In this document: positions 1 through 64,000 of the stretch, in pieces
Position numbering within the stretch: position 1 is the stretch's first letter
Layout: each line of letters begins with the position of its first letter
Source: Nitrososphaerota archaeon
GTDB lineage: Archaea; Thermoproteota; Nitrososphaeria; Nitrososphaerales; Nitrosopumilaceae
Reading direction: 5' to 3'
DNA length: 64,000 bases
NCBI GenBank assembly: GCA_021323705.1
Contig: JAJPKL010000007.1
Location: 1 to 64,000 of the forward strand
Position numbers and translations under genes: made by a program
The notes under the pieces: generated by a model
Told to the model about the DNA's origin: nothing
Seen by the model: the letters and a program-made list of their open reading frames with translations, nothing else
Databases searched by the model: none

Positions 1-33
1 AAAGGAATTACAACTGAAGGTGGCACTGTATAA
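1..33 (+). CDS. C-terminal end of an upstream gene (partial)
   Basis: The first frame is open from base 1 and reads KGITTEGGTV before a TAA stop. Ten residues are too few to identify anything. It may be the tail of a gene starting left of the window or a chance open frame. The bases from here to about 200 are AT-rich and contain no other recognisable gene. Confidence 0.25.
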   Translation, partial: KGITTEGGTV

Positions 34-223
34 CAGATTTGTGAGCATGTAGAAAAGGGTCAACATAATGTCATTTGTTAAATCATATGGAGTTAGTCAA
101 CAGAGCAGTTAATAAAAAAATTAATCCATATATCACAGATCTTATTAAAAGCAATTTTTTTCCTTTTAATAGAAAATAAGACAAGTTTAAAAGGATGATA
201 CACATTGTTGGTTAATCGTCGTT

Positions 224-457
224 ATGACCAAGGAGAAGAAAAAAGAGACAAAAAAACCGGCAAAAAAAGAGATCAAAAAGAAAGAAACAGCCAAAGCAAA
301 ACCAAAAGAGAAAGCTAAACTTAAGGAAGATGTCGTAGAGGAAGATTCTGGAATAATTGTGGTAGAAGACGACAGCAATGTGGACAAGGAAGCTGAACTT
401 GAAGCCAGAAAGGCCTATCTTGAAGAGGCCAGATCTCAAGAAGCAAGTGACGACTAG
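224..457 (+). CDS. Lys/Glu-rich low-complexity small protein
   Basis: A 77-residue protein. Residues 1-35 are almost entirely Lys, Glu, Ala and Pro (MTKEKKKETKKPAKKE...), followed by an acidic stretch (DVVEEDSGIIVVEDDSN) and a short charged helix. No enzymatic motif or membrane segment is visible. The basic N-terminus suggests binding to nucleic acid or the ribosome, but this is inference only. It begins with ATG and ends 63 bases before the RAM-domain gene on the same strand, so the two could be co-transcribed. I do not recognise the family. Confidence 0.6.
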   Translation: MTKEKKKETKKPAKKEIKKKETAKAKPKEKAKLKEDVVEEDSGIIVVEDDSNVDKEAELEARKAYLEEARSQEASDD

Positions 458-520
458 ATCATTTATCTTACCATATTTTAGATCATAAACACTTATCCGT
501 TATGCTGAGATCACAGAGTC

Positions 521-769
521 ATGAGGGCACTCTGTCTAATTACTGTCAAACCAGGCAAGGTAGACAATGTCATCAAAGTATTGCAGAAAATAAGAAAAAC
601 GGTCAAAGATATAATGATAGTTACGGGGAGAGCCGACATCATAGTGATTCTGCAGGGTACAATTGACGAGATAAATAACATGGTAATCGACTTTAAAAGG
701 ATAAAGGAGATAGTGGCTACAGAGACCCTAATTGAGGTGGAGGTAGATCTAGGTTGGTCAAAGCCGTAG
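521..769 (+). CDS. Stand-alone Lrp/AsnC ligand-binding (RAM) domain protein
   Basis: An 82-residue protein that looks like the C-terminal RAM (regulation of amino acid metabolism) domain of Lrp/AsnC regulators, without the DNA-binding helix-turn-helix. The beta-alpha-beta pattern is visible: LCLITVKPGKVDNVIKVLQK, then IMIVTGRADIIVIL, then a final strand TLIEVEVDL. In this family such single domains bind amino acids and assemble with full-length Lrp proteins. The next gene is a second RAM protein overlapping it by 16 bases, so the pair is translationally coupled. Ligand and partner cannot be told from sequence. Confidence 0.85.
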   Translation: MRALCLITVKPGKVDNVIKVLQKIRKTVKDIMIVTGRADIIVILQGTIDEINNMVIDFKRIKEIVATETLIEVEVDLGWSKP

Positions 770-972
770 TCCTAGTCAAATCACCAAAGAAATTGATAGC
801 GGCAAGGCTGCGCATGGTCAAGTCAGTCTACGATTCTTTTGCTGTAAGCGGTCAATTTGACGCCGTAGCGCTAATTGAGGTTGAAGAACTATCAGGAATT
901 AAGGAAGTTACGACCGAGATACAGAACATAAACGGTGTAGAAAGAACCGAGACTATGGTCCAAGTGGTATAG
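754..972 (+). CDS. Second stand-alone RAM (Lrp/AsnC ligand-binding) protein
   Basis: A 72-residue RAM domain with the same fold pattern as the preceding gene (VKAVVLVKSPKKLIAARLRM, FAVSGQFDAVALIEVEE, ending ERTETMVQVV). The start is TTG at 754, inside the end of the previous gene. It is supported by a strong Shine-Dalgarno-like GGAGGT at 739-744, nine bases upstream. The glycine-rich turn SGQFDAVA matches the TGRADIIV turn of its neighbour. The two paralogues may form a hetero-oligomeric amino-acid sensor; that is inference. Confidence 0.82.
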   Translation: MVKAVVLVKSPKKLIAARLRMVKSVYDSFAVSGQFDAVALIEVEELSGIKEVTTEIQNINGVERTETMVQVV

Positions 973-1008
973 CATAATAGTTTTAACATTGGACTTTTTA
1001 GATTGTGT

Positions 1009-1419
1009 ATGAACATAAAGCACCTAGGTAGCGTAATAATTGCAGTTTCTAATATGGAAAAGTCAGTACAGTTTTATGGCGAGGTGATAGGGCTACCAAT
1101 AAAAAATAGACGCGGGGATTGGGCCGAACTTGGAAGAGATGGAGCTACGGTAATCCTACACTCGGCTTCAAGACCTATTAACACGGGCACATCAATTGAG
1201 AACGGCATTGTGGTCGGGTTAGTTGTAGGAGACATAGAATCTGCCGTGCAAGAACTAAAGTCAAAAAAGGTTACAATACATAGAGAAATTACCTCACACA
1301 AAGCAGGAAAAAACTGCATAGTGTTAGACCCAGACAAATACATGATCTCCCTGTTTGAGCCATCTTACGAAGGCGGTGCGCAACAAGCGCGTGGGTTCCA
1401 CGGTTTTGCGCCAGTCTAA
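1009..1419 (+). CDS. VOC (glyoxalase/dioxygenase) superfamily protein
   Basis: A 136-residue protein with two beta-alpha-beta-beta-beta modules. Module 1 is HLGSVIIAVSNMEKSVQFYGEVIGLP; module 2 is IVVGLVVGDIESAVQELKSKKV ending CIVLDPDKYMISLFEP. The FYGEVIGLP and DPDxxxxxLFEP signatures are typical of the vicinal oxygen chelate superfamily. Likely metal ligands are His near the start and Glu of LFEP. The substrate is unknown. A TTG six bases earlier (1003) could also start the protein; ATG at 1009 is preferred. It ends tail-to-tail with the next gene, overlapping by 4 bases. Confidence 0.85.
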   Translation: MNIKHLGSVIIAVSNMEKSVQFYGEVIGLPIKNRRGDWAELGRDGATVILHSASRPINTGTSIENGIVVGLVVGDIESAVQELKSKKVTIHREITSHKAGKNCIVLDPDKYMISLFEPSYEGGAQQARGFHGFAPV

Positions 1420-1808
1420 ATTATTTTTCTAACTTTCTCGACTATTTTTGCAATTACAGTAACAGGTGCATTTCTATTTAGGGATACATAGTAAATCCCT
1501 TCTTTGCTTTGGAAAACTAGCAGTGTCACCTTATCATGTTTGAAGATTGCATAATCCATCTTGCCTATTGCAACATCTACTTTATTTCGCATGTTAAACA
1601 AGGTCGATACCAAAAAGAACTCATTTCTTGCAGGGTCTGCCTTCAAAAGTATGCCGGTTCCCGGCCTAATTATGCCAGTCAAGGTTCTACCATATTGGTT
1701 TATCAAACCAACATACCTAATTGAAGACGATAAATCTAAAATACGCTGACATTTCTTTTTATACTTTGAGATTTCTTCAGTCCATTTTTGATTTGGTGTT
1801 TGATTCAC
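1416..1808 (-). CDS. Conserved Nitrososphaerota-type protein of unknown function
   Basis: A 130-residue soluble alpha/beta protein. It opens with a charged helix (KWTEEISKYKKKCQRIL) and then alternating strands (IRYVGLINQYGRTLTGIIRP, EFFLVSTLFNMR, HDKVTLLVFQSKEGIYYVSL). The pattern is reminiscent of roadblock/profilin-like domains. I associate the sequence style with a thaumarchaeal family of unknown function, but I cannot name it with certainty. No catalytic residues are apparent. Its promoter lies in 1809-1845, between it and the next minus-strand gene. Confidence 0.65.
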   Translation of the reverse strand: MNQTPNQKWTEEISKYKKKCQRILDLSSSIRYVGLINQYGRTLTGIIRPGTGILLKADPARNEFFLVSTLFNMRNKVDVAIGKMDYAIFKHDKVTLLVFQSKEGIYYVSLNRNAPVTVIAKIVEKVRKII

Positions 1809-1845
1809 AACAATGTTAAGAGTTCATGGTCTTATAAAGTTCGAC

Positions 1846-2244
1846 CTAGTTTTTCTTTTCTCCCTTCTTGTTTGCTTTAAGAAGTGAGTTCTCTTGTCGG
1901 AGTCTAGAGTTTTCCTCTTGCAATCCGTCTATCGTATGCATGATTTTGTGCATCGGATGGTTTGGAAGGAGTTGATTTGGCGACAAATCAAACAAGTTTT
2001 TTGCGTAGCGCTGAAACACTTCATAGTGGTTATCTAGCCTATTCATCATGAGATCTTTATCCTGTACTATCATATCCTTGATTTTGCCCGCATTTGATAT
2101 TCCAAGTGGCGGGTTTGCCCTAGGCGGAAGTCGAGGAAATGCAAATGGTGAGTTTACCACATCTATAGCATGGCCAAACTCCAATGCTCGTCTAGTGTAA
2201 AAATGGTCCCACATGGATGCAAAGTCAGCCGGCCCATATTTCAT
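1846..2244 (-). CDS. Hypothetical protein with C-terminal coiled coil
   Basis: A 132-residue protein. The N-terminal half is aromatic and Pro-rich (ADFASMWDHFYTRRALEFGH, FAFPRLPPRANPPLG). The C-terminus is a leucine-zipper-like coiled coil (IDGLQEENSRLRQENSLLKANK) with a lysine-rich tail. The coiled coil resembles those in bZIP or ParB-associated helices but no DNA-binding region is obvious. ATG at 2244 is chosen; a TTG four codons upstream is an alternative. Function unknown. Confidence 0.6.
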   Translation of the reverse strand: MKYGPADFASMWDHFYTRRALEFGHAIDVVNSPFAFPRLPPRANPPLGISNAGKIKDMIVQDKDLMMNRLDNHYEVFQRYAKNLFDLSPNQLLPNHPMHKIMHTIDGLQEENSRLRQENSLLKANKKGEKKN

Positions 2245-2357
2245 GTTTACGCACAAACCCGTGCGCTAGATAACCTCCGGTGTCAAGCGCACGTCATTTT
2301 TTATCAAATTACGTTGATCGAAGATCCTTATAGAATAGCTTGATCGAGATCAAAGAA

Positions 2358-2507
2358 ATGACGAAAACAGCATCTATGAGTTGTATAAAATGTAAAAAAA
2401 ACATAGTTTCTACAGATTTATACAAAATTGTAATGTATATTGTTGATCAAAAGTTTACCGATCATCATTACGAGCACATCGAATGTCCAGACAAGTTTAC
2501 AGTCTAG
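2358..2507 (+). CDS. Small CxxC protein (49 aa)
   Basis: An ATG-initiated 49-residue frame containing MSCIKCKKN near the N-terminus, DHHYEHIEC in the second half and a final FTV. Two Cys (CIKC), a His cluster and a later Cys could form a zinc site. It sits in the gap between two minus-strand genes and overlaps the end of the cyclase gene by 4 bases. Its style matches the other micro zinc proteins in this window. It could be a chance frame. Confidence 0.5.
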   Translation: MTKTASMSCIKCKKNIVSTDLYKIVMYIVDQKFTDHHYEHIECPDKFTV

Positions 2508-3298
2508 ACATGTAAAGCGTAGACTCCGTAGATCTTTCCAGTCTCTTTGTCGTGATAATTCCATTGGTTTCCATGCCATTCGACTTTTTTGAAAAGATCC
2601 TTTAGGGAGGGATGAAGTTTTTCATGAACGTCTTCTCCAATCAAGATCTGATTTGGCCTGGCCAACGCAGTGATCTTTGCAGCTATGCTGACGGCGGGGC
2701 CCAGGATGTCAACGTGTGAGCGTACTTTGTCAGAGCCGTATCTGACAATAGCGTTTTCACCAAAGTCCATGCCTATTTTCACACGCAGTTCTGGATAGTC
2801 ATATTCGCTTAAAATTGGATTTATCCCTCTTTCGATTACATCGATCATCGTTTTTGCACAGTTAACAGCATTATCAGATACAACGAGTGGATTCTCTTCT
2901 GCCACAAAGTAACCTATCACAGCATCGCCAACATATTTGAGTACATATCCACCGTAATTTTTGATTACATATCTCATTTCTTGCGAAAACGAGCTTATGA
3001 TTATGCCCAGTTTTTCGGCAGGAAGTGTCAGCGACATCTCAGTGGAGCCTACAAGGTCCACAAACATTACAATCATGTGCATTCTCTGCGATACATGTTC
3101 ACGTAGGAATTGATCGGATTCGTCTTCCGAATAGAGATATTCATATCCCTTTTTGAGAGAACTCCAGACTCTTTTTTGAGTCTCTTTGATGAGAGATTCA
3201 GCATCTAAAGAGCCTGTTCTACCCCCGCTTAGCATCATATCCACGATGTTGCTAGTTGGGATCTTTTCTTCAGGTTTAGTTCCTTGTTCCTCACTCAA
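2504..3298 (-). CDS. Class III adenylate/guanylate cyclase domain protein
   Basis: A 264-residue soluble protein. Residues 70-264 form a class III nucleotidyl cyclase domain: VMFVDLVGST with metal ligand Asp81, then KYVGDAVIGYF with Lys121 and metal ligand Asp125, then VDILGPAVSIAAKI. The family makes cAMP or cGMP from ATP/GTP as a dimer. Asp197 fits adenine selection. The usual transition-state Asn and Arg are replaced here by Ser204 and Lys208, so activity may be reduced or altered. The N-terminal 65 residues are helical with no known sensor. A zinc-ribbon gene lies 6 bases upstream and is probably co-transcribed. Confidence 0.85.
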   Translation of the reverse strand: MSEEQGTKPEEKIPTSNIVDMMLSGGRTGSLDAESLIKETQKRVWSSLKKGYEYLYSEDESDQFLREHVSQRMHMIVMFVDLVGSTEMSLTLPAEKLGIIISSFSQEMRYVIKNYGGYVLKYVGDAVIGYFVAEENPLVVSDNAVNCAKTMIDVIERGINPILSEYDYPELRVKIGMDFGENAIVRYGSDKVRSHVDILGPAVSIAAKITALARPNQILIGEDVHEKLHPSLKDLFKKVEWHGNQWNYHDKETGKIYGVYALHV

Positions 3299-3304
3299 CC
3301 ATAA

Positions 3305-3436
3305 TCACTCCAAAGGAAAATTGACTCCACATACGGGACACTGGCCTCTTTCTCCCTTGTATTTTATATCAAAGTATTGAACAATTTCTACGTCACAGTT
3401 CCAGCATATTATTTTCTTAAACGAGGGCTTGGCCAT
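3305..3436 (-). CDS. Zinc-ribbon protein (43 aa)
   Basis: A 43-residue protein starting at MAKPSFKKIICWNCDVEI. It has two CxxC pairs (CWNC and CPVC), 22 residues apart between the inner cysteines, which is a classic zinc ribbon. The open frame reaches 3487 through another Met, but the conserved-looking protein begins at 3436. Spacing to the cyclase gene is only 6 bases, so the two form an operon. The role is unknown; zinc ribbons of this size usually bind nucleic acid or protein. Confidence 0.65.
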   Translation of the reverse strand: MAKPSFKKIICWNCDVEIVQYFDIKYKGERGQCPVCGVNFPLE

Positions 3437-3515
3437 CTTCTCGTACAGTGAAAATTGCGCTTTATGGATATTTAAACTACCTATCAATTTTATTTAAGAG
3501 AGATTAGGAAAAAAT

Positions 3516-4352
3516 GTGCAAATTCCATCAAATTCAATAGATCCCTTTGTAAAATCGATGTCAGAAAAGGGCGAAGAGATACGCCGGTTGTTCTTAAAAC
3601 ACATTGCTGACCTCACAAAGAAAGTGCCTGTAAAAGTAATGCTGGGAGACGGAACTGTGTCAGGCCAAGAGTCTTTTGACCCGGCAACGGCAAGGCAATT
3701 CTATAACTCGATATTGACCAAATTACAAGGGTGGACGTATAGCGGCGTATCTGTTACAACAGACCAAGACCTAAGGCGCAGCTTTATCAAATTTGAGACA
3801 AGAGAAGACAACTACATACTTTCTTGCCACATGTCTCTTCAGTATCACGCACTCCTTTTTTACAAATTAGACCACAAGGTAATCGACATACAAAAGGAGT
3901 TATCAGGATTAACCGATGAAATAAAGCAGCTTCAAGAAAATACGGCTCCAGAAACTGACAAGATAATAGAAGAAAAGTTACGCCGTGCAGGATATGAGAA
4001 CGTGGATCAGCAGAAGCTCTTCGAGATCCTCTTTGAACATGATGAGATTACGCAAGACTTGGCAGAAACTTTAAAATCAAATCAAAAAAAGATAGGCGAA
4101 CTCAATGAAAGACAAAACAGACTATTCAAAGAATTAGACAACATGCTAATTGAGATATATCACACAACTCCTGTCATGATTGACGAGATGAGAATGATTG
4201 CAGCAGAAGAAGGATGTTTGTGCGTTTTCAATTTAGAACATTTGAAGAAAGATGCAAGAGAAGGAAATTTCAACATGACAAGAATGTCAACCAAAATAAA
4301 AGACAAATTATTGAGCAGGATGGATGAGATAATCCAAATTTTGAAATTTTAA
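3516..4352 (+). CDS. Coiled-coil protein of unknown function
   Basis: A 278-residue protein with GTG start at 3516; an overlapping ATG at 3514 is in a frame that stops after 8 codons. Residues 1-115 form an alpha/beta N-terminal domain (VPVKVMLGDGTVSG, DNYILSCHMSLQYHALLFYKL). Residues 120-225 form a long coiled coil (IQKELSGLTDEIKQLQEN, LKSNQKKIGELNERQNRL), and the C-terminus is short and basic. The arrangement suggests an oligomeric scaffold or cytoskeletal/chromosome-associated protein. No signal peptide or membrane segment is present. I do not recognise the family. Confidence 0.7.
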   Translation: MQIPSNSIDPFVKSMSEKGEEIRRLFLKHIADLTKKVPVKVMLGDGTVSGQESFDPATARQFYNSILTKLQGWTYSGVSVTTDQDLRRSFIKFETREDNYILSCHMSLQYHALLFYKLDHKVIDIQKELSGLTDEIKQLQENTAPETDKIIEEKLRRAGYENVDQQKLFEILFEHDEITQDLAETLKSNQKKIGELNERQNRLFKELDNMLIEIYHTTPVMIDEMRMIAAEEGCLCVFNLEHLKKDAREGNFNMTRMSTKIKDKLLSRMDEIIQILKF

Positions 4353-4395
4353 AAAATTGTTTATATTCTGATTCTTTTTATCCAGTCATACTTTT

Positions 4396-4466
4396 AGTCA
4401 AGGGTCATGCAACATTCAATGCGTCATGCAGATATGGGGAGTTGACACCAATATGCCCCCTTGACT
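4396..4466 (+). ncRNA. Candidate structured small RNA
   Basis: Between the coiled-coil gene and ilvA a perfect 9-bp inverted repeat, AGTCAAGGG (4396-4404) and CCCTTGACT (4458-4466), encloses 53 bases. The enclosed part contains a direct repeat TCATGCA (4405-4411, 4424-4430) and a GGGG/CCCC pair. A TATA-like TTTATATT at 4360-4367 is correctly placed to start a transcript near 4390. The ilvA promoter (TATTTAAG near 4607) lies downstream, so this is not an ilvA leader. It is not a tRNA or 5S RNA. It could also be a transcription stop for the upstream gene. Nothing else was seen in 4353-4647. Confidence 0.4.
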
Positions 4467-4647
4467 TTGATCGAGATCTTGGCCAAATAATATTTAGCCT
4501 TTTCCAGATCCTTGAAAATCTTATCAAAAAAGAAATTAGCAGTACAGTTTTTGCATTAATTACCTTCAAAAATCAAAAATGCTCAATGTTTTTTGTCCCT
4601 TTACTATTTAAGAAACCAAATATACGGTAAGTGAAGTTGAGACAGTA

Positions 4648-5856
4648 TTGAATCTGACCTATGACAGTATTGTAAAATCGCAAAAGATCCAAGGCAATGT
4701 CATTCGAAGAACGCCACTTGAACTATCACGAACCTTTAGTCAAATGCTAGGATCTCAGGTTTATCTGAAATCAGAATGTTTGCAAAAGACTGGCTCCTTC
4801 AAGGTGCGCGGCGCATATGCAAAGATTGCTACCTTGTCTCCCGAAGAAAAGAGAAAAGGAGTAATTGCGGCATCTGCAGGAAATCATGCGCAAGGAGTTG
4901 CGTTTGCCTCAGCACTAGAAAAGATTCCATGCACAATTGTCATGCCTGTTACTGCATCGCCTGCCAAAGTAGCGGCTACTAGAGCTTATGGAGCAAATGT
5001 TGTGCTAGAGGGTGCCATTTACGACGAATCATGGGCCAGGGCACAAGAACTGTCTAAAAACAAAGGTGCAAAGATAATCCATGCGTTTGATGACGAGACA
5101 GTCATTGCAGCACAGGGAGTTATTGGTCTTGAGATAATGCAAGACCTTCCAAATGTGGACGAGATTTACGTTCCCATAGGAGGGGGGGGTCTTGCAGCGG
5201 GAGTTCTGACTGCAGTCAAGTCAAAAAAGCCACATGTCAAAGTAATAGGAGTTCAATCATCAGCGTTTCCAGCAATGAAGAAATCCTTTGATGCTGGCAG
5301 ACTTGAATCTGTAAAGGGACAACGCACAATAGCAGATGGTATTTCGGTCAAAAGGCCAGGTGAATTGACCTTCAAGATAATCGATGATCTGATAGATGAC
5401 ATTGTGCTTGTAGACGATTCGCAAATAGTCAAGGCAATGTTTCTACTAATGGAAAGGGCTAAAATGGTTGTAGAACCAGCAGGCGCAGTCAGCCTAGCAT
5501 ACCTCCTTGATAAAAAACCCATGAGGGGAAAGAAAATCGTACCAATACTTTCAGGAGGCAACGTTGACATGTACCTACTTGGTCAGATAGTTGCCAAAGG
5601 CCTAACCGAGATGGGCAGAATGGTGAAGATCTTCATTGTTCTCACAGACAAACCAGGAGCCCTAAAAGAAGTGGTAGATGTGATTTCTTCACTCAGTGTG
5701 AATATAGTAGAGGTGGTTCATGATAGGCTAAGCTCAAACATTCCTGCAGGAACTGCCGGTGTAACACTCAGCCTTGAGACAGAAAATCCAAGGCATGCCG
5801 AACGCCTCATTGCGAACCTAAAGCAGCGAAACATTATGTTCAAGATTGTCACTTGA
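4648..5856 (+). CDS. ilvA: Threonine ammonia-lyase (biosynthetic-type, ACT domain)
   Basis: A 402-residue PLP enzyme that converts threonine to 2-oxobutyrate and ammonia, the entry step of isoleucine synthesis. The PLP lysine lies in TGSFKVRGAY (near residue 50), the substrate loop is SAGNHAQG, and the phosphate-binding loop is PIGGGGLAAG. An ACT regulatory domain occupies about residues 325-402 (IFIVLTDKPGALKEVVDVIS), which fits feedback control by an amino acid. Start is TTG at 4648; the TATA-like TATTTAAG near 4607 supports it. ilvD, a later step of the same pathway, is 40 kb away in this window. Confidence 0.95.
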   Translation: MNLTYDSIVKSQKIQGNVIRRTPLELSRTFSQMLGSQVYLKSECLQKTGSFKVRGAYAKIATLSPEEKRKGVIAASAGNHAQGVAFASALEKIPCTIVMPVTASPAKVAATRAYGANVVLEGAIYDESWARAQELSKNKGAKIIHAFDDETVIAAQGVIGLEIMQDLPNVDEIYVPIGGGGLAAGVLTAVKSKKPHVKVIGVQSSAFPAMKKSFDAGRLESVKGQRTIADGISVKRPGELTFKIIDDLIDDIVLVDDSQIVKAMFLLMERAKMVVEPAGAVSLAYLLDKKPMRGKKIVPILSGGNVDMYLLGQIVAKGLTEMGRMVKIFIVLTDKPGALKEVVDVISSLSVNIVEVVHDRLSSNIPAGTAGVTLSLETENPRHAERLIANLKQRNIMFKIVT

Positions 5857-5873
5857 ACACACCATTGTCTGCG

Positions 5874-7142
5874 TTATCCAGAAATTAGAATATACGAGTC
5901 AAAGGCGATTATTATCAATGCAAAAGATATGGCAATGGCAGACGTTATCTTTCTGTTGACAAATTCGCCCATCACATTCTTGTCAGCAGTAAATACAATT
6001 AACGGAACAATTGCCAGTGGTATTAGCAGGCTGAGTATCACCTGACTGTATACTAATATCTGTAATGGGTCAAACCCAAAAAATATTGCAATTGTGGTTG
6101 GGATGACGTTTATGAATCTGGTAACTATCCTTCTAAGCCAAACGTTGATCTTTTTGTCAAGGAATCCTTCCATCACAACTTGTCCTGCCAAAGTGCCCGC
6201 TACAGAAGATGCAAGCCCTGACGACAGCAACGTGACCAAAAACACTGTTCCTGCTACAAGTCCAAAGATTGGAACCAGTGTCTTGTATGCTTCAGAAATT
6301 GACTCTACCTGAGAACCACTTGAACCAAATGCAACTGCAGACATTATTAAAATTGCCGCATTTATCATACCTGCAATAGTGAGAACTATTATTGTTTCTG
6401 CAAGATGGAATTTTCTCATCCTCTTTTTTTCTTCGATATTCTTTCCTTGTGATCTTTCTTTTGTTAGTGCAGAGTGTAAAAATACAACATGCGGCATTAC
6501 AGTTGCACCTATTATCCCAACACCTATGAACAGCTCATGCGAGCTGGCAAATCCAGGCACAAATGAATGTATGAAAATTTCTCTTGGATCAGGCCTCACT
6601 GTAAATATCTCATAGAGATAACCAAAGCTTATGATGGATACAAAGAGCAAGAAGAGCTGCTCAAGAAGTCGAAATCGTCTTGAGGTTAAACCCAAGATAA
6701 TGATTACATCAACCGCGCCAAACACTGCGGCGTAGATGAGTGGCACATTGAATAAGAGATTGAGTGCAATTACAGTTCCAAGATATTCTGCCAGATCGGT
6801 TGCTGTGATCACAAGCTCGGTGCTCAACCAATATGGAATTACGAGAGTTTTTCTGCCTAGTTTTTTTCTCAATATTTCAGCAAGCGACATATTTGTCGCA
6901 ATGCCCAATTTTCCTGAAAGATATTGTATCATCATGGCCATAGCACTTGACAGCCAGACAACCCACAGTAGTGAATATCCAAAAGAGGCCCCGCCCTGTA
7001 TGTCAGTACCATAATTACCAGGATCCATGTAACCTATACTGACTATCAATGCGGGCCCAGAGTATGCAATGAACCTTGCAATCGCATTTCTAGTTTCCAC
7101 TAGTCTGTTAGATTTCACATTTGGCAAGAATCTTGATTTCAC
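5874..7142 (-). CDS. mntH: Nramp-family divalent metal transporter
   Basis: A 422-residue polytopic membrane protein that imports Mn(II)/Fe(II) with protons. The Nramp metal site is intact: DPGN in TM1 (Asp40, Asn43), and GATVMPH in TM6 (Ala213, Met216, His218). About eleven transmembrane segments can be traced. Start is GTG at 7142. The promoter at 7152-7183 carries two copies of a metal-repressor-like operator flanking a TATA box, so the gene is probably repressed when metal is plentiful. It is transcribed convergently with ilvA. Confidence 0.95.
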   Translation of the reverse strand: MKSRFLPNVKSNRLVETRNAIARFIAYSGPALIVSIGYMDPGNYGTDIQGGASFGYSLLWVVWLSSAMAMMIQYLSGKLGIATNMSLAEILRKKLGRKTLVIPYWLSTELVITATDLAEYLGTVIALNLLFNVPLIYAAVFGAVDVIIILGLTSRRFRLLEQLFLLFVSIISFGYLYEIFTVRPDPREIFIHSFVPGFASSHELFIGVGIIGATVMPHVVFLHSALTKERSQGKNIEEKKRMRKFHLAETIIVLTIAGMINAAILIMSAVAFGSSGSQVESISEAYKTLVPIFGLVAGTVFLVTLLSSGLASSVAGTLAGQVVMEGFLDKKINVWLRRIVTRFINVIPTTIAIFFGFDPLQILVYSQVILSLLIPLAIVPLIVFTADKNVMGEFVNRKITSAIAISFALIIIAFDSYILISG

Positions 7143-7151
7143 ATATAAAAT

Positions 7152-7183
7152 TTAGCTTAGTCTATATTATTTAGCTTAGTCTA
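7152..7183 (-). promoter_or_regulatory. Duplicated operator in the Nramp promoter
   Basis: TTAGCTTAGTCTA occurs twice, at 7152-7164 and 7171-7183, with starts 19 bases apart. The second copy extends to the imperfect palindrome TTAGCTTAGTCTAA. Read on the minus strand, a TATA-like TAATATAG sits between the copies about 26 bases before the GTG start. Occupancy would therefore block TBP/TFB or polymerase. The half-sites resemble TTAGGCTTGCCTAA at 35275 and TTAGGGCAAGCTAA at 35202, both by metal-related genes, as expected for a DtxR/MntR-type repressor. Confidence 0.65.
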
Positions 7184-7240
7184 AACTTTGAAAGTAAAAA
7201 GAAAGGTGTTATTATTGCCTGGCAAGAAAAGCATCTATTG

Positions 7241-7711
7241 ATGCAGTATCATAAGCAGTGGATAGGAAAAACAATACTTGATTGGAAAGACATTGAACAC
7301 TATGTGGAGATTCTTGCAAAAAAGGTACGAGATACAAGGTTTGAGTTTGACAAGATCGCTACCGTATCAAGGGGAGGCCTAGTCCCAGCAAGATTGATGG
7401 CAGACCTATTTGACATCAAAAAGATACTTGTAGACAAACGCAACCTGCCACCAGGGACGTTGTTTGTTGATGACATATACGATTCAGGCAAAACTTTCAA
7501 GAATGCGATTTCAGACATGACAAAATCTCGGAATTTTTTATATGCAACACTTGTTGCACGAAAGGGCAGAAGATACCCAAAACAACTAGTCTATGCGAGG
7601 AAAACCAGAGGTAGAGAATATATCGTATTTCCTTGGGAAGGCATGGAATACCAGAGGTCTTGCCTGATGCAATCTAAAACTCGCACTAGAAGAAAACCTA
7701 AAAATAATTAA
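7241..7711 (+). CDS. Phosphoribosyltransferase family protein
   Basis: A 156-residue type I phosphoribosyltransferase. The PRPP-binding signature is LFVDDIYDSGKT and an earlier SRGGLVPAR loop contacts pyrophosphate. It resembles archaeal hypoxanthine/xanthine/guanine phosphoribosyltransferases used in purine salvage, or the PRT-like proteins often annotated as such. The hood region is short and a basic C-terminal tail (KTRTRRKPKNN) follows. ATG at 7241 is preferred over TTG at 7238. Base specificity is not readable from sequence. Confidence 0.85.
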   Translation: MQYHKQWIGKTILDWKDIEHYVEILAKKVRDTRFEFDKIATVSRGGLVPARLMADLFDIKKILVDKRNLPPGTLFVDDIYDSGKTFKNAISDMTKSRNFLYATLVARKGRRYPKQLVYARKTRGREYIVFPWEGMEYQRSCLMQSKTRTRRKPKNN

Positions 7712-7733
7712 TGACTAAGTGCCTACTGAATAG

Positions 7734-8192
7734 ATGGCTTTTGGTGGCGACGTAGATACTCTAAACTTGACATTTGACAAGCTACAATACATTTTCAATG
7801 GGTATGGTCAAGTGCGAGAATCTTTTCTTGAAATAAATACGACATACAAGCAGGGAAGGATTTCAGATGCTGAATTTTTCGACAAAGTTCAAGAAGGAGT
7901 GCTACGGTTTTCTGCGTTAGAATTTTTAGCAATAAAAGCAATATTTGAGATAAAAAAATCAATGGATAGAAGTGCAAGAGATGCAAACGTTGACAGCATA
8001 CAAGGCAATCTCTCCATACCTCAACTTTCTCCGCCAAGTCATTCCATTGCTTCCTTTATTACGGTCGGAAATTTGCCTAGACCGCAACAAATCAATCCAC
8101 CTACAAAACAAGGAATGGTAAATTGCATTCATTGTGGAAATCAGATCAAAATGGATGCAAAGTTTTGTACCAATTGCGGTAAAAAACCATGA
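7734..8192 (+). CDS. Zinc-ribbon-tailed protein of unknown function
   Basis: A 152-residue protein. A helical N-terminal domain (about 1-85: LTFDKLQYIFNGYGQVRESF, FDKVQEGVLRFSALEFLAIK) is followed by a Pro/Ser linker and a C-terminal zinc ribbon CIHCGNQIKMDAKFCTNCGK. Such ribbons are common tails of archaeal membrane-associated or adaptor proteins. It starts 22 bases after the phosphoribosyltransferase gene, so they may share a transcript. Function unknown. Confidence 0.7.
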   Translation: MAFGGDVDTLNLTFDKLQYIFNGYGQVRESFLEINTTYKQGRISDAEFFDKVQEGVLRFSALEFLAIKAIFEIKKSMDRSARDANVDSIQGNLSIPQLSPPSHSIASFITVGNLPRPQQINPPTKQGMVNCIHCGNQIKMDAKFCTNCGKKP

Positions 8193-8243
8193 CAAAGTGA
8201 CGTGGTTTTAAAATTTTAATTATAGAAGCAGAATCAACTAGCG

Positions 8244-8519
8244 CTATTTTTCTTGTTTTGCTTGCTTGGCTTTACGTTTTGCTATAGCCCCACTTATTAT
8301 AGAAGCAACAAGCAATGCAAATGCCATTTCAGTAAAATATGCATAATTTGGACTGTGTATATCCATGAATGAAAGAATAATCAAAACAAAGCCGATGGCA
8401 GCCAATACGAAACTTATTTTGCCAAGATTATTTTTTGCCGTGATTTTCTTCCAAATTGAGACGTATTTCAACGTATCAAAATTACTTCTAGTGGATCGGA
8501 AGGGATAACCCCCGTCCAA
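8244..8519 (-). CDS. Small two-helix membrane protein spanning the element's left boundary
   Basis: The frame encodes up to 91 residues with two membrane segments (ISFVLAAIGFVLIILSFMDI and FTEMAFALLVASIISGAIA) and a basic tail (KRKAKQAKQEK). The first dozen codons, from TTG at 8519, read through the 16-bp attachment repeat and come from the element. The chromosomal part probably starts later, for example at the TTG of LKYVSIWKK. An element-borne TATA-like TTTTTATATT near 8548-8557 could now drive it. Before integration the gene lay directly downstream of tRNA-Val on the same strand. Confidence 0.55.
   Translation of the reverse strand: MDGGYPFRSTRSNFDTLKYVSIWKKITAKNNLGKISFVLAAIGFVLIILSFMDIHSPNYAYFTEMAFALLVASIISGAIAKRKAKQAKQEK
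8491..8506. repeat. Left attachment site of the tRNA-Val element
   Basis: This 16-bp sequence is identical to 21119-21134, the 3' end of tRNA-Val plus one base. The flanking bases differ, except that both copies continue into a C-run (AACCCC) after a 3-base gap. It marks the chromosome-element junction. Confidence 0.8.
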
Positions 8520-8598
8520 GGTGCATTTTTCGGTTCCGATTTTACATCTAATATAAAAACCGAATAATTAAAAAAAGGAAGTTTTACCAAATTTCTAC

Positions 8599-8784
8599 TC
8601 ACCGATAGAATTTGGTTCTGATTTCTTGTTTCTGAAAGTCAAATTCGACAGACGCCTTCACTTCTTGAGTATATACCTTAGATTGGTCAAACTCGAGATT
8701 TTTGTTTTGTAGAGCAAATAACATCTCTGTCATTTGTTCTGAATTTGAGCCGTCTGTGACTTCGTAAACTGCCTTTGTTTTCAT
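8599..8784 (-). CDS. Hypothetical 61-aa element protein
   Basis: A 61-residue soluble protein (begins MKTKAVYEVTDGSNSEQMTE, ends RTKFYR) with mixed strand/helix character and no Cys. It is divergent from the AbrB-like gene and shares its control region. A TAGGTACCCAAA site sits at 8791-8802, between its TATA-like CTTAAATAC and its start, so it is probably controlled by the same regulator. I do not recognise it; an antitoxin or small regulator is possible but unsupported. An inverted repeat TTCGGTT/AACCGAA (8529-8535, 8558-8564) lies downstream. Confidence 0.6.
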   Translation of the reverse strand: MKTKAVYEVTDGSNSEQMTEMLFALQNKNLEFDQSKVYTQEVKASVEFDFQKQEIRTKFYR

Positions 8785-8790
8785 TACTTT

Positions 8791-8830
8791 TAGGTACCCA
8801 AAATAAGTATTTAAGTGTTAGGTACCCAAA
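8791..8830. promoter_or_regulatory. Paired TAGGTACCCAAA operator, divergent promoter 1
   Basis: TAGGTACCCAAA occurs at 8791-8802 and 8819-8830, exactly 28 bases apart, with a GGTACC core. A shared TATA-like TATTTAAG lies between them. Each copy falls between the TATA and the start codon of one divergent gene (61-aa protein left, AbrB-like right), so both start sites would be covered by a bound protein. The AbrB-like product is the obvious candidate. Confidence 0.7.
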
Positions 8831-8840
8831 TTTTAAAAAC

Positions 8841-9029
8841 ATGTCAAGTTCAACACTAGATATGGAATTAAAGTTACAAAAACAACTTTCAAATGTTTAC
8901 CAAGGAAAAGAATACTCAAAATGGGTATTTGTCATTCCAACAAAGATCATAAACGAGTTGGGTTGGAATGAGCGTGGCAAGTACATAGCAGAGGTAAACA
9001 ACGGTAAGTTAGTTATTAAAAAACAATAA
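8841..9029 (+). CDS. AbrB/SpoVT-like DNA-binding protein
   Basis: A 62-residue protein starting MSSSTLDMELKLQKQLSNVY. The core is a swapped-hairpin AbrB fold: KWVFVIPTKIINELGWNERG followed by KYIAEVNNGKLVIKKQ. The pattern is strand, 'IPtkii-elgW-eG', strand, as in archaeal AbrB-family regulators and antitoxins. The frame is open from 8775, but ATG at 8841 follows a TATA-like box by about 29 bases, consistent with a leaderless mRNA. Two copies of TAGGTACCCAAA flank the TATA, suggesting autoregulation. There is no obvious toxin partner, although the 61-aa divergent gene is adjacent. Confidence 0.8.
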   Translation: MSSSTLDMELKLQKQLSNVYQGKEYSKWVFVIPTKIINELGWNERGKYIAEVNNGKLVIKKQ

Positions 9030-9052
9030 AAAAATGCAAGAATAGGTTTTCG

Positions 9053-9256
9053 TTATTCTCTGAACGCTTTTTTCCTATTCTGTTTGATAGTCAGGTATAG
9101 CAATGTACCTGATCCAAATAGCAATCCTATGCACACGTTCAAAGTAATCGCTGGCCCGGTGAACACCAAAAACAGAGTTAGGCCAACAAGTGTAGCGGCT
9201 AGGATTGCAAATTGTTCCTTTGTAGGTAATTTGCGGTATTGTTGTTGCGGTGTCAT
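9053..9256 (-). CDS. Two-helix membrane protein (67 aa)
   Basis: A 67-residue protein with a Gln-rich start (MTPQQQYRKLPTKEQF), two transmembrane helices (ILAATLVGLTLFLVFTG and ALNVC-type segment VCIGLLFGSGTLLYLTI) and a basic tail. It is divergent from the zinc-ribbon membrane protein at 9349 and shares with it the second pair of TAGGTACCCAAA sites. Function unknown. Confidence 0.6.
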   Translation of the reverse strand: MTPQQQYRKLPTKEQFAILAATLVGLTLFLVFTGPAITLNVCIGLLFGSGTLLYLTIKQNRKKAFRE

Positions 9257-9262
9257 ATCTTT

Positions 9263-9300
9263 TAGGTACCCAAATCCATACTTAAATGTTTGGGTACCTA
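9263..9300. promoter_or_regulatory. Paired TAGGTACCCAAA operator, divergent promoter 2
   Basis: One copy is direct (TAGGTACCCAAA, 9263-9274) and one inverted (TTTGGGTACCTA, 9289-9300), around a TATA-like CTTAAATG. The motif is identical over 12 bases to the pair at 8791-8830. The same regulator therefore probably controls at least four genes of the element. Confidence 0.7.
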
Positions 9301-9348
9301 AAATCCAATTGAAATAATACTAATAAGTTCAAACAAGACAAAAAAGAC

Positions 9349-9696
9349 GTGTTACGAAATAATGCAGTATGCACCACATGTGGAACGGAAGATCCTAATC
9401 CGGATAATCGTACGCCATGCCCTAATTGTGGAGATACTAGACGTTTTTTTAGTCGGAATATAGTAGAACCTGGAATTCCAGTTACCGATAGTATTTCAGT
9501 GACCACCACTTTACGGGCCATTAGAGAATTTTATCGAGAAAATCCAAAATCTGTTGGTTTGCACCTAGCCTATGCGATAGGTGCGTTGCTCGCACATCAT
9601 TTTATCGCACCGTTTGATCAAGTGATTGGTGCCACGGTAGGCGGAATAATCGCATCATTGTTTGTTGTACGGCCCCCTTTTACAAAAAACACATAA
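9349..9696 (+). CDS. Zinc-ribbon membrane protein
   Basis: A 115-residue protein with GTG start. An N-terminal zinc ribbon has two CxxC pairs (CTTCGTEDPNPDNRTPCPNC). A short helix follows, then two membrane segments (VGLHLAYAIGALLAHHFI and QVIGATVGGIIASLFVV). The ribbon faces the cytoplasm if the helices form a hairpin. It lies under the second operator pair. No family assignment. Confidence 0.65.
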   Translation: MLRNNAVCTTCGTEDPNPDNRTPCPNCGDTRRFFSRNIVEPGIPVTDSISVTTTLRAIREFYRENPKSVGLHLAYAIGALLAHHFIAPFDQVIGATVGGIIASLFVVRPPFTKNT

Positions 9697-9756
9697 AAAT
9701 AGATGAGATTCGAATGTCAAGAACTATTTTATCTTAGAATTTTGGTATTGGTTTGA

Positions 9757-10515
9757 ATGGGTAAACCACCAAAAAAACTAATCCCACTATCGAAAATCCC
9801 TGAAGGGGTACGACTATGTCATCAAAATTGTACTAGGCTATTAAAAGACGCTAAACTTCTCATTGGTAAAAAAAGATATCACACTGCAATATCTAACGTA
9901 ATACTGGCGAAGGAAGAATTTGCAAAGATTCTCTTATTGTTAAACCATTACAAAAAAGATGAAGATGTGCCCGCATCTAAAGCAGAAGAGTATTTTTCTA
10001 AACATAGAGTTAGGCTCGAAGAGTTTAGAGAATTTTATCATGATGATTTTCCACAAGTTTTAGGTGGTGGAAAAAAATGGCGACAGCATTGGTTATTTGA
10101 TGAGATGGAAAAAGAAAGACAGATCTACGTTGATTGGACTGGAATGTGGCAATCGCCTATAACACTATTCGGAAAGGCGAGCATTGTAAATCCTAAAAAA
10201 ATGTTTGAACTCATGGCCAATTCTCAAAAAAATGAGTTGGACAAAGTGCTAAATCAAATTAAACGTAATCCCTACTTTGTTGAAGCGATGGGAATAAAAG
10301 ACAATATAGTACCTACAAGACCCAAACTTCAAAAAATAATCGATAAAATAGCAGGTCAGCCCGTTAGCATCAAATTTGATTTGAATGATAAAGAATTAAA
10401 ATTAGAAATTCAAAAACATGGATTGCAAAACCATGCGCTAGTAGGTTGGAAGGCCCTACAAACTATAGGACGAATGAATTACCCTTATAGAAACATGATA
10501 AGTTGGGAAAAATAA
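9757..10515 (+). CDS. AbiV-like HEPN protein (possible abortive infection/defence)
   Basis: A 252-residue soluble helical protein. Residues 15-70 match the AbiV/HEPN pattern: a helix CHQNCTRLLKDAKLLIGKKR, then YHTAISNVILAKEEFAKILL, that is 'A..LL......A......a.EE.aK..LL', then a following FSKHRVRLEEF with the His/basic pair seen after this core. AbiV is a phage-abortive protein and many HEPN proteins are RNases. The classical R-X4-6-H motif is not clear here; REFYH is R-X3-H. The second half is unrelated to anything I know. Cargo of the tRNA-Val element. Confidence 0.6.
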   Translation: MGKPPKKLIPLSKIPEGVRLCHQNCTRLLKDAKLLIGKKRYHTAISNVILAKEEFAKILLLLNHYKKDEDVPASKAEEYFSKHRVRLEEFREFYHDDFPQVLGGGKKWRQHWLFDEMEKERQIYVDWTGMWQSPITLFGKASIVNPKKMFELMANSQKNELDKVLNQIKRNPYFVEAMGIKDNIVPTRPKLQKIIDKIAGQPVSIKFDLNDKELKLEIQKHGLQNHALVGWKALQTIGRMNYPYRNMISWEK

Positions 10516-10519
10516 AATA

Positions 10520-10666
10520 TTATGCAGATTCCCCGGTATTTTTAGTAGAATCGTTCTTATGCCCTCTGAACAAATCTACAAAATTATTAAATGCCTTTGT
10601 TAGATGTTCAGCTTCTCTCGCTTCTTCTGCTTTTGCTTTTCTTTCCTGGGTTGCTTCTTCTTCCAA
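10520..10666 (-). CDS. Coding-like frame overlapping the 3' end of the giant gene
   Basis: In the +1 frame relative to the giant gene, an open frame runs from 10699 to the TAA at 10520. From TTG at 10666 it reads a Glu/Ala/Lys helix (LEEEATQERKAKAEEAREAE) and then HLTKAFNNFVDLFRGHKNDS. It continues 29 codons past the giant gene's stop (10608) and is clearly protein-like. It is either a small separate gene with a weak start, or the real C-terminus of the giant protein reached by a frameshift or sequencing indel. Confidence 0.4.
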   Translation of the reverse strand: MEEEATQERKAKAEEAREAEHLTKAFNNFVDLFRGHKNDSTKNTGESA

Positions 10667-13600
10667 ATGGGTTTCTTTGTAATTCCTCGGCGGTGTAAAC
10701 TACGTTACCCAAATGTTCAACGTCATAGAATACATGAACCTTAGAACCTTTCTTTGAGGAACCTTCTTCGCGATAACCAAAATCACCTAGTTTTTTGAAT
10801 TTGAAAGGTTGGATGATGTCACCGCTTGTTGGGTTTTCTGGAATTGTTGGAACCGGGATTAAGTCAGGCGGGGGCGGTGGAATCTTGAACGCTGGCACTT
10901 GTTCTAACTTAGTACCAGGCGTAAGACCTACTTTTGGTATTGTAGTTAGATCAACCCCTGGCGGTAGATCTAATTTTGGTACTTTCTTTAGTCCTGGAAT
11001 GTTTTTTGGTGTTACATCTAAACCCGGCATATCGGATTGTTTTTTGTTCAATTTAGACAACGTTCCAAGTTTTGTCAAATCTTCCATCTTGCCTAATGGC
11101 ACTAAATCAACAACTGGCCCGGTTTTCTTTTTAGTTGATTCTTCCAAATCAGGGATTGCAATTAAATCGGTTCCTGGCAAATGTGCCAAATCGTTTATCA
11201 TTTTTGTATTTGATTTTGAAATGCGTTTTAGGTTAGAATCTTGCTCTATCATATCGGTGGGCGTTGAGTTTTTGATTTTAACTAATCTTGAAATTCCCTT
11301 GTACAAGTTTCTAACACCTGGGCTTGTTGTTGTTTTTGTTGTTGTGGTTTCTTGTTTTGCTGGTTCAACTACGGGTATGGTTCCGGTAATCGGTTTGGAA
11401 ATTTCCAAAGTTGGTTTTACTTTGCTTGCTGGTGTTGTAATCTCTTTTACTTGTTCTTGCAAAGTTTTAGTTGCGGATTCGCCGCCCGTTGGATTTCCTG
11501 GTGTTGCTGGCGATCCTGGTGCTTTTGTAGTGCCTGAACTTGCCTTTGTTGTTTCTTCAAATGAATAGGCCCTTTCTTCGTAGCCAGGATTCAACCCTAA
11601 TGATTTGAGATAATTATCAAATGTCTTACCGCCTACCGAAGTACCGCCATAAGTTACACCACGGGCCGCACCAGCACCAAATCTTTGAACGGATATTATT
11701 TTAGAGATTGCACTAGGTTCGGGTATCTTGACTTTGGACCCTGGGCCGTTGATGATAAAGTTACCAAACTCGGAAGCCGATCGTTTGAATTCACTTAATG
11801 AAAATTGGTAGCCCGTACCTGTTACTTTTGCATTGCCTGATTCTATCGCTTCGTTGATCCTTGTTAGTGTTGTTGGATGAATGTAAGTTGATTCGGGTAA
11901 TTTGGTTATACCGCTAGAAGTTGAAGATGTTGCAAATACATCTTTGTTTAAAGATTTTGCGTTGAATAATTCAGATTTTGTATTAATTGGGCCTATTTGT
12001 TTGGCCTTCGCTAGTTCTGATTGTAAAGACTTTGTGATTTGTTCATTGTTTGCATTTACAAAGTCACTAGGTACTGAATTTACTACTTCGGAAGGGTTTG
12101 TTTTTGTTGTTACCTCAAAGGCGTTATTGTTTATCTTTGCGGCCCTCATCAATTGAAGATCTTTCGGTTCGGTTGTACCCGTTCCAAGTATCTTATTTGG
12201 TATCTGTTTTGTTATTGTGGTTTCTGGGGTGTATAGTTCTACGGTTCCTTTGTTTAGATCCAGGACACCCGCGGCAACATAAGACGGCTTTGGTGACGGT
12301 GCAACGGCGGGGCCTTTGGGTTTTACAAGATTGCCTTTGCTATAATCTACAACTGGCGATTCCTCGATTAGTTGTTTTCCTGTTGCAACCTCATCATTGC
12401 CTGAACCTACATAGAAACGATAAATGCCTGGTGTTGCTGTCTTTTCAACAACATAAGGCGCGGCTGTCTTTGTTGTAGTTTGTGCAATATCTACGCCAAC
12501 ATAAGGTAACGGTGCTTTTCCTGTTTCAGATTTTATACTTGCTTGTAGTGCTTCACTGTTTTTAACGGCGGCTAATGAACTTGATTTAGTTACTTCGGTT
12601 GTTTGTAATACATTTCCGATTATACTTTTTGCGGTTGCTTCTTCGCTGTTTCCGGTGACTAATCCTTTCAAAAAAGATATTCCGGTTTTAGCACCGCTCA
12701 CAATATCACCAACAGGAAGAAGTGAAAGCCAGATAGTTGGTAACGCTCGACCTATGGCCCCCGCGGGATTAGCAGAAATTGAAGTTCCAATTTGTTGATA
12801 TTTAGAGGCTAAAACAGTACCGTAAGAAACACCATATGATTTCGATTCTTGATAGGATTGTATCGGTGCTGAAATTGCTTGACTAATGATATCATCAGAA
12901 CTAGGAATATTGTTATCTTTGCCACCACTTGCAATAAAATTGTAAACTCCTTTAAGATCTGCTAGTGTTTCGTTAATTCCTATATTGCTATTTTTGACGA
13001 ATTCACCTATTGCAGAATCTGGCGCCCCAGTTTTTGGCAATGGTGTTTTTGGTGTCACTACCCATGGTTGAAGAGTTAGAATATCATCAAATGATAGTAT
13101 ACCTTGTTTCTCTAATCCCATTAGATAATTTCCGGCGTTTGAAACTCTCATTGCTGGATTTGTCGCGTATTCTTTTAGAATTGCTTCACGTAGTCCTTCA
13201 TTTGTGGACACAAAAGGCGCATTGGCTTTTTGTACCTGAGCGTTGTATTGCTTTACGCTGTTGTTCAATATAGTAACATCGGGTTTTGTTATCACTCCCT
13301 TGTTTTCTAATGGTATTAGATAACTTGGATTTATGTTTACAAATGCACTAGGATTTGAAGTCCGTGCTTCTATTATTGCTTGTTCAAGTTCGGGGTTTGT
13401 TGAAATTCCGTTATTGAAATTATTTAATTTAGTTTCTTGTTGCTTGTTATAATTCAGAAAGGCGGCGTTTATTTTATCAATATCGCTAGGCAATAAGACG
13501 TTTTTTGTTTCCAAACTTGTGAGATATCCCGTATAATTTCCGTATTTTTCAGGGTGTGCGGTGATATTAGAAACTAATTCTGATTCTAATTCGGGGTTTG

Positions 13601-14726
13601 TAGATTTTGGCCCTGCTGTTCCACCGGGCAAAACTTCGCCCAATGTTGGTTTTTCTGCATTAAGCGAAAGTGCTTTGCTTGGTTTTGAGTTTGAAACTTG
13701 GAAATATACGGTTGGTTGAACCGTGTTATACACATCTTCATTTGAAAGAACGCCTGTCTTAATTAACGATTGTAGATAATTGCTTGGTAATGTCTTGAAG
13801 GCATTCGGGTTATTTTCCCTTTCTTGTATTATCGCGTTTCTTAATCCTGGATTAGAAGAAACAAAAACAGTTGTTGAAGGTACGGCGGTTTTAGTCGTAG
13901 TTATGATTGGTGTTGAAACGGTTGGTGTAGATTTTACAGAAACAATAGAGGGTTTGATTGTATTTGAGAGATCGTCATTTGATAAAACACCCTTTGCCAC
14001 TAAATTTTGCAAATAATTACTTGGGTAATATTGAAATGATTTTGGATTTGATTGCCATTCTTGTAAGATCGCATTTCGTAAACTTGGATTAGTTGAAACA
14101 AAATTTATTTCGCTTGATGGTGCTGATGCTGGTGCTGGTGTATTGATTACCGTCTTTGCAATCTGAACACCCGTAGAAATTGGCGTTACTGTAGAGCCTG
14201 ATCCTAAAATCGGTGTTTTGGTTTCATTGCCTGATAATGCGGATTGACCTAGATCAAGCCCCTTACTTTGCGGTGTTTCTATTCCCGGTGCTACCGCTAA
14301 CGGTATAGGCGGTTTTGGTATTGCCGCAGGTATTAGGATTGTTGTTGTTTCTGATATTGGTTTTGAAGCATTGCCGAAATCTGATAACACCTGGGCTTGT
14401 TGCGGTTGTTGTGGCTGTTGTGCTTGTTGAGCCTGTTTAATTGCCGCTGCTTGTGCTGAATCTGTATTACTTCCGATGTTTCCCGTTATTTCGTCAGAAA
14501 TCACTTTATCGTTTTGTGATTCTTGTGTATTCAACGCCGCACTTACTTTGTTTGGTGTTGAGTTTTGAGAAGATGAACTTACGGAATTACTACCGCTTTC
14601 AAAAGCCTGAGTTTGACCAACTGTAAAATAATTGTACCAATTCGGTTGCGGGCCAGTTCCGTTAATGTATGCATTCATTGCCGCCCGCCATGCCGCTACT
14701 TGTTGTGGATTTAGTTGCGACGACAC
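10608..14726 (-). CDS. Giant multi-repeat, proline-rich protein (1372 aa)
   Basis: The largest gene of the element, with no recognised family. The N-terminus has Ser/Gln-rich low complexity (QAQQAQQPQQPQQAQ near 98-112). Five copies of a roughly 50-residue module lie at about 209-260, 288-338, 373-422, 440-490 and 505-554, with consensus VSTNPxLxxAIxxExxxNP, then YLxxLxxxGVLSxxD. A hydrophobic stretch (ALPTIWLSLLPVGDIVSG) sits near 661-678. The last 250 residues carry P-x-L/V-type tandem motifs (IPGLKKVPKLDLPPGVDL, PPPPPDLIPVPTIP) and a basic tail (GRRSNPGKKSKSRRS). No signal peptide. It could be a virion, surface or scaffold protein; this is inference. Confidence 0.75.
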   Translation of the reverse strand: MSSQLNPQQVAAWRAAMNAYINGTGPQPNWYNYFTVGQTQAFESGSNSVSSSSQNSTPNKVSAALNTQESQNDKVISDEITGNIGSNTDSAQAAAIKQAQQAQQPQQPQQAQVLSDFGNASKPISETTTILIPAAIPKPPIPLAVAPGIETPQSKGLDLGQSALSGNETKTPILGSGSTVTPISTGVQIAKTVINTPAPASAPSSEINFVSTNPSLRNAILQEWQSNPKSFQYYPSNYLQNLVAKGVLSNDDLSNTIKPSIVSVKSTPTVSTPIITTTKTAVPSTTVFVSSNPGLRNAIIQERENNPNAFKTLPSNYLQSLIKTGVLSNEDVYNTVQPTVYFQVSNSKPSKALSLNAEKPTLGEVLPGGTAGPKSTNPELESELVSNITAHPEKYGNYTGYLTSLETKNVLLPSDIDKINAAFLNYNKQQETKLNNFNNGISTNPELEQAIIEARTSNPSAFVNINPSYLIPLENKGVITKPDVTILNNSVKQYNAQVQKANAPFVSTNEGLREAILKEYATNPAMRVSNAGNYLMGLEKQGILSFDDILTLQPWVVTPKTPLPKTGAPDSAIGEFVKNSNIGINETLADLKGVYNFIASGGKDNNIPSSDDIISQAISAPIQSYQESKSYGVSYGTVLASKYQQIGTSISANPAGAIGRALPTIWLSLLPVGDIVSGAKTGISFLKGLVTGNSEEATAKSIIGNVLQTTEVTKSSSLAAVKNSEALQASIKSETGKAPLPYVGVDIAQTTTKTAAPYVVEKTATPGIYRFYVGSGNDEVATGKQLIEESPVVDYSKGNLVKPKGPAVAPSPKPSYVAAGVLDLNKGTVELYTPETTITKQIPNKILGTGTTEPKDLQLMRAAKINNNAFEVTTKTNPSEVVNSVPSDFVNANNEQITKSLQSELAKAKQIGPINTKSELFNAKSLNKDVFATSSTSSGITKLPESTYIHPTTLTRINEAIESGNAKVTGTGYQFSLSEFKRSASEFGNFIINGPGSKVKIPEPSAISKIISVQRFGAGAARGVTYGGTSVGGKTFDNYLKSLGLNPGYEERAYSFEETTKASSGTTKAPGSPATPGNPTGGESATKTLQEQVKEITTPASKVKPTLEISKPITGTIPVVEPAKQETTTTKTTTSPGVRNLYKGISRLVKIKNSTPTDMIEQDSNLKRISKSNTKMINDLAHLPGTDLIAIPDLEESTKKKTGPVVDLVPLGKMEDLTKLGTLSKLNKKQSDMPGLDVTPKNIPGLKKVPKLDLPPGVDLTTIPKVGLTPGTKLEQVPAFKIPPPPPDLIPVPTIPENPTSGDIIQPFKFKKLGDFGYREEGSSKKGSKVHVFYDVEHLGNVVYTAEELQRNPFGRRSNPGKKSKSRRSERS

Positions 14727-14743
14727 CTAAAATTATGGTCAAG

Positions 14744-14759
14744 TTACTTATTTAAGTAA
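14744..14759. promoter_or_regulatory. Palindrome at the giant gene's promoter
   Basis: TTACTT-ATTT-AAGTAA is a perfect palindrome with 6-bp arms. It overlaps the likely TATA of the giant gene (start 14726, minus strand). The divergent replication cassette has its own TATA-like TTTATAAAAA near 14790. It may be an operator. Confidence 0.4.
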
Positions 14760-14821
14760 GAAATTAGTTTGCACACTTTTTCCTTTCAATTTATAAAAAC
14801 AGGTAGTGCGAATAATTGCCC

Positions 14822-15115
14822 ATGCCCGCAAAACACAGAATTTGGGTTGCACTTAATTCAGAAACTTACAGAAAATTCGAATCAAAATTTCCTAATACTG
14901 AACTCAACCAATGGGCAAAAACATTAGTTTCAGATATTATTAATGAAAGAAGAATTGTAATAGACTTCTCTGATTTCAGAGTCAAAGATTTAGAAATCTT
15001 AAACATGAAATTGCAAATTGAACTTCTCAATGAAAAATTAGCAAAAGCGAGGGGGTGTCCTCCGCCCCCTCGATCTAATCCACCTCTCGCAACTGAGGAG
15101 ATTGAAGATGGGTAA
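14822..15115 (+). CDS. Small putative DNA-binding protein, first gene of the MCM cassette
   Basis: A 97-residue protein starting MPAKHRIWVALNSETYRKFE. A short strand followed by two helices (SETYRKFESKF, LNQWAKTLVSDIINE) is compatible with a ribbon-helix-helix domain. A coiled-coil helix (NMKLQIELLNEKLAKA) and a Pro-rich end (CPPPPRS) follow. It overlaps the next gene by 8 bases, and all four genes of this cassette overlap. ATG at 14822 is preferred to TTG at 14816. The RHH assignment is tentative. Confidence 0.6.
   Translation: MPAKHRIWVALNSETYRKFESKFPNTELNQWAKTLVSDIINERRIVIDFSDFRVKDLEILNMKLQIELLNEKLAKARGCPPPPRSNPPLATEEIEDG
15048..15072 (+). repeat. GC-rich hairpin inside the MCM cassette
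   Basis: CGAGGGGG (15048-15055) and CCCCCTCG (15065-15072) form a perfect 8-bp stem with a 9-base loop, in an otherwise AT-rich gene. It encodes the ARGCPPPPRS stretch. It lies about 36 bases before the next start codon and could modulate translation or RNA stability of the downstream genes. Confidence 0.5.
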
Positions 15116-15284
15116 TCTTTCGTTTTCGGGGTTAATATTTATCGCTGATAACGCCATATGTTGCCCGTTCTGTCAGGGCAGAAGGCGAGTTTTTGATACA
15201 CCACATAACTTCGGTGTTCATCTTGCCTTTTCCCATAAACTGAGTTCAAAAACTATCAAGAAAATTTTAGGAGAGTTACCATGA
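15108..15284 (+). CDS. C2H2-type zinc-finger small protein
   Basis: A 58-residue protein starting MGNLSFSGLIFIADNAICCP. It contains CPFC, 15 residues, then H-LAFS-H, a C2H2-type zinc finger. A basic helix KLSSKTIKKIL follows. ATG at 15108 is supported by GGAG at 15096-15099; TTG at 15102 is the alternative. It overlaps both neighbours, so it is translated as part of the MCM operon. Probably a DNA-binding accessory factor for replication or copy control (inference). Confidence 0.65.
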   Translation: MGNLSFSGLIFIADNAICCPFCQGRRRVFDTPHNFGVHLAFSHKLSSKTIKKILGELP

Positions 15285-15514
15285 TTTACAACATCAGTTG
15301 TATTGTTCCTACTTGCCGTTCCTATCACAAAGTCATACTTGCAGACAGAGAGCAAATTGAGGCTCATTTTAAGGGCCATGATTCCGCAGAACTTCATAAA
15401 ATTGCTCGTGAACTAGGCATTATCAGTAATGATGGTTTTTACTCAAAAAACTATCTTGCTACTCGAATTTTTGAATATTTAGCCGCACAGAACACTATTG
15501 GGGGGTCTCCTTGA
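15281..15514 (+). CDS. C2H2-type zinc-finger small protein 2
   Basis: A 77-residue protein (MIYNISCIVPTCRSYHKVIL...). CIVPTC is followed 16 residues later by HFKGH, giving a C-X4-C-X16-H-X3-H zinc finger. The C-terminal half is helical (HKIARELGIIS, YLATRIFEYLAA), resembling a small winged or SAP-like segment. It overlaps the previous gene by an ATGA and the MCM gene by TGATG, so translation is tightly coupled. Confidence 0.65.
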   Translation: MIYNISCIVPTCRSYHKVILADREQIEAHFKGHDSAELHKIARELGIISNDGFYSKNYLATRIFEYLAAQNTIGGSP

Positions 15515-17553
15515 TGGCGCAGGACGTAGTTAAGGAAAACTCAGTTAGTTCAGCGTTTGTTATTGACAAAATAACTGAATTCTTCAAGATGGTAAAAGAT
15601 GGCAAATATATTAATAAAATTGATGCTCTCGAAGGCGCAAATCTTATCCTAAACTATTATGATTTTTTTGATTATCAGCAAGATAACCAAGTATTTTCGA
15701 TTTTTGATTTTCTCAACAGAAATCCCGAACAATTCATCCATTTTTGCGAGATCTCTGTAAAAGAAATTTATTCTGAAAAACATGGAAAAGAGAAAGCCAA
15801 ATTATTAGATCTGACGATTCAGGTTGACAAATCAGAATTAGAAATCACCGTAAATCAAGCAATAAAAAATAGACACCTAAACAAACTTGTTACAATTTCA
15901 GCCTTGGTAAATGGCGAAAGTGAAATTCAGAATAGAATCAAACTAGGTTCTTGGGTTTGCGCCGAAGGACATAAAACAATATCAGAAAGTGAAAAATCAC
16001 CTTTAAAATGCGGTAATTCAAAGTGTACAGAAAGACGACTTGATTTAGATTACGAATCAACAAAAATTGAAAGTTATCGTACTTTCTATCTTAAAGACGT
16101 GAATTACACCGTGCATCATGGAGATACATTAATCGCTGAAGCAAAAGGCGATTTAAGTGATATAGCGAAAGTTGGCGACATTGTCCAAATCACAGGGTAC
16201 ATAACATCACAACAAAAAGACAAGAAATTATTCAATATTCTGCATATTCTTAACATCGAAATAACAAATAAAATTGATTATCAAATCACAGAAGAAGATA
16301 AAAAAATATTCGAGCAATGGCCCAAGAAAGATAATTTCTATCCAACATTAATTAATTCGATAGCGCCGCAGATTTACAAAAATGAATTATTGAAAGAAGC
16401 CTTTCTTTTATGTTATATTGGTTCTTCTAAATGGTCTGCTGATCAGAAATATTGGATTAATGTTTTAGCAGTTGGTGATCCCGCCACGGCAAAAAGCAAA
16501 ATTGCACAATGGGGTAACAGAGTGTTACCAAATGTTAGTTTAGTCTCATCAAAAGCGGGTTCTGCTAAAGGTTTATTCGCGGGACAAAAAGAACAAATCG
16601 ACGGAAACAAGGTTTTAGAGGTTGGCCCGATGGTACAAAACAGCGGCCGCGGCCTAGTCTGTATTGATGAATTCGCCAGAATGTCAGAGGTGTTTGATGT
16701 GTTTTATTCCCCAATGGAAAACGGTAGATTCAATTCTGCAACTGTAGGGGGCCATTCGGACTTACCAGCCGAAACACCCATCTATGCAACTGGCAATCCT
16801 AAAAAATCAAATTTCTGGGATGAAAACAAGTCCGTTTTAGATAATCTCCAAGTTTTTGAACCGGCCATGTTGTCACGATTTGACTTGATTATGATTCTCA
16901 AAGATTTCGGAACCATAGAAGTCGATACCAAGATAGCAGAGACAATTTTATCACAAACTACAGGCGATAGAGCCATTTCTTATAACGAAGTGGATTTGGC
17001 AAAATACCTGATGTTTTGTAAGACGATTCACCCAAAACTAACCGATGATTCTAAGAAGATTATTACCCAAATTTTTGTTGATATTCGCAGACAAGCGCGC
17101 GGTTCGTTGATAGATCATCAAGATCTCAATGTTAGATTGGTTGGTGTCATAACCAGAATATCACTTGCAATTGCACGAATCCACCTACACCACGAAGTAA
17201 AAGAGGAAGATGTTAGTCTAGCAAGACGACTTTTAGAAAATATGTTGCACCAACGAGGACTCAAAGTTAGCAATGCAAATACCTATGTCGATAGAGTTGC
17301 ACAGAAAATTCTAACGATTCTTGAAAGTTCGATATCTGCGCTGACTGACCAGGAAATCTATGAAAAATTATTTATTACCTTTGAACAAGAAAAAGATACG
17401 CTGTTAAACGACATTGGAACGGAGGGGCCACATAGAGACTCTAACAAACGATGGCGCGCCATAATGGAGAATGTAGAAAAGTCGTACTTGATTGAAATTG
17501 AAAGTATGAAGCCTAAGAAATTAAGATACAAACATGAGCAAACTAGACTCTAA
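15514..17553 (+). CDS. mcm: MCM-family replicative helicase encoded by the element
   Basis: A 679-residue AAA+ helicase that unwinds DNA at forks. An N-terminal region with a Cys/His zinc site (WVCAEGHK ... LKCGNSKC) is followed by an OB-like part. The motor has Walker A VGDPATAKSK, Walker B LVCIDEFARM, sensor 1 ATGNPK and arginine-finger region LSRFDLIMIL. A C-terminal winged-helix-like tail begins near residue 595 (LTDQEIYEKL). Walker B has CIDEFARM where host MCMs usually have CIDEFDKM. ATG at 15514 overlaps the preceding stop. A helicase of its own implies autonomous replication of the element at some stage. Confidence 0.92.
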   Translation: MAQDVVKENSVSSAFVIDKITEFFKMVKDGKYINKIDALEGANLILNYYDFFDYQQDNQVFSIFDFLNRNPEQFIHFCEISVKEIYSEKHGKEKAKLLDLTIQVDKSELEITVNQAIKNRHLNKLVTISALVNGESEIQNRIKLGSWVCAEGHKTISESEKSPLKCGNSKCTERRLDLDYESTKIESYRTFYLKDVNYTVHHGDTLIAEAKGDLSDIAKVGDIVQITGYITSQQKDKKLFNILHILNIEITNKIDYQITEEDKKIFEQWPKKDNFYPTLINSIAPQIYKNELLKEAFLLCYIGSSKWSADQKYWINVLAVGDPATAKSKIAQWGNRVLPNVSLVSSKAGSAKGLFAGQKEQIDGNKVLEVGPMVQNSGRGLVCIDEFARMSEVFDVFYSPMENGRFNSATVGGHSDLPAETPIYATGNPKKSNFWDENKSVLDNLQVFEPAMLSRFDLIMILKDFGTIEVDTKIAETILSQTTGDRAISYNEVDLAKYLMFCKTIHPKLTDDSKKIITQIFVDIRRQARGSLIDHQDLNVRLVGVITRISLAIARIHLHHEVKEEDVSLARRLLENMLHQRGLKVSNANTYVDRVAQKILTILESSISALTDQEIYEKLFITFEQEKDTLLNDIGTEGPHRDSNKRWRAIMENVEKSYLIEIESMKPKKLRYKHEQTRL

Positions 17554-17571
17554 TAGATACACCAGTCAAAT

Positions 17572-17612
17572 AGGTCAGATAGGTCAGATTGAATGTATAT
17601 GACCTATCTGAC
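17572..17612. repeat. Inverted/direct repeats downstream of mcm
   Basis: AGGTCAGAT is repeated in tandem at 17572-17580 and 17581-17589. A 13-bp perfect inverted repeat pairs GTCAGATAGGTCA (17574-17586) with TGACCTATCTGAC (17600-17612) around a 13-base AT-rich spacer. It lies 19 bases after the mcm stop. It could be a terminator hairpin or an iteron-like origin; both are inference. Confidence 0.55.
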
Positions 17613-17629
17613 TCATGTGACCGTTACTT

Positions 17630-17839
17630 CTATTGTTCTTGTTTCATAGGCAAAGGTATGTTGAATCGGCGCGCTTGCTGAATTGTGATAACATTTAGTC
17701 TTAGAGCGCATGAGATACAGAATCTCTTTTTCTTTCTCTTACCTATACAATATTCATGATATAGTTCTGTTTGACATTCTCTACATTGCACATGGAAACG
17801 ACAAACATACACCTGTGTTTGAGTTTTGATTCGAACCAT
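17630..17839 (-). CDS. Zinc-ribbon basic protein (69 aa)
   Basis: A 69-residue protein with two CxxC pairs (CREC and CISC, plus an upstream Cys in VYVCRFHVQC). A very basic loop KRKKKRF lies between them and a helix QQARRFNIP at the C-terminus. The features fit a nucleic-acid-binding zinc ribbon. It is convergent with mcm, with the inverted repeats between their 3' ends. Function unknown. Confidence 0.6.
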   Translation of the reverse strand: MVRIKTQTQVYVCRFHVQCRECQTELYHEYCIGKRKKKRFCISCALRLNVITIQQARRFNIPLPMKQEQ

Positions 17840-18312
17840 AGAAGCCGAACTAGATTTTAATTAATTTTGATATTTTTAAAAATTGAATCTCATGGAGAGT
17901 AGTAGAGAAGGGAAGCGAACGATCGATTTGTTGATTCGCATTTTAATTTATTATTCTATGGTATAATTCTAAGGAATGATATACAAAGAAATCAAATTGA
18001 TGAAAAACAGATTGAACCACTAATAGCCATTCTCAAAACGCTAGAACTTTCAAAGTCATAAAACACGAACAGTTTGTTAGCCCTTTTTGGGCTCTAAACC
18101 TACCACTTTTTCTGATAGTTTTGCCATAAGACCAGGGGTTTTCAATGAAAAAAATCACTAATAACTATCTATTGGCCCCAAAAAAGCCAGTAAAGCGCCT
18201 AATTACGGTATAAAGGATAAATCGGGAATTCGTTTGCGGGTAGAACGGCTTTAACAAATTTCTACTGGCGATTCGGCGCGCCAATATAGGGCCATAAAAC
18301 AGACTATATGAG
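17840..18312. other. 473-base gap inside the element without a clear gene
   Basis: AT-rich, without a convincing gene. It contains a short hairpin AGCCC-TTTTT-GGGCT at 18079-18093. Between about 17905 and 18060 a frame stays open without a start codon and ends in a protein-like stretch (QIDEKQIEPLIAILKTLELS), possibly a decayed or non-ATG small gene. An origin of replication would be plausible here, near mcm, but no iteron array is seen apart from 17572-17612. Confidence 0.4.
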
Positions 18313-18945
18313 ATGTGTTATGAAAGCAATGATTGTTCAGGGATGTCGCGTCCTACCTACATAAAGATTCCAAGTTTTCTAATCAAGTGGTTTACCCCAT
18401 TTTTTATTGTAGGTTTGATACTCGAAATTACTACTCTACTACATTCTATTCCAATTGTATTGCAGATTAGGACTTCGCTTTGGGTTAACCAATTTCATCA
18501 ACTCATTTTTTGGCCAACCTTCATACTTTCTTTTATTTTCTTTTATCTATCATTCAAAAAAGATGTAGACGCCATTACAAAACCACGTATGACGCTATAT
18601 CTATTTTTGTTGATTTTAACGGCTCCTGTAATAATACTAGCAATCGAACCATATCTTTTCTTCAGCGAAGTTGCATTGTTTATTCCGACTGATTTCGCTA
18701 ATACGAGAGTAACTGAACAAAAATTTGAAAGTGTTGATTCGGAAGTTCGATTACTCTCTCTTGTAATAGTTCCGACTATTATGCCGTTAACGACTTATCT
18801 TAAAGAAAGAAAATTACGATCTTTGAATATTAAAATGAACAGTCTGTATAATGTTGATTTTGAGAATTTTTTTCCGTTAATGTGGATGACTTTCATAGGC
18901 ACGTTAATCTATGTGTTTTATTATAATTATCAGTTATACAATTAG
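18313..18945 (+). CDS. Polytopic membrane protein of the element
   Basis: A 210-residue protein with about five membrane segments (FLIKWFTPFFIVGLILEI, FIWPTF-type LIFWPTFILSFIFFYLSF, LYLFLLILTAPVIILAI, LSLVIVPTIMPLTTYL, MWMTFIGTLIYVFYY). Start may be ATG at 18313 or ATG at 18343 (MSRPTYIK). No transporter motif is visible. It converges with the CAP-domain gene, 2 bases apart. Function unknown; envelope modification or immunity is speculative. Confidence 0.6.
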   Translation: MCYESNDCSGMSRPTYIKIPSFLIKWFTPFFIVGLILEITTLLHSIPIVLQIRTSLWVNQFHQLIFWPTFILSFIFFYLSFKKDVDAITKPRMTLYLFLLILTAPVIILAIEPYLFFSEVALFIPTDFANTRVTEQKFESVDSEVRLLSLVIVPTIMPLTTYLKERKLRSLNIKMNSLYNVDFENFFPLMWMTFIGTLIYVFYYNYQLYN

Positions 18946-18947
18946 AT

Positions 18948-19742
18948 TTACCAACAAGATTTTGCATCCTGAGGTTCGGTTTCAAAACTACTAGGATCAT
19001 ACTCATATCCTGGTTGTAATGAGGCTTGAAAGTCTTGAACCATGACCAATTGGCCCGGGATAGTTGCTATACCTATTGAGACAGACGACCATTGAGGATC
19101 CAGGATGTTTTTTTGGTGGCCCCAATTTGAACCCGCGTCATCGAACATCATTTCATAGTTTTCTTTCAAAACCTGAGATTTTGGATTGGTAAGAACGGCA
19201 TCAGAGTCAGCGGCTATATTTTCACCTACAAGATACATGGTATCACCATTATTCTTGTATCTTAACATCGGCCCCTCACCTTTAGAGTCAATATGATGTA
19301 TGCATCTTTCTTGTAATAACTCCTGGGAATACAATTGTGGTGACTTTGCGTTACCTAATGTTACTGGCCCAATACCGTGTTGTTTTCGATAGTTGTTAAG
19401 ATCATCTAATGCAACTTGACGTAATTCAGTCAAAGAAGGTGAAGGCCCTAGTAATATAGGACTATTTGTAGTGGCTTGTGAGATATTTGCTGTTAAAGTA
19501 GAGATCTTTGTAAGTATGGGTTTAGTATACGGCGATTGTTCTATTTTTGGTAACTCAGAATCTACTTTGTTAGTTAGTACGTTAAGATTTTGATAGATAA
19601 AAAATCCGACAATAATGATGCCGACCAAGACAGAGACGATCTTAACATGTCGTTTTGTTTGATAGGTTAGTAGCCTTCTATGGCCACAACGAACACAAAC
19701 GAGTTTATCGCCTCGCCATTCATAATGATGTTTGCAATTCAA
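18948..19742 (-). CDS. Membrane-anchored CAP/SCP-domain protein with N-terminal zinc ribbon
   Basis: A 264-residue protein. Residues 1-22 form a zinc ribbon (CKHHYEW, LVCVRCGHR), residues about 34-52 a single membrane helix (IVSVLVGIIIVGFFIYQNL), and then a linker. From about residue 110 there is a CAP (SCP/PR1) domain: LNNYRKQHGIGPVTL, SQELLQERCIHH, LVGENIAADS, GSNWGHQKNILDPQW, LVMVQDFQ. CAP proteins act outside the cell in adhesion, lipid binding or proteolysis. With the ribbon inside and CAP outside, it could signal across the membrane (inference). It lies 5 bases downstream of the integrase gene in the same operon. Confidence 0.8.
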   Translation of the reverse strand: MNCKHHYEWRGDKLVCVRCGHRRLLTYQTKRHVKIVSVLVGIIIVGFFIYQNLNVLTNKVDSELPKIEQSPYTKPILTKISTLTANISQATTNSPILLGPSPSLTELRQVALDDLNNYRKQHGIGPVTLGNAKSPQLYSQELLQERCIHHIDSKGEGPMLRYKNNGDTMYLVGENIAADSDAVLTNPKSQVLKENYEMMFDDAGSNWGHQKNILDPQWSSVSIGIATIPGQLVMVQDFQASLQPGYEYDPSSFETEPQDAKSCW

Positions 19743-19747
19743 CTAAC

Positions 19748-21070
19748 TTACTCCTGAAGAAATTTTTCTTGGTTAGCCAGAAATTCAGATAATTTTTTAG
19801 CGCCTTCTTTTGTGTTTTTGTTTTTACATAGTTCTTGCAAGAAAGCAAGTTTATCGATATCCTTTAGAAGGGATTGGTGTTCTGCAAGTTGTTTTTGTAT
19901 GCTAGCAAATTCATCCCTTTGAATTGTTAAACTCTCGTTCTTAATGCGCAATTCTTCATTTTCTATGGATTTACGTTCTGCATCATCGATTGTTAGCGCG
20001 GGCACAGCGTGAAGATATTCTTCGACCAACTCCAGTACATGAGATTTGAAATAATTCCTATCCGTTTTAACCAAACCTGTATGGCTCATCATGTATTCTT
20101 TTTTGATTAAGGCGGCAAGAGGGGAGTCTTTTGAGGTTGTTTCCTTGTTTACTTTGTTGAAAAATCTTCTAAATCCATTCATGACAGGCACTTCATATCT
20201 TCTCATGCCTTTTGGTAATTCTTGTCGCAGATTAGCAGTAAGTAGTAATCTCTCAATGTGTCTTTTGATTGCCGTTGGTTTGCACATTATTGGAACGTTC
20301 CCTTCAACTTTGAATATCGGATCGCCTGGCTTCGGTTCTCTACCTACCTCTTTCGTCCATTGAATCTTCCATTCCATAAGGGCCCCGTAGGCTTCAGGTG
20401 TGATAAAAGCGGGATAATAATCTGAAGTTCCGTCATAAATTTTTAAGATGGCGCAAACTACTTTTGCGTCCTTTTCCTGTGATTCTGTAATTTCTAGCAA
20501 TATCTTATTGTCTACTCGGTAGACTGGCATCAGATGATTCCATTTTAGAGCAAAACCCCCCTCTCTAATCCCCGAACTTGCGGCAACTAGTATTATTGAT
20601 TTGTTAAACCAACTGCCGGTGGATTCAAGCATTTTTTGAATCTCTTCTCGCTTGTACCCCCTACCCTCATTGGTGTTATCATGCTCAGGAAAGGTAGCAT
20701 AGACGCGTTTCCAAACTACAGGAACGCCGTTCATGTCAAGTAATTTCTTTAGTGGTTTGAAGTAATTACCAAACGAACTAGGGTTATAGTAATTTTTATC
20801 AGTTCTCGGAAGTTTGGTTCTTTCTTTTAATTTGCCCGCCAATGATAGCATAACGCTTAGGGCCCAATCAGGATCATTCTTTGCTTTCTTTACAAACTGT
20901 GTTGCTCGTTCTTCAAAAGTTCCTGTTAGGACATCTTCAAGTATGTTACACAGCGTATTTTTTAGAATTCTAGTATAACGTTCTTTTGTGGCTTCGGCCT
21001 TGATTCCATCATAGAATAATTCAATTGGATTCTTCTCAACCTTTTCAATATCAGTTAAGTTGATTTTCAA
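19748..21070 (-). CDS. Tyrosine recombinase (integrase) of the tRNA-Val element
   Basis: A 440-residue archaeal-type tyrosine integrase. The catalytic domain includes SSGIREGGF with the first Arg, a Lys/His-containing middle, an NGFRRFFNKV box in the HxxR position, and GLVKTDRNYFKSH with the likely nucleophile Tyr. A C-terminal coiled coil follows (ENEELRIKNESLTIQRDEFA). The open frame reaches 21214 but would translate the tRNA gene. I therefore choose TTG at 21070, with GGAG at 21079-21082 eight bases before it. It should catalyse integration and excision between 8491 and 21119. Confidence 0.88.
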   Translation of the reverse strand: MKINLTDIEKVEKNPIELFYDGIKAEATKERYTRILKNTLCNILEDVLTGTFEERATQFVKKAKNDPDWALSVMLSLAGKLKERTKLPRTDKNYYNPSSFGNYFKPLKKLLDMNGVPVVWKRVYATFPEHDNTNEGRGYKREEIQKMLESTGSWFNKSIILVAASSGIREGGFALKWNHLMPVYRVDNKILLEITESQEKDAKVVCAILKIYDGTSDYYPAFITPEAYGALMEWKIQWTKEVGREPKPGDPIFKVEGNVPIMCKPTAIKRHIERLLLTANLRQELPKGMRRYEVPVMNGFRRFFNKVNKETTSKDSPLAALIKKEYMMSHTGLVKTDRNYFKSHVLELVEEYLHAVPALTIDDAERKSIENEELRIKNESLTIQRDEFASIQKQLAEHQSLLKDIDKLAFLQELCKNKNTKEGAKKLSEFLANQEKFLQE

Positions 21071-21118
21071 ATTACAGACTCCATGCGTAGCGGATCCTAA
21101 AAAAGCACTCTGAAAGTG

Positions 21119-21134
21119 GTGGATCGGAAGGGAT
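21119..21134. repeat. Right attachment site (3' end of tRNA-Val)
   Basis: Identical over 16 bases to 8491-8506. It covers the discriminator base, the acceptor 3' strand and part of the T-stem, so integration leaves the tRNA intact. Confidence 0.8.
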
Positions 21135-21192
21135 TCGAACCCCTGACCACCGCAGTGTGAGTGCGGTATCCTACCAGCTAGACCACCGATCC
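21120..21192 (-). tRNA. tRNA-Val (anticodon CAC)
   Basis: A 73-base cloverleaf on the minus strand without encoded CCA. The acceptor stem is GGATCGG/CCGATCC with discriminator A. The D-arm is GTCT...GGAT, and the anticodon stem CCGCA/TGCGG has loop CTCACAC, giving anticodon CAC, which reads GUG (Val). The T-arm is AGGGG-TTCGAAT-CCCTT. Its 3' end is the integration target of the element. Confidence 0.95.
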
Positions 21193-21323
21193 AAGCCTTT
21201 TGAAAAGCAGGCACCTATTTTGTCTTTGCAATGTTTTCAACTAGAACAAGAATGAAAAATACATCTCACGTCCTTCTTTATATGGCATAAGGTTTAATTC
21301 GATAACTTGATCAAGTGCACAAC

Positions 21324-23174
21324 ATGCGCATATTACAACTTCATTGCGATTACATCGAGTTTACTCCAATTAAAAAAGAAATAAAATCCGCAGAAGAAAT
21401 CGATCCAAGTCCAAAACATCTAGACGAAGTTGTGGTAGCCTTTGTAGCAGTCGAAGATGGAGACAACTCTGACGTAGCAAAGAGGGCAATGGGCGAAATC
21501 ATCGAATCCATGAAGAAAGTTGGATGCAGTAAATTGTTGCTATATCCATATGCACACTTGAGCTCAAAGCTTGCATCTCCAAGTACTGCTCTTTCCATTC
21601 TCAAAGAAATGGAATCAAAGTCAGATGGCTTGGAAATACACAGAGCACCATTTGGATGGACAAAATCATACAAGATTCAAGTAAAGGGACATCCTCTTGC
21701 GGAAAACTCCAAGACCATATCTGCAGGTGAAGAAAAAGAATCTACTTCGGAGGCATTAAAGGCAGAATCAAAGATTCAATCTTTTTGGCATATCATGACA
21801 CCAGACGGCAAGATGCACGATGTTGGCAAGTTCAATTTTGCAAAACATGAAAATCTCGAAGTGCTTGCAAAATACGAGACTGCAAAAAAACGTTCAGTTG
21901 ATGAGCCTCCACCTCATGTCAAGCTAATGAAAAAGCTGGCCATTGCAGATTACGAGCCAGCATCGGATGCAGGAAACATGAGGTTCTTTCCAAATGGAAG
22001 ACTGATAAAATCACTCATAGAGCGATATGTCACAGAAAAAGTTGTTGAGTATGGAGGGTTTGAGGTCGAGACTCCAATCATGTACGATTCGCACCACCCA
22101 AGCATGGAGAGTTACTTCAACAGATTCCCGGCAAGGCAGTACAACGTTAATTCAGAGGGCAAGCAACTTTTTCTCAGATTTGCAGCGTGTTTTGGCCAGT
22201 TTCTCATGGCAAAAGACTTTCAAATGTCGTACAGAAATTTGCCCTTGAGATTGTATGAGCTTACCCGGTATAGTTTTAGAAGAGAACAATCAGGTGAACT
22301 TGTAGGACTACGAAGATTAAGGGCGTTTACAATGCCTGACTGCCATGCAATGTGCAAAGATATGGAACAGGCAAAAGAAGAATTTCGAAAAAGATTTGAT
22401 CTTTCAAGAGAGGTCATCAGAGGTCTAGGGCTTGACGAGTCAGACTTTGAGATGGCAATTAGGTTTACAGAGGATTTTTACAATGAAAACAAACCGCTAA
22501 TCGAGGAGCTTGTAAGTAAGATAGGAAAGCCAGTCCTTGTAGAGATGTGGAAGGAAAGATTTTTCTATTTTGTTTTAAAATGGGAATTCAATTATGTGGA
22601 TAACCTTGGAAAGGCTTCAGCACTGTCCACAGATCAAATCGATGTTGAAAACGGCAAGAGATACCACATAGAGTTCATCGACGAGTCAAACAAGCCACAA
22701 AACCCAATCATATTACACAATTCCCCAAGTGGTGCAGTTGAGCGAGTGATATACGTACTGCTTGAAAAAGCAGCAAAAGATCAAAGAGAAGGTAGAAAAC
22801 CAGGACTGCCACTCTGGCTTGCACCAACACAGGTAAGAGTGATTCCAGTCAAACCTGAATTTTCAGAGTATTGCGAGAAATTAGCCGACAATATATCACA
22901 ACATGATATTAGAGTTGATTTGGATGACAGAAACGAGAGCGTAGGAAAGAGCATCAGAGATGCCGAAACTGAATGGATACAATACATCATAGTGATAGGA
23001 GAAAAGGAAGTAAACGCAACAAAACTCAGCATACGAGATAGGAAGACTGGAAGTGTCAAGGAATTAACAGTAGATGAACTAATCAGCGAGATAAAAGCAA
23101 AAACAAAAGACAGGCCGTTTTTGAAAATGAATATGAGTAGATATCTTTCAAAACGGCCCCAAATAATGGTCTAG
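21324..23174 (+). CDS. thrS: Threonyl-tRNA synthetase (archaeal type)
   Basis: A 616-residue enzyme charging tRNA-Thr. The first 140 residues are the archaeal editing domain related to D-aminoacyl-tRNA deacylase (MRILQLHCDYIEFTPIKKEI), which removes mischarged Ser. The class II catalytic core spans about 200-500 (GFEVETPIMYDSHHPSMESY, RFAACFGQF, YSFRREQSGELVGLRRLRAF with motif 2). The anticodon-binding domain is at the C-terminus (WLAPTQVRVIPV onward). ATG at 21324 fits the start of the editing domain better than GTG at 21315. Confidence 0.95.
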   Translation: MRILQLHCDYIEFTPIKKEIKSAEEIDPSPKHLDEVVVAFVAVEDGDNSDVAKRAMGEIIESMKKVGCSKLLLYPYAHLSSKLASPSTALSILKEMESKSDGLEIHRAPFGWTKSYKIQVKGHPLAENSKTISAGEEKESTSEALKAESKIQSFWHIMTPDGKMHDVGKFNFAKHENLEVLAKYETAKKRSVDEPPPHVKLMKKLAIADYEPASDAGNMRFFPNGRLIKSLIERYVTEKVVEYGGFEVETPIMYDSHHPSMESYFNRFPARQYNVNSEGKQLFLRFAACFGQFLMAKDFQMSYRNLPLRLYELTRYSFRREQSGELVGLRRLRAFTMPDCHAMCKDMEQAKEEFRKRFDLSREVIRGLGLDESDFEMAIRFTEDFYNENKPLIEELVSKIGKPVLVEMWKERFFYFVLKWEFNYVDNLGKASALSTDQIDVENGKRYHIEFIDESNKPQNPIILHNSPSGAVERVIYVLLEKAAKDQREGRKPGLPLWLAPTQVRVIPVKPEFSEYCEKLADNISQHDIRVDLDDRNESVGKSIRDAETEWIQYIIVIGEKEVNATKLSIRDRKTGSVKELTVDELISEIKAKTKDRPFLKMNMSRYLSKRPQIMV

Positions 23175-23227
23175 CCACACACAAAACACAATTTTCAAAA
23201 TCTATCAGGTACTGATTTTTGAGACAA

Positions 23228-24100
23228 TTATTTGCGTGAAATATTCATGGCTATTACCTCAGCCATTAATTTGGCTGCTACAGAAGCGGTGGCTCCGTTA
23301 TCATATGGAGGACACAATTCCACAATATCCATACAGCTAATCACTTTGTTTTCCATTGCATATATCATATCGAACAGCTCTCTTGAGGTAATTCCCATGG
23401 CCTCGGGGTTTCCAACGCCTGGTGCAAAGGCCGGGTCAAGCACATCCAGATCTATACTCAGGTAAATTTTGTCAAAAGTTGAAATGATGTCTTTAACAAG
23501 TTTTGGGCCTTTGCCATCCCTGATATCTTTGTCTGTGACGGTTCTCACATTGTGTTCGGTTTTAAATGCAAGTTCTTCTTTGACAAAAGAGCGTGCTCCA
23601 ACGTGGACAATGTTGTCGGCACCCCTCTGTTCTATGATTCTTCGAAGATAAGCTGCATGGCTCAATTTTATATCGGCGTATTCGTCTCTGAGATCATAGT
23701 GCGCATCAAACACAATATACCCAGTATTTTTTGGAAAGCTCATGTACGTGCCATAAGTAATAAGATGTTCCCCACCTAAGATTATAATTTGTTTATTGCG
23801 TGAAACAAGCTCGGATGTAATCTTGCCTATCATATCCAACACTTCGGTTGCCACAACCGTATGTCTTGTGTTTCCCAAATCCTCGATGTTTACAGATTCC
23901 AAATCAACATTGAATCGATTTGAAAAAATTTCTATATTGTTAAATGCAAGTCGGATTGCATCGGGTCCAAATCTGGTGCCAGGCCTAAACGAATGCGTTG
24001 AATCAAACGGTATCCCATATACAATTGCAGAAACATCGCTATCCTCGTTGGGACTAGTAATCAAGGGGTTTCGGTTCATGTACAAATCTATAAAACTCAT
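23228..24100 (-). CDS. speB: Agmatinase / ureohydrolase family
   Basis: A 290-residue manganese ureohydrolase. The metal-binding motifs are complete: GGEHLITYG, FDAHYDLRDEY and SIDLDVLDPAFAPG. The family hydrolyses agmatine to putrescine and urea, or related guanidino substrates. A deoxyhypusine synthase at 59039 raises the possibility of a role in hypusine formation via agmatine-type intermediates, as reported for haloarchaea; this is inference. ATG at 24100 is preferred to the preceding TTG. Confidence 0.9.
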   Translation of the reverse strand: MSFIDLYMNRNPLITSPNEDSDVSAIVYGIPFDSTHSFRPGTRFGPDAIRLAFNNIEIFSNRFNVDLESVNIEDLGNTRHTVVATEVLDMIGKITSELVSRNKQIIILGGEHLITYGTYMSFPKNTGYIVFDAHYDLRDEYADIKLSHAAYLRRIIEQRGADNIVHVGARSFVKEELAFKTEHNVRTVTDKDIRDGKGPKLVKDIISTFDKIYLSIDLDVLDPAFAPGVGNPEAMGITSRELFDMIYAMENKVISCMDIVELCPPYDNGATASVAAKLMAEVIAMNISRK

Positions 24101-24179
24101 CAAAAACGCTCACGCTATATCACAGATATAATGTTATGGAAAATCTAGCAATGACAATGCAGACAATAACTCAAAGTGG

Positions 24180-24239
24180 CGAGAACGCCATTGTTCGGGT
24201 TGCTAAAAACAGGTCAAAAAATAACCTAGAGCGTTCTCG
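24180..24239. repeat. Inverted repeat between the small zinc-ribbon gene and speB
   Basis: CGAGAACGC (24180-24188) pairs perfectly with GCGTTCTCG (24231-24239). A smaller AGGT/ACCT pair (24211-24214, 24224-24227) lies inside. It sits 80 bases upstream of speB on the minus strand, so it may be a 5' leader structure, a terminator for the upstream small gene, or a small RNA. Confidence 0.4.
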
Positions 24240-24306
24240 TCAATTTTCTACACGGGTAACGGTATTTATCAATAGATTAACTTAGTTAATGTTGCCAGAA
24301 TACCAA

Positions 24307-24474
24307 CTAATTTAGAATCATAACTTTACCAAGAGTTCCACATTTTACATGCACCTGAGAATCGCTAGCCTTGTTGCACGTTCTGCATATCAAGCGTATC
24401 ACTTCATTGCATGCATGACAGCGTTGAAATTCTTGCATATCTTGACCACAGGTTCTACATGATTCTATTCTCAT
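24307..24474 (-). CDS. Zinc-ribbon micro-protein (55 aa)
   Basis: A complete ATG frame encoding 55 residues with seven cysteines in CxxC pairs: CRTCGQD, CHACNEV, CRTCNKA and a further Cys (VKCGTLG). This is a double zinc ribbon of the type found in archaeal translation or transcription accessory proteins. The TATA-like TATAAATT upstream (near 24500, minus strand) supports expression. Function unknown. Confidence 0.65.
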   Translation of the reverse strand: MRIESCRTCGQDMQEFQRCHACNEVIRLICRTCNKASDSQVHVKCGTLGKVMILN

Positions 24475-24558
24475 ACATATAAAAATTACAAATTCTACTT
24501 ATAAATTATATGGATATTAGTATTGACTAATGAATGAAAAATAAGTAGGCGTACAGAT

Positions 24559-25968
24559 TTAGGCGCTCAGAAGCTTTTTTCGTATGATTTCAAGCGTAGT
24601 GCTCGGATCAGCCTTGCCTTTTGTCTTGCGCATTACCTTTCCTACGATATAGTTTATCGTATCAGGATTCTGCTTGGCTTCTTTAACTGCTTTTTCCTCC
24701 TCCTTGAATACTTCATCAATTATTTTCTCAAGGGATGACGCATTGCTTACGCTGCCCAAGTCAAGGCTTGAGACAATTTCTGAAAACGATTTTCCAGTCT
24801 TTATCATCTCGTATAGAGCAGCCTTGCCTGAATTTCTTGTTATTTTGTTGCCTACAATTGCATCTGCCAAGTCTGAGATGTGCCTGTGTGTAACTTTCAG
24901 ATCTATCTTCTTCTCTCTTGTATCTGCAAAGCCCATAAGATCTGTAGTGATTATGTTTGCGATTTCTTTTGCGTTAGATTCTGTATGTGCTTTCTCAAAT
25001 AGATCAGAGTAAAACTTGTCTGACGACAAGACTTCAGCAACCTGTGTTGGGATGCCATATTTTTTGATATAGCGTTCCTTTTTGGCCACGATGCTTTCAG
25101 GCATCTGCTTTCTGAGATTATCAATTTTGTCTTGGGTTATGGTTACAAGCGGTATGTCTGCTTCTGGCAAGTACCTATAGTCTTGTTCTTCTTCTTTTGA
25201 CCTTGCCGAAACCGTAATCTTTCTTGCCTCGTCCCAATGTCTTGTTTCTGCTGCAACCTCAATATTGCGGTCAACAAGACTTTGCTGCCTGGTTATCTCA
25301 AAATGTAGTGCTTTTTCAATATCTCTAAAAGAGCCGACATTTTTTATTTCAACCCTGTTTCCTTTTTCAACTGAGATATTTCCATCAACTCTCATTGCTC
25401 CCTCAAGATATGGGTCAGACACTTCCAGGTTCTCAACCAGATCTGCAAGTACATTAAGAAATATTCTCACCTGCCTTGGATTTTCAAAATCCGGCTCTGT
25501 CACAATCTCAACTAATGGAGTTCCCGCTCTGTTATAGTCTACAAGTGTAATCTGGGTTTTTTCGGAGATTCCTTCATAGACCAGCCTTCCCGGATCCTCT
25601 TCAATCTGAATTCTTCTTATTCTGATTTCTTTTCCTTCTATCTGAATAGAGCCGTCTGAGCCTATACTTGTGGGCCCGTACGCATTGTATTGGGTAATCT
25701 GAAAGTTCTTTGGCAGGTCAGGATAAAAATAATTTTTTCTAAAGAAGCTTATCTGTTCTGGAATCTGGCACCCAAGAGCTAATGATATCATTGCTGCTTT
25801 CTCTACTGCTTTTTTATTGAGTATTGGCAATGAGCCCGGTAGCCCAATGCAGATTGGACATATGTTAGAGTTTGGAGTTAAATTACGATAGTCAGCCTTG
25901 CAGTTGCAAAATAGTTTGCTTTCAAGTTTTGTCAGCTGGCAGTGAATTTCTAAACCAATCTTTGTCAA
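24559..25968 (-). CDS. gatB: Asp/Glu-tRNA amidotransferase subunit B
   Basis: A 469-residue subunit of GatCAB. It binds the mischarged tRNA and activates the Asp/Glu side chain with ATP. It has the family start KIGLEIHCQL, a Cys-rich site (CNCKADYRN, CPICIGLPGSLP), the RIQIEEDPGRL motif and a YqeY-like C-terminal tail domain (GKADPSTTLEIIRKKL). Start is TTG at 25968, overlapping the gatA stop by 4 bases. Last gene of the aspS-gatC-gatA-gatB operon. Confidence 0.96.
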   Translation of the reverse strand: MTKIGLEIHCQLTKLESKLFCNCKADYRNLTPNSNICPICIGLPGSLPILNKKAVEKAAMISLALGCQIPEQISFFRKNYFYPDLPKNFQITQYNAYGPTSIGSDGSIQIEGKEIRIRRIQIEEDPGRLVYEGISEKTQITLVDYNRAGTPLVEIVTEPDFENPRQVRIFLNVLADLVENLEVSDPYLEGAMRVDGNISVEKGNRVEIKNVGSFRDIEKALHFEITRQQSLVDRNIEVAAETRHWDEARKITVSARSKEEEQDYRYLPEADIPLVTITQDKIDNLRKQMPESIVAKKERYIKKYGIPTQVAEVLSSDKFYSDLFEKAHTESNAKEIANIITTDLMGFADTREKKIDLKVTHRHISDLADAIVGNKITRNSGKAALYEMIKTGKSFSEIVSSLDLGSVSNASSLEKIIDEVFKEEEKAVKEAKQNPDTINYIVGKVMRKTKGKADPSTTLEIIRKKLLSA

Positions 25969-27416
25969 AGTGGTACCCTCGGAAGATTTGTTGCCTGTTG
26001 AAGTGAGTATCCAGCCTGCAGTAAACTTTTTTCCTCAAAAGAATTGGCAAGGATTTGCATTCCAATTGGAAGTCCAGAACTTGAGATTGCAAATGGAATA
26101 GATATTGCTGGAATACCTGTCAGATTGGCAGTAATTGTGTTGATGTCAAGCAGATACAGTGTGAGCGGGTCATCTATTTTCTCACCAATCTTGAATGGAA
26201 GTATCGGCATTGTGGGTGCTAAGAGAAAGTCTACTTTTGTGAATGCCTCATCAACCTGAGATTTCATCATTGCTCGGACCTTTTGGGCTTTCAGATAATA
26301 CTTGCCATAATATCCGGCAGAGAGTACAAATGCGCCAAGAAGCATTCTTCGTGTAACTTCAGGCCCAAAATTGCTTCTGATTTTTGAGACATATGCTTTA
26401 AACTCAAAACCTTCGCTTCCAAAATCAAATCCATATCTCAGGTTATCATATCTTGCCAAATTACTGCTTGCTTCTGCAGAAGCGATTGTATAATAGGCTG
26501 CAACGGAATGCTCTACTGCATCAAGTGAAATTGTGATACATTCAGCACCAAGTTCTTGTAACTTGGATACGGCATTGTTTGTTGCCGAAGAAACTTCCTT
26601 GTCTACCCCCTCCCCTATCATTTGCTGAACTAGACCAATTTTTTTTCCTTTGATTCCACTATCCAAGCCAGCAGTGTAATCCACTTTGTTGTTTTGTACA
26701 GTTGTATCATCGCGGGGATCATGCCCTGCAATAATATTCATCACAAGGGCAATGTCTTCAACCCTTCTTGCCACAGGCCCTATCTGCTCTATACTATTTG
26801 CATATGAGACAAGACCATACCTGCTAACAAGGCCGTAGGTGGGCTTCAAACCCACCACAGAACAAAAGCTTGCAGGACTTCTAACTGAGCCTCCAGTATC
26901 AGAGCCAAGCGATATCATACATTCAAGCGCACTAACAGAGACCCCACTTCCGCCAGACGACCCACCTGGAACATATTCAGTATTCCATGGGTTTCTACTT
27001 GGTCCAAAGTGACTGAATTCTGTAGTAGAGCCCATAGCAAACTCGTCAAGGTTTACCTTACCAATTATCACAGCATCTTCCTGTCGCAATCTTGAGATAA
27101 CCGTAGCATCATATGGTGAAACGAAATTCTCAAGCATCTTGGATGCGCAAGTGGTTTTAAGCCCAAAAGTGCATATGTTGTCTTTTATGGAAACAGGCAT
27201 CCCAAGAAGAGAGCCAACTTTTTCCTTTGCCTTGATTTTTTTGTCGATTGATTTTGCTTTGTTCAAGGCATTTTGTTCATCTATTGTAATGTAAGCGTGC
27301 ACTTTGTCTTCTACCGTGTGGACTCTGTCTAGCGTCTTTGCAACAAATTCTTCAACTGAGATATTGCCTGCACGTACACGCGACAAGTATTCGGTTGCCG
27401 AGATTTCAAGACTCAT
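25965..27416 (-). CDS. gatA: Asp/Glu-tRNA amidotransferase subunit A
   Basis: A 483-residue amidase-signature enzyme that releases ammonia from glutamine. The Ser-cisSer-Lys triad region is present: SIKDNI with the Lys, PGGSSGGSGVSV, and LGSDTGGSVRSPASFC. It abuts gatC directly with no intervening base and overlaps gatB. Works with GatB and GatC to convert Asp-tRNA-Asn and Glu-tRNA-Gln to the amidated forms. Confidence 0.96.
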   Translation of the reverse strand: MSLEISATEYLSRVRAGNISVEEFVAKTLDRVHTVEDKVHAYITIDEQNALNKAKSIDKKIKAKEKVGSLLGMPVSIKDNICTFGLKTTCASKMLENFVSPYDATVISRLRQEDAVIIGKVNLDEFAMGSTTEFSHFGPSRNPWNTEYVPGGSSGGSGVSVSALECMISLGSDTGGSVRSPASFCSVVGLKPTYGLVSRYGLVSYANSIEQIGPVARRVEDIALVMNIIAGHDPRDDTTVQNNKVDYTAGLDSGIKGKKIGLVQQMIGEGVDKEVSSATNNAVSKLQELGAECITISLDAVEHSVAAYYTIASAEASSNLARYDNLRYGFDFGSEGFEFKAYVSKIRSNFGPEVTRRMLLGAFVLSAGYYGKYYLKAQKVRAMMKSQVDEAFTKVDFLLAPTMPILPFKIGEKIDDPLTLYLLDINTITANLTGIPAISIPFAISSSGLPIGMQILANSFEEKSLLQAGYSLQQATNLPRVPL

Positions 27417-27692
27417 TCAAATCATCTTTGGAGCCCGAACAAAGTTATTCTGATCTTTTTTCAGATAATCTATCAAGGGTTTTCCATCGCTTTGGAATTG
27501 TTCATACTTGTCATCGCGCAGACTTTCAAAAGATACCTCTTTTCTCAAGGTCTTGTCTGAATTATACTCTACCCTGTCAAGCCTTTCAAAGTAATTTAGA
27601 ATTTGATCTACTTGCTGTATGTACTTTTCTGGTTCTTTGAGGTCTACTTTAACTAAATCTCCAAGATGCGCTATCTCTTTTCTATCTACCAT
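27417..27692 (-). CDS. gatC: Asp/Glu-tRNA amidotransferase subunit C
   Basis: A 91-residue helical subunit that wraps GatA and GatB. The family pattern is visible (IAHLGDLVKVDL, IQQVDQILNYFERLDRVEY, LRDDKYEQF). It is nine bases downstream of aspS and abuts gatA, consistent with a four-gene operon for indirect Asn-tRNA synthesis. Confidence 0.9.
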   Translation of the reverse strand: MVDRKEIAHLGDLVKVDLKEPEKYIQQVDQILNYFERLDRVEYNSDKTLRKEVSFESLRDDKYEQFQSDGKPLIDYLKKDQNNFVRAPKMI

Positions 27693-27701
27693 TTTGATCC
27701 A

Positions 27702-29012
27702 CTACGGTGTAAGTCTATCAACGTCTCTTGGATAAAATGTGGTATCCCTTATGTTTTCTGTGCCAGTAAGTGCCATCATCAATCTTTCAAGTCCTATCCC
27801 ACATCCTGCGTGAGGCGGCACTCCATAATCAAATACCCTAAGATGGTAATCAAAGGCATCAAGCTTGAAACCCTTGTTTTTCATTCTTTCTTCAAGCTCG
27901 TTTCGTTTCTCAATTCTTGTGCTTCCAGAAGACAGTTCCAAATCACCAAACATGAGGTCAAATGACTCCGATATCTTAGGATCATCGGCTTTAGCTTTGA
28001 CATAAAATGGCTTGGGAGCAAGTGGCCAGTCTTTTATGAAATAAAACCCTGAAACATTGATTTTTCGTAAATGAGACGGGTAGAGGTCATCGCCCCACTC
28101 TATTTTTGCGCTTGCATTTTTCATCTTTTCAACCAACTCGGAATACGAATACTGAGGTATACTAGTTGGGATTTCTGGAACATTGTATTCTAGTCCTTTC
28201 AGTGTCTTGATATAATCACTTACTGTATGAATTGATTTTATGATGATGTTTTCTATATGTTTCATGATATCGTTATAATCTACAAATGCCTCTTCAAGAT
28301 CTATTGATATTGCCTCTGAAAGGTGTCTGTTGGTCCTAGAAGGCTCAGCCCTAAAGATTGGTGCAATCTCAAAGACTTTTTCAAAGCTCAGTGTTAGTTG
28401 CTCTTTGTAAAGCTGTGGACTCTGGGCAAGAAAAGCTTCCTTGTTGTAGTAAAATATTGGAAACAGTGCAGCTCCTCCTTCGGTTGCAGTAGCAATCATT
28501 TTTGGAGTGTTAATTTCAAGAAAGCCTTTTTCATATAGATATTCTCTGATAGATTTGAGAACAAGGCTTCTCATCTTGAACACATGTTGCAAAACATTTC
28601 GTCGCAAATCTATTGCGCGAATCTCAAGACGCGTATCAATATTAGCAACAGTCTTTGTCTGCCATGTGAATGGCGCAATTTTATCGACACTAGAGAAAAC
28701 CCTCATTTCAGAAGGAATTATCTCAGCTCCGTTTGGAGCCTTGCTTGATGGTTTTACTGTTCCCTTGATTGCAATCGTTGATTGTTCTTTTATCTTTACG
28801 AGCGCATTTTTAATTTCGTCTGGACATACACCTGCTTTTGCTGTGATTTGCATCTCACCTTCCTTGTCATTTAGCATAACAAAAACAAGGTTACCATGAT
28901 CCCGCACACTTGAGACCCATCCCATAACTACTACTTCTTTTCCTTCAAGTGACGGATGGACATCCTTGGAAAATGCACTACGTCTCCAATTGCCAAGTTC
29001 TGTATCTATCAA
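27702..29012 (-). CDS. aspS: Aspartyl-tRNA synthetase (archaeal, probably non-discriminating)
   Basis: A 436-residue class II synthetase. The N-terminal OB-fold anticodon domain (VVVMGWVSSVRDHGNLVFVM) is followed by a catalytic core with motif 2 FEIAPIFRAEPSRTNRHLSE and motif 3 GCGIGLERLMM. It heads the operon with gatCAB, which strongly suggests that it charges both tRNA-Asp and tRNA-Asn and hands Asp-tRNA-Asn to the amidotransferase. Confidence 0.95.
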   Translation of the reverse strand: MIDTELGNWRRSAFSKDVHPSLEGKEVVVMGWVSSVRDHGNLVFVMLNDKEGEMQITAKAGVCPDEIKNALVKIKEQSTIAIKGTVKPSSKAPNGAEIIPSEMRVFSSVDKIAPFTWQTKTVANIDTRLEIRAIDLRRNVLQHVFKMRSLVLKSIREYLYEKGFLEINTPKMIATATEGGAALFPIFYYNKEAFLAQSPQLYKEQLTLSFEKVFEIAPIFRAEPSRTNRHLSEAISIDLEEAFVDYNDIMKHIENIIIKSIHTVSDYIKTLKGLEYNVPEIPTSIPQYSYSELVEKMKNASAKIEWGDDLYPSHLRKINVSGFYFIKDWPLAPKPFYVKAKADDPKISESFDLMFGDLELSSGSTRIEKRNELEERMKNKGFKLDAFDYHLRVFDYGVPPHAGCGIGLERLMMALTGTENIRDTTFYPRDVDRLTP

Positions 29013-29260
29013 GCTGTTTCATCAAATGTGCTCTTGTTAGTGTTAATTTATGTATCGTATGCCAATATTTTGCAAAACCCATAGATGCAAAAGTAGAAAA
29101 TTTTTTCCGCAATCATGTACTTTTTGTCAGTGTTGCAGCCCCAAAAATGCGGTATCATAATTTGTAAATATTTGTAAATTTTCATGAAATTTGAAATAAA
29201 CGACGCAATATTTCTTAAAAAAAGGTTATATTTACCAAAAAGTTATAATATAATGAATTA
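29013..29260. other. Intergenic region between aspS and the UbiA gene
   Basis: Together with 29261-29325 this 313-base gap separates two divergent genes. It is AT-rich, with a short direct repeat TTTGTAAAT near 29160-29180 and a TATA-like TTATAATATAAT near 29243-29254 in front of the UbiA gene. No gene is seen. Confidence 0.5.
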
Positions 29261-29278
29261 TTCTCCATATATGGGGAA
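29261..29278. promoter_or_regulatory. Palindromic operator candidate at the UbiA promoter
   Basis: TTCTCCATATATGGGGAA is a near-perfect 18-base palindrome with one mismatch, about 10 bases downstream of the TATA-like TTATAATATAAT, i.e. near the predicted transcription start. Half-sites TTCTCC and GGAGAA recur in the promoter of the regulator gene 30299-31255. Confidence 0.5.
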
Positions 29279-29325
29279 TAAGTGTTTGTTTGTCTTCATT
29301 TTAACATACAAGGAGGAATCCAAGA

Positions 29326-30243
29326 ATGACCATGTATAAAGCAGATAATAAACATCAGAATTCTAGCAAGACCAGCAATTCCACAAGCCAAGTAAAATCA
29401 CAGTATTTACTTTTCAAGTCAAGGATTCAGAGAAGTTTAGTATTTACAAGCACCACATTAGTGAGTCTCCTCATCGCGTCAGATTTTCACCCACAATTAT
29501 TCCACCTCATCGTTCTGCCGTTAATAACGATGTTTGCGTCATTATCCACATATCTGTTAAATGACATAGTGGACATAAAAGTAGACAAGATAAATGATCC
29601 AAGCCGGCCACTTGTTTCCGGTCAAGTTCGCAAATCTGATGCCATCATTCTAGTTACCTTACTATCAGCGGCATCAATAGGATTAGCATACATGGTAAAT
29701 ACTGGAACAATACTTTGGTCAATAGCTTGTTTAGCTATAGGGTTGCTGTACTCAATTCCAAAAGTATCTCTCAAGGATCGATTCGTCATTAAGACAATTG
29801 CAGTTGCAATTGGAGGTTTTCTTGCTTCTATGATTGGCTCCAGTACTATCAGCATATTTGATGAGCGTTCAATGGTTTCAGCCATATCTTTCATGATGTT
29901 AATTTTTGTGACCTCACCCATTAATGATTTAGCTGACTATGTAGGAGATAAAAACAATGGAAGAAGAACAATACCAATAGTGATTGGTCAGAAAAATACA
30001 GTTTTGATGGCCATTACTATACCATTTATCATAGCGTCTATGTTTTGGTTTTTTTATGAACGCTGGGATTTTCACATATTAACACCAATAGCGCTCACAT
30101 TTCTTGCAATCACATCACTTCTAATTCTGCGACCAATCTTTTTGAAAATGAACGATTACAAATATGTGAGAAAAAGACACAAAAAAGCTGTATTGCTTCA
30201 TTTTGGACTTCAAATCGCACTACTCATAGGCGTTATCATATAG
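29326..30243 (+). CDS. UbiA-family prenyltransferase
   Basis: A 305-residue membrane enzyme with about eight helices. Both Asp-rich metal/diphosphate motifs are present: NDIVDIKVDKIND and NDLADYVGDKNNG. The first is followed by PSRPLVSGQV, as in archaeal digeranylgeranylglyceryl phosphate synthases that attach the second lipid chain; other UbiA roles are possible. Start is ATG at 29326 with a strong AAGGAGG at 29311-29317, unusual here because most genes look leaderless. The leader carries the palindrome 29261-29278. Confidence 0.88.
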   Translation: MTMYKADNKHQNSSKTSNSTSQVKSQYLLFKSRIQRSLVFTSTTLVSLLIASDFHPQLFHLIVLPLITMFASLSTYLLNDIVDIKVDKINDPSRPLVSGQVRKSDAIILVTLLSAASIGLAYMVNTGTILWSIACLAIGLLYSIPKVSLKDRFVIKTIAVAIGGFLASMIGSSTISIFDERSMVSAISFMMLIFVTSPINDLADYVGDKNNGRRTIPIVIGQKNTVLMAITIPFIIASMFWFFYERWDFHILTPIALTFLAITSLLILRPIFLKMNDYKYVRKRHKKAVLLHFGLQIALLIGVII

Positions 30244-30298
30244 ACAGAATGTAGTAATAGACGCTGAATTGGTTTTGAAAATACTAGTTTACTGAAGA

Positions 30299-31255
30299 TT
30301 ATGCTTTGTTGATTTTAGATATAGGTTGTGGAGGAGTTAGAACAGCGTCTTTCCACCATTCATCGAAAACGGATTTCATTTGGGTTGCAAAAGACGGATC
30401 TTCAGTGTATACAGATAATGCAAACTTCTTTGGATTATAGTTATCTACTATTTCTATTCCTACCATTTTATTATCTACGATAAGTAGTGAAAATGGGACG
30501 TCAACATATTTACGTTGAATGTTAGATGGATAGAACGGATTTGCAACTACTGTCATTCTTTCAGCTTCATTCTTATCATGTTTGTTAATTGCTTTCCCAC
30601 TATTGTTGAAGAATTCTTTAACAGTATTGATATCTGCCAAAATCTTAACCTGTACACCAGTTGTAGATCTCTTCAAAACTGAATTAATTATCAAGTCGTT
30701 AGTGAATCGCGATGCGATGAATATTTCACGTTGTGCAAATTCTAACATCTCCAACGCTTTTGAGATCATGTCATCAAACGTATTTATGACAAGCGTTTTC
30801 TTACTTAGATACCTAGAAGATTCAGAGTGTTTGTGAGGACTTACTCGTGATAAGAATTCTGATATCTCAGCGTTGTCAAATTTTGAGCTTTTCTTTAACA
30901 CATCTATCATTTCAAACTCTTTGATATTGGAAATAGTATCAAGCAAACTTACAATGTGATTATTGTAAATTAGATCTCCAAGACTCGTGTGTAAATAGGC
31001 ATTTCCTTTTTTAGTTATCAGGTTGAGGTCGTACAATTGTTTCAGTCTAGTATAGTATTGTTTCTTTGTCAAACCTATTTTTTGCGGTGTATCTAATTCA
31101 GACTTCAAACCATCTTTTGCCATGACAAATATTTCTAATGCGTCTGATTTTGACAGTATTGACATGACATCACCCATATGCCGAAGAGCTTTTGTGTCAT
31201 TAATTGATAAAATAGATTGCATTTGCTGATAAGATGAAATCTTGTCTGTTTTCAT
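30299..31255 (-). CDS. Winged-helix regulator with PLD-like/TrmB-type sensor domain
   Basis: A 318-residue protein. An N-terminal winged helix (DALEIFVMAKDGLKSELDT, IGLTKKQYYTRLKQLYDLNL) is followed from about residue 150 by an alpha/beta domain (MLEFAQREIFIASRFTNDLI, GVQVKILADINTV, PFSLLIVDNKMVGIEIVD) like the phospholipase D-like C-terminal domain of TrmB-type regulators. The HKD catalytic motif is not intact, so it probably senses a ligand. It is convergent with the UbiA gene and may recognise TTCTCC/GGAGAA half-sites in both promoters (inference). Confidence 0.8.
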   Translation of the reverse strand: MKTDKISSYQQMQSILSINDTKALRHMGDVMSILSKSDALEIFVMAKDGLKSELDTPQKIGLTKKQYYTRLKQLYDLNLITKKGNAYLHTSLGDLIYNNHIVSLLDTISNIKEFEMIDVLKKSSKFDNAEISEFLSRVSPHKHSESSRYLSKKTLVINTFDDMISKALEMLEFAQREIFIASRFTNDLIINSVLKRSTTGVQVKILADINTVKEFFNNSGKAINKHDKNEAERMTVVANPFYPSNIQRKYVDVPFSLLIVDNKMVGIEIVDNYNPKKFALSVYTEDPSFATQMKSVFDEWWKDAVLTPPQPISKINKA

Positions 31256-31265
31256 GTTGGGTTTG

Positions 31266-31314
31266 TTCTCCTAATTCTCGTATAACCTTCATATACTTAT
31301 CTATTTTGGGAGAA
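31266..31314. promoter_or_regulatory. Separated TTCTCC / GGAGAA half-sites upstream of the regulator
   Basis: TTCTCC at 31266-31271 and GGAGAA at 31309-31314 flank the likely core promoter of the 318-aa regulator. They match the arms of the palindrome at 29261-29278. The rest of the 309-base gap (31256-31564) is AT-rich and shows no gene. Confidence 0.35.
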
Positions 31315-31564
31315 TAAAGTCGGAGCTTCACCGAATGAATGCCATTAAGCCTTTTATTACCAAAAATAGATCAATACTTCAATTTATTATATAATAATGT
31401 CATATATTTTAGGGTTTTAGACGTTTACAAATAAAAACATATGAATTTGTGTAACATATTTTACGTTCAAATCAGACCCTTCCCCATGAATACAAAACCA
31501 GAATTGTGATCATCAAGATTCCTTTCTCCAAAAAGCTCAAATTCAAAGATATAGTCTCAAGCAC

Positions 31565-31780
31565 ATGACACTGTCAAAAAGAGAAAAAGCAATTATTTCT
31601 ATTTCGCATACGATGATGCTTTATTCTATAAGACTGCAAAATGATAAGATTCCAGAGCGCCAATCTGTGATAGATTTTGTTTTAAAGAATACACCAGAAG
31701 AGCTTAAACCAGATTTATCCATGGAATTAATTGATGATGTGTTTGCTTTTATTTCAGAGCAACATATGGAACTTTCATAA
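31565..31780 (+). CDS. Small helical protein upstream of purP
   Basis: A 71-residue acidic, all-helical protein (begins MTLSKREKAIISISHTMMLY). It has no cysteines and no membrane segment. It is 26 bases before purP on the same strand and may be co-transcribed. I do not recognise it. Confidence 0.55.
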   Translation: MTLSKREKAIISISHTMMLYSIRLQNDKIPERQSVIDFVLKNTPEELKPDLSMELIDDVFAFISEQHMELS

Positions 31781-31806
31781 ATACCGTAAGATACGAGTAT
31801 TATTGA

Positions 31807-32835
31807 ATGACATCAATTGGGACACTTGGCTCACATTGTGCTCTTCAGGTATTAAAAGGGGCTAAAGATGAAGGCTTCAAAACAATATTAGTTTGTGAAA
31901 AAAAACGGGAAAAACTGTATAGACGATTTAGTTTTATTGACACCGTGATATTAGTAGAGTCGTTTAAAGAAATTCTAGAAGAAAAGTGCGTTAAGCAACT
32001 AAATGAAAACAATGCAATAATCGTACCACATGGAACTTTAATTTCTCAAATGACTTCGCAAGAAATAGAATCAATAAAGGTTCCCATATTTGGCAATAAA
32101 TGGATTCTGCGTTGGGAATCCGATAGAGCTATGAAAGAAAAACTTATGATAGAATCAAAATTACGAATACCAAAATCTGTTTCAGACCCTAAAGATATAG
32201 TTGGTTTAACGATTGCAAAAAGACACGGAGCTGCGGGAGGAAAGGGGTATTTTTTAACAACAAACGAGACGGATTATAAGAAAAAGCGAGATCAGTTAAT
32301 TTCTCAAGGATTAATTAAGGGAGATGAAGATTTGTATCTTCAAGAATATGCATTTGGGGTTTCAGCATACCTACAATATTTTTATTCTCCCATCAGCAAC
32401 AATTTGGAATTTTTTGGAGTAGATAGACGATATGAGTCAGATATAGACGGACTAGGAAGAATTCCATCACCTCAGCAGTTAGATATCAACAAAATTCCAT
32501 CTTTTAATGTTATAGGAAATAGCCCCCTTGTGTTAAGAGAATCTCTTTTAGACGAGGTTTATTCAATGGGAGAAAGATTTGTAGAAGCTGCAAAGAAGTG
32601 GATACCCCCTGGTGGTATGACTGGACCGTTTTGTTTGGAAGGAGTATATGATGAAAATGGGCAATTTACAACATTTGAATTCTCAGCAAGGATAGTAGCG
32701 GGGACGAATCTTTACGTAGAAGGTTCTCCTTATTCGGCGTTCGTCTATGATGAGCCCATGAGCATGGGACGACGCATAGCCCGTGAAGTCAAAATTGCAA
32801 AAGAAAGCAATCAAATCTCAAAAATAGCAACATAA
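31807..32835 (+). CDS. purP: PurP-family ATP-grasp ligase (FAICAR synthetase)
   Basis: A 342-residue ATP-grasp enzyme. PurP makes FAICAR from AICAR, formate and ATP, the archaeal version of the ninth purine step. Signatures include GTLGSHCALQVLKGAKDEGF, VPIFGNKWILRWESDRAMKE, AKRHGAAGGKGYFL and FEFSARIVAGTN. The in-frame stop immediately before ATG 31807 fixes the start. The protein thus lacks roughly the first 20 residues that PurP proteins I know carry before the TLGSH motif. A paralogous function is possible. Confidence 0.88.
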   Translation: MTSIGTLGSHCALQVLKGAKDEGFKTILVCEKKREKLYRRFSFIDTVILVESFKEILEEKCVKQLNENNAIIVPHGTLISQMTSQEIESIKVPIFGNKWILRWESDRAMKEKLMIESKLRIPKSVSDPKDIVGLTIAKRHGAAGGKGYFLTTNETDYKKKRDQLISQGLIKGDEDLYLQEYAFGVSAYLQYFYSPISNNLEFFGVDRRYESDIDGLGRIPSPQQLDINKIPSFNVIGNSPLVLRESLLDEVYSMGERFVEAAKKWIPPGGMTGPFCLEGVYDENGQFTTFEFSARIVAGTNLYVEGSPYSAFVYDEPMSMGRRIAREVKIAKESNQISKIAT

Positions 32836-32883
32836 TCCAGCACAAATTTATTTGAATTCAGTTTTCTTGTTTCAAGCCTTAAA

Positions 32884-34257
32884 TTAATGAGTATAGCCCA
32901 TAACTAATTTTGCGTTATGATATTTTACGATCACGCTGTACGTTTTATCGTTGTAGGTCACTGTAAATGATTTGTCACGTGGAGCATTATTCAGTATAAT
33001 AGAATCTGCAATTCCACCCGTATCATAGCTTGCAAATATGCCAACATTAGGTTGAATTTCAAGTGCAGTTACTGGTATAGATCTAGCAGTGATAGACTTG
33101 GTACGTAAACGACCGGTGCCATCGTCAAATAATGTTTGAATTCCGTTACTTTGTTGTTTTGCCACAAGCACACCTTGAGGTGCAGGATTTTCAGTTACTT
33201 TGCCATTGTGATTGAACATGAAGGTGGTCAGATTTCCAATAAGATTTTGCATTGCAGACGTACCATCTGCATCTGGCACTCCGTTCCTATCAAAAGCCAT
33301 GTAAAATAAGGAACTATTAGTTATTGACGCTCCCCACGTCCACGAATCCTCGGATGTTGGATCAATGTTAAGTTGTGGATCAAGCAAATCACCCTGAACT
33401 TGGGACCCAGGAGGAAAATCAGGTCTCGCGGCATAGACACGTATGAAATTAGACGGAATTCTATCAAAGATGAGATTAACTATTTGATCACCTCCTGCTT
33501 TTTGATAATCAATTGTTATTGGTGTTGGAATACCATGTGAGCCAAAATCATATAATTGGATCACAGGCCAAACATTTTCATAGGCAGTGCTTGCCGCAAA
33601 TCCATTTACGTTTGTGTTGAGAGTTTTATTCTCTCTTACCACATGTTCCATTTGATTTGTAGTTATGGGGCCTTGTGTATTTGTACATGCAGGAAGGTTA
33701 GAGGGAGTAATTTTAGAACCGCCATTGTTGGTATTGTTGATAGAACCAAATCCTCCTCTAGCAATCGTAAATCCCACTGTTTCTGAATAACTAACTCCTG
33801 ATTTTGGTGAAAAAGAACTACTAGAACTGCAAAAACCTCCAAAGTTGAGGCCTTTGCCAGTGAGTACTGCAGTATTGGCTGCTGCAATTGCTTGGTCCCT
33901 GTCTGCAAAATACCCATACCAGTTGCCATCAGTACCTTGAGCCATTCGCAATCTCTTTCCATTAACTGTTACAATAGGTTCACCATAAACTTGGTCTAGT
34001 CTTTGAATGTCGGGGTCGGTTACTATTACCTCAATTACCATTGGACCAGCAAAATAATTTTTGAACAACGGGTTTTCTGCAGACACATACAGATTTGGAT
34101 TTGATGAAATGTGTTGAGTTGGTTCATACTTTGGAATCAACCCTTCCATCGCCTTTGCCTGTGGCAAAGTCTGCAACGGAGTTCCGAAACTAGATACAAT
34201 TATCAAAAGAACAGATAACGCAGATACTTGTCTAATACTTAGGATTTTGAAGAACAA
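32884..34257 (-). CDS. Secreted S-layer-like protein
   Basis: A 457-residue exported protein. A signal peptide occupies about residues 1-37 (ending LPQAKA). The mature chain has beta-rich domains: PMVIEVIVTDPDIQRLDQVY, VTVNGKRLRMAQGTDGNWYG, AYENVWPVIQLYDFG, and ends with FTVTYNDKTYSVIVKYHN. The WPVIQLYDF and DPDI elements remind me of thaumarchaeal S-layer proteins, but it is far shorter than a main S-layer subunit. It is probably a surface-lattice paralogue. Two Cys (GGFC, LPACT) may form a disulfide, in keeping with the DsbA protein nearby. Confidence 0.7.
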   Translation of the reverse strand: MFFKILSIRQVSALSVLLIIVSSFGTPLQTLPQAKAMEGLIPKYEPTQHISSNPNLYVSAENPLFKNYFAGPMVIEVIVTDPDIQRLDQVYGEPIVTVNGKRLRMAQGTDGNWYGYFADRDQAIAAANTAVLTGKGLNFGGFCSSSSSFSPKSGVSYSETVGFTIARGGFGSINNTNNGGSKITPSNLPACTNTQGPITTNQMEHVVRENKTLNTNVNGFAASTAYENVWPVIQLYDFGSHGIPTPITIDYQKAGGDQIVNLIFDRIPSNFIRVYAARPDFPPGSQVQGDLLDPQLNIDPTSEDSWTWGASITNSSLFYMAFDRNGVPDADGTSAMQNLIGNLTTFMFNHNGKVTENPAPQGVLVAKQQSNGIQTLFDDGTGRLRTKSITARSIPVTALEIQPNVGIFASYDTGGIADSIILNNAPRDKSFTVTYNDKTYSVIVKYHNAKLVMGYTH

Positions 34258-34345
34258 CTGTCATAATCACCTGACTAACACATGCATTTAGTCTTATGTA
34301 TAATAAAATTGATCTTTATACACATTTTTACTTTCTAAACACGGA

Positions 34346-35191
34346 TCAAGCGCCACCTAGTGTAACTATAAGATCAGTTACAAAGCCAGCGCAGACACCT
34401 ACAAAGATGCCAAGCATCATTACATTGTTACTAGTTTGTTTCCGCCCTGCGTTATACATCAGCATTGAGACGTATATTAAAGCGCCACCTGCAATTGACA
34501 AGAACAAAATGTATGCTATATTTGAAAACACCAAGCTTCCAAGCATAGTACCAATAAATGTGGGTCCTCCCCCCACAAGACCTGCCAATATCAGAAATCT
34601 GATGGTTGGTTTCTTTAATACTCCAGCGAGTGGTCCTGCTATGCCAAACCCCTCAGTAGTGTTGTGAGCACCAAACCCAATTATCAAGAGAATAGCAAGC
34701 CCAATCTCGCCTGCCACATAGGACTGCCCGATTGCTAATCCCTCACTAAAGTTGTGGGCTCCAATGCCTACTGCAATCATCATTGCAAGCCTATACGCGT
34801 TTGTATCGTGAAATGCCTGACGGAGGTGTTCGTCTCCTTTCTGAATGCTTTCAAGTGAAAGAATCTGCGGTACATTTTTTGTAATTGTCTTGTGTTCAAA
34901 CCAGGAAAGTCCAAGTAGTCCAACTGCAAGACCACCAAAAAGTGCGATAAGATCAATTGCAGCGTTGCCAATTGGAATTTTGCCTGCCATAGCATCATTG
35001 GCTGCATCAGATGCGGTCTCCCATCCATGACTGAACACATCAATTATGAGAAATACCAAGATACCAAGTGCCACAGCGTTGAGAAATCCTCTCTTTGTTG
35101 CACTCAGATTTCGCATAACAGCCAATGGCAACCCCAAGAAAATCGTAAATCCAGCTATCGCGCCCAACAAGAGCAGTTGCCAATAATCCAT
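34346..35191 (-). CDS. ZIP-family metal transporter
   Basis: A 281-residue polytopic membrane protein for divalent metal uptake. The metal-binding helices carry the ZIP signatures GIGAHNFSEGLAIGQSY (TM4) and GFGAHNTTEGFGIAGP (TM5), with His, Asn and Glu ligands. Eight helices can be followed. The promoter contains TTAGGGCAAGCTAA at 35202-35215, similar to operators at Nramp and at the divergent regulator gene, so it is probably repressed by metal. Confidence 0.92.
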   Translation of the reverse strand: MDYWQLLLLGAIAGFTIFLGLPLAVMRNLSATKRGFLNAVALGILVFLIIDVFSHGWETASDAANDAMAGKIPIGNAAIDLIALFGGLAVGLLGLSWFEHKTITKNVPQILSLESIQKGDEHLRQAFHDTNAYRLAMMIAVGIGAHNFSEGLAIGQSYVAGEIGLAILLIIGFGAHNTTEGFGIAGPLAGVLKKPTIRFLILAGLVGGGPTFIGTMLGSLVFSNIAYILFLSIAGGALIYVSMLMYNAGRKQTSNNVMMLGIFVGVCAGFVTDLIVTLGGA

Positions 35192-35201
35192 TGTACTTCA
35201 A

Positions 35202-35215
35202 TTAGGGCAAGCTAA
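35202..35215 (-). promoter_or_regulatory. Metal-repressor-like operator of the ZIP gene
   Basis: TTAGGGCAAGCTAA, an imperfect palindrome 11 bases before the ZIP start codon. It matches TTAGGC-N2-GCCTAA at 35275 in 12 of 14 positions when read in the opposite orientation. Confidence 0.6.
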
Positions 35216-35274
35216 CTTTATTTAAACGACAGACTCGTTCCAAATTCTTAGAATACCTCACTTGGTTTAAATAG

Positions 35275-35288
35275 TTAGGCTTGCCTAA
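35275..35288 (+). promoter_or_regulatory. Perfect TTAGGC-TT-GCCTAA operator
   Basis: A 14-base palindrome with 6-bp arms, directly before the winged-helix gene (start 35300) and just downstream of a TATA-like TTTAAATA. TTAGG-type palindromes are classic targets of DtxR/IdeR-family metal-dependent repressors. Confidence 0.7.
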
Positions 35289-35299
35289 TTCAAAAAACA

Positions 35300-35635
35300 T
35301 TGAAGAAAATTTCGTTCTCTCAATTGAAAAAGTACGACATCAATCAAAAAGTGCTAGAAGCCTTGGCCGATGCGCAATCACGAACAATATTGTTTTCAAT
35401 TGTAAAAGAGGGCAAGACTGCAATAGAACTGTCTGAAAAATATCGCATACCGCTTAGTTCTGTTTACAAGAAAATTACAGATCTGGAAGAAATTGCTCTT
35501 GTCAAAGTAGAAAGATGGGAGCTGTCAGACAGTGGTAAAAGATTCAAAGTGTACAGAAGCAGAATCAGTAAAGCCGACATTTCCATAAAAAAACCAGAGC
35601 CCACAATTACCTTGGCACCAAACCAAGATGCATGA
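35300..35635 (+). CDS. ArsR-like winged-helix regulator
   Basis: A 111-residue protein whose residues 15-85 form a winged helix (QSRTILFSIVKEGKTAIELS, RIPLSSVYKKITDLEEIALV, VYRSRISKA). It lacks the Cys/His metal sites of classical ArsR proteins, so it may sense something else or act as a co-regulator. Start is TTG at 35300. Its promoter is overlapped by the metal-type palindrome 35275-35288, so it belongs to the same regulon as ZIP and Nramp rather than being an obvious DtxR itself. Confidence 0.8.
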   Translation: MKKISFSQLKKYDINQKVLEALADAQSRTILFSIVKEGKTAIELSEKYRIPLSSVYKKITDLEEIALVKVERWELSDSGKRFKVYRSRISKADISIKKPEPTITLAPNQDA

Positions 35636-35755
35636 TAATACTTCAAGATGAGGGCACAGATAATGAAATGATTCTTGTGCCAAATACCTGAAAGCGTAAA
35701 GTAATACCAAATAGACTGACAAATCCTAATATGGACATAAAATCAAGCAGACAAT

Positions 35756-36394
35756 GTGAAAAAATACTATATCGCAATACCAATAGTAATTGCAGTTATC
35801 GTAACATCAGCATACCTATTTTATCCCCGCCAGAATGATTCTACTTCATTATCAGCTCAAGCATTAATAGAAAACGGCTCACCCATCTTAGGAGACCCCA
35901 ACGCAAAGATTACTATTATAGAATGGGGCGACTACCAATGTACCTACTGCCACCTATTTCATCAAAATACAAAAGACCAGTTAATCCAAGAATATGTAGA
36001 TACGGGAAAGGCAAATTTTGTATTCCGTGATTTTCCATTAAACGGTCCTGATTCAGTCTTGGCCGCCGAAGCATCCTATTGTGCAGGAGATCAAGGCAAG
36101 TACTGGCAATATCACGATGAGTTATACAACAATTGGGGAGGGGAAAGAACGGGTTGGGTCAACCAGAAATCTCTTGACAAATTTGCAACAAGTGTCGGTT
36201 TGGACGTAAGCCAATTTGATAAATGCATAAATGATAAAAAATACGAAAACAAGGTATTAGATAACCAAAAGTTCGGTCAAGAGATCGGCATTGATGCGAC
36301 ACCGTCATTTATCATATTTAATGACAAAAAGGCAACAAAAGTAGAGGGAGCACAGCCCTTTTCTGTCTTCAAGCAAGTGCTTGACAGCATCTAA
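35756..36394 (+). CDS. DsbA-family thiol oxidoreductase, membrane-anchored
   Basis: A 212-residue protein. A signal/anchor helix lies at residues 5-22 (YIAIPIVIAVIVTSAYLF), then a thioredoxin-fold domain with active site GDYQCTYCHLF (CTYC) and the cis-Pro loop DATPSFIIF. A helical insertion contains two extra Cys (EASYCAGDQG, DKCINDK). It acts outside the membrane to form or exchange disulfides in exported proteins. Start is GTG at 35756. Confidence 0.9.
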   Translation: MKKYYIAIPIVIAVIVTSAYLFYPRQNDSTSLSAQALIENGSPILGDPNAKITIIEWGDYQCTYCHLFHQNTKDQLIQEYVDTGKANFVFRDFPLNGPDSVLAAEASYCAGDQGKYWQYHDELYNNWGGERTGWVNQKSLDKFATSVGLDVSQFDKCINDKKYENKVLDNQKFGQEIGIDATPSFIIFNDKKATKVEGAQPFSVFKQVLDSI

Positions 36395-36416
36395 TCTATT
36401 TTAGGAAGTAGTTCCA

Positions 36417-37691
36417 ATGGTCAAGCCAAAAATTGAAAAACAGGATTCTGTAAAGCTGTACCGACTTCGAAAAACATTAGAAGAGTTATCTGATAAGAGT
36501 GGTCGCGGAACAGAATTAATTTCGCTCTATGTTCCTCCAAAAAAGGCACTGCATGAAGTCACAAATGGATTAAGAGAAGAGCAAGGAACTGCAGACAACA
36601 TCAAATCAGATCTTACTCGCACCCATGTTGTTGATGCCCTGTCAAGAGTAATACAACGTTTGAAACTTTACAAAAAGACACCTGATAATGGCCTTGTAAT
36701 GTTCTGCGGTGCCTTGCCACCTGAGGGTGGCGGACCAATCGGAAGCGAGGTAATCAAGCTGTATGAAATAGAACCCCCAAAGGAATTGCAGACATTTCTT
36801 TATCGATGCGATGATCATTTTCACGTAGATATTCTGAAGGATATGCTCAAAGAAGAAAACATGATAGGTTTTCTGGCAATTGATGCAAAGGATGCAGGAT
36901 GGGGCCTTTTACACGGCGACAAGCTTGATGTACTATCTGAAACGTCATCAGGGGTTGCCGGCAAACATAGACAGGGAGGACAATCTGCAAGAAGATTTGA
37001 ACGATTAAGAGAGATGGAGCTCAATGACTATTACAACAGGGTTGCACATACCACAAAGGAATATTTCATTGACATCTATCCCATAAAAGGATTGATTATT
37101 TCAGGTCCTGGTCCAACTAAGGAGAATTTCATAAAAGAAGAGTATCTCGAATACAGACTACAGAACATGATCATTGCCACCCTCGATACGTCATATGCAG
37201 GTGCAGAAGGCGTTAGGGAAGCTTTTGCAAGGGCACAAGATGTTCTTACAGACTTTAGAATGGTTGAAGAAAAAAAGCTGGTAGAGAAGCTATTTTACGA
37301 CATACACAATAACAAAGGTCTTGCCACATATGGCTTGAAGGAGATAATAGACCTGCTCAAACGAAATGTGGTTGATACCATACTTATAACAGACGATACC
37401 AACTTGCGTAAGATAGACATCACGTGCAAGAGATGCCAAAATGTGCAGTCAGAGATACTGGAAAGACCAAAGGTAATTCCAAGGATGCAGGAGCTCATGA
37501 GCAAACCATGTCCCAATTGCAAAAGCATGGACCTTGAATCTTCGGAGAGAGACATAGTGGACTATCTTTCCTTGCTTGCAGACCAAACCGGAACAAAAAT
37601 CGAGGTAATATCTGGAACCACAGAACATGGTGCAATGCTGTCAAGCATAGGCAAAGTCGGTGCGTTTTTGAGATACAACCCAAACCAGTAA
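36417..37691 (+). CDS. prf1: Peptide chain release factor aRF1
   Basis: A 424-residue archaeal release factor that reads all three stop codons and triggers peptide release. Domain 1 carries the NIKS codon-recognition motif (ADNIKSDLTRTHV), domain 2 the catalytic GGQ (KHRQGGQSARRF). Domain 3 has a zinc-binding minidomain with Cys pairs (CKRCQNV and CPNCKS). Length is normal. Confidence 0.96.
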   Translation: MVKPKIEKQDSVKLYRLRKTLEELSDKSGRGTELISLYVPPKKALHEVTNGLREEQGTADNIKSDLTRTHVVDALSRVIQRLKLYKKTPDNGLVMFCGALPPEGGGPIGSEVIKLYEIEPPKELQTFLYRCDDHFHVDILKDMLKEENMIGFLAIDAKDAGWGLLHGDKLDVLSETSSGVAGKHRQGGQSARRFERLREMELNDYYNRVAHTTKEYFIDIYPIKGLIISGPGPTKENFIKEEYLEYRLQNMIIATLDTSYAGAEGVREAFARAQDVLTDFRMVEEKKLVEKLFYDIHNNKGLATYGLKEIIDLLKRNVVDTILITDDTNLRKIDITCKRCQNVQSEILERPKVIPRMQELMSKPCPNCKSMDLESSERDIVDYLSLLADQTGTKIEVISGTTEHGAMLSSIGKVGAFLRYNPNQ

Positions 37692-37741
37692 TTCAAATCA
37701 AAGACGCTAGCTCTAAATAATTTGCAGTTCCAATTCCAGAT

Positions 37742-38062
37742 ATGGAGCATGTCAAACCCGAAGAATTTGATTCCAAGATATTAAATGATGGAAAAAAAAC
37801 ATTGGTGCTATTTTACGCAAGTTGGTGTCCATACTGCGCAAATTTCAAACCTTCTTTTGAGAATGCCAGCACGAACAATCTCAGAAAAATGGGAGCTCTC
37901 GTAGATGAAGACGAAAACCCCCTTTGGGACAGATTTAACATTCAAGCAGTGCCAACAATGATTGCTTTTGAGAACGGCAAGGTTATTGCAAGAAGAGATG
38001 CAAAGAAACACGTAGGGCTAACTAAATCTGATATGGAATCAATAATAAAAGAATTAGATTGA
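37742..38062 (+). CDS. Thioredoxin-like protein
   Basis: A 106-residue thioredoxin fold with active site ASWCPYCANF and cis-Pro loop VQ-type AVPTMIAFENG. The WCPYC motif is between thioredoxin (CGPC) and glutaredoxin (CPYC) types. It is cytoplasmic, with no signal peptide. Overlaps the HIT gene tail-to-tail by 9 bases. Confidence 0.9.
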   Translation: MEHVKPEEFDSKILNDGKKTLVLFYASWCPYCANFKPSFENASTNNLRKMGALVDEDENPLWDRFNIQAVPTMIAFENGKVIARRDAKKHVGLTKSDMESIIKELD

Positions 38063-38467
38063 TTCCATAAAATTTCGAATTCGTATAGCCAATTCTTTCA
38101 GTTCCTCATCTTTTGCAATCATTCTCCTTTTCCAAGGGTTGCCCATCTTTTCATACCGTGGGATTATGTGCACATGCACATGTGGAATTATCTGATTGGC
38201 GGCTTTGCCATTATTTTGTCCTATGTTAAATCCATCTGCTCCAGTAGCTTTCAATAGGGCTCTTGCAACCACAGGGACTTTTGAAAATAGGGATGAGACT
38301 GCATCCGTTGATAGATCTATTATTTTTTCATGATGTTCCCTTGGAATTACAAGGGAGTGACCCCATTGTATTGGATATTTATCAAGTATTACGATATGGG
38401 TCTTGTCCTCATAGATCAAATGTGCTTCTTGTTTGCCTGCCACAATATCGCAGAAGATGCATTTCAT
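38054..38467 (-). CDS. HIT-family nucleotide hydrolase
   Basis: A 137-residue histidine-triad protein with HVHVHIIPR near the C-terminus. An N-terminal CIFCDIVAG zinc pair is typical of prokaryotic Hint proteins. The family cleaves nucleotide phosphoramidates and dinucleoside polyphosphates. Length is normal. Confidence 0.92.
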   Translation of the reverse strand: MKCIFCDIVAGKQEAHLIYEDKTHIVILDKYPIQWGHSLVIPREHHEKIIDLSTDAVSSLFSKVPVVARALLKATGADGFNIGQNNGKAANQIIPHVHVHIIPRYEKMGNPWKRRMIAKDEELKELAIRIRNFMESI

Positions 38468-38540
38468 GAAACTCTCCCTTTCTTCATTTTATTTATAGTA
38501 TGAGACATTTACTTGTCTACCTACAACTAATGCTTTCATA

Positions 38541-38660
38541 ATGATTTCACAGTGCAATGTAGCAATAATGAATAAAACAAGAAATGATCTGAAGGCCTGC
38601 AATCATACAAGCTGTGAAATGAAGATATCGAATATAGATTATCTATCAAAGGATACGTAG
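38541..38660 (+). CDS. Possible 39-aa Cys-containing micro-protein
   Basis: An ATG frame of 39 residues with three Cys (ISQCNV, KACNHTSCEMK) in the gap between the HIT gene and the secreted protein. It resembles the micro zinc proteins of this window, but the start is uncertain and it may be chance. Confidence 0.25.
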   Translation: MISQCNVAIMNKTRNDLKACNHTSCEMKISNIDYLSKDT

Positions 38661-38704
38661 CCTATAGAAAACGCTTATGTATACGAGAAATCCAACCATC
38701 GGTA

Positions 38705-39313
38705 ATGCAGAAGCGAGTTATTGCAAGCATTATTGCTGCTACACTAGCCTTAACGCTTGTGGGAACCAATTCATCTGTTTATGCACTATCAGGTCATGGT
38801 GCATCTTATGCGCCATCGTTTGGCAATATGGATCCAGGATCTGCGCTTGGTAGTTCTGCAATGTCATATCATGATGGTTTGACCATCAATGGCGATGTTT
38901 ATGACATATCAAATTACGTGCAGCACGCACCCACTAAGACAATATACGTAGGTTCACCTACAACTATAACTGTAAAGTTATGGGAATATGGAGGCACTTA
39001 CCAAATTCAAGGTCTAGCAATGTTTCTTAATGTAAAGGGATACAACCCAAGCCCTGCAAATAGTGACACATGGGTACAGTACTCAAAAATGAGTGGAGTA
39101 ACAGTACACGATCCTCATGGAATAATGGGACAAGTTACAGCAGATGTAAAATATGATCAAAAATTCATGTATGTAACATTCCATATGACACCAAACAAAC
39201 CCATGGATACATCATGGATAATACTATCAGCATGGGATAAGCAGCTATCAATTGGCACTGCAAAGGTAAGCGATGCAATAAACATTTCATATGTTCCATT
39301 TGCATACCATTAA
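38705..39313 (+). CDS. Secreted beta-rich protein
   Basis: A 202-residue exported protein. The signal peptide is residues 1-27 (IIAATLALTLVGTNSSVYA). The mature part has an Ig-like beta pattern (TIYVGSPTTITVKLWEYGG, IQGLAMFLNVKGYN, KFMYVTFHMTPNKPMD). It contains several His (GHGASY, YHDG, VHDPHGIMG) that might bind metal. No catalytic motif. Probably a cell-envelope protein typical of Nitrososphaerota; specific role unknown. Confidence 0.7.
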   Translation: MQKRVIASIIAATLALTLVGTNSSVYALSGHGASYAPSFGNMDPGSALGSSAMSYHDGLTINGDVYDISNYVQHAPTKTIYVGSPTTITVKLWEYGGTYQIQGLAMFLNVKGYNPSPANSDTWVQYSKMSGVTVHDPHGIMGQVTADVKYDQKFMYVTFHMTPNKPMDTSWIILSAWDKQLSIGTAKVSDAINISYVPFAYH

Positions 39314-39440
39314 GCAGCAAACCCCTAAATTTTACAACTTTTTTTGTTCGCAGTTACCACATTCATTAAAATAACAAGATGAGGATCTGGCACATATCAG
39401 ATATAGTTAATTAGGGTTGAATTTTGACTTTTATCGTTAA

Positions 39441-40046
39441 ATGGGCAAAAAAGAGAGAGAAGAGCGAGAACAGGAACGTGAAAGTTTTTACGAAAAACGT
39501 CAGAAGCAACAATTCAAGTACAAAGCAATTGGACTTGGAGTATTAGCTGGAATAGTAGTCGTACTTGCCATTTCAAGCTATAATTTCTACGAATTATCAA
39601 CTCATGTGACACCGCAAGGAATGCCTCCAGGTGCAGGACCTCTAGACGGTACAGTGAATGTACGCGCCGGTTTGCTAACCATGATCTTTGGCCAGCAGTT
39701 TGATTATTCATCTCCAGCATACCAAGTAAAAAGCAGATACATAGATTTTGAAAAGAGTGATGGAGAGGTGGTCCACATGCATGCGTCAAACGTGACTTTG
39801 GGTTTCCTGTTTGATTCATTGAAGATAGGGTTGACAGACAAGTGTTTCACATTTCCAGACAAGCGCAACTTCTGTACCGATGACAAATACAGCCTGAAAT
39901 TCTTCATAAATCACCATCAAGTGGAAGACATTAGAAATTACGTAATCAAAGACAATGACCGAGTCTTGATATCATATGGTAACGAAAATTCCACCGAAAT
40001 AGCTGCACAGTTAGCAAAAGTAGATTCATTTAACTTGGGCCCTTAA
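39441..40046 (+). CDS. Single-pass membrane protein with extracytoplasmic domain
   Basis: A 201-residue protein. A highly charged N-terminus (KKEREEREQERESFYEKRQK) precedes one membrane helix (AIGLGVLAGIVVVLAISSY, about 30-48). The outer domain includes VHMHASNVTLGFLF, two Cys (DKCFTFPDKRNFCTD) that may form a disulfide, and YVIKDNDRVLISYG. It overlaps the next, convergent gene by 4 bases. I do not recognise the family. Confidence 0.65.
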   Translation: MGKKEREEREQERESFYEKRQKQQFKYKAIGLGVLAGIVVVLAISSYNFYELSTHVTPQGMPPGAGPLDGTVNVRAGLLTMIFGQQFDYSSPAYQVKSRYIDFEKSDGEVVHMHASNVTLGFLFDSLKIGLTDKCFTFPDKRNFCTDDKYSLKFFINHHQVEDIRNYVIKDNDRVLISYGNENSTEIAAQLAKVDSFNLGP

Positions 40047-40846
40047 GGCTCACCCAGTGCATCTTTTGTAGCCTTGAATTCATCAATTGATATCTCGCCT
40101 TTAGCTAGTCTATTTTTCAGAATCATCATTGCATAGTCTTGGTCTGCAATGTCTCCAGTTGGCACCGTTTGTTGAGATTTTTCTGTAGCGTTGTTCTGTC
40201 TTTTCTTTCTCTTGTATAAAATGAATCCTACAAGACCTCCCCCACACACAGCCATAATTGGATATAGAATATTTGCGACATCATAAGTGGCAGAAGGAAG
40301 AACAGAACCATCTTGGGGGAGCGGTATTTTTTGCGAAGAGTTCGTGGCACCAGTGATTTGGACACTTTCATGCAGTATGGAATCATAGTGCTTGGATGCA
40401 GACGATCCCGGAGACATATTGTTTCCAACATTTGAGGAAGATTCATTTTGTGATTCAGTTGCTGCGTGAATCACTTGTGAACCATCTGGAGAAAAATCAA
40501 AATATATGGTCTTACCAGTGGATTTGGAATCAATGAACGCTGTTGCACTATATGCACCTTTTAGATAGAACTGTCTTTGGTCATTGGTATTTACGACTAT
40601 CTGAAATGTATCATTTGGTTGTGCAAACGTGCCTGTCATCATAACAAGTTTGCCATTAGGATCTTGAATCATAAGATTCACCAATTTCTGAGAGTCAGCA
40701 CTATCTACAGTTCCTGTAAAAAATATACTCATATCAATAGAATACAAGTTCCTATCAGTGTATAGTGAGGTTACTTCGGCATAGGCTGGAATGAAAGCCA
40801 TGAAAAGAAACAATGAAAGTAATAAAAGTACTGCTAGCTTTAACAT
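40043..40846 (-). CDS. Exported membrane protein with C-terminal SHOCT-like motif
   Basis: A 267-residue protein. The signal peptide is residues 1-23 (LLSLFLFMAFIPAYA). An Ig-like outer domain follows (YSIDMSIFFTGTVDSADSQK, YLKGAYSATAFIDS), then a Ser/Asn-rich linker, one membrane helix (ILYPIMAVCGGGLVGFILY), a basic stop-transfer KRKKRQ and a cytoplasmic tail KNRLAKGEISIDEFKATKDA, which is a SHOCT motif. It probably assembles oligomers in the envelope. Function unknown. Confidence 0.7.
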   Translation of the reverse strand: MLKLAVLLLLSLFLFMAFIPAYAEVTSLYTDRNLYSIDMSIFFTGTVDSADSQKLVNLMIQDPNGKLVMMTGTFAQPNDTFQIVVNTNDQRQFYLKGAYSATAFIDSKSTGKTIYFDFSPDGSQVIHAATESQNESSSNVGNNMSPGSSASKHYDSILHESVQITGATNSSQKIPLPQDGSVLPSATYDVANILYPIMAVCGGGLVGFILYKRKKRQNNATEKSQQTVPTGDIADQDYAMMILKNRLAKGEISIDEFKATKDALGEP

Positions 40847-41072
40847 ACTGTTATTTCAATAGATAAAAATTATTAAAAATACGTAGAATTGTGAAGAAGT
40901 GTTAATTAAATGAGAAATAATTGACCTAATTTTTGCTTCATAGTAGACAGATTCTAGTCAGTTTGTTCACACCAATGAAGCTACAGATTTATTGACTTTG
41001 ATGGCACATTTACTAATTAGTCATGCAGTATACAATTCCATTCATGTACGCTAGAAACTCAAGGATTTCGGA

Positions 41073-42467
41073 GTGACGCAAGTGATACGCAAGTTTAGTT
41101 CTAAAGAATCGCGCAAACCAAGAATTTTGATACTGGGAGGAGGCTTTGCCGGAAGCAATGTACTGCGAGAAGCACAGAATCGTTTGGGCAATAATGCAGA
41201 AATAACTCTAGTAAGCCAAGACAACTTTTTCCTCTTTACGCCTATGCTTCCAGAGATATCATCAGGAATGTTACATCCAAGCGACATATCAACCCCAATC
41301 CGAACTTTTTGCAAAACAGCAAACTTTTGCCATGCAAAGGTTTTATCCATAGATCTGGAAGAAAGAAAAGTCACAGTAGTCAGAATATTTGATCAAAAGG
41401 AAACGGTGTTAGAATACGACTATATTGTTCTTGCAATGGGAAGCAGAGATAACTTTTTTGGAAATGCAAATATCGAAGAATTCGCGTTTACCATCAAGAC
41501 TTTAGAAGATGCCATTGCAATTAGAAACCATGCAATAAGTGTCCTTGAGTGTGCAGACCAAGAAAAAGACAAGATCCTACAAGAACAGCTTTTGCGGTTT
41601 GTCATTGTGGGAGGAGGATTTGCTGGAGTTGAAATTGCCACAGAGATAAATCACTTTTTGCATGATGCGGCAAAAAATTTTTACAAAAACATCGACCCAT
41701 CCAAGATACGCGTCATAATAGTTTCTGCTAGAAACGGCATCTTGCCAGAAGTGGGACAAGAACTAGGCAATTTTGCACTAGACTATGTACGAAAGTCTGG
41801 AATCGAAGTAATCACAAATACAAAAGCGGTTGACGCAGGAGAAGATCATGTTTTGCTCAGTGACAATACCATCATACCGTGTGCTACCCTCATCTGGGCA
41901 GGTGGAGTTACGGTAGATCCTTTGATAGCGTCGCTCAAATGTGAACACGGCGCATCAGGTCGCGTTGTAGTTGACAAATATTTGAAACTCGAGGAATATC
42001 CAAACATATTTGCACTAGGAGATTGTGCACATTTGGTTGACCATCATAACGGTGCAGTATATCCCACAACTGCCCAGATTGCAATAAGACAGGCAAAAGT
42101 TGTTGCCAAAAACTTGGCCGCAGAGATAAACGGGCAAGATAACACAATGGAGGCGTTTGATTATAAAAATAAAGGAGTGATGGCTACAATTGGAAAATGT
42201 GTGGGAGTAGCGCTAATCAACGGAAGAAAAGTATACGGATTTCAGGCATGGTTTTTGTGGAGGCTGTTCTATTGGCTAAACCTGCCTACAAATGAAAAGA
42301 AAATAAAAGTTGCCTTTGACTGGCTGCTTCACCTCATATTTAGGGCAGACATCATGACAGTAGGGTTCATCAAGAAAAAGACGCTGACAAGGCTCGAAAC
42401 TCCAATTTACTCCGTTCTGGAAAGAACCCAAGAAGAGTCGTCGTCTGAAAATCTATCATATCTGTAG
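41073..42467 (+). CDS. FAD-dependent NADH dehydrogenase-like (NDH-2 type)
   Basis: A 464-residue two-dinucleotide-domain flavoprotein. The FAD site is RILILGGGFAGSNVLREA, the NAD(P) site RFVIVGGGFAGVEIATEI, and the FAD-sealing motif NIFALGDCAHL. The C-terminus has an amphipathic/hydrophobic region (FQAWFLWRLFYWLNLP) that would dock on the membrane. The family passes electrons from NADH to quinone without pumping protons. Start is GTG at 41073. Confidence 0.9.
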   Translation: MTQVIRKFSSKESRKPRILILGGGFAGSNVLREAQNRLGNNAEITLVSQDNFFLFTPMLPEISSGMLHPSDISTPIRTFCKTANFCHAKVLSIDLEERKVTVVRIFDQKETVLEYDYIVLAMGSRDNFFGNANIEEFAFTIKTLEDAIAIRNHAISVLECADQEKDKILQEQLLRFVIVGGGFAGVEIATEINHFLHDAAKNFYKNIDPSKIRVIIVSARNGILPEVGQELGNFALDYVRKSGIEVITNTKAVDAGEDHVLLSDNTIIPCATLIWAGGVTVDPLIASLKCEHGASGRVVVDKYLKLEEYPNIFALGDCAHLVDHHNGAVYPTTAQIAIRQAKVVAKNLAAEINGQDNTMEAFDYKNKGVMATIGKCVGVALINGRKVYGFQAWFLWRLFYWLNLPTNEKKIKVAFDWLLHLIFRADIMTVGFIKKKTLTRLETPIYSVLERTQEESSSENLSYL

Positions 42468-42523
42468 TGCAAAGGGGATTTTAGAAACCATACATCCAAA
42501 ATGGTAAAGTACAAAACATCCTC

Positions 42524-43807
42524 TTGCTTGAAAAATCATTAGTGACTAGCAAATCGAGATTGATATTTGATAAAACAATCCTTCTTACACTGTGTATCAT
42601 TTGCCTTTTGCCTATTTTTTATGTTCCATCATACGCACAGGTTACAACTAAACAAGGAATCTCTACCTCATCAACCACCACTAGCACCCCCGTTCAATTT
42701 AATAAAAAAATATTTTCTTGGACAGACAGGGTATACATCACAGTATACGCACCAGACTTTAATTCAGACCCTAACCTGATTGATACAATTGGAGAAACTC
42801 AGGATGACAAAGTTACGGTATGTACCACTGGGCATTGCATACCATACAAACTATCTGAGACTGGGACAGATACAGGGATTTTTTCTGGCTATATTGATCT
42901 TACAGGCGATCCTAGTCAGAAAGGCACTGCCGGCATTGATGGAAATGGAGAAAATCCCTCAGGCATCATGTCAACGTGCAACACCACATGTGGACCAACA
43001 GGCGGGATGCTGCCAAGTACTGGTAATGATGGAGTCTCAGTCTCTTTTGAGTACTCACGAGACCAGACAGTAACTGGATCTGCCTTGATTCGCTGGCACC
43101 TAGGAGAGGTCCACTGGTTACAACCAAACTATTCTTCAGATAGTCAAGGAGTGCTGCAAATTATTGATCCAGACATGAGCGTAAATCCAGATGCTATAAA
43201 CAAGTTTGATACTAATGTTTGGTCTGACTCGGATTCGGGAGGCATAAAGCTTACCATGACCGAAACTGACAAAGGTTCGGGCATATTTCAAGGCACAGTA
43301 TATTTCACAACACAGTATCCATCTGCTGGCAACAGACTTCATGTATCAGAAGGAGATACGGTCACAGGGGAATACATTGACAGGACATTGCCTTTGCCTG
43401 CATCTCCTGCTGATCAAACCAAGCTGCTTGCCACAACTACAGTAGGAGCTACGCTTCCACCACTTGACAGAGTCGCAACAAACAATGCAAGAATAGTTGA
43501 TTCAACAGGTAAGACGCTTGACAGTATAAAAGTTGGGCAACAGATAGGAATAGTGTCAGACATTACAAACAAAATGAACAATAATCAGCCGTTCGCATAT
43601 CTTGTACAGATACAAGACAACAATGGAATAGCCGTCTCGTTGTCGTGGATAACAGGTTCGCTTGCACCAAATCAAAGTATGAGTCTGAGCCAATCATGGA
43701 TACCAAAATCCGCAGGAACATACACTGCGCAGATATTTGTGTGGGAAGGAGTAACTGATCCCAACGCATTATCTCCTCCCTTAACGCTACAGATTCCTGT
43801 TTCATAA
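42524..43807 (+). CDS. Secreted beta-domain protein (S-layer-associated type)
   Basis: A 427-residue exported protein. A signal peptide occupies about residues 1-38 (TLCIICLLPIFYVPSYAQ). At least two similar beta modules follow: FSWTDRVYITVYAPDFNSDP ... DTGIFSGYIDLTG, and VLQIIDPDMSVNPDAINKFD ... GSGIFQGTVYFTT. A final Ig-like domain is GTYTAQIFVWEGVTDP. The 'xGxF.G' module is common in thaumarchaeal surface proteins. No C-terminal anchor is visible. Probably part of or attached to the S-layer. Confidence 0.7.
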   Translation: MLEKSLVTSKSRLIFDKTILLTLCIICLLPIFYVPSYAQVTTKQGISTSSTTTSTPVQFNKKIFSWTDRVYITVYAPDFNSDPNLIDTIGETQDDKVTVCTTGHCIPYKLSETGTDTGIFSGYIDLTGDPSQKGTAGIDGNGENPSGIMSTCNTTCGPTGGMLPSTGNDGVSVSFEYSRDQTVTGSALIRWHLGEVHWLQPNYSSDSQGVLQIIDPDMSVNPDAINKFDTNVWSDSDSGGIKLTMTETDKGSGIFQGTVYFTTQYPSAGNRLHVSEGDTVTGEYIDRTLPLPASPADQTKLLATTTVGATLPPLDRVATNNARIVDSTGKTLDSIKVGQQIGIVSDITNKMNNNQPFAYLVQIQDNNGIAVSLSWITGSLAPNQSMSLSQSWIPKSAGTYTAQIFVWEGVTDPNALSPPLTLQIPVS

Positions 43808-43990
43808 TTCAAATATCTAGAGCGTAAACTGCAAAAATTAATAACTGCAGTTACAGGCGGCATCTAGCTTGTTCAAACTGGAAAGCCTATCATTGATTAT
43901 GGGAACTACGAAGATAAAATATGAATCAGATTTACAATTTTTACCTAACTTCAAGAGAGAAGAATATTTTGTCTAGGGAGGGATACCAGC

Positions 43991-45580
43991 ATGGAGTCTT
44001 ATGCTAGATACAATACTGAAAAAAATGCTAAAGACTATGAAAATTTTATCGAACAGAATCTTGATGCTATAATAGAACGCTATCATAGTGCAGAACAAAA
44101 ATACCGTAGTTTGTATGATAACTCACCTGATCTTCTGCGTACAATAAACCTGAAAGGAATCATAATAGACTGTAACAAAACCTATGCAGAGACACTTGGA
44201 TATTCAAGAGAAGAGATTATCGGAGTCTCAATATTTGAACATGTAGCAGAAGAGAGCCTGGACGCCTTGAAGGAATCATTCAAGTCGTGGAAGGCACGTG
44301 GAAGGGTACGCGACAGAAAGATCTGGTTTAAGAGGAAGAATGGAAGTACGTTTCCAGTTTTACTTAGTGCAACAAATCTTTACGATAATAACGGGAATCT
44401 AACTGGCAGCAATACCACCATCAGAGATATTTCAGAAATGCATAATGCTCAAAAGCAATTAGAGGAACACGAAAAACTGTTACAAAAACAATACGACCAG
44501 ATTTGTGTTGCTAACAAGGCTTTGTTGGAGACAGAACAAAGATATCGAAGTCTATACGATAACTCACCTGATCTTCTGCGTACCATAGACCGGAATGGCA
44601 TAATTGTGGATTGCAATAATGCATATACAGAAAATCTACGTTGTTCAAAAAAAGAATGTCTTGGAAAATCAGTTTTTGATCATACTGCAGAGAGGAGTAT
44701 CAAAGACATTCAAGATACTCTAGAACAGTGGCGGAATGGACAACCAATAAAAGCAAAAGAAATCTGGACAAAGCGAAAAGACGGAAGCATATTCCCAACC
44801 TTGCTTAGTATTACCAGCCTTTATGATAAAGACAAAAAACTGATTGGGCGTATAGCATCGCTTCGAGATATGACAGAGATTTACTTGGCAAGAGATGAGA
44901 TAGAGCAGCAGAAAATAAAACGCATCAGCGACATGGGTGCACTTTCTGCACGTATTGCGCATGACCTCAAAAACCCATTATCGGTGATTAAGAACAGTGT
45001 AGAATTAATGAAGATGAGGTCATCCGATTCGGATGAAAAGACAAAGAACGATTACGAGAGAATAGAAAAAGCAACGGTCAGAATCGCCCATCAGATAGAA
45101 GAAGTGCTGGAATATGTTTGGCCCAAACCATTAGAGTTTTCAAATGCCTCGTTGCTTGAGATTTTTGACACAGTAATATCAAAGATCAACGTTCAACAAG
45201 TAGTGATAGATCTTCCTAAAACAGATATCAGCATAATCTGCGATGCAGCAAAACTAGAGATAGTTTTTTCAAATCTTATATTAAACGCAATTCAAGCTAT
45301 GAATGGAACAGGAAACCTCTACATAAAAATGAGAGATGACAAAGACTCAGTGATTATCATGATAGAAGATACAGGCCATGGAATTCCTCCAGATCTACTC
45401 CCAAAAATATTTGAACCGTTATTTACTACAAGACAGATAGGAACAGGTCTGGGATTAGTAAGCTGTAAAAGCATTGTCGAGAAACACGGAGGCTCGATAG
45501 ACATACAATCTGAGGTTAACAAGGGCACAACATTTGTCATCAAGTTGCCAAAAATGCATAATGTTGAATTAAGTTACTGA
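43991..45580 (+). CDS. PAS-PAS sensor histidine kinase
   Basis: A 529-residue cytoplasmic kinase with no membrane helices. Two PAS domains (about 30-150 and 180-290) are very alike, sharing YRSLYDNSPDLLRTI, which indicates a recent duplication. A coiled-coil linker separates them. The HisKA domain has phospho-acceptor box ARIAHDLKNPLSVIKNSVEL. The ATPase has LILNAIQAM, EDTGHGIPPDLLPKIFEPLF and TGLGLVSCKSIVEKHGG. GGGAGGGAT upstream of ATG 43991 is a likely ribosome-binding site. No response regulator is adjacent. Confidence 0.93.
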   Translation: MESYARYNTEKNAKDYENFIEQNLDAIIERYHSAEQKYRSLYDNSPDLLRTINLKGIIIDCNKTYAETLGYSREEIIGVSIFEHVAEESLDALKESFKSWKARGRVRDRKIWFKRKNGSTFPVLLSATNLYDNNGNLTGSNTTIRDISEMHNAQKQLEEHEKLLQKQYDQICVANKALLETEQRYRSLYDNSPDLLRTIDRNGIIVDCNNAYTENLRCSKKECLGKSVFDHTAERSIKDIQDTLEQWRNGQPIKAKEIWTKRKDGSIFPTLLSITSLYDKDKKLIGRIASLRDMTEIYLARDEIEQQKIKRISDMGALSARIAHDLKNPLSVIKNSVELMKMRSSDSDEKTKNDYERIEKATVRIAHQIEEVLEYVWPKPLEFSNASLLEIFDTVISKINVQQVVIDLPKTDISIICDAAKLEIVFSNLILNAIQAMNGTGNLYIKMRDDKDSVIIMIEDTGHGIPPDLLPKIFEPLFTTRQIGTGLGLVSCKSIVEKHGGSIDIQSEVNKGTTFVIKLPKMHNVELSY

Positions 45581-45667
45581 AATTAAAAATCCCGCCATAC
45601 AACAACCAGATAAACAAACTTTCAAGAAGGCTAAAATTATACCTACATCTAGTTAATTTGTAATTTA

Positions 45668-47344
45668 ATGGAAATATCAAGTAGGAACGTAGTCGAAGGC
45701 CCTTCAAGGGCACCACACAGAGCAATGTACAAAGCAATGGGACTAACAGACAGCGATCTTGGCAAACCATTCATCGGAGTCTCACATACAGGTAACGAAG
45801 CAACTCCGTGCAATATTCATCTCGGTAGATTATCACTTCATGCAAAGGCCGGGGTTCAAGAAGCTGGAGGCACCCCAAGAGAATTTTCAACAATAGCAGT
45901 AAGCGATGGAATAGCTATGGGTCACGAAGGCATGAAATCATCTCTAGTCAGCAGGGAAATAATAGCAGATTCTATCGAGTTGATGGTAAGAGCTCACCAG
46001 TATGACGGTCTTGTAGGTATTGCAGGTTGTGATAAAAGTTTACCAGGTTCTATGATGGCAATGGCTAGATTGAACATACCATCAGTCTTTGTGTATGGCG
46101 GGACCATAATGCCTGGCATCTACGAAGGAAAGCAGGTCACAGTTCAAGATGTATATGAAGCAGTTGGGTCGTACGAGGCAGGCCAGTTAACTCTTGAAGC
46201 ACTCAAAAATTTAGAAAACGTAGCGTGCCCCAATGCCGGTTCTTGTGGAGGCATGTATACTGCAAACACCATGGCATCGATCAGCGAAGCGATAGGACTG
46301 GCATTGCCTGGAAGCGCTTCTCCGCCAGCAGAAGATCCAAGAAGGGAAAAATTTGTTCACGATAGCGGCAAGGCAGTGATGAATCTGCTTGAGACAGGAA
46401 TAAGACCAAAAGATATTCTTACGTATGAGGCATTTGAAAATGCCATAATCATAGCAAATGCCATAGGAGGCTCGACAAACGCAGTATTACACCTCTTGGC
46501 TTTATCAAGAGAAATTGGAGTGAGTCTAACTCTTGAAGACTTTGAAAAAGTGAGAAAAAGAACACCGCACATTGCCGACATGAGACCTGGAGGGTTTTAT
46601 GTTATGCTAGACCTCGATAAAATAGGCGGGATTCCATTGGTGATGAAGAGCCTCCAGAAAAAAAATCTCTTAAATGAAAATGTTTTAACTGTGACCGGCA
46701 AAACCATGAAACAAAATCTAGATACAATCACACTTTCGTTCACTGAAAATCAAAAAGTTCTAAAACCAATAGAAAACCCAATTCATGATGTAGGGACCTT
46801 GACTGTCCTTAGAGGTTCTCTTGCACCTGACGGTGCTGTAGTAAAGGTAGCAGGAATGCACACTACAGAATTTGTAGGCAAGGCTAGAGTATTTGACAGA
46901 GAAGAAGATGCGTTTGATGCAATATCAAGACGGGAGATTAAGGAACATGACATAGTCATAATAAGATACGAGGGACCAAAAGGTGGTCCAGGCATGAGGG
47001 AAATGCTCGGAGTTACAGCAGCTTTGGTCGGACAAAAATTGGGTGAAAAAGTTGCGTTGATAACTGACGGTAGGTTTTCAGGAGCTACAAGAGGTTTGAT
47101 GATAGGCCATGTTGCACCAGAAGCAGCAGTAGGTGGCAACATTGCGTTAGTAAGAAACGGAGATGAGATCAGGATCAATATTGCAAAAAACAGCTTAGAT
47201 ATAGTGGTATCTGAAAGCGAACTTGAAGAACGCAGAAAACAGTGGAAACCAAGAAAACCAAATTACGAAAGAGGCGCATTGGCAAAGTTTGCCTCGCTTG
47301 TTACCTCAGCTTCCGAAGGCGCGATAACAAAACCCAAGTGGTAG
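45668..47344 (+). CDS. ilvD: Dihydroxy-acid dehydratase
   Basis: A 558-residue Fe-S enzyme of valine/isoleucine/leucine synthesis. It dehydrates 2,3-dihydroxy acids to 2-oxo acids. Cluster cysteines lie in [25 protein letters not shown] and an N-terminal ATPCNIH. The active-site Ser region is [16 protein letters not shown]. Length is normal. Confidence 0.97.
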
Positions 47345-47350
47345 AACAAG

Positions 47351-47566
47351 TCAATACTCTTTTGGAAAGTGATATTGACAGAAAAACCTCAACTTTTGTC
47401 CCATTTTCTTGGCAGTAACAGAAACCCCCTCATCCAAACTTTTGTCACATATGATACATGCTGCCTCTTTTACGGTGGATTTTACTTGCTGCTTTTTCTT
47501 TGAAAAATACAAGTCCTGAAAGAGGAAGTTGTCATGGCCAATCCCATGAGCCAGCATCTGAGACAT
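47351..47566 (-). CDS. Small zinc-binding protein (CxxC...CxxH)
   Basis: A 71-residue protein with CIICDKSLDEG and, about 20 residues later, FFCQYHFPKEY, giving a CxxC/CxxH zinc site. The C-terminal CxxH element resembles that of the small proteins at 58149 and 62389 (LCKEHYKEW, VCKEHFKEE), suggesting one family. It is divergent from the trp operon. Function unknown. Confidence 0.6.
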   Translation of the reverse strand: MSQMLAHGIGHDNFLFQDLYFSKKKQQVKSTVKEAACIICDKSLDEGVSVTAKKMGQKLRFFCQYHFPKEY

Positions 47567-47600
47567 ATAGAATATAGATCACTTCATTGCATATAAAGGT

Positions 47601-47615
47601 ACCGTACCATACGGT
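47601..47615. promoter_or_regulatory. Palindrome upstream of the trp operon
   Basis: ACCGTA-CCA-TACGGT is a perfect inverted repeat with a 3-base centre, preceded by GGT. It lies about 25-30 bases upstream of the TATA-like TTTAAATATA (47641-47650) of trpE and 35 bases upstream of the divergent small zinc gene. It could be an operator for either. Confidence 0.4.
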
Positions 47616-47672
47616 AATTTTTGTTCGTAGAGTGACAATTTTAAATATAGTTAGAAAGACGATTCTGCATGG

Positions 47673-49028
47673 GTGGCCACATTTGGGCATTCGAACCTTA
47701 AGATAATACCCCTAGAGTATTCTGGCTCCCAATTTGATCTGTATAGCAAGATTTCAAGAAATTACGACTATTCATTTCTCTTCGAGTCGTTAACAGGACC
47801 TGAAGAACTGGCTGAAACATCAATCATGGGATTTGATCCTTCAGTGGTGATAAAGGGGTTTTCTGACAAAGTAACGCTACATTACAAGAATGGTTCCACT
47901 ACCACTATCAAAACCGAAGACCCGTTATCAGAAATCAAAAAGTTCATTCACCAAGCTCCTGATCAAAAATATCGATATGTAGGTGGCGCAGTGGGCATCA
48001 TAAACTATGATGCCATCAGACTATGGGAAAAGATTCCAAATTCACACAATGGAAATAGTTCTTCATTGATGGAGTTTGGAATATACGATGATGGGATACT
48101 TTACGATAACAAAGAAAAAAAATCATTTTACTTCTATTACGATGAAAACAGAATACAGAAATTCTCACACGACGAGACAAACTTGGGTTCATTTTCAGTC
48201 TCAGAAATCAAGGAGAATTTAGACAAGAGATATTTTGAAGACATGGTAAGCCATGCAAAACAGTACATACATGATGGGGATATTTTCCAGGTTGTACTTT
48301 CAAGAAAATTCAACTTTAATGCAAGTGGGGACTTTCTAAAAGTTTACAAGCATCTCAGGCAGATCAACCCATCTCCATATCTTTATCATATGAAGCTGGG
48401 CGACAGGACTATCATAGGGTCTAGCCCAGAGATGTTGTTGAGAATAACTGGAAATAGCGTTGAGACATTTCCAATAGCGGGTACACGGCCAATTACAAAT
48501 GATGAAAAGAAAAATGAAATTCTAAGAGAGGAGATGCTACATGATGAAAAGGAACTAGCCGAACACACAATGCTGGTAGACCTAGGCCGCAACGATATTG
48601 GACGGGTTTGCAAATATGGCTCTGTTCATGTCAAAGAATTGATGGCAGTGAAAAAATTCAGCCACGTACAACACATGGTGACTCATGTGGTAGGCACGCT
48701 TGATAAAAAATATGATGTGTTCGATGCCATAAAAGCAGTCTTTCCAGCAGGCACCGTATCAGGTGCACCCAAGATACGATCCATGGAAATCATCGACGAG
48801 CTAGAACCTGATGCAAGAGGTCCATATGCGGGTGCTGTAGGATATTTTTCTTTTAACGGATGCTGCGATTTTGCCATTGCTATCAGAACAATCTTCATGG
48901 ACGGACAGCAAGGATTTGTTCAGACTGGTGCAGGCATTGTCTCAGACTCTATTGCCGAAAATGAATGGATGGAAACCCAGCACAAGGCAAATGCAATGAT
49001 ATCGGCATTAAAGGAGGCCGCCAAATGA
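47673..49028 (+). CDS. trpE: Anthranilate synthase component I
   Basis: A 451-residue chorismate-using enzyme that makes anthranilate with ammonia delivered by TrpG. C-terminal chorismate-binding motifs include FQVVLSRKF, LIGSS-type IIGSSPEMLLRI, PIAGTRPITNDEKKN and FPAGTVSGAPKIRSMEIIDE. The N-terminal half includes the Trp-feedback type region (PLEYSGSQFDLYSKI). Start is GTG at 47673 with TATA-like TTTAAATATA about 28 bases upstream. First gene of the trp operon; overlaps trpG by 4 bases. Confidence 0.96.
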   Translation: MATFGHSNLKIIPLEYSGSQFDLYSKISRNYDYSFLFESLTGPEELAETSIMGFDPSVVIKGFSDKVTLHYKNGSTTTIKTEDPLSEIKKFIHQAPDQKYRYVGGAVGIINYDAIRLWEKIPNSHNGNSSSLMEFGIYDDGILYDNKEKKSFYFYYDENRIQKFSHDETNLGSFSVSEIKENLDKRYFEDMVSHAKQYIHDGDIFQVVLSRKFNFNASGDFLKVYKHLRQINPSPYLYHMKLGDRTIIGSSPEMLLRITGNSVETFPIAGTRPITNDEKKNEILREEMLHDEKELAEHTMLVDLGRNDIGRVCKYGSVHVKELMAVKKFSHVQHMVTHVVGTLDKKYDVFDAIKAVFPAGTVSGAPKIRSMEIIDELEPDARGPYAGAVGYFSFNGCCDFAIAIRTIFMDGQQGFVQTGAGIVSDSIAENEWMETQHKANAMISALKEAAK

Positions 49029-49612
49029 AATTTTTGATTATAGACAATTATGATTCCTTTGTGTACAACATAGCACAGCTATTAGGAGAGCTTGGGGTAG
49101 ACTCGGACGTAATAAGAAACGACAAGATAACGCTAGAAGAAATCAAGAAGAGTAATTACGACGCAATAATAATTTCACCCGGTCCTGGAACTCCAGAAGA
49201 TGAAAAATATTTTGGAGTTTGCACAAAAGTGATAAAGGAAATAGGACCTACAAAGCCAATACTTGGAGTTTGTTTGGGGCACCAAGGAATAATTCATGCC
49301 TTTGGGGGCAAGGTTGTAAATGCTGGAAACGTCAGGCATGGAAAAACAAGTCCTGTAGAACATTCCAAGTCTCCGCTGTTTGAGGGAGTTCAAAATCCAT
49401 TCAGAGCTACAAGATACCATTCGCTTGTGGGTGACAAAACTGTAATACCAGATGATCTTAAGGTAACTGCCGTTGCAAAAGACGACAACGAGATAATGGC
49501 GGTAAGTCATAAAAAATATCTCATCGAAGGAGTCCAGTTCCATCCAGAGTCTATCATGACAAGCGAAGGAAAGAAAATACTTGGTAATTTCATAAAGATG
49601 ATCAAAAAATGA
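49025..49612 (+). CDS. trpG: Anthranilate synthase glutamine amidotransferase component
   Basis: A 195-residue class I glutamine amidotransferase with catalytic Cys in LGVCLGHQGI and His/Glu in GVQFHPESIMT. Translation begins at ATG 49025 (MKFLIIDNYDSFVYNIAQLL), overlapping the trpE stop; the frame is open further upstream but that part is trpE. Overlaps trpD by 4 bases. Confidence 0.96.
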   Translation: MKFLIIDNYDSFVYNIAQLLGELGVDSDVIRNDKITLEEIKKSNYDAIIISPGPGTPEDEKYFGVCTKVIKEIGPTKPILGVCLGHQGIIHAFGGKVVNAGNVRHGKTSPVEHSKSPLFEGVQNPFRATRYHSLVGDKTVIPDDLKVTAVAKDDNEIMAVSHKKYLIEGVQFHPESIMTSEGKKILGNFIKMIKK

Positions 49613-50655
49613 TTGCAGAAACTATCTCAAAACTGGAACACAAAAAAGATCTTACCTACGATGAGATGTCTAACGTGATAAATGACATTTTGAACGGAAA
49701 GAATTCAGTTCAGGAAACTACTTACTTTCTCAAAAACCTTACCCAAAAAGGAGAATCGGATGGTGAGCTTTTAGCAATGCTTGACACAATGCAGAAACAC
49801 GCTATACACATAGAGCCAAAATGTAATGGAAAGTTAATTGATGTATGCGGCACAGGCGGAGATAAAATGTGCACCTTCAATGTTTCAACAACCGCGGCCT
49901 TTGTCATAGCGGCTGGAGGAGGAAACGTAGCAAAACATGGAAACCGGTCAACTTCTGGGATAAGCGGCAGTGCCGATATCTTTGAATATTTTGGATACGA
50001 CCTCAACATGGAGCCAAAAAAAGTCCAGAAAATAATTGAAAAATTCCACATTGGGTTTATGTTTGCTCAGAGGTTTCACCCTGCTATGAAGAATGTTGCA
50101 GATGCAAGAAAGGCGTTAGGAACAAGGACCGCGTTCAACGTGCTTGGGCCACTGAGCAATCCGGCATCTGTCAAGAATCAACTAGTAGGAGTATTTTCTC
50201 CTCAATATCTACAACGAGTCATAACGCTGCTACAATCACGAGGGTCTGAAAATGTAATGACTGTAATCTCTGACGACGGGTTAGATGAACTGTCAACTAC
50301 ATCAAAAAACAAGATCTGCCACTTGAAAGACGGTCAAGTCTCCAATTTTGTATTAGATCCTTCTTCGCTGGGCTTGGCAAAAACTAATCTTGCTGACATA
50401 CAAGTGTCAACAAAAAATGAAGCGATAAGGTCATTTGTTTCAGTTCTAAATAATACCGGAAAAAAATCAATGATAGACATCACAGCATTAAATGCGGCTG
50501 CAGGTTTTATTGTAGGAGGGGTTTCTGACAGATTTGATGAAGCGTTGAATATCGCCTTTGATACCATTCACAGCGGGAAACCATTTGATCTTTTTAAGGA
50601 ATTTATCAAGTATTGTGGCGATGTCAGCAAAATAGAGGAGTTGACAAATAATTGA
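49609..50655 (+). CDS. trpD: Anthranilate phosphoribosyltransferase
   Basis: A 348-residue enzyme transferring phosphoribose from PRPP to anthranilate. The signature glycine loop is DVCGTGGDKMCTFNVSTTAA, followed by KHGNRSTSGISGSAD. Normal length. Overlaps both neighbours. Confidence 0.96.
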   Translation: MIAETISKLEHKKDLTYDEMSNVINDILNGKNSVQETTYFLKNLTQKGESDGELLAMLDTMQKHAIHIEPKCNGKLIDVCGTGGDKMCTFNVSTTAAFVIAAGGGNVAKHGNRSTSGISGSADIFEYFGYDLNMEPKKVQKIIEKFHIGFMFAQRFHPAMKNVADARKALGTRTAFNVLGPLSNPASVKNQLVGVFSPQYLQRVITLLQSRGSENVMTVISDDGLDELSTTSKNKICHLKDGQVSNFVLDPSSLGLAKTNLADIQVSTKNEAIRSFVSVLNNTGKKSMIDITALNAAAGFIVGGVSDRFDEALNIAFDTIHSGKPFDLFKEFIKYCGDVSKIEELTNN

Positions 50656-51428
50656 AAAATATGCTAAACAAACTAGTAGAAAATTCACAGCGAGCAATCA
50701 ACGACGGAATTTATGAGATAGAAAATAAGCTTCCAAGATCTGACAAAAATATCATTGAAGAGATAAGAAAAAATCCTCATGCATCACTTATCACGGAAGT
50801 AAAGTTTTCATCTCCTTCGCTTGGCAATATACGACAGATTTCAGATCCTACATTAATTGCAAAGTCAATGATTGATGGTGGAACCATGGGATTATCAGTC
50901 TTAACACAGCCATACCTTTTCAATGGTTCACCCAAGTATTTTGCAGAGATTAGAAAACAGGTCAGAATTCCCATGCTCATGAAAGATATAGTTATAGACA
51001 AGATACAGATAGATGCAGGAGAGAAGATAGGCGCAGATATTGTTCTTTTGATACAATCAGTCTTTGACAACAACCTTGCAAAAGAAGTCGACGAATTCAT
51101 AGACTATGCTCACAAAAAAGGTCTTCTTGTACTAATAGAATCACATACAAAAAAGGAATTTCTGGATTCTATCAAGACAGATGCAGATTTGCTTGGCATA
51201 AACAACCGCAACCTTGACACTCTTGAGATAGATCTGAAGGCAACGCAGACAATTTTAAAGGACTATGAAAAGGACGGCAGAATTATAGTCTCGGAAAGTG
51301 GCATAGAAACAGCCAACGATATCAAGTTCCTAAGACAATGTGGTGCCGATGCCTTCCTTGTGGGTAGCAGTATTATGAAGAGTAAAGATATCAAGGGATT
51401 AGTTTCAAGCTTGGTGTTAGCAATATGA
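50652..51428 (+). CDS. trpC: Indole-3-glycerol phosphate synthase
   Basis: A 258-residue TIM-barrel enzyme forming the indole ring. Catalytic residues are visible: [43 protein letters not shown] and VSESGI. It is not fused to TrpF. Start may be TTG at 50652, overlapping the trpD stop, or ATG at 50661. Confidence 0.95.
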
Positions 51429-52627
51429 AATTAGCATATCCTAAAAACGGTAAATTTGGAGAGTTTGGAGGCCGATTCATACCTGAAACATTGGTGCCTG
51501 CCGTAGAAGAGCTGGAAGAAGCATATCTGAGATTCAAAGATGACAAGAACTTCAAAAAAGAATTGGATTACTATTTGAGAGAATATGCTGGAAGGCCCAC
51601 CCCGCTTTACTATGCTAAGAATCTGACCGAGTTTGTTGGTGGAGCCAGAATATACCTAAAGAGAGAAGATCTGTTGCACGGCGGAGCTCACAAGATCAAC
51701 AACACTCTAGGGCAAGGTTTGTTGGCAAAGAGGATGAACAAAAAAAGGATAATTGCAGAAACAGGAGCAGGGCAGCACGGTGTAGCAACTGCGATGGCAT
51801 GTGCTGCGCTTGGATTACAGTCTGAGGTATACATGGGATACAAGGACACTGAAAGACAGAGGCTTAATGTTTTTAGAATGAAGCTTCTTGGGTCCAAGGT
51901 TCATCCTGTAAAAGAAGGAACACAGACTCTCAAAGATGCAATAAATGAAGCAATTAGAGACTGGATAACAAATGTGAATACAACTTACTATCTTTTAGGT
52001 TCTGCAGTAGGTCCGCATCCATATCCTGTAATGGTCAGAGACTTTCAATCAGTAATAGGAAAGGAGATTTTAGCACAAACGAAAGAGCTGCAAAACAAGT
52101 CACCAGATTCAGTAGTAGCATGTGTAGGCGGTGGGTCAAACGCAATAGGTACCTTTTATCCACTTGTTGATGAAGATACTGAAATGTTTGGAGTCGAAGC
52201 TGGCGGCAAAGGGATTAAGACAATGCATCATTCTGCAACATTGTCGTCTGGTTCAAAAGGGATTCTGCACGGAATGTTCACATATCTTTTGCAGGATAAA
52301 CATGGACAGATAAAGGACACGCATAGTATAGCAGCAGGTCTTGATTATCCAGGAGTGGGACCAGAACACTCCTATCTTAAGGATTCAAAAAGAGTAAAGT
52401 ATGACACCGTAAGCGATGACGATGCAGTAAATGCGTTCTTGATACTTTCAAAGCATGAAGGGATAATTCCTGCCCTAGAGTCATCACATGCAGTTGCGTA
52501 TGCGATAAAATTGGCAAAAAAGATGTCAAAGAGCAAGACCATAGTAATCACTTTGTCAGGTCGTGGAGACAAGGACGTTGAGGTAGTAGAGAGATATTTG
52601 AGCGAAAATGTCAAGAATTCAAGATAA
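51425..52627 (+). CDS. trpB: Tryptophan synthase beta subunit
   Basis: A 400-residue PLP enzyme joining indole and serine. The PLP lysine is in [12 protein letters not shown], the phosphate loop [11 protein letters not shown]. It is the TrpB1 type that pairs with TrpA, whose gene overlaps it by 20 bases. Confidence 0.97.
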
Positions 52628-53417
52628 ATTTTTAGAACTAAAATCCAAGAACCAAAAGGCGTTCATAGCCTACGCCATGGCAGGATATCCTAACGACAAA
52701 GAAACAATTTCCATAATACGCAGCCTAGTAAATGGGGGAGCAGATATTGTTGAAATCGGCCTGCCTTTTTCCGATCCACTGGCAGACGGCCCTGTCATAC
52801 AAAACGCAAGCTTTCAAGCACTACAAAAGGGGATGAACTTGTATAGATTCCTAAAGATAGTAAAAAAGATTCGAAGTGGGACAGACATACCACTGGTCCT
52901 TATGACATATGCAAATCTTGTGTACAGCCAAGGCTATGACAAATTCATCTCAGCCATAAAAAAGGCAGGAATTGACGGAGTTATCCTTCCAGACATGGCA
53001 ATCGAAGAGGCAGAAGAGTACCTGAAAATCATACATAAGAACAAAATGGATGCAATCTTTCTCATATCACCTAACACTTCTCAAGAGAGAATAAAGAGAA
53101 TTGCCAAGGCATCATCTGGATTTGTGTACTTGGTATCTACATATGGCACAACGGGCGGGACTCAACAGCAGTTTCAACGATACACACTTGATGCGGTGAA
53201 AAACGCAAAGAAAATACTTGGCGACAAGTTACCTCTGGGAGTAGGTTTTGGGGTCAACAACCCCGAGCAGGCAAGATCCATTTTGAAAACAGGGGCAGAT
53301 GCAATAATTGTAGCAAGCGCAATTTTACGGTTGATTGCCAATACGCCCAAAGCAAAAGTACACTCTAAAATTGTCTCTTTTGTAAAAAATCTGAAAAAGA
53401 CAACGATCTCAGAATAA
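52608..53417 (+). CDS. trpA: Tryptophan synthase alpha subunit
   Basis: A 269-residue TIM barrel cleaving indole-3-glycerol phosphate to indole. Catalytic Glu and Asp lie in [19 protein letters not shown] and [11 protein letters not shown]. The phosphate site is [11 protein letters not shown]. Last gene of the trp operon; pyrG follows after 31 bases. Confidence 0.96.
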
Positions 53418-53448
53418 GAAATAAAAATAGCATAAATCCATCATAGAT

Positions 53449-55056
53449 ATGCAGACAGAGACAAAATACATTTTTGTAACAGGCGGAGTCATGTCCGGTC
53501 TTGGAAAAGGCGTTGTTTCATCTTCTATAGCAAAACTACTTCAACTTTCAAATCAAAAGGTTTCCTGCGTTAAGATCGATCCATATCTGAATTACGATGC
53601 AGGAACCATGAATCCAATAGCTCATGGCGAGGTGTTTGTTACAGACGATGGCGGAGAATGCGACATGGATATTGGTAATTATGAGCGATTTCTAAATCAA
53701 AGCATACCTAGGACACACAACATCACTACAGCTCAGATCTATTCAAGTGTAATTGAAGCAGAGAGACGAGGAGAGTATCTTGGAGCATGTGTCCAGATAA
53801 TACCTCATGTAACAGACGCTATAAAAGACAGAATTAGAAACATTGCAAACAGTGAGAAATTAGATGTTCTCGTAGTAGAGTGCGGCGGTACTGTAGGAGA
53901 CATTGAAAGTCTTCCATTTCTTGAGGCATTGAGGCAGATGAGACTAGAAGAAGGGTCAAACAATGTAATTTTTGCACACGTAACACTGGCTCCCTCTCTT
54001 GACGTAGTAGGAGAACAAAAAACAAAGCCCACTCAGCATAGCGTTCAGGAATTGAGAAGAATAGGCATTCAGCCAGATCTGATGGCTGTAAGATGTAGCA
54101 GGCCCTTGGAGACATCAGCGAAAAGAAAGATCTCACTATTTTCCAATGTTTCTGAAAAAGATGTATTCTCTTGCCATGATGCAGAATCCATACTCCTGGT
54201 GCCGCAGATGCTGTATGACCAAGGAATAGTTGATGTAATATTCAAAAAGTTTGGCAAGATAGGACTTGTAAATACTTCGGCCAACTGGGACAGGTGGAAC
54301 GCCATAGTCAATTCGTTTTCCAATTTGAAAGACCAGGTGAGAATCGCCATGGTTGGCAAATATGTCAAGTTGGCTGACAGTTATGTTAGCGTAAACCATG
54401 CATTAAAACATGCAGGTGCAAAGATAGGCAAGAATGTCGTAATAGATTGGATTGATTCAGAAGAACTCAACGGTGACATAAACAAACTTTCACAGTATCA
54501 CGGAATAATTGTGCCAGGCGGATTTGGAGAGCGGGGAGCTGAGGGCATAATCAGAACAGCAAACTATGCAAGAGAAAAAAACATACCATATCTTGGGATA
54601 TGTTTCGGATTTCAACTAGCCGCAGTTGCATTTGGCCGCTATGTTTGCGGTTTGACAAATGCAAATTCTACAGAAATTAACCCTAATACAGAATATCCAG
54701 TAATTGATCTCCTACCAGAACAAAAGTTTGTTGAAAACAAAGGTGGTTCTCTCAGACTAGGAGCAAACGAGATCAAAGTAGAAGACAACACCTTAGGATT
54801 CAAACTTTACAAATCAAATACCATTTTCAAAAGACATAGACACAGATACGAGTTTAATCAAAAATATCTAGAACTGTTTAACACAAAAGGTCTTCTATTT
54901 TCAGGACACAGCGACAACAAAAAGCGAATGGAGATTCTTGAGATACCAGACCACAAATTCTATCTCGGAGTGCAGTTCCATCCAGAATTTAGCAGCAGGC
55001 CTGGATATCCAGAAGAGTCCTTTGAGGCTTTCATACAAGCAGCTTCTACTGCTTAA
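53449..55056 (+). CDS. pyrG: CTP synthase
   Basis: A 535-residue enzyme converting UTP to CTP with glutamine. The N-terminal synthetase domain begins [20 protein letters not shown]. The C-terminal class I amidotransferase has [12 protein letters not shown] with the catalytic Cys and [12 protein letters not shown]. Normal length. Confidence 0.97.
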
Positions 55057-56049
55057 TTATTTAGGAACTTCATAGATTCTCTGCCTAGTGTCTCGGAGTG
55101 AGACTCTTCTTTTCACATATCCCTTATCAAGAAGATGCCTAAGAGCCAGCCTGACAGTTCGGTCAGGAAGCAAGGTCTTTGCAGCCAGTTCTTTTTGAGT
55201 AAGAGAACCTTCGTATTCTAGTGTCTTGAGCAACAACTTTGAACTTGGAGGCATGTTTAAGAGCTCGTCGGCAAGTTTTACTTTTTTAGCCATTGCAGAA
55301 ACCGTAGTCGAGTCTTTCTTCATGCGTATAATATTAGCAGGCTGTGGAAATTTTGTACACTCGACAATCTTGTCAACCTTGAACCTTTCTTTTCCATCCA
55401 TCACAACTTCGCATCGCAGGCTAGATGATATGTCGTCAATCTCTATGAAACTGTCTTCTGGTACAATTAGCGGGCGTCTTGTAATGTCAAGTGAGTTTAC
55501 TGATACAATGCAAAGTACTTTGGAGCCTTGATAGATCGCTGGCCCTCCTGCAGACATCGAATATGCCGACGAACCAATCGGAGTAGAGACAATCAGGCCG
55601 TCACTACTATCGTGCCAAAATTCTTCCCCGTTTACACGTAAAACGTGTTCTACCAAAGTTGCACTCTTTGAAGAAAAAATTGCGACGTCGTTTAATGCAG
55701 GATAGACACTTTTTCCGTCAATTTTTACCCCAACTCTTGTAAGATGCTCTATTGTAAAATCTCCTTTTTTTAATCTGTTGAGGTATGTCGGAAATTCTTT
55801 TAGATCAGTCAGAGCCATATATCCACTTGATTCAAATTCATTGATTCCTAAAACAGGTATAGTACTATTCATGAAACGATGAAAATACGATCTTACGCCA
55901 CGGTCTCCCCCTGTGATAACTACATAGTCAACATCTTTTCCAACTGTTTTGTTAGTGAGCACAACAGATTCAATTCCATGAGTTTCAAGCGATAGCCTAA
56001 CTGACTTTACAGTTTGGTCCTGATCTTGACTGTAGATGGCCACTTTCAT
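55057..56049 (-). CDS. NAD kinase fused to a C-terminal winged helix
   Basis: A 330-residue protein. Residues about 1-250 are an NAD(+) kinase fold that makes NADP: VVITGGDRGVRSYF in place of the usual GGDGT, NDVAIF in place of NExxI-type, and TPIGSSAYSMSAGGPAI. The last 70 residues form a winged helix (LLLKTLEYEGSLTQKELAAK, LLPDRTVRLALRHLLDKGYV). The fusion suggests a kinase that also binds DNA, or a regulator built on a kinase fold. ATG at 56049 is preferred to TTG at 56073. Confidence 0.85.
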   Translation of the reverse strand: MKVAIYSQDQDQTVKSVRLSLETHGIESVVLTNKTVGKDVDYVVITGGDRGVRSYFHRFMNSTIPVLGINEFESSGYMALTDLKEFPTYLNRLKKGDFTIEHLTRVGVKIDGKSVYPALNDVAIFSSKSATLVEHVLRVNGEEFWHDSSDGLIVSTPIGSSAYSMSAGGPAIYQGSKVLCIVSVNSLDITRRPLIVPEDSFIEIDDISSSLRCEVVMDGKERFKVDKIVECTKFPQPANIIRMKKDSTTVSAMAKKVKLADELLNMPPSSKLLLKTLEYEGSLTQKELAAKTLLPDRTVRLALRHLLDKGYVKRRVSLRDTRQRIYEVPK

Positions 56050-56080
56050 ATCAAAGATTGAACCCTTGTACAATAAAAGC

Positions 56081-56956
56081 CTAAACTTGTGAGAACTTGA
56101 CTAGATTATACAGATAGGCTGCGTTTTGCTGTATAGTTCCTCCATTTGGGATTTTTGACAGGCCAGTAGCTTTTGTCTCAAGTGCTGCTTGTGCTGCACC
56201 AACTGCAAAACAGATTGCCCATAGAGAATCTTTTTCCTTCAGATACGAACATGCAAACGCTGCACAAAATATGTCTCCAACACCAGTCGTGTCACCAATT
56301 TTCATGTCTGGAATACGGAGGTAATACAATCTATCTTTGGCAAGCATTGTGATGTTTTGCTTGTCTGTATAGAGAACATGTTTTACTCCCTTCCTTTGCA
56401 AGACAAGCATGGCATCTTTTCCCCTAAGGCCAGTAAGATAAAAGGCCTCGTCTGGATCTGTTTTTATTGCAGAAACTTTTGAGATGTCAAGCAGTGTTTT
56501 TTCAAGATAAATTTTACCAGTTGAATCAACACGACGCAGATATCCTTGCGGATCAAGCAGTAAAAAATTTGAATCTTCTCTTATCCTATCAAGAGTTTCT
56601 TCAGACACCTCATCAAAGACAGGACTGATTATGAAACCGTCTGCATCAGAATTGCTAAACTCTATTTGATCACATTTTGTTTTCAGATACAGCTCTCGGT
56701 CAGCTCCTATAATCTTCAATAAAAAGCGCGTGGTCGGGCTATTAGAAATTGAATCTTGTGGCAAGAACACGCCCTTATTTTCAAGGTCTCGCTTGAACTT
56801 GAAATCAGGTCCTATCTTGGTGTAAAGATCTACGTCAAACTTCATATTCTTTGCAGTAATGCCGCAGTAGGCGGCAGGGCCCCCGGGAGTTTCAACGACT
56901 TGGCCTTCCCTTGATATCTCATCTATTGTACAGTGTGATAGTACTGCAAGTTTCAT
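56081..56956 (-). CDS. PfkB-family carbohydrate/nucleoside kinase
   Basis: A 291-residue ribokinase-like enzyme. The ATP/anion-hole motif is DTTGVGDIFCAAF, and the N-terminal substrate motif ETPGGPAAYCGITAKNM. The substrate is undetermined; sugars, nucleosides or inositol derivatives are all used in this family. It is followed by the NAD kinase gene on the same strand and preceded by a micro zinc-ribbon gene. Confidence 0.88.
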   Translation of the reverse strand: MKLAVLSHCTIDEISREGQVVETPGGPAAYCGITAKNMKFDVDLYTKIGPDFKFKRDLENKGVFLPQDSISNSPTTRFLLKIIGADRELYLKTKCDQIEFSNSDADGFIISPVFDEVSEETLDRIREDSNFLLLDPQGYLRRVDSTGKIYLEKTLLDISKVSAIKTDPDEAFYLTGLRGKDAMLVLQRKGVKHVLYTDKQNITMLAKDRLYYLRIPDMKIGDTTGVGDIFCAAFACSYLKEKDSLWAICFAVGAAQAALETKATGLSKIPNGGTIQQNAAYLYNLVKFSQV

Positions 56957-56981
56957 CAATCATACGCTGATGCCTTTCCAT

Positions 56982-57092
56982 TTAGGCCTTTTTCTGGTTC
57001 TGTTTTTGGAGACAGGAAAGGCAAATAATCTGGCGTTTTTCTACTACGACCTCGACGTTAGAACTCAGACAGACGTGGCACAGGCCCCGCAT
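56982..57092 (-). CDS. Zinc-ribbon micro-protein (36 aa)
   Basis: The frame begins ATG at 57092 and reads MRGLCHVCLSSNVEVVVEKR, then IICLSCLQKQNQKKA: two CxxC pairs 15 residues apart, a minimal zinc ribbon. The TATA-like ATTTAAG lies about 26 bases upstream, as expected for a leaderless gene. It sits 23 bases before the PfkB gene on the same strand. An opposite-strand frame of 82 codons covers the region but has no protein-like features. Confidence 0.6.
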   Translation of the reverse strand: MRGLCHVCLSSNVEVVVEKRQIICLSCLQKQNQKKA

Positions 57093-57198
57093 GCATGTTC
57101 TAATTTTAGATGCATCTTAAATCTCTTAATGAGTGTCAAATTTGTTACAATAGCGGCAAGTCAAATGCGTTTATTTAGAGGCACATTACAGATACCAT

Positions 57199-57486
57199 AT
57201 GCCATTAAAGCGTGCTAGCAGAGGTAGGAAAAAGGGAGGCAAGGGATCGTCCGATCGTATCCAGTGTACCAACTGCGGAGCAACAGTACCTCGTGACAAG
57301 GCAAAAAAAGTAACCTCAAGGCTGAATTTGGTAGAGCACAGCTTGGCCAAAGAGCTCAGGGCTCAGGGAGCATATATTGCAGCACCTACTGTTTTAAAGT
57401 ATTATTGCATATCATGTGCAATTCACTTTGGCATACTAAAGATAAGATCAGCTGACTCTAGACGTCAGACTGGAAGACTGCGCTAG
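57199..57486 (+). CDS. rps26e: Ribosomal protein S26e
   Basis: A 95-residue small-subunit protein. It has a basic Gly/Lys start (KRASRGRKKGGKGSSDR), CTNCGATVPRDKAKK and CISCAIHFGILKIRS, which form the zinc-binding site. The protein sits at the mRNA exit channel near the 16S 3' end. Among archaea it is restricted to some lineages including Nitrososphaerota, which supports the taxonomic call. Confidence 0.95.
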   Translation: MPLKRASRGRKKGGKGSSDRIQCTNCGATVPRDKAKKVTSRLNLVEHSLAKELRAQGAYIAAPTVLKYYCISCAIHFGILKIRSADSRRQTGRLR

Positions 57487-58061
57487 TCGTTTATCTTTTT
57501 TGCAGTGGCAATTATTCTTTGAATCAATGTTATACCTGCAATTATTATTACTATTACCACAGCATATTTGAGAAAGAGTTCACCAGCCATACCAACTATT
57601 GCTATGACTAGTAATCTCTCAGCTCGTTCACCTATTCCAATCCCTTGTAGCTGTACATCCAATGATTCTGCTCTTGCTCGAGTATAACTTACAAGTAAAG
57701 ACAGAGTTATTGCCAATAAAACGAGATATCCTTCAGAATAATTTCCAATCAATATGCCTAAAAATATTGCAACTTCTGCAATCTTGTCAAAGACAGAGTC
57801 AAGAAATGCACCTTTCTTCGATGTCTTGCCAGTAACTCTGGCTACTTGACCATCCACTATATCGAAGAATCCAGAAACCAGTAACAGAACGCCCCCAATT
57901 ACAAAAGAATACTGTAGATGTATGCCGTAAACTATTGCAGACGCAAAAGCAAACCCAAGTCCAACAGCTGTCCAGAAATTTGCAGAAAGACCGGTATACG
58001 CAAATGCTTTTCCAATGTTCTGCAGAGTTGGTTTTAACCTCTCTCGGAAATTGTTGAGCAT
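57483..58061 (-). CDS. CDP-alcohol phosphatidyltransferase family enzyme
   Basis: A 192-residue membrane enzyme with about five helices. The metal-binding signature is complete: DGQVARVTGKTSKKGAFLDS followed by VFDK, that is DGxxARx8Gx3Dx3D. In archaea these enzymes put polar heads (inositol phosphate, serine or glycerol) on CDP-archaeol. The head group is not predictable here. ATG at 58061 is chosen; TTG at 58124 would add a basic 21-residue tail. Confidence 0.9.
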   Translation of the reverse strand: MLNNFRERLKPTLQNIGKAFAYTGLSANFWTAVGLGFAFASAIVYGIHLQYSFVIGGVLLLVSGFFDIVDGQVARVTGKTSKKGAFLDSVFDKIAEVAIFLGILIGNYSEGYLVLLAITLSLLVSYTRARAESLDVQLQGIGIGERAERLLVIAIVGMAGELFLKYAVVIVIIIAGITLIQRIIATAKKIND

Positions 58062-58148
58062 CTTTACTCTCAATCGTTCTTTGAGATTAAAGCGTTTATG
58101 CCTCAAGAGACCAAAAATGCTCAAATAATATGAGATAATAGGGCTCTT

Positions 58149-58358
58149 GTGGGCATCATAGCAAAGGGTGCAAAATGCAATGTCGTTGGTTGTGATAAGG
58201 ACGGCGTTCGTTCTTTGACTACCTCAAAAGTAGAAGGCACTGGCTTGAGTATTTCTGGTGGAAAAAAAACAGTATTGTGTAAAGAACACTATAAGGAATG
58301 GAAAAAAGCCACAAAAGAAGAACGCGATGTTGAAAGAGCTAGATACGACAGATTCTAG
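58149..58358 (+). CDS. Small zinc-finger protein (CxxxxC...CxxH)
   Basis: A 69-residue protein with KCNVVGCDKDGVRSL and, about 30 residues on, VLCKEHYKEWKKATKEER. The C-x4-C and C-x2-H pairs form a zinc site followed by a charged helix. The CKEHYKEW element recurs as CKEHFKEE in the protein at 62389. Start is GTG at 58149. Function unknown. Confidence 0.65.
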   Translation: MGIIAKGAKCNVVGCDKDGVRSLTTSKVEGTGLSISGGKKTVLCKEHYKEWKKATKEERDVERARYDRF

Positions 58359-58434
58359 CCGTTTCTCATATTTTCTATTATCTATATGGTAAAAACGAGA
58401 GCCTTTATAATGCCCTAATTTGTCAGACAAACCG

Positions 58435-59010
58435 ATGAAGTCAACACCAATGGGCGCACTATTTGGCGTTTTGGCTCTAGTCGCTATTCTTGCAATAGCT
58501 CAACCAGCTTTTGCAGCAAATGTACCCGTAACTATCAGTAAGGGCGCAAGTGCTACAAATGGAAAATGTTCTGACACAAACTGCTTCAATCCAGAAAAAG
58601 TCCAAGTCAGTGTAGGAGATACTGTCACATGGACAAATGCAGATACTGTTCCACATACTGCAACATATTATGATGGAAACATGTCAGACAACTCAGTAGG
58701 CACTATCTGGGACAGCAGCATGATCAAAGCTGGTGGAACATACACATCACCTGCATTTACAAAAGCAGGAGATTACCCATACTTCTGCCAAGTTCATCCA
58801 TGGATGACGGGAGAGGTAGATGTTGAAGCGGCAGGGGCAACTAACCAACCAAATGGAAGCACCAACATGACTGGAATGAATAACATGACTGGTAACACAG
58901 GTAACCAGGCAGTTCCAGAATTTGGTCCAGTGGCGTCACTAGTTCTTGTATTTGCAATCGTTAGTGTCGTCATATTCACCGCAAAGACTAGAGGACTTCC
59001 AAAACTCTAG
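58435..59010 (+). CDS. Blue copper (cupredoxin) protein with PEFG sorting tail
   Basis: A 191-residue exported protein. Signal peptide residues about 1-27 (LALVAILAIAQPAFA). The plastocyanin-like domain has copper ligands His in TVPHTATYY and Cys-His-Met in YFCQVHPWMTG. A Asn/Thr/Met-rich linker follows (NMTGMNNMTGNTGN), then VPEFGPVASLVLVFAIVSVV and a basic end. PEFG plus helix plus basic tail is the sorting signal processed by thaumarchaeal archaeosortase-like enzymes. It is probably a surface electron carrier. TTG at 58420 is an alternative start. Confidence 0.92.
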   Translation: MKSTPMGALFGVLALVAILAIAQPAFAANVPVTISKGASATNGKCSDTNCFNPEKVQVSVGDTVTWTNADTVPHTATYYDGNMSDNSVGTIWDSSMIKAGGTYTSPAFTKAGDYPYFCQVHPWMTGEVDVEAAGATNQPNGSTNMTGMNNMTGNTGNQAVPEFGPVASLVLVFAIVSVVIFTAKTRGLPKL

Positions 59011-59038
59011 ATCTCCTATTTTTCATTTTTAGTTTTTG

Positions 59039-60112
59039 TTACTTTGAATTTCTTTTGTTGTTGAAATATGCGCTTGATAAATCGTTATAGTACTTGTCCA
59101 ATTTTTTGTACAAGCGTTTTGGTTTCCTAGGCTTTTCAGTGCTTAATGCATATAGACACAGCACAGGAAATGCAATTGTTGCGTCAGTATACACCATTAT
59201 AACATCTTCATGTGAGTCTTTTACTTTACCCCAGCTTTTTCCTTCTTGCAATGTGGCTCCAGAAAGTCCTCCTGTATCAGGCCTAGCATCGGTTATCTGT
59301 ATTATGTAATTTTGTCCACCGTGTCCAAGTCCAAGTATCTGGTCCAAGAGAGGTCCTGTCTGTTGTGCAGTGTTCTTTGGTACCCCCCCTCCAATCTCCA
59401 CTATGCCAGACTTTTTTGAGTTGTACACTATGGCTGCCTGTTCAATGATCTCCCGCACAAAATCCAAATTGTATATCTTATTTGCAAGTCGTAGTGGGGC
59501 AAGGTCTAGTGCAAGAGATGAATCCTTCAGTGTGGAAATGTATACTGGAACATCGTAATCGTACGCAGTAACTACAAAGCTTCTTTCAGGATGTTTAGAG
59601 TGTTCCTTGGAATATTTCCCCATGGCATTGCAAAATTCTGCAGTTGTAAATGGCCTGTCAGCAAGGTTATTTGTAAACATCTTTTGGACAATCTTGTCTT
59701 CGGCCTTGAGCGTTTCTTCTCCCTTAATGTATACATCCCTTATTCTAACAATGTCCTTTTCGTACAATATCATGTCGTCTACCTCAAAGTGGCCTTGCTT
59801 TACAGGCAGATTCCATGCAAAATGATCTTCATGGTATACGTTTGCACCAGTTGAGATTATCCAGTCAACAAATCCTCGTTCTATGAGCGCTTTGAAAAGA
59901 CCGCCAAAACCCACAGGCGTCATGGCACCAGATACGGTGAGACAAATGGTAGCATCATCTTCAATCATTTTGCGGTAGAGTTTGGCCGCTTCACCCAGTT
60001 GCCGTGCATTGTATCCCGTGCTTGAATAGATCTCTACTAGATCATCAACACCCATGTTGGGTTTAATTTTCAAATGAGGAATGTCTTTTCCGTGAAAACT
60101 ATGAGGATCCAC
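59039..60112 (-). CDS. dys: Deoxyhypusine synthase
   Basis: A 357-residue NAD-dependent enzyme that moves the aminobutyl group of spermidine to a lysine of aIF5A. NAD and active-site regions are visible: TVSGAMTPVGFGGLFKAL, GANVYHEDHFAW, IVEIGGGVPKN and the Lys-containing KSWGKVKD. Relatives that make homospermidine look similar, so substrate is not certain. Start is GTG at 60112. See also the agmatinase at 23228. Confidence 0.9.
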   Translation of the reverse strand: MDPHSFHGKDIPHLKIKPNMGVDDLVEIYSSTGYNARQLGEAAKLYRKMIEDDATICLTVSGAMTPVGFGGLFKALIERGFVDWIISTGANVYHEDHFAWNLPVKQGHFEVDDMILYEKDIVRIRDVYIKGEETLKAEDKIVQKMFTNNLADRPFTTAEFCNAMGKYSKEHSKHPERSFVVTAYDYDVPVYISTLKDSSLALDLAPLRLANKIYNLDFVREIIEQAAIVYNSKKSGIVEIGGGVPKNTAQQTGPLLDQILGLGHGGQNYIIQITDARPDTGGLSGATLQEGKSWGKVKDSHEDVIMVYTDATIAFPVLCLYALSTEKPRKPKRLYKKLDKYYNDLSSAYFNNKRNSK

Positions 60113-60197
60113 GAAGGGGAATCTAATTCTGGGTTAAATAAATACTTGCCAGCACAGTTTCAACATAAGTTTTTCCAAAACACAATTTGTAAAATTC

Positions 60198-60320
60198 CTA
60201 AGAGGCAGCCAATTTTACTTCGATTGCATGGTGTCGTGAAACATCGTTATGCATGTCAACATGGGATTTTTCTTTGAAAACCAAGTTACATTGGTAACAT
60301 TTCCATGCGGTCATGCTCAT
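60198..60320 (-). CDS. C2H2 zinc-finger micro-protein (40 aa)
   Basis: An ATG frame reading MSMTAWKCYQCNLVFKEKSH and then VDMHNDVSRHH. It fits C-X2-C-X12-H-X5-H exactly, a classical C2H2 finger. The TATA-like TATATAG lies about 26 bases upstream. This is the only gene seen in the 372-base gap between the deoxyhypusine synthase and oligopeptidase genes. Probably nucleic-acid or protein binding. Confidence 0.6.
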   Translation of the reverse strand: MSMTAWKCYQCNLVFKEKSHVDMHNDVSRHHAIEVKLAAS

Positions 60321-60485
60321 TAGTTCTTTATTACAATTTTGCTATATAAGAGACGCGTAGGAATTCCACTTTTGATAACGTCACCATATCAAATATTGAA
60401 AACAGCATAAGATAACATCATCAATAAAAAGATGTTTTTGCATTTTTCATATAGTATTTTAATGAGATTCTAGAACTCGAGACAG

Positions 60486-62258
60486 ATGAGATCTTTCAAG
60501 CCTGGCAAATGGAATTTGAATGAGCTTGTAACAGACCCAGACTCTAAAGCTTTTAGGAACAAACTTCTAGACATAGAATCAAAAGTTAAAACGTTTGAAA
60601 AGAACAAGAGCGTGCTCTCTTCTAACATATCAGATAAGAAATTTTTTTCTATGCTTCATTCTTTGGAAGAAATAATAGAAAAATTCAGCATAGTTTCTGG
60701 ATATGCTTCACTTGAGTATTCGTCTGACACTCAGTCTGACAAGATCACGTCGCTTCTTACCAGGATGCGAAAAATGGGTGCAGAGATTGATAACAGAACA
60801 TTGTTTTTTGATCAATGGTGGAAAAAGCAGATAGATGAAAAAAATGCTCACAGGTTAATGCAAAACGCAGGTGAGCTTCGTGAGTTTCTCAAGCATAAAA
60901 GGACTCTTGCAAAATACTCACTATCAGAACCAGAAGAGAAGATAATAAACACGCTAGATGTTACTGGCCATTCTGCTCTTGTAAAATTGTACGATAAAAT
61001 CACAAATGCATTCCAGTTTACTGTGAAAATCGATGGCAAAACAAGAACGTATACTAGAGAAGAACTCACTCAACTCGTAAGAAGCCCAAAGCCAAGAACA
61101 AGAGAGATTGCATACAAATCGTTATTGTCAACATTTGACAAAAACAAAGGCGTTCTTGGAGAAATATACCAAAACATTGTACTGAATTGGAAAGACGAAT
61201 GTATTCAGATTAGAGGATACTCTTCACCGATATCTGTCAGAAACATAGGAAACGATGTTGACGATAAAACTGTAGAGTCGCTTATTTCTGTCTGTAGAAA
61301 TAACGCAGACATATTCAGAAAATTCTTTTCGCTAAAGGCTCGCCTTTTGAAAGTAAAAAAGCTTCGAAGATACGATTTGTATGCTCCAATTCAAAAAAAA
61401 GAAGAGAAACGATACACGTATGATAATGCAGTGAAACTTGTTCTTCAAACGCTTTACAGTTTTAGTCCCAGTCTTGGAGAGTTTGCAAAAAGAGTGTTTG
61501 TAGAAAACCATGTTGACTCACAAATAAGACTTGGAAAGAGAAGCGGGGCTTTTTGTAGTACAATAACACCAAAAATAACTCCATATGTATTGCTGAATTT
61601 CAAGGGAAGAACCAACGATGTCTTTACAATGGCTCACGAGTTGGGCCATGCGATACACAGCATCTCCGCATCGGACAAGTCAATCTTCATACAAGAAGCT
61701 CCCCTACCGCTGGCAGAGACCGCATCTACGTTTTCGGAGATGCTGCTGTTTGACAAGATCTTAAGCCAAGTTTCCGAAGAGGAACAGCAATCTATCCTAG
61801 TTGATCACATTGATGACCTTTATGCTACAGTTGGCAGACAAGCCTATTTTACAGTCTTCGAGATAGATGCTCACAAAAAGATAGGCGATGGAGCGACAGT
61901 GCAAGACATATCGGACCAATATCTGACTACCTTGAAGGAGCAGTTTGGATCATCGATTACGATATCACCTGACTTTGCAATAGAATGGACGTGCATTCCA
62001 CACTTTTTCCATTCTCCATTTTATTGCTACTCGTATTCTTTCGGAAATTTATTGTCACTGTCACTATTCCAACAGTACCAGAAAGAAGGAAAGTCGTTTG
62101 CTCCCACATATGTTAAGATTCTCTCAGCAGGAGGTTCAAAGAAACCAGAAGGCTTGCTTGAAGAATACGGCGTAGACATTACCTCTGAAAAGTTTTGGCA
62201 AAAAGGGTTTGACTATATCAAAAGTCAGACCAGAAGACTTGAAAAGGTGTTAAATTAA
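60486..62258 (+). CDS. pepF: M3-family oligoendopeptidase F
   Basis: A 590-residue cytoplasmic zinc peptidase that degrades small peptides. The catalytic motif is TMAHELGHAIHS with a downstream zinc ligand Glu in ASTFSEMLLFD. The N-terminal half is the helical lid of the M3 family. Length is normal for PepF. Confidence 0.95.
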   Translation: MRSFKPGKWNLNELVTDPDSKAFRNKLLDIESKVKTFEKNKSVLSSNISDKKFFSMLHSLEEIIEKFSIVSGYASLEYSSDTQSDKITSLLTRMRKMGAEIDNRTLFFDQWWKKQIDEKNAHRLMQNAGELREFLKHKRTLAKYSLSEPEEKIINTLDVTGHSALVKLYDKITNAFQFTVKIDGKTRTYTREELTQLVRSPKPRTREIAYKSLLSTFDKNKGVLGEIYQNIVLNWKDECIQIRGYSSPISVRNIGNDVDDKTVESLISVCRNNADIFRKFFSLKARLLKVKKLRRYDLYAPIQKKEEKRYTYDNAVKLVLQTLYSFSPSLGEFAKRVFVENHVDSQIRLGKRSGAFCSTITPKITPYVLLNFKGRTNDVFTMAHELGHAIHSISASDKSIFIQEAPLPLAETASTFSEMLLFDKILSQVSEEEQQSILVDHIDDLYATVGRQAYFTVFEIDAHKKIGDGATVQDISDQYLTTLKEQFGSSITISPDFAIEWTCIPHFFHSPFYCYSYSFGNLLSLSLFQQYQKEGKSFAPTYVKILSAGGSKKPEGLLEEYGVDITSEKFWQKGFDYIKSQTRRLEKVLN

Positions 62259-62260
62259 AA

Positions 62261-62294
62261 GCGCCTGGCAGCCAAGCGCCCTCAGCTGCCAGGC
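62261..62294. repeat. Nested inverted repeats after pepF
   Basis: GCCTGGCAG (62263-62271) pairs perfectly with CTGCCAGGC (62286-62294). An alternative hairpin pairs GCGCCTGG with CCAAGCGC (62261-62279) with one mismatch. On the minus strand the stem is followed by GCTTTTAATTT, like a terminator. It may be the 3' end of a small RNA starting near 62340 (TATA-like TTTAAATTATAA), or a recombination site next to the integrase. Confidence 0.4.
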
Positions 62295-62388
62295 ATGTTC
62301 CCCTACGGTTTGAACCGATGTCAGTGGCTAGAAGGATTCATTATAATTTAAACTATTTGGAGTTGATCTAAAACTATTTTATTTTATT

Positions 62389-62562
62389 ATGCCAAGTACT
62401 TCGCAAGTGAAATACCCCAGATGTTGCAATAAAGATCCAGAATATTTGATTACTTATGACTGCGGTCCTGATCCTCAAGAAACGATGCTTGTATGCAAAG
62501 AGCACTTTAAAGAAGAACCATTTCAGCGATTTGCAGTCAAGATAGAAAAATTGCGTGAGTAG
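62389..62562 (+). CDS. Small zinc-finger protein (57 aa)
   Basis: ATG at 62389 opens a 57-residue frame (MPSTSQVKYPRCCNKDPEYL, then TMLVCKEHFKEEPFQRFAVK). Cys residues near 12-13, Cys25 and the CKEH box make a zinc site like that of the 58149 protein. A 66-codon frame on the opposite strand is its shadow. Function unknown. Confidence 0.6.
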   Translation: MPSTSQVKYPRCCNKDPEYLITYDCGPDPQETMLVCKEHFKEEPFQRFAVKIEKLRE

Positions 62563-62646
62563 ACTTAACTGCAAATACTATACTATGCGGATAGCAAAAA
62601 ACGCCATATTTGTTAAATTCAATAAAAGTAGAGATGGGATTATAAA

Positions 62647-63819
62647 ATGAATTTAAAACTTAAAGAGATAACATCAGACCAGGCCTTACGTGATTATCTT
62701 GATAGGGTTTACATCCAATCTCATAGCAAGGCCTCAGTAAAATCCTATCGTGTGGGCATTACAGGGTCTAATAACGGATTTAGAACATTTTTGAAAGAAA
62801 AATACAATTGCGATGAAATACAACTTTGTATTAGAATACAGAATCAAGAGTTAGATGTTTATGATGTTCTAAATGACTATGTCGTTTTTGTGGATAAAAA
62901 AGGCATAAAACCAAAGACTACTAGACTATGGTTTACAGTAGTCAAAGGCTATCTTACGCACTTAGGACTAGATGTTTATTCAGAAAAATGCAAGCAAAAA
63001 ATTAAGCTTCCAAAGGTAAGACGGGTAAAAAAAGAAGCTCTTACAAAAGAAATTCTTGTAAGATTAATTCGCAATCTAGACGCAAAATTAGCTACCGCGG
63101 TATACGTAGCCATATCAAGCGGTATGAGAGTAGGTGAAATAGCTGGCCTTACCCTTACAGATATTGATTTTGATGATGAACCAGTTAAGATCAGTATTCG
63201 AGCAGAGACATCAAAATCAAGAGAAGATAGAGAGACTTACATCACCAATGAAGCTGCAATCGCCTTAAAGGATTATCTTAAGCGTTATTTTGGTTGGAGA
63301 GAAGATAGTACGAATTCACACTTACAAGGTCTTAGAATCTTTGGACGAACAAATGTAATTAAGAACGGTGACCAAAACGCTAAAGGTCGAATACCCCAAG
63401 TTAGTGAACAACTTTCAGAAAGTGACTTGCTTGGAAGCACATTACGAAGGATTTCTAAAGTTCCAGAACTAAACCGCTTGTCTCGAAGTGGTTGGCGCGT
63501 AATACATTTTCATGCTTTTAGAGAATATTTCTATACCGTAGTAAGTAACGTGTCAGGGTCTAATTTTGCTCATGCTCTTATGGGTCATCATGAATATCTA
63601 GATACTTACTACGCACTTTCAGAAAAACAACAAGCAAGTTTGTATCAAAAGGCTATGCCATATCTTACAATATCAGACTATTCAAAGATAGAGAATGATT
63701 TAGAAAAGATTCAGAATACTCAGGATGGTCTATTAGAGAAGTATGCAGAATTTGAGAGATATTTGAAGGCTAAAGACCCTTCTTTTTTGGAATTTTTAAG
63801 AAGAAACAAAGAAACTTAG
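62647..63819 (+). CDS. Tyrosine recombinase/integrase (XerC/D-like)
   Basis: A 390-residue recombinase. An N-terminal SAM-like core-binding domain (SKASVKSYRVGITGSNNGFR) is followed by the catalytic domain with AISSGMRVGEIAGL (Arg I), TSKSRED (Lys), HFHAFREYFYT (HxxR) and MGHHEYLDTYYALS with His and the nucleophile Tyr. A C-terminal coiled coil follows (IENDLEKIQNTQDGLLEKYA). It is unlike the integrase at 19748. It probably belongs to a second element continuing right of the window. Confidence 0.9.
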   Translation: MNLKLKEITSDQALRDYLDRVYIQSHSKASVKSYRVGITGSNNGFRTFLKEKYNCDEIQLCIRIQNQELDVYDVLNDYVVFVDKKGIKPKTTRLWFTVVKGYLTHLGLDVYSEKCKQKIKLPKVRRVKKEALTKEILVRLIRNLDAKLATAVYVAISSGMRVGEIAGLTLTDIDFDDEPVKISIRAETSKSREDRETYITNEAAIALKDYLKRYFGWREDSTNSHLQGLRIFGRTNVIKNGDQNAKGRIPQVSEQLSESDLLGSTLRRISKVPELNRLSRSGWRVIHFHAFREYFYTVVSNVSGSNFAHALMGHHEYLDTYYALSEKQQASLYQKAMPYLTISDYSKIENDLEKIQNTQDGLLEKYAEFERYLKAKDPSFLEFLRRNKET

Positions 63820-64000
63820 CGAATAATTTTCACGATTTCTGCTTTGGGAATATCTTTCCTTGTTTCATCCCAAACCTCATTATCGGTTTTACAATTTCTG
63901 AAATATTTACCATTGATATGTAAAAGGTTGCAATCTGTAGGAATATCTAGCTCGAATTGTGGCACGTTTGTTTGCTTGTAATTCCTATTAGCGTCTAACA
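63816..64000 (-). CDS. C-terminal part of a gene entering from the right (partial)
   Basis: Minus-strand frame open from the window edge to TAA at 63816-63818. It reads VPQFELDIPTDCNLLHINGK, then YFRNCKTDNEVWDETRKDIP and KAEIVKIIR. It overlaps the integrase stop by 3 bases, tail to tail. About 60 residues are visible, with no recognised domain. Confidence 0.6.
   Translation of the reverse strand, partial: LDANRNYKQTNVPQFELDIPTDCNLLHINGKYFRNCKTDNEVWDETRKDIPKAEIVKIIR

Follow-up and report, generated by a model that had tools for sequence, protein, structure and literature searches.

The window analyzed here, i.e. the whole stretch of DNA of 64,000 nucleotides, makes up the beginning of contig C20, which is 96.8 kb long and belongs to a genome of 1.84 Mb. 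A block of 12.6 kb within it is bounded by two copies of the 16-bp sequence GTGGATCGGAAGGGAT (Table 1), and no other pair of this kind is present in the window; when up to two mismatches were allowed, 2 matches were still found, versus 0.01 expected. A previous sequence-only reading had described this perfect repeat of the tRNA-Val 3' end and had taken the enclosed block to be an integrated element, and both claims were borne out. By searching related genomes for the corresponding locus, we found the empty site intact in four members of the same genus (G020, G228, G005 and G019), with the gene order NRAMP, phosphoribosyltransferase, a 152-aa protein and a 91-aa protein, followed by tRNA-Val and threonyl-tRNA synthetase. 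The phosphoribosyltransferase was undetected at the G228 locus, where the other listed genes are present. When joined at the repeat, the flanks of the window align end to end across the full junction in all four. An ordinary chromosomal island that was never inserted, to which the base composition of the block (near that of the remaining window) would be suited, is excluded by these four empty sites with their precise junctions and is also opposed by the direct repeat, leaving it practically no probability. Judged from these alignments, the block is truly an integrated element, inserted at the tRNA-Val 3' end. In certain other relatives the 91-aa gene and the tRNA are separated by extra material, or the gene order at tRNA-Val is altered. 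The flank looks like an insertion hotspot, since other genes, e.g. an ABC transporter pair, fill this position in G229, G018 and G226 (L096, L097 and L099).

Table 1. Features of the integrated element and its surroundings, with window positions and the evidence for each assignment.
Feature	Position	Strand	Evidence
Distal att repeat, 16 bp	8491..8506	+	exact match to tRNA-Val 3' end; empty-site alignment
Four TTnGGTACCnAA palindromes around AbrB-like gene, probable operators	8790..9301	.	motif count
AbrB/MazE-like small regulator, 62 aa, weak assignment	8841..9029	+	PHROG_4324 2.5e-4
67-aa protein, two predicted membrane helices	9053..9256	-	hydropathy
115-aa zinc-ribbon-like membrane protein	9349..9696	+	domain scan, hydropathy
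AbiV-family HEPN protein (abortive-infection type), 252 aa	9757..10515	+	Pfam PF18728 5e-14; TIGR04498 3.6e-13
1372-aa Ser/Thr/Pro/Asn-rich, Cys-free repeat protein	10608..14726	-	composition, repeat analysis
First replication-operon ORF, 99 aa	14816..15115	+	overlaps next ORF
60-aa zinc-finger-like ORF (C-x2-C...H...H)	15102..15284	+	ORF call; motif by eye
77-aa zinc finger plus SAP-like protein	15281..15514	+	alignments; AlphaFold2 model
MCM helicase, 680 aa, complete gene	15511..17553	+	Pfam PF00493/PF17855/PF17207; separate clade
Opposed 9-bp iterons (AGGTCAGAT), candidate origin	17565..17621	.	lag-9 p=0.002; inverted p=0.003; DNA hairpin z=-4.4
69-aa Cys-rich small ORF	17630..17839	-	ORF call
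210-aa protein, about four predicted membrane helices	18313..18945	+	hydropathy
Zinc-ribbon, one membrane helix and CAP-like domain, 264 aa	18948..19742	-	domain scans, hydropathy
Tyrosine recombinase (integrase), beside tRNA	19748..21070	-	alignment with relatives
Proximal att repeat, within tRNA-Val	21119..21134	+	sequence match
tRNA-Val(cac), integration target, kept intact	21117..21192	-	tRNA prediction
XerC-like integrase of second element; element runs past window end	62647..63816	+	sequence search

The gene content largely agrees with what the sequence-only reading had listed. No convincing Pfam match was obtained for the integrase, yet in the alignment of this protein with 11 relatives (12 members in all) R164, R296/R297 (in an NGFRR motif), H325 and Y335 are invariant, which is consistent with a tyrosine recombinase. 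Of 250 host-family genomes, 80 contained relatives (E<=1e-20), while a PDB sequence search gave no match and a scan of viral contigs no relatives. The MCM helicase (Pfam 1.8e-39) and the AbiV-like protein (above the cut-offs of both Pfam and NCBIfam) were confirmed. The latter is the sole recognizable defence-type gene in the element and thereby probable defence cargo; it had no match in PADLOC. Two other assignments stood in part: the CAP-domain membrane protein is present as a gene but its CAP domain falls under the cut-offs of both Pfam and the NCBIfam CAP-containing domain, and the proposed AbrB-like regulator is likewise present but only weakly assigned. Four TTnGGTACCnAA palindromes, at 8790, 8818, 9262 and 9290 (4 in 64 kb versus 0.05 expected), flank the AbrB-like gene and are absent elsewhere in the window, suggesting that they are its operators.

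The predicted 1372-aa repeat protein was recovered as an intact ORF with about five repeats of approximately 65 aa. It had no relative in any search, be it of phage records, IMG/VR viral contigs or PDB sequences. Together with the 67-aa two-helix protein, which we take to be loosely reminiscent of the coat proteins of spindle-shaped viruses, it could be a virion part, making the element a provirus of an undescribed virus family. We regard this as rather improbable, given that the large protein lacks viral matches, that the small one has weak PHROG matches to function-unknown groups only, and that neither is common to the other MCM elements compared. As the sequence-only reading had stated, no terminase, portal, capsid or conjugation ATPase was detected in the element among the known families covered by Pfam and PHROGs.

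In the replication operon, the 77-aa zinc-finger ORF overlaps the start of the MCM gene by 4 nt. The nearest relatives of this MCM are encoded farther along the contig, by a second element (C20:64469-66526, 52% identity), and in G087 (49%) and G172 (31%). The type was confined to three Nitrosopumilaceae genomes in a class-wide search of 300 genomes, and none passed the thresholds in the further family or class genomes searched. Scanning GTDB contigs with the MCM alignment gave a single contig (JANQNN010000013.1), and two viral-contig scans gave no relatives. In a tree of 38 sequences the four element MCMs form one fully supported clade on a long branch, outside both the MCMs of Nitrososphaerota hosts (the host's own gene sits on contig C5) and those of other archaeal viruses and plasmids; the deeper placement of the clade is unsure, because composition differs among the rows and the branches are long. 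The second element extends to approximately 67.3 kb of contig C20 (L009:7647-12258) and has a XerC-like integrase, an RHH-like protein, an MCM, a zinc-finger gene and iterons, with no flanking direct repeat of at least 13 bp.

A 73-91-aa ORF with the pattern C-x4-C-x16-H-x3-4-H directly precedes the MCM gene in all four of these elements. The AlphaFold2 model of the 77-aa protein (mean pLDDT 88) displays a beta-beta-alpha fold plus two helices, and the helical part weakly resembles SAP/Rho-N domains, with Pfam matches below cut-off and Foldseek E-values above 0.9; no significant Foldseek match was found with the zinc-finger model. A profile search for the family in 400 genomes of the class, which ignored neighboring genes, identified 16 convincing loci, all on mobile-element loci in Nitrosopumilaceae, the host family, and none outside it. 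Matches with E above approximately 1e-4 (L082-L087, L094 and L095) were judged to be chance or doubtful. At 14 of the 16 loci a replication-type gene follows directly on the same strand, in 10 cases with a gap of only -9 to +2 nt. These partners are MCM (4 loci), D5/SF3 helicase (2, assigned by Pfam DUF5906 and D5_N), a family of approximately 660-aa P-loop proteins (5), HUH Rep-like proteins (2) and another P-loop-like protein (1), the last three types being recognized from motifs read by eye, without database matches. The two loci that lack an adjoining replication gene have a primase-polymerase-like gene further down the operon (by eye) and an HNH-like gene, respectively. A weaker match, in G138:C29, also lies just upstream of a P-loop-like ORF. 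For the 660-aa family, which had no PDB sequence match, a replication role is suggested by the P-loop-like motif, its structure model being of low confidence (pLDDT 49).

The clearest sign of module exchange is a backbone that occurs with three different enzymes. The second element, G138:C4 and G172:C78 have in common an integrase (65-83% identity), the zinc-finger protein (40-56%) and a 79-aa ORF (39-65%), while the replication gene encodes an MCM, a D5 helicase and a HUH Rep-like protein, respectively. A Cys-rich N-terminal domain common to a P-loop-like protein (L109:1352-3094) and a HUH Rep-like protein (L111:6807-8135), with 46% identity over 70 aa, appears to be a further sign of such shuffling. 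An element in G004 whose integrase is 72% identical was rejected as the same element, as it has a different replication protein and no match to the zinc-finger profile. Upstream of a 660-family gene in G004 there is a 123-aa ORF (L039:10911-11282) that by eye resembles a divergent zinc-finger/SAP-like protein and was missed by the profile. In the literature searched (open papers only), we found no case of one zinc-finger gene reused with unrelated replication enzymes.

Directly 3' of the MCM genes are arrays of 9-bp repeats, opposed across a short spacer. Both elements of this genome have the word AGGTCAGAT, those of G087 and G172 have words related to it, and for the D5 element in G138 the word is GGTTACAAA. 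Among lags from 6 to 24, lag 9 was the best in all five cases (those of the four MCM genes and the D5 gene), the empirical p ranging from 0 to 0.0024 against a background that includes the tested loci themselves, and no period-9 iterons were found at the five host MCM genes tested. Across the 1.84 Mb of the genome, the exact double iteron is confined to the vicinity of two genes, this MCM and that of the second element, 47 kb away, and all three genomic matches to AGGTCAGATAGGTCAGAT with no more than two mismatches likewise adjoin these genes. An automatic test for opposed pairs was positive in 5 out of 14 elements versus 2 out of 1470 background windows; this element, the second element and G172 each have one imperfect array and for that reason fail the strict version. 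Elements of the 660-aa family have similar arrays within the 3' end of the gene itself, where 9 bp is the length of three codons and the signal is confounded by repeats in the coding sequence. G130, G172:C78, G167 and G170:C42 have either no iterons or a different type close to their replication genes. In G004, iterons are present and the profile detected no zinc-finger homolog. AACAC-type repeats, possibly RHH operators, were also seen between the iterons and the RHH-like gene of three elements (L009:9200-9330, L038:3170-3310 and L100:6500-6620).

Tandem direct repeats beside a replication gene are what is expected of an iteron-type replicon, and we read the opposed arrays as candidate origins of replication. 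Inverted repeats in this position could instead be bidirectional transcription terminators or RNA-stability hairpins, with no part in replication, as they are able to form a hairpin (z=-4.4) and lie between convergent genes in both this element and G087. A terminator would, however, have no need of tandem 9-bp direct repeats, and in the second element and G172 they stand ahead of a gene on the same strand. Five host MCM genes do without such repeats, and the exact ones are common to two elements and found nowhere else in the genome, all of which makes a terminator very unlikely. Two elements with the same candidate origin are thereby present in one genome, which raises the question of how elements with identical iterons coexist.

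We consider it probable, with some reservation, that this is an integrative, plasmid-like Nitrosopumilaceae element that brings its own origin adaptor, i.e. the zinc-finger protein, as well as its own MCM, and replicates from the iterons. The tyrosine recombinase would insert the element at the 16-bp tRNA-Val 3' end and presumably also excise it, whereupon the circular form would most likely use as its origin the opposed 9-bp iterons that immediately follow the MCM gene. The zinc-finger/SAP-like protein, co-produced with the MCM, is predicted to bind the iterons and position the element's own MCM there, with host enzymes supplying the remaining steps, and the zinc-finger gene is a constant part that other elements reuse with unrelated replication enzymes. 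Alternatively, the zinc finger may be a regulator only, which acts as a repressor of the replication operon and controls copy number, the iterons being control sites and the MCM starting elsewhere or with host Orc1/Cdc6. Repressor roles are common among small zinc-finger proteins, and tight coupling to the downstream gene suits autoregulation. Against this stand the position of the iterons in this element and G087, 3' of the operon between convergent genes and away from its promoter, and the retention of the zinc-finger gene while helicases change, so that we find such a purely regulatory role unlikely. Returning to the origin adaptor, a bolder and more tentative suggestion, possible but in our opinion doubtful, is that the zinc-finger/SAP-like protein serves Nitrosopumilaceae elements in general, recognizing 9-bp iterons of the RGTnA type and recruiting whichever of MCM, D5/SF3, the approximately 660-aa P-loop protein or HUH Rep adjoins it, with helicases swapped and the initiator kept. 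Were the initiator indeed constant in this way, it would illustrate how a single replicon backbone can change from one helicase to an unrelated one. How thaumarchaeal mobile elements replicate has been little explored, and the zinc finger, MCM and iterons, spanning less than 3 kb, make up a compact predicted unit testable as a minimal replicon.

When compared with known classes, the element has no VirB4/TraC-type ATPase or mating-pair genes of an integrative-conjugative element, no Cas1 integrase and PolB of a casposon (Pfam), and no TerL or double-jelly-roll capsid gene of a Caudoviricetes or DJR-type provirus. Instead, it combines a tyrosine integrase with att repeats at a specific insertion target and has an empty site in relatives, and no capsid, terminase or conjugation genes were found, which fits the cryptic integrated elements (CIE) of thaumarchaea as characterized in PMC6563490. 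According to that study, CIE have a median att of 17 bp and some carry MCM, e.g. NitGar-E6 and NitEve-E3; the likeness to these two, which is one of description rather than of sequence comparison, extends to the integrase, a short att at a tRNA 3' end, a size below 20 kb and the lack of capsid and conjugation genes. The undescribed family suggested by the sequence-only reading is therefore not a new kind of element as a class. CIE is a catch-all class, though, and the portion of PMC6563490 at hand mentions neither a replication-tied zinc-finger gene nor iterons. The replication module, i.e. iterons and a zinc-finger gene reused with unrelated enzymes, looks new. This module, the second element and the zinc-finger reuse are the unusual parts, none of which featured in the sequence-only reading. 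Small elements of the CIE class have, in the same study, been proposed as possible genetic tools.

Mobile MCM helicases are also known from pTN3, pMEFER01, MFTV1, BJ1 and HATV-3, and pTN3 even has a C2H2 zinc-finger gene beside its MCM, but these helicases are only about 21-30% identical to ours and fall elsewhere in the tree. The SCCmec primase-helicase operon is, in the accessible part of PMC7581432, a similarly conserved replication operon on an integrated element, although bacterial and with unrelated proteins, and is to be seen as a lead only. Another parallel is the Rep-Arvir rolling-circle module of the haloarchaeal virus SNJ2 and its relatives; the SNJ2 rep gene and 210 bp downstream replaced the replication region of a plasmid (PMC13107129). 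That cassette is likewise reused across element types and has a functional inverted-repeat sequence downstream of rep; it encodes an RCR endonuclease, whereas here a helicase (MCM or D5) is found with a constant zinc-finger partner.

Follow-up and report, generated by a model that had tools for sequence, protein, structure and literature searches.

The closest known system to the locus described here is C68 of the Sulfolobus plasmid-virus pSSVx, a small protein with two binding sites in the stretch that separates its gene from a divergent one (PMC5569661). Cryptic integrated elements bearing an MCM gene are described for Thaumarchaeota by Krupovic et al. 2019 (PMC6563490). Here, we describe four exact copies of one short motif, paired around two TATA-like boxes at one end of an integrated element, next to the gene of a 62-amino-acid (aa) protein with a predicted AbrB/MazE hairpin fold. 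The window, meaning the whole stretch of DNA that was analysed, is 64 kb long.

Results

An exact motif scan found TAGGTACCCAAA three times on the forward strand and once inverted, with no fifth copy in the window (Table 1); the first-pass annotation, which had listed four identical 12-mers at these positions, was thus right on every copy. That annotation had named many scattered copies in the genome as grounds for giving up its claim of an AbrB regulon, and this check did not refute it: only four exact copies were found genome-wide (1,840,223 bases, 44 contigs), all at this locus. With one mismatch allowed there were 12 matches in the genome against 13 for a reversed control pattern, so that the 8 such matches at other places are no more than chance would give. 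Among 20 first-order resampled sequences of 64 kb, none had a non-repetitive 12-mer with four copies inside 550 bp, and in the real window TAGGTACCCAAA was the sole one to reach that number over such a distance. The full site is a 14-bp near-palindrome (TTTRGGTACCYAAA in three copies, GTTAGGTACCCAAA at 8819). The GGTACC cores form two pairs with a centre spacing of 28 bp in each, and a TATA-like box lies midway in either pair.

Three of the four flanking genes (61-aa, AbrB-like, and 67-aa) have their ATG about 26 to 30 bp from the centre of the TATA-like box, where a leaderless transcript from that box would be expected to begin. The 115-aa gene has a GTG at 9349 as its sole possible start, about 67 bp from the TATA centre, giving a leader of about 40 bases; the earlier description of every site as lying between a TATA-like box and a start codon therefore fits three genes well and is loose for this one. 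The AbiV-like gene, 60 bp further on, may or may not share the transcript of the 115-aa ORF, and its product gave no match in PADLOC. A sigma-70-type promoter scan, a type unsuited to archaea, stayed at background level. No relative of the 61-aa protein was found in the other 249 of 250 family genomes, and the 67-aa and 115-aa proteins were found only in their own genome among 37 genomes of the genus.

Table 1. Features of the integrated element and of the paired sites, in window coordinates
Feature	Position	Strand	Basis
Left attachment repeat, copy of tRNA-Val 3' end, GTGGATCGGAAGGGAT	8491..8506	+	
61-aa ORF, divergent from AbrB-like gene	8599..8784	-	ORF list
Candidate operator 1, TAGGTACCCAAA	8791..8802 (GGTACC core 8793-8798)	+	Motif scan; footprint in relatives
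TATA-like box TATTTAAG in the middle of the first pair (operators 1 and 2), able to serve either direction	8808..8815	.	Sequence
Candidate operator 2	8819..8830 (core 8821-8826)	+	Motif scan
AbrB-like putative repressor, 62 aa; second ATG at 8862	8841..9029	+	ORF, homology, fold model
Probable membrane protein, 67 aa, convergent with AbrB-like gene; promoter between operators 3 and 4	9053..9256	-	Membrane nature read from sequence
Candidate operator 3	9263..9274 (core 9265-9270)	+	Motif scan
TATA-like box ATACTTAAAT in the middle of the second pair (operators 3 and 4)	9278..9287	.	Sequence
Candidate operator 4, inverted	9289..9300 (core 9293-9298)	-	Motif scan
Zinc-ribbon-like ORF, 115 aa, divergent from 67-aa gene	9349..9696	+	Weak zinc-ribbon matches
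AbiV-like HEPN protein, 252 aa, 60 bp behind 115-aa ORF	9757..10515	+	PF18728, E 5.1e-14
MCM-type helicase of the element	15511..17553	+	No site at promoter
Presumed integrase, 440 aa from ATG 21070, adjoining tRNA	19751..21070	-	Matches in 128 of 250 family genomes, own included
Intact tRNA-Val (CAC) gene	21117-21192	-	
Right attachment repeat, inside intact tRNA-Val (CAC)	21119..21134	+	

The four sites lie close to the left boundary of an integrated element that measures about 12.6 kb (8491-21134), sits at tRNA-Val (CAC), and is bounded by a 16-bp attachment repeat. The ORF that adjoins the tRNA gene gave no integrase match in Pfam; from its position and its resemblance to thaumarchaeal integrases we take its product to be one, and its longest reading is overlapped by the tRNA gene. 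The MCM operon spans 14816-17553. From 9303 to 36257 there was no match to TAGGTACCCAAA with up to two mismatches, hence none at the integrase or MCM genes. No virion protein of the element was recognised with Pfam or PHROGs, and several ORFs are orphans. One of them (10608-14726) encodes a 1372-aa protein with repeated STNPELRNAI-like segments, which had no Pfam or PHROGs match and was found in no other of the 250 family genomes; neither it nor the MCM had relatives in viral contigs. The ORF at 18948-19742 gave a weak CAP-domain match (PF00188, E 0.0024, under the curated cut-off).

Searched against Pfam and NCBIfam, the 62-aa protein itself matched no AbrB family at E 0.1; profiles may miss a protein that is short and divergent, and the negative speaks neither for nor against membership of the AbrB/MazE superfamily. 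Its relatives, found at E 1.1e-10 and weaker, in turn match AbrB models (PF04014 in 18 of 20, best E 1.4e-7; TIGR01439 in 16 of 20, best E 4.6e-6), and the protein shares the pattern IP..I..LGW..G..L with the DNA-binding domains of AbrB, SpoVT, and MazE. An AF2 monomer model (m27d9ea877fbe, alignment of 20 proteins, pLDDT 82.9) has the order strand-strand-helix-strand-strand. Its best structural matches, of middling strength (Z 5.0 to 6.0), were AbrB, SpoVT, MazE with and without DNA, and C68; all 19 highest rows (Z 6.0 to 3.3) were AbrB, SpoVT, MazE, VapB, Abh, C68, C56, or the "histone-like" 5itj/5itm, and the best Foldseek match reached E 0.048.

Matches to the protein were found in 16 of 250 family genomes (own included), a profile search gave matches in 77 of 400 genomes of the order, and named archaeal genomes held 27 loci, from Thaumarchaeota and DPANN (Pace-, Woese-, Aenigm-, and Nanoarchaeota). 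The named relatives suggest a thaumarchaeal host for the window. For promoter comparison, 77 loci were assembled from 52 profile matches (E up to 6.8e-8), 2 family matches, and 23 of the 27 named-genome loci (4 duplicates removed); near-identical proteins were retained, so that the loci are not independent. A promoter was counted as site-bearing if it had at least two copies of a near-palindromic 12-mer within 160 bp upstream of the gene, a definition that names no motif and was drawn up once motifs were already apparent at some loci. By this count 32 of the 77 loci, the window included, had two to five copies, against 15 of 1,707 control segments; the other 45 loci fell short of the definition. 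A Fisher test on these counts would treat related loci as independent. Copy spacing peaked at 23 to 28 bp, and a TATA-like box lay between the copies in 25 of 28 pairs spaced by 22 to 29 bp, compared with 174 of 560 control segments. This footprint concerns the promoter of the AbrB-like gene itself; the partner genes of the second pair were not found elsewhere in the genomes searched. At two DPANN-type loci (L117 and L122), four sites spaced by about 25 bp form a ladder around two TATA-like boxes, and the AbrB-like domain is the N terminus of a longer ORF (283 and 276 aa) that is followed by another gene and adjoins a different divergent ORF.

The form of the site varies by clade, being mostly TTAGGTACCTAA or close to it and TTAGGCGCCTAC, TTAGATATCTAA, TATGGTRCCATA, or GTATGTACATAC in other clades. 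Where the residue at the position of N18 of the window protein is R, TTAGNNNNCTAA-type (TTAG) sites were found at 39 of 46 loci, TATG-type sites at 1, and neither at 6; where it is Y, all 13 loci had TATGNNNNCATA-type sites. The window protein, with N at position 18, has a TTAG-type site. This correspondence was first noticed and then counted on the same loci, and the count leaves out 17 of the 77, which by its pattern have no KLQK-like start. In a tree of 52 different sequences the Y proteins form one clade, and the R/Y-to-site correspondence is essentially one split; it thus reflects co-divergence of clades and not repeated independent switching, and a Fisher test on the R and Y counts overstates it. 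At loci not used before, TTAG-type sites were present at 4 of 4 proteins of the KLQK/RLQK type, all R-type and none Y-type, and seven others that lack this start had no TTAG-type site.

Viral contigs held no relative when searched with the window protein, relative A3, or relative L104. Six loci were found with L053 as the query. One of them, L165, on a predicted viral contig of 28.9 kb from IMG/VR, encodes a KLQK/RLQK-type relative with a single TTCGGTACCTAA (TTAG-type) site upstream. The other five are without the KLQK/RLQK N terminus and had no TTAG-type site; L167 and L168 had one TATG-type match each.

A SWIM/IS6-type transposase gene stands beside the AbrB-like gene at 35 of the 77 loci and at 22 of the 32 that are site-bearing. 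We considered whether the site belongs to the transposase and rejected this: at 10 of the 32 site-bearing loci, among them the window, no such gene turned up within the stretch searched (up to 1.6 kb on each side, ending within 1 kb on one side at L043, L068, L110, and L112), and the site thus goes with the AbrB-like gene. Perfect inverted repeats of at least 14 bp were not found around the AbrB-transposase unit in L102, L104, or L114. A phmmer search placed a proteasome-like gene beside the AbrB-like gene at 9 of 77 loci, 7 of 32 among the site-bearing ones, and that gene may have a site at its start too, as in, for example, L044, L045, L046, L048, L052, L062, and L029. In L026 to L030, as well as in L052 and L062, three genes make up one unit: a DDE_Tnp_IS240 (SWIM/IS6-type) transposase-like gene, an AbrB-like gene, and a convergent gene of proteasome-like (Ntn hydrolase) type, whose start also has operator-type sites nearby. 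The unit resembles a transposon that brings along a repressor and, as cargo, a peptidase-like gene.

Discussion

We think it likely that the 62-aa protein is a dimeric repressor of AbrB/MazE fold, which blocks TBP/TFB at the two TATA boxes through the flanking sites and regulates its own gene. The protein would bind as a dimer to the TTTRGGTACCYAAA-type site, and two dimers would flank each of the two TATA boxes, one on either side, keeping TBP/TFB and RNA polymerase off two divergent and, judging by the start codons, mostly leaderless promoters. Besides its own gene it would hold down those of the 61-aa and 67-aa proteins, and perhaps also the 115-aa gene together with the AbiV-like gene that follows. 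As the repressor would act on its own promoter, its level would settle at a set point (negative autoregulation). Judged by where the sites lie, its direct targets would be four in number, all small genes towards one end of the element, or five if the AbiV-like gene is among them, and its purpose would presumably be to quiet genes of the element.

The position of the sites, taken by itself, suits repression and activation alike. The protein might instead be an activator, or an architectural protein of nucleoid-like kind, and assist TBP/TFB from these sites in binding weak TATA boxes, as would suit sites that adjoin the TATA box without lying on top of it. Some archaeal viral regulators act in both ways, AvtR being known to stimulate at low and repress at high concentration (PMC5569661). 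The sites are, however, on both sides of the TATA box within about 14 bp, the polymerase-loading side included, and most characterised archaeal regulators are repressors, with promoter occlusion as the usual mode (PMC5569661); we regard activation as quite unlikely. The first-pass annotation had offered an AbrB regulon that serves as a lysogeny-type or copy-control switch. Its regulon is supported by the comparison, since relatives repeatedly carry such sites at their own promoters. The switch, in which the AbrB-like protein would keep the element dormant and its loss would induce excision or replication, agrees with the integration of the element at a tRNA gene, with its integrase and MCM helicase genes, and with the role of the small repressor F55 in SSV1 (PMC5569661), but the integrase gene and the MCM operon are without a site at up to two mismatches, which gives no support to a direct control of excision or replication. 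The element also has no recognised virion protein, and viral contigs gave no relative of the repressor with the window protein or A3, L165 having come from a different query. Such a switch therefore seems unlikely.

The sites could also be the usual autoregulation sites of an antitoxin, given that MazE and VapB antitoxins have the same fold and autoregulate and that the AbiV-like HEPN gene is 0.7 kb downstream. Yet no toxin gene shares an operon with the AbrB-like gene, the next gene being convergent on the opposite strand, the neighbours of its relatives are often transposase-like and proteasome-like, and 62 aa is too short for a C-terminal toxin-binding tail, which makes a toxin-antitoxin pair very improbable. 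GGTACC is a known restriction site, and flanking of a TATA box is typical of promoter elements; the motif might thus be a restriction site, a host-factor site, or a general promoter element beside which the AbrB-like gene stands by accident. That would hardly leave four exact copies in a whole genome, and with 8 occurrences against 8.6 expected the window shows neither avoidance nor enrichment of GGTACC. Similar sites accompany AbrB-like genes in other phyla as well, their cores altered in other clades, and an accidental neighbour is extremely improbable.

A wider reading, to which we give slightly less than even weight, is that mobile elements (SWIM/IS6-type transposons, other units with a transposase, and integrated elements such as the present one) have carried a single family of small AbrB-like repressors through Thaumarchaeota and DPANN, with repressor and operator changing together in each clade. 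A clamp on either side of the TATA box would then let each type of element silence its own promoters and no others, and the change in recognition would lie in the first hairpin, at one or two residues (SR/NR to TTAGG, AY to TATGG). If true, this would be an archaeal counterpart of phage or transposon immunity; to our knowledge, little is known of how mobile elements are quieted in these archaea. The locus offers a candidate regulator, exact sites, and a simple rule, operator-TATA-operator, that can be tested in vitro on two short fragments. Natural variants of repressor and site are a possible source of a specificity rule for AbrB-type proteins, and the promoter of a repressor gene may give a way to predict which genes an element controls. 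A search by title or by the start of the abstract, mostly of literature outside subscription, found no description of this AbrB-like family.

Comparison with known systems

The domains of Bacillus AbrB and SpoVT and of E. coli MazE have a fold like that of the model; the protein here differs in having no toxin partner, no C-terminal domain, and strict short palindromes as candidate sites. Bacillus AbrB targets are loose and AT-rich.

The element resembles the cryptic elements of PMC6563490 in being integrated, in carrying an MCM gene, and in having no recognised virion genes; the word AbrB has no occurrence in the main text of that paper, whereas the element here carries an AbrB-like gene. In SSV1, F55 is likewise a small element-borne repressor with repeated sites at several promoters, its own included (PMC5569661). 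It differs in its ribbon-helix-helix fold, its tandem ATAGATAG sites, and its control of early genes, whereas the integrase and MCM genes here are without a site.

C68 (PDB 3o27) is, like the 62-aa protein, a small AbrB-fold protein of an archaeal mobile element, and the model matches it at Z 5.0 with 16% identity in the structural alignment. Its motif, TATG(C/GG)TTTTC (PMC5569661), contrasts with the GGTACC palindrome here and, read by eye, is absent from 8785-8835 and 9257-9306. According to the same paper, the high-affinity C68 site overlaps the BRE and the second lies midway between the promoters, whereas the sites here form a symmetric pair around the TATA box. The likeness is in the arrangement: operators 1 and 2, to which the AbrB-like protein would bind, lie between its own gene and the divergent 61-aa gene, just as the C68 sites do between C68 and its neighbour.
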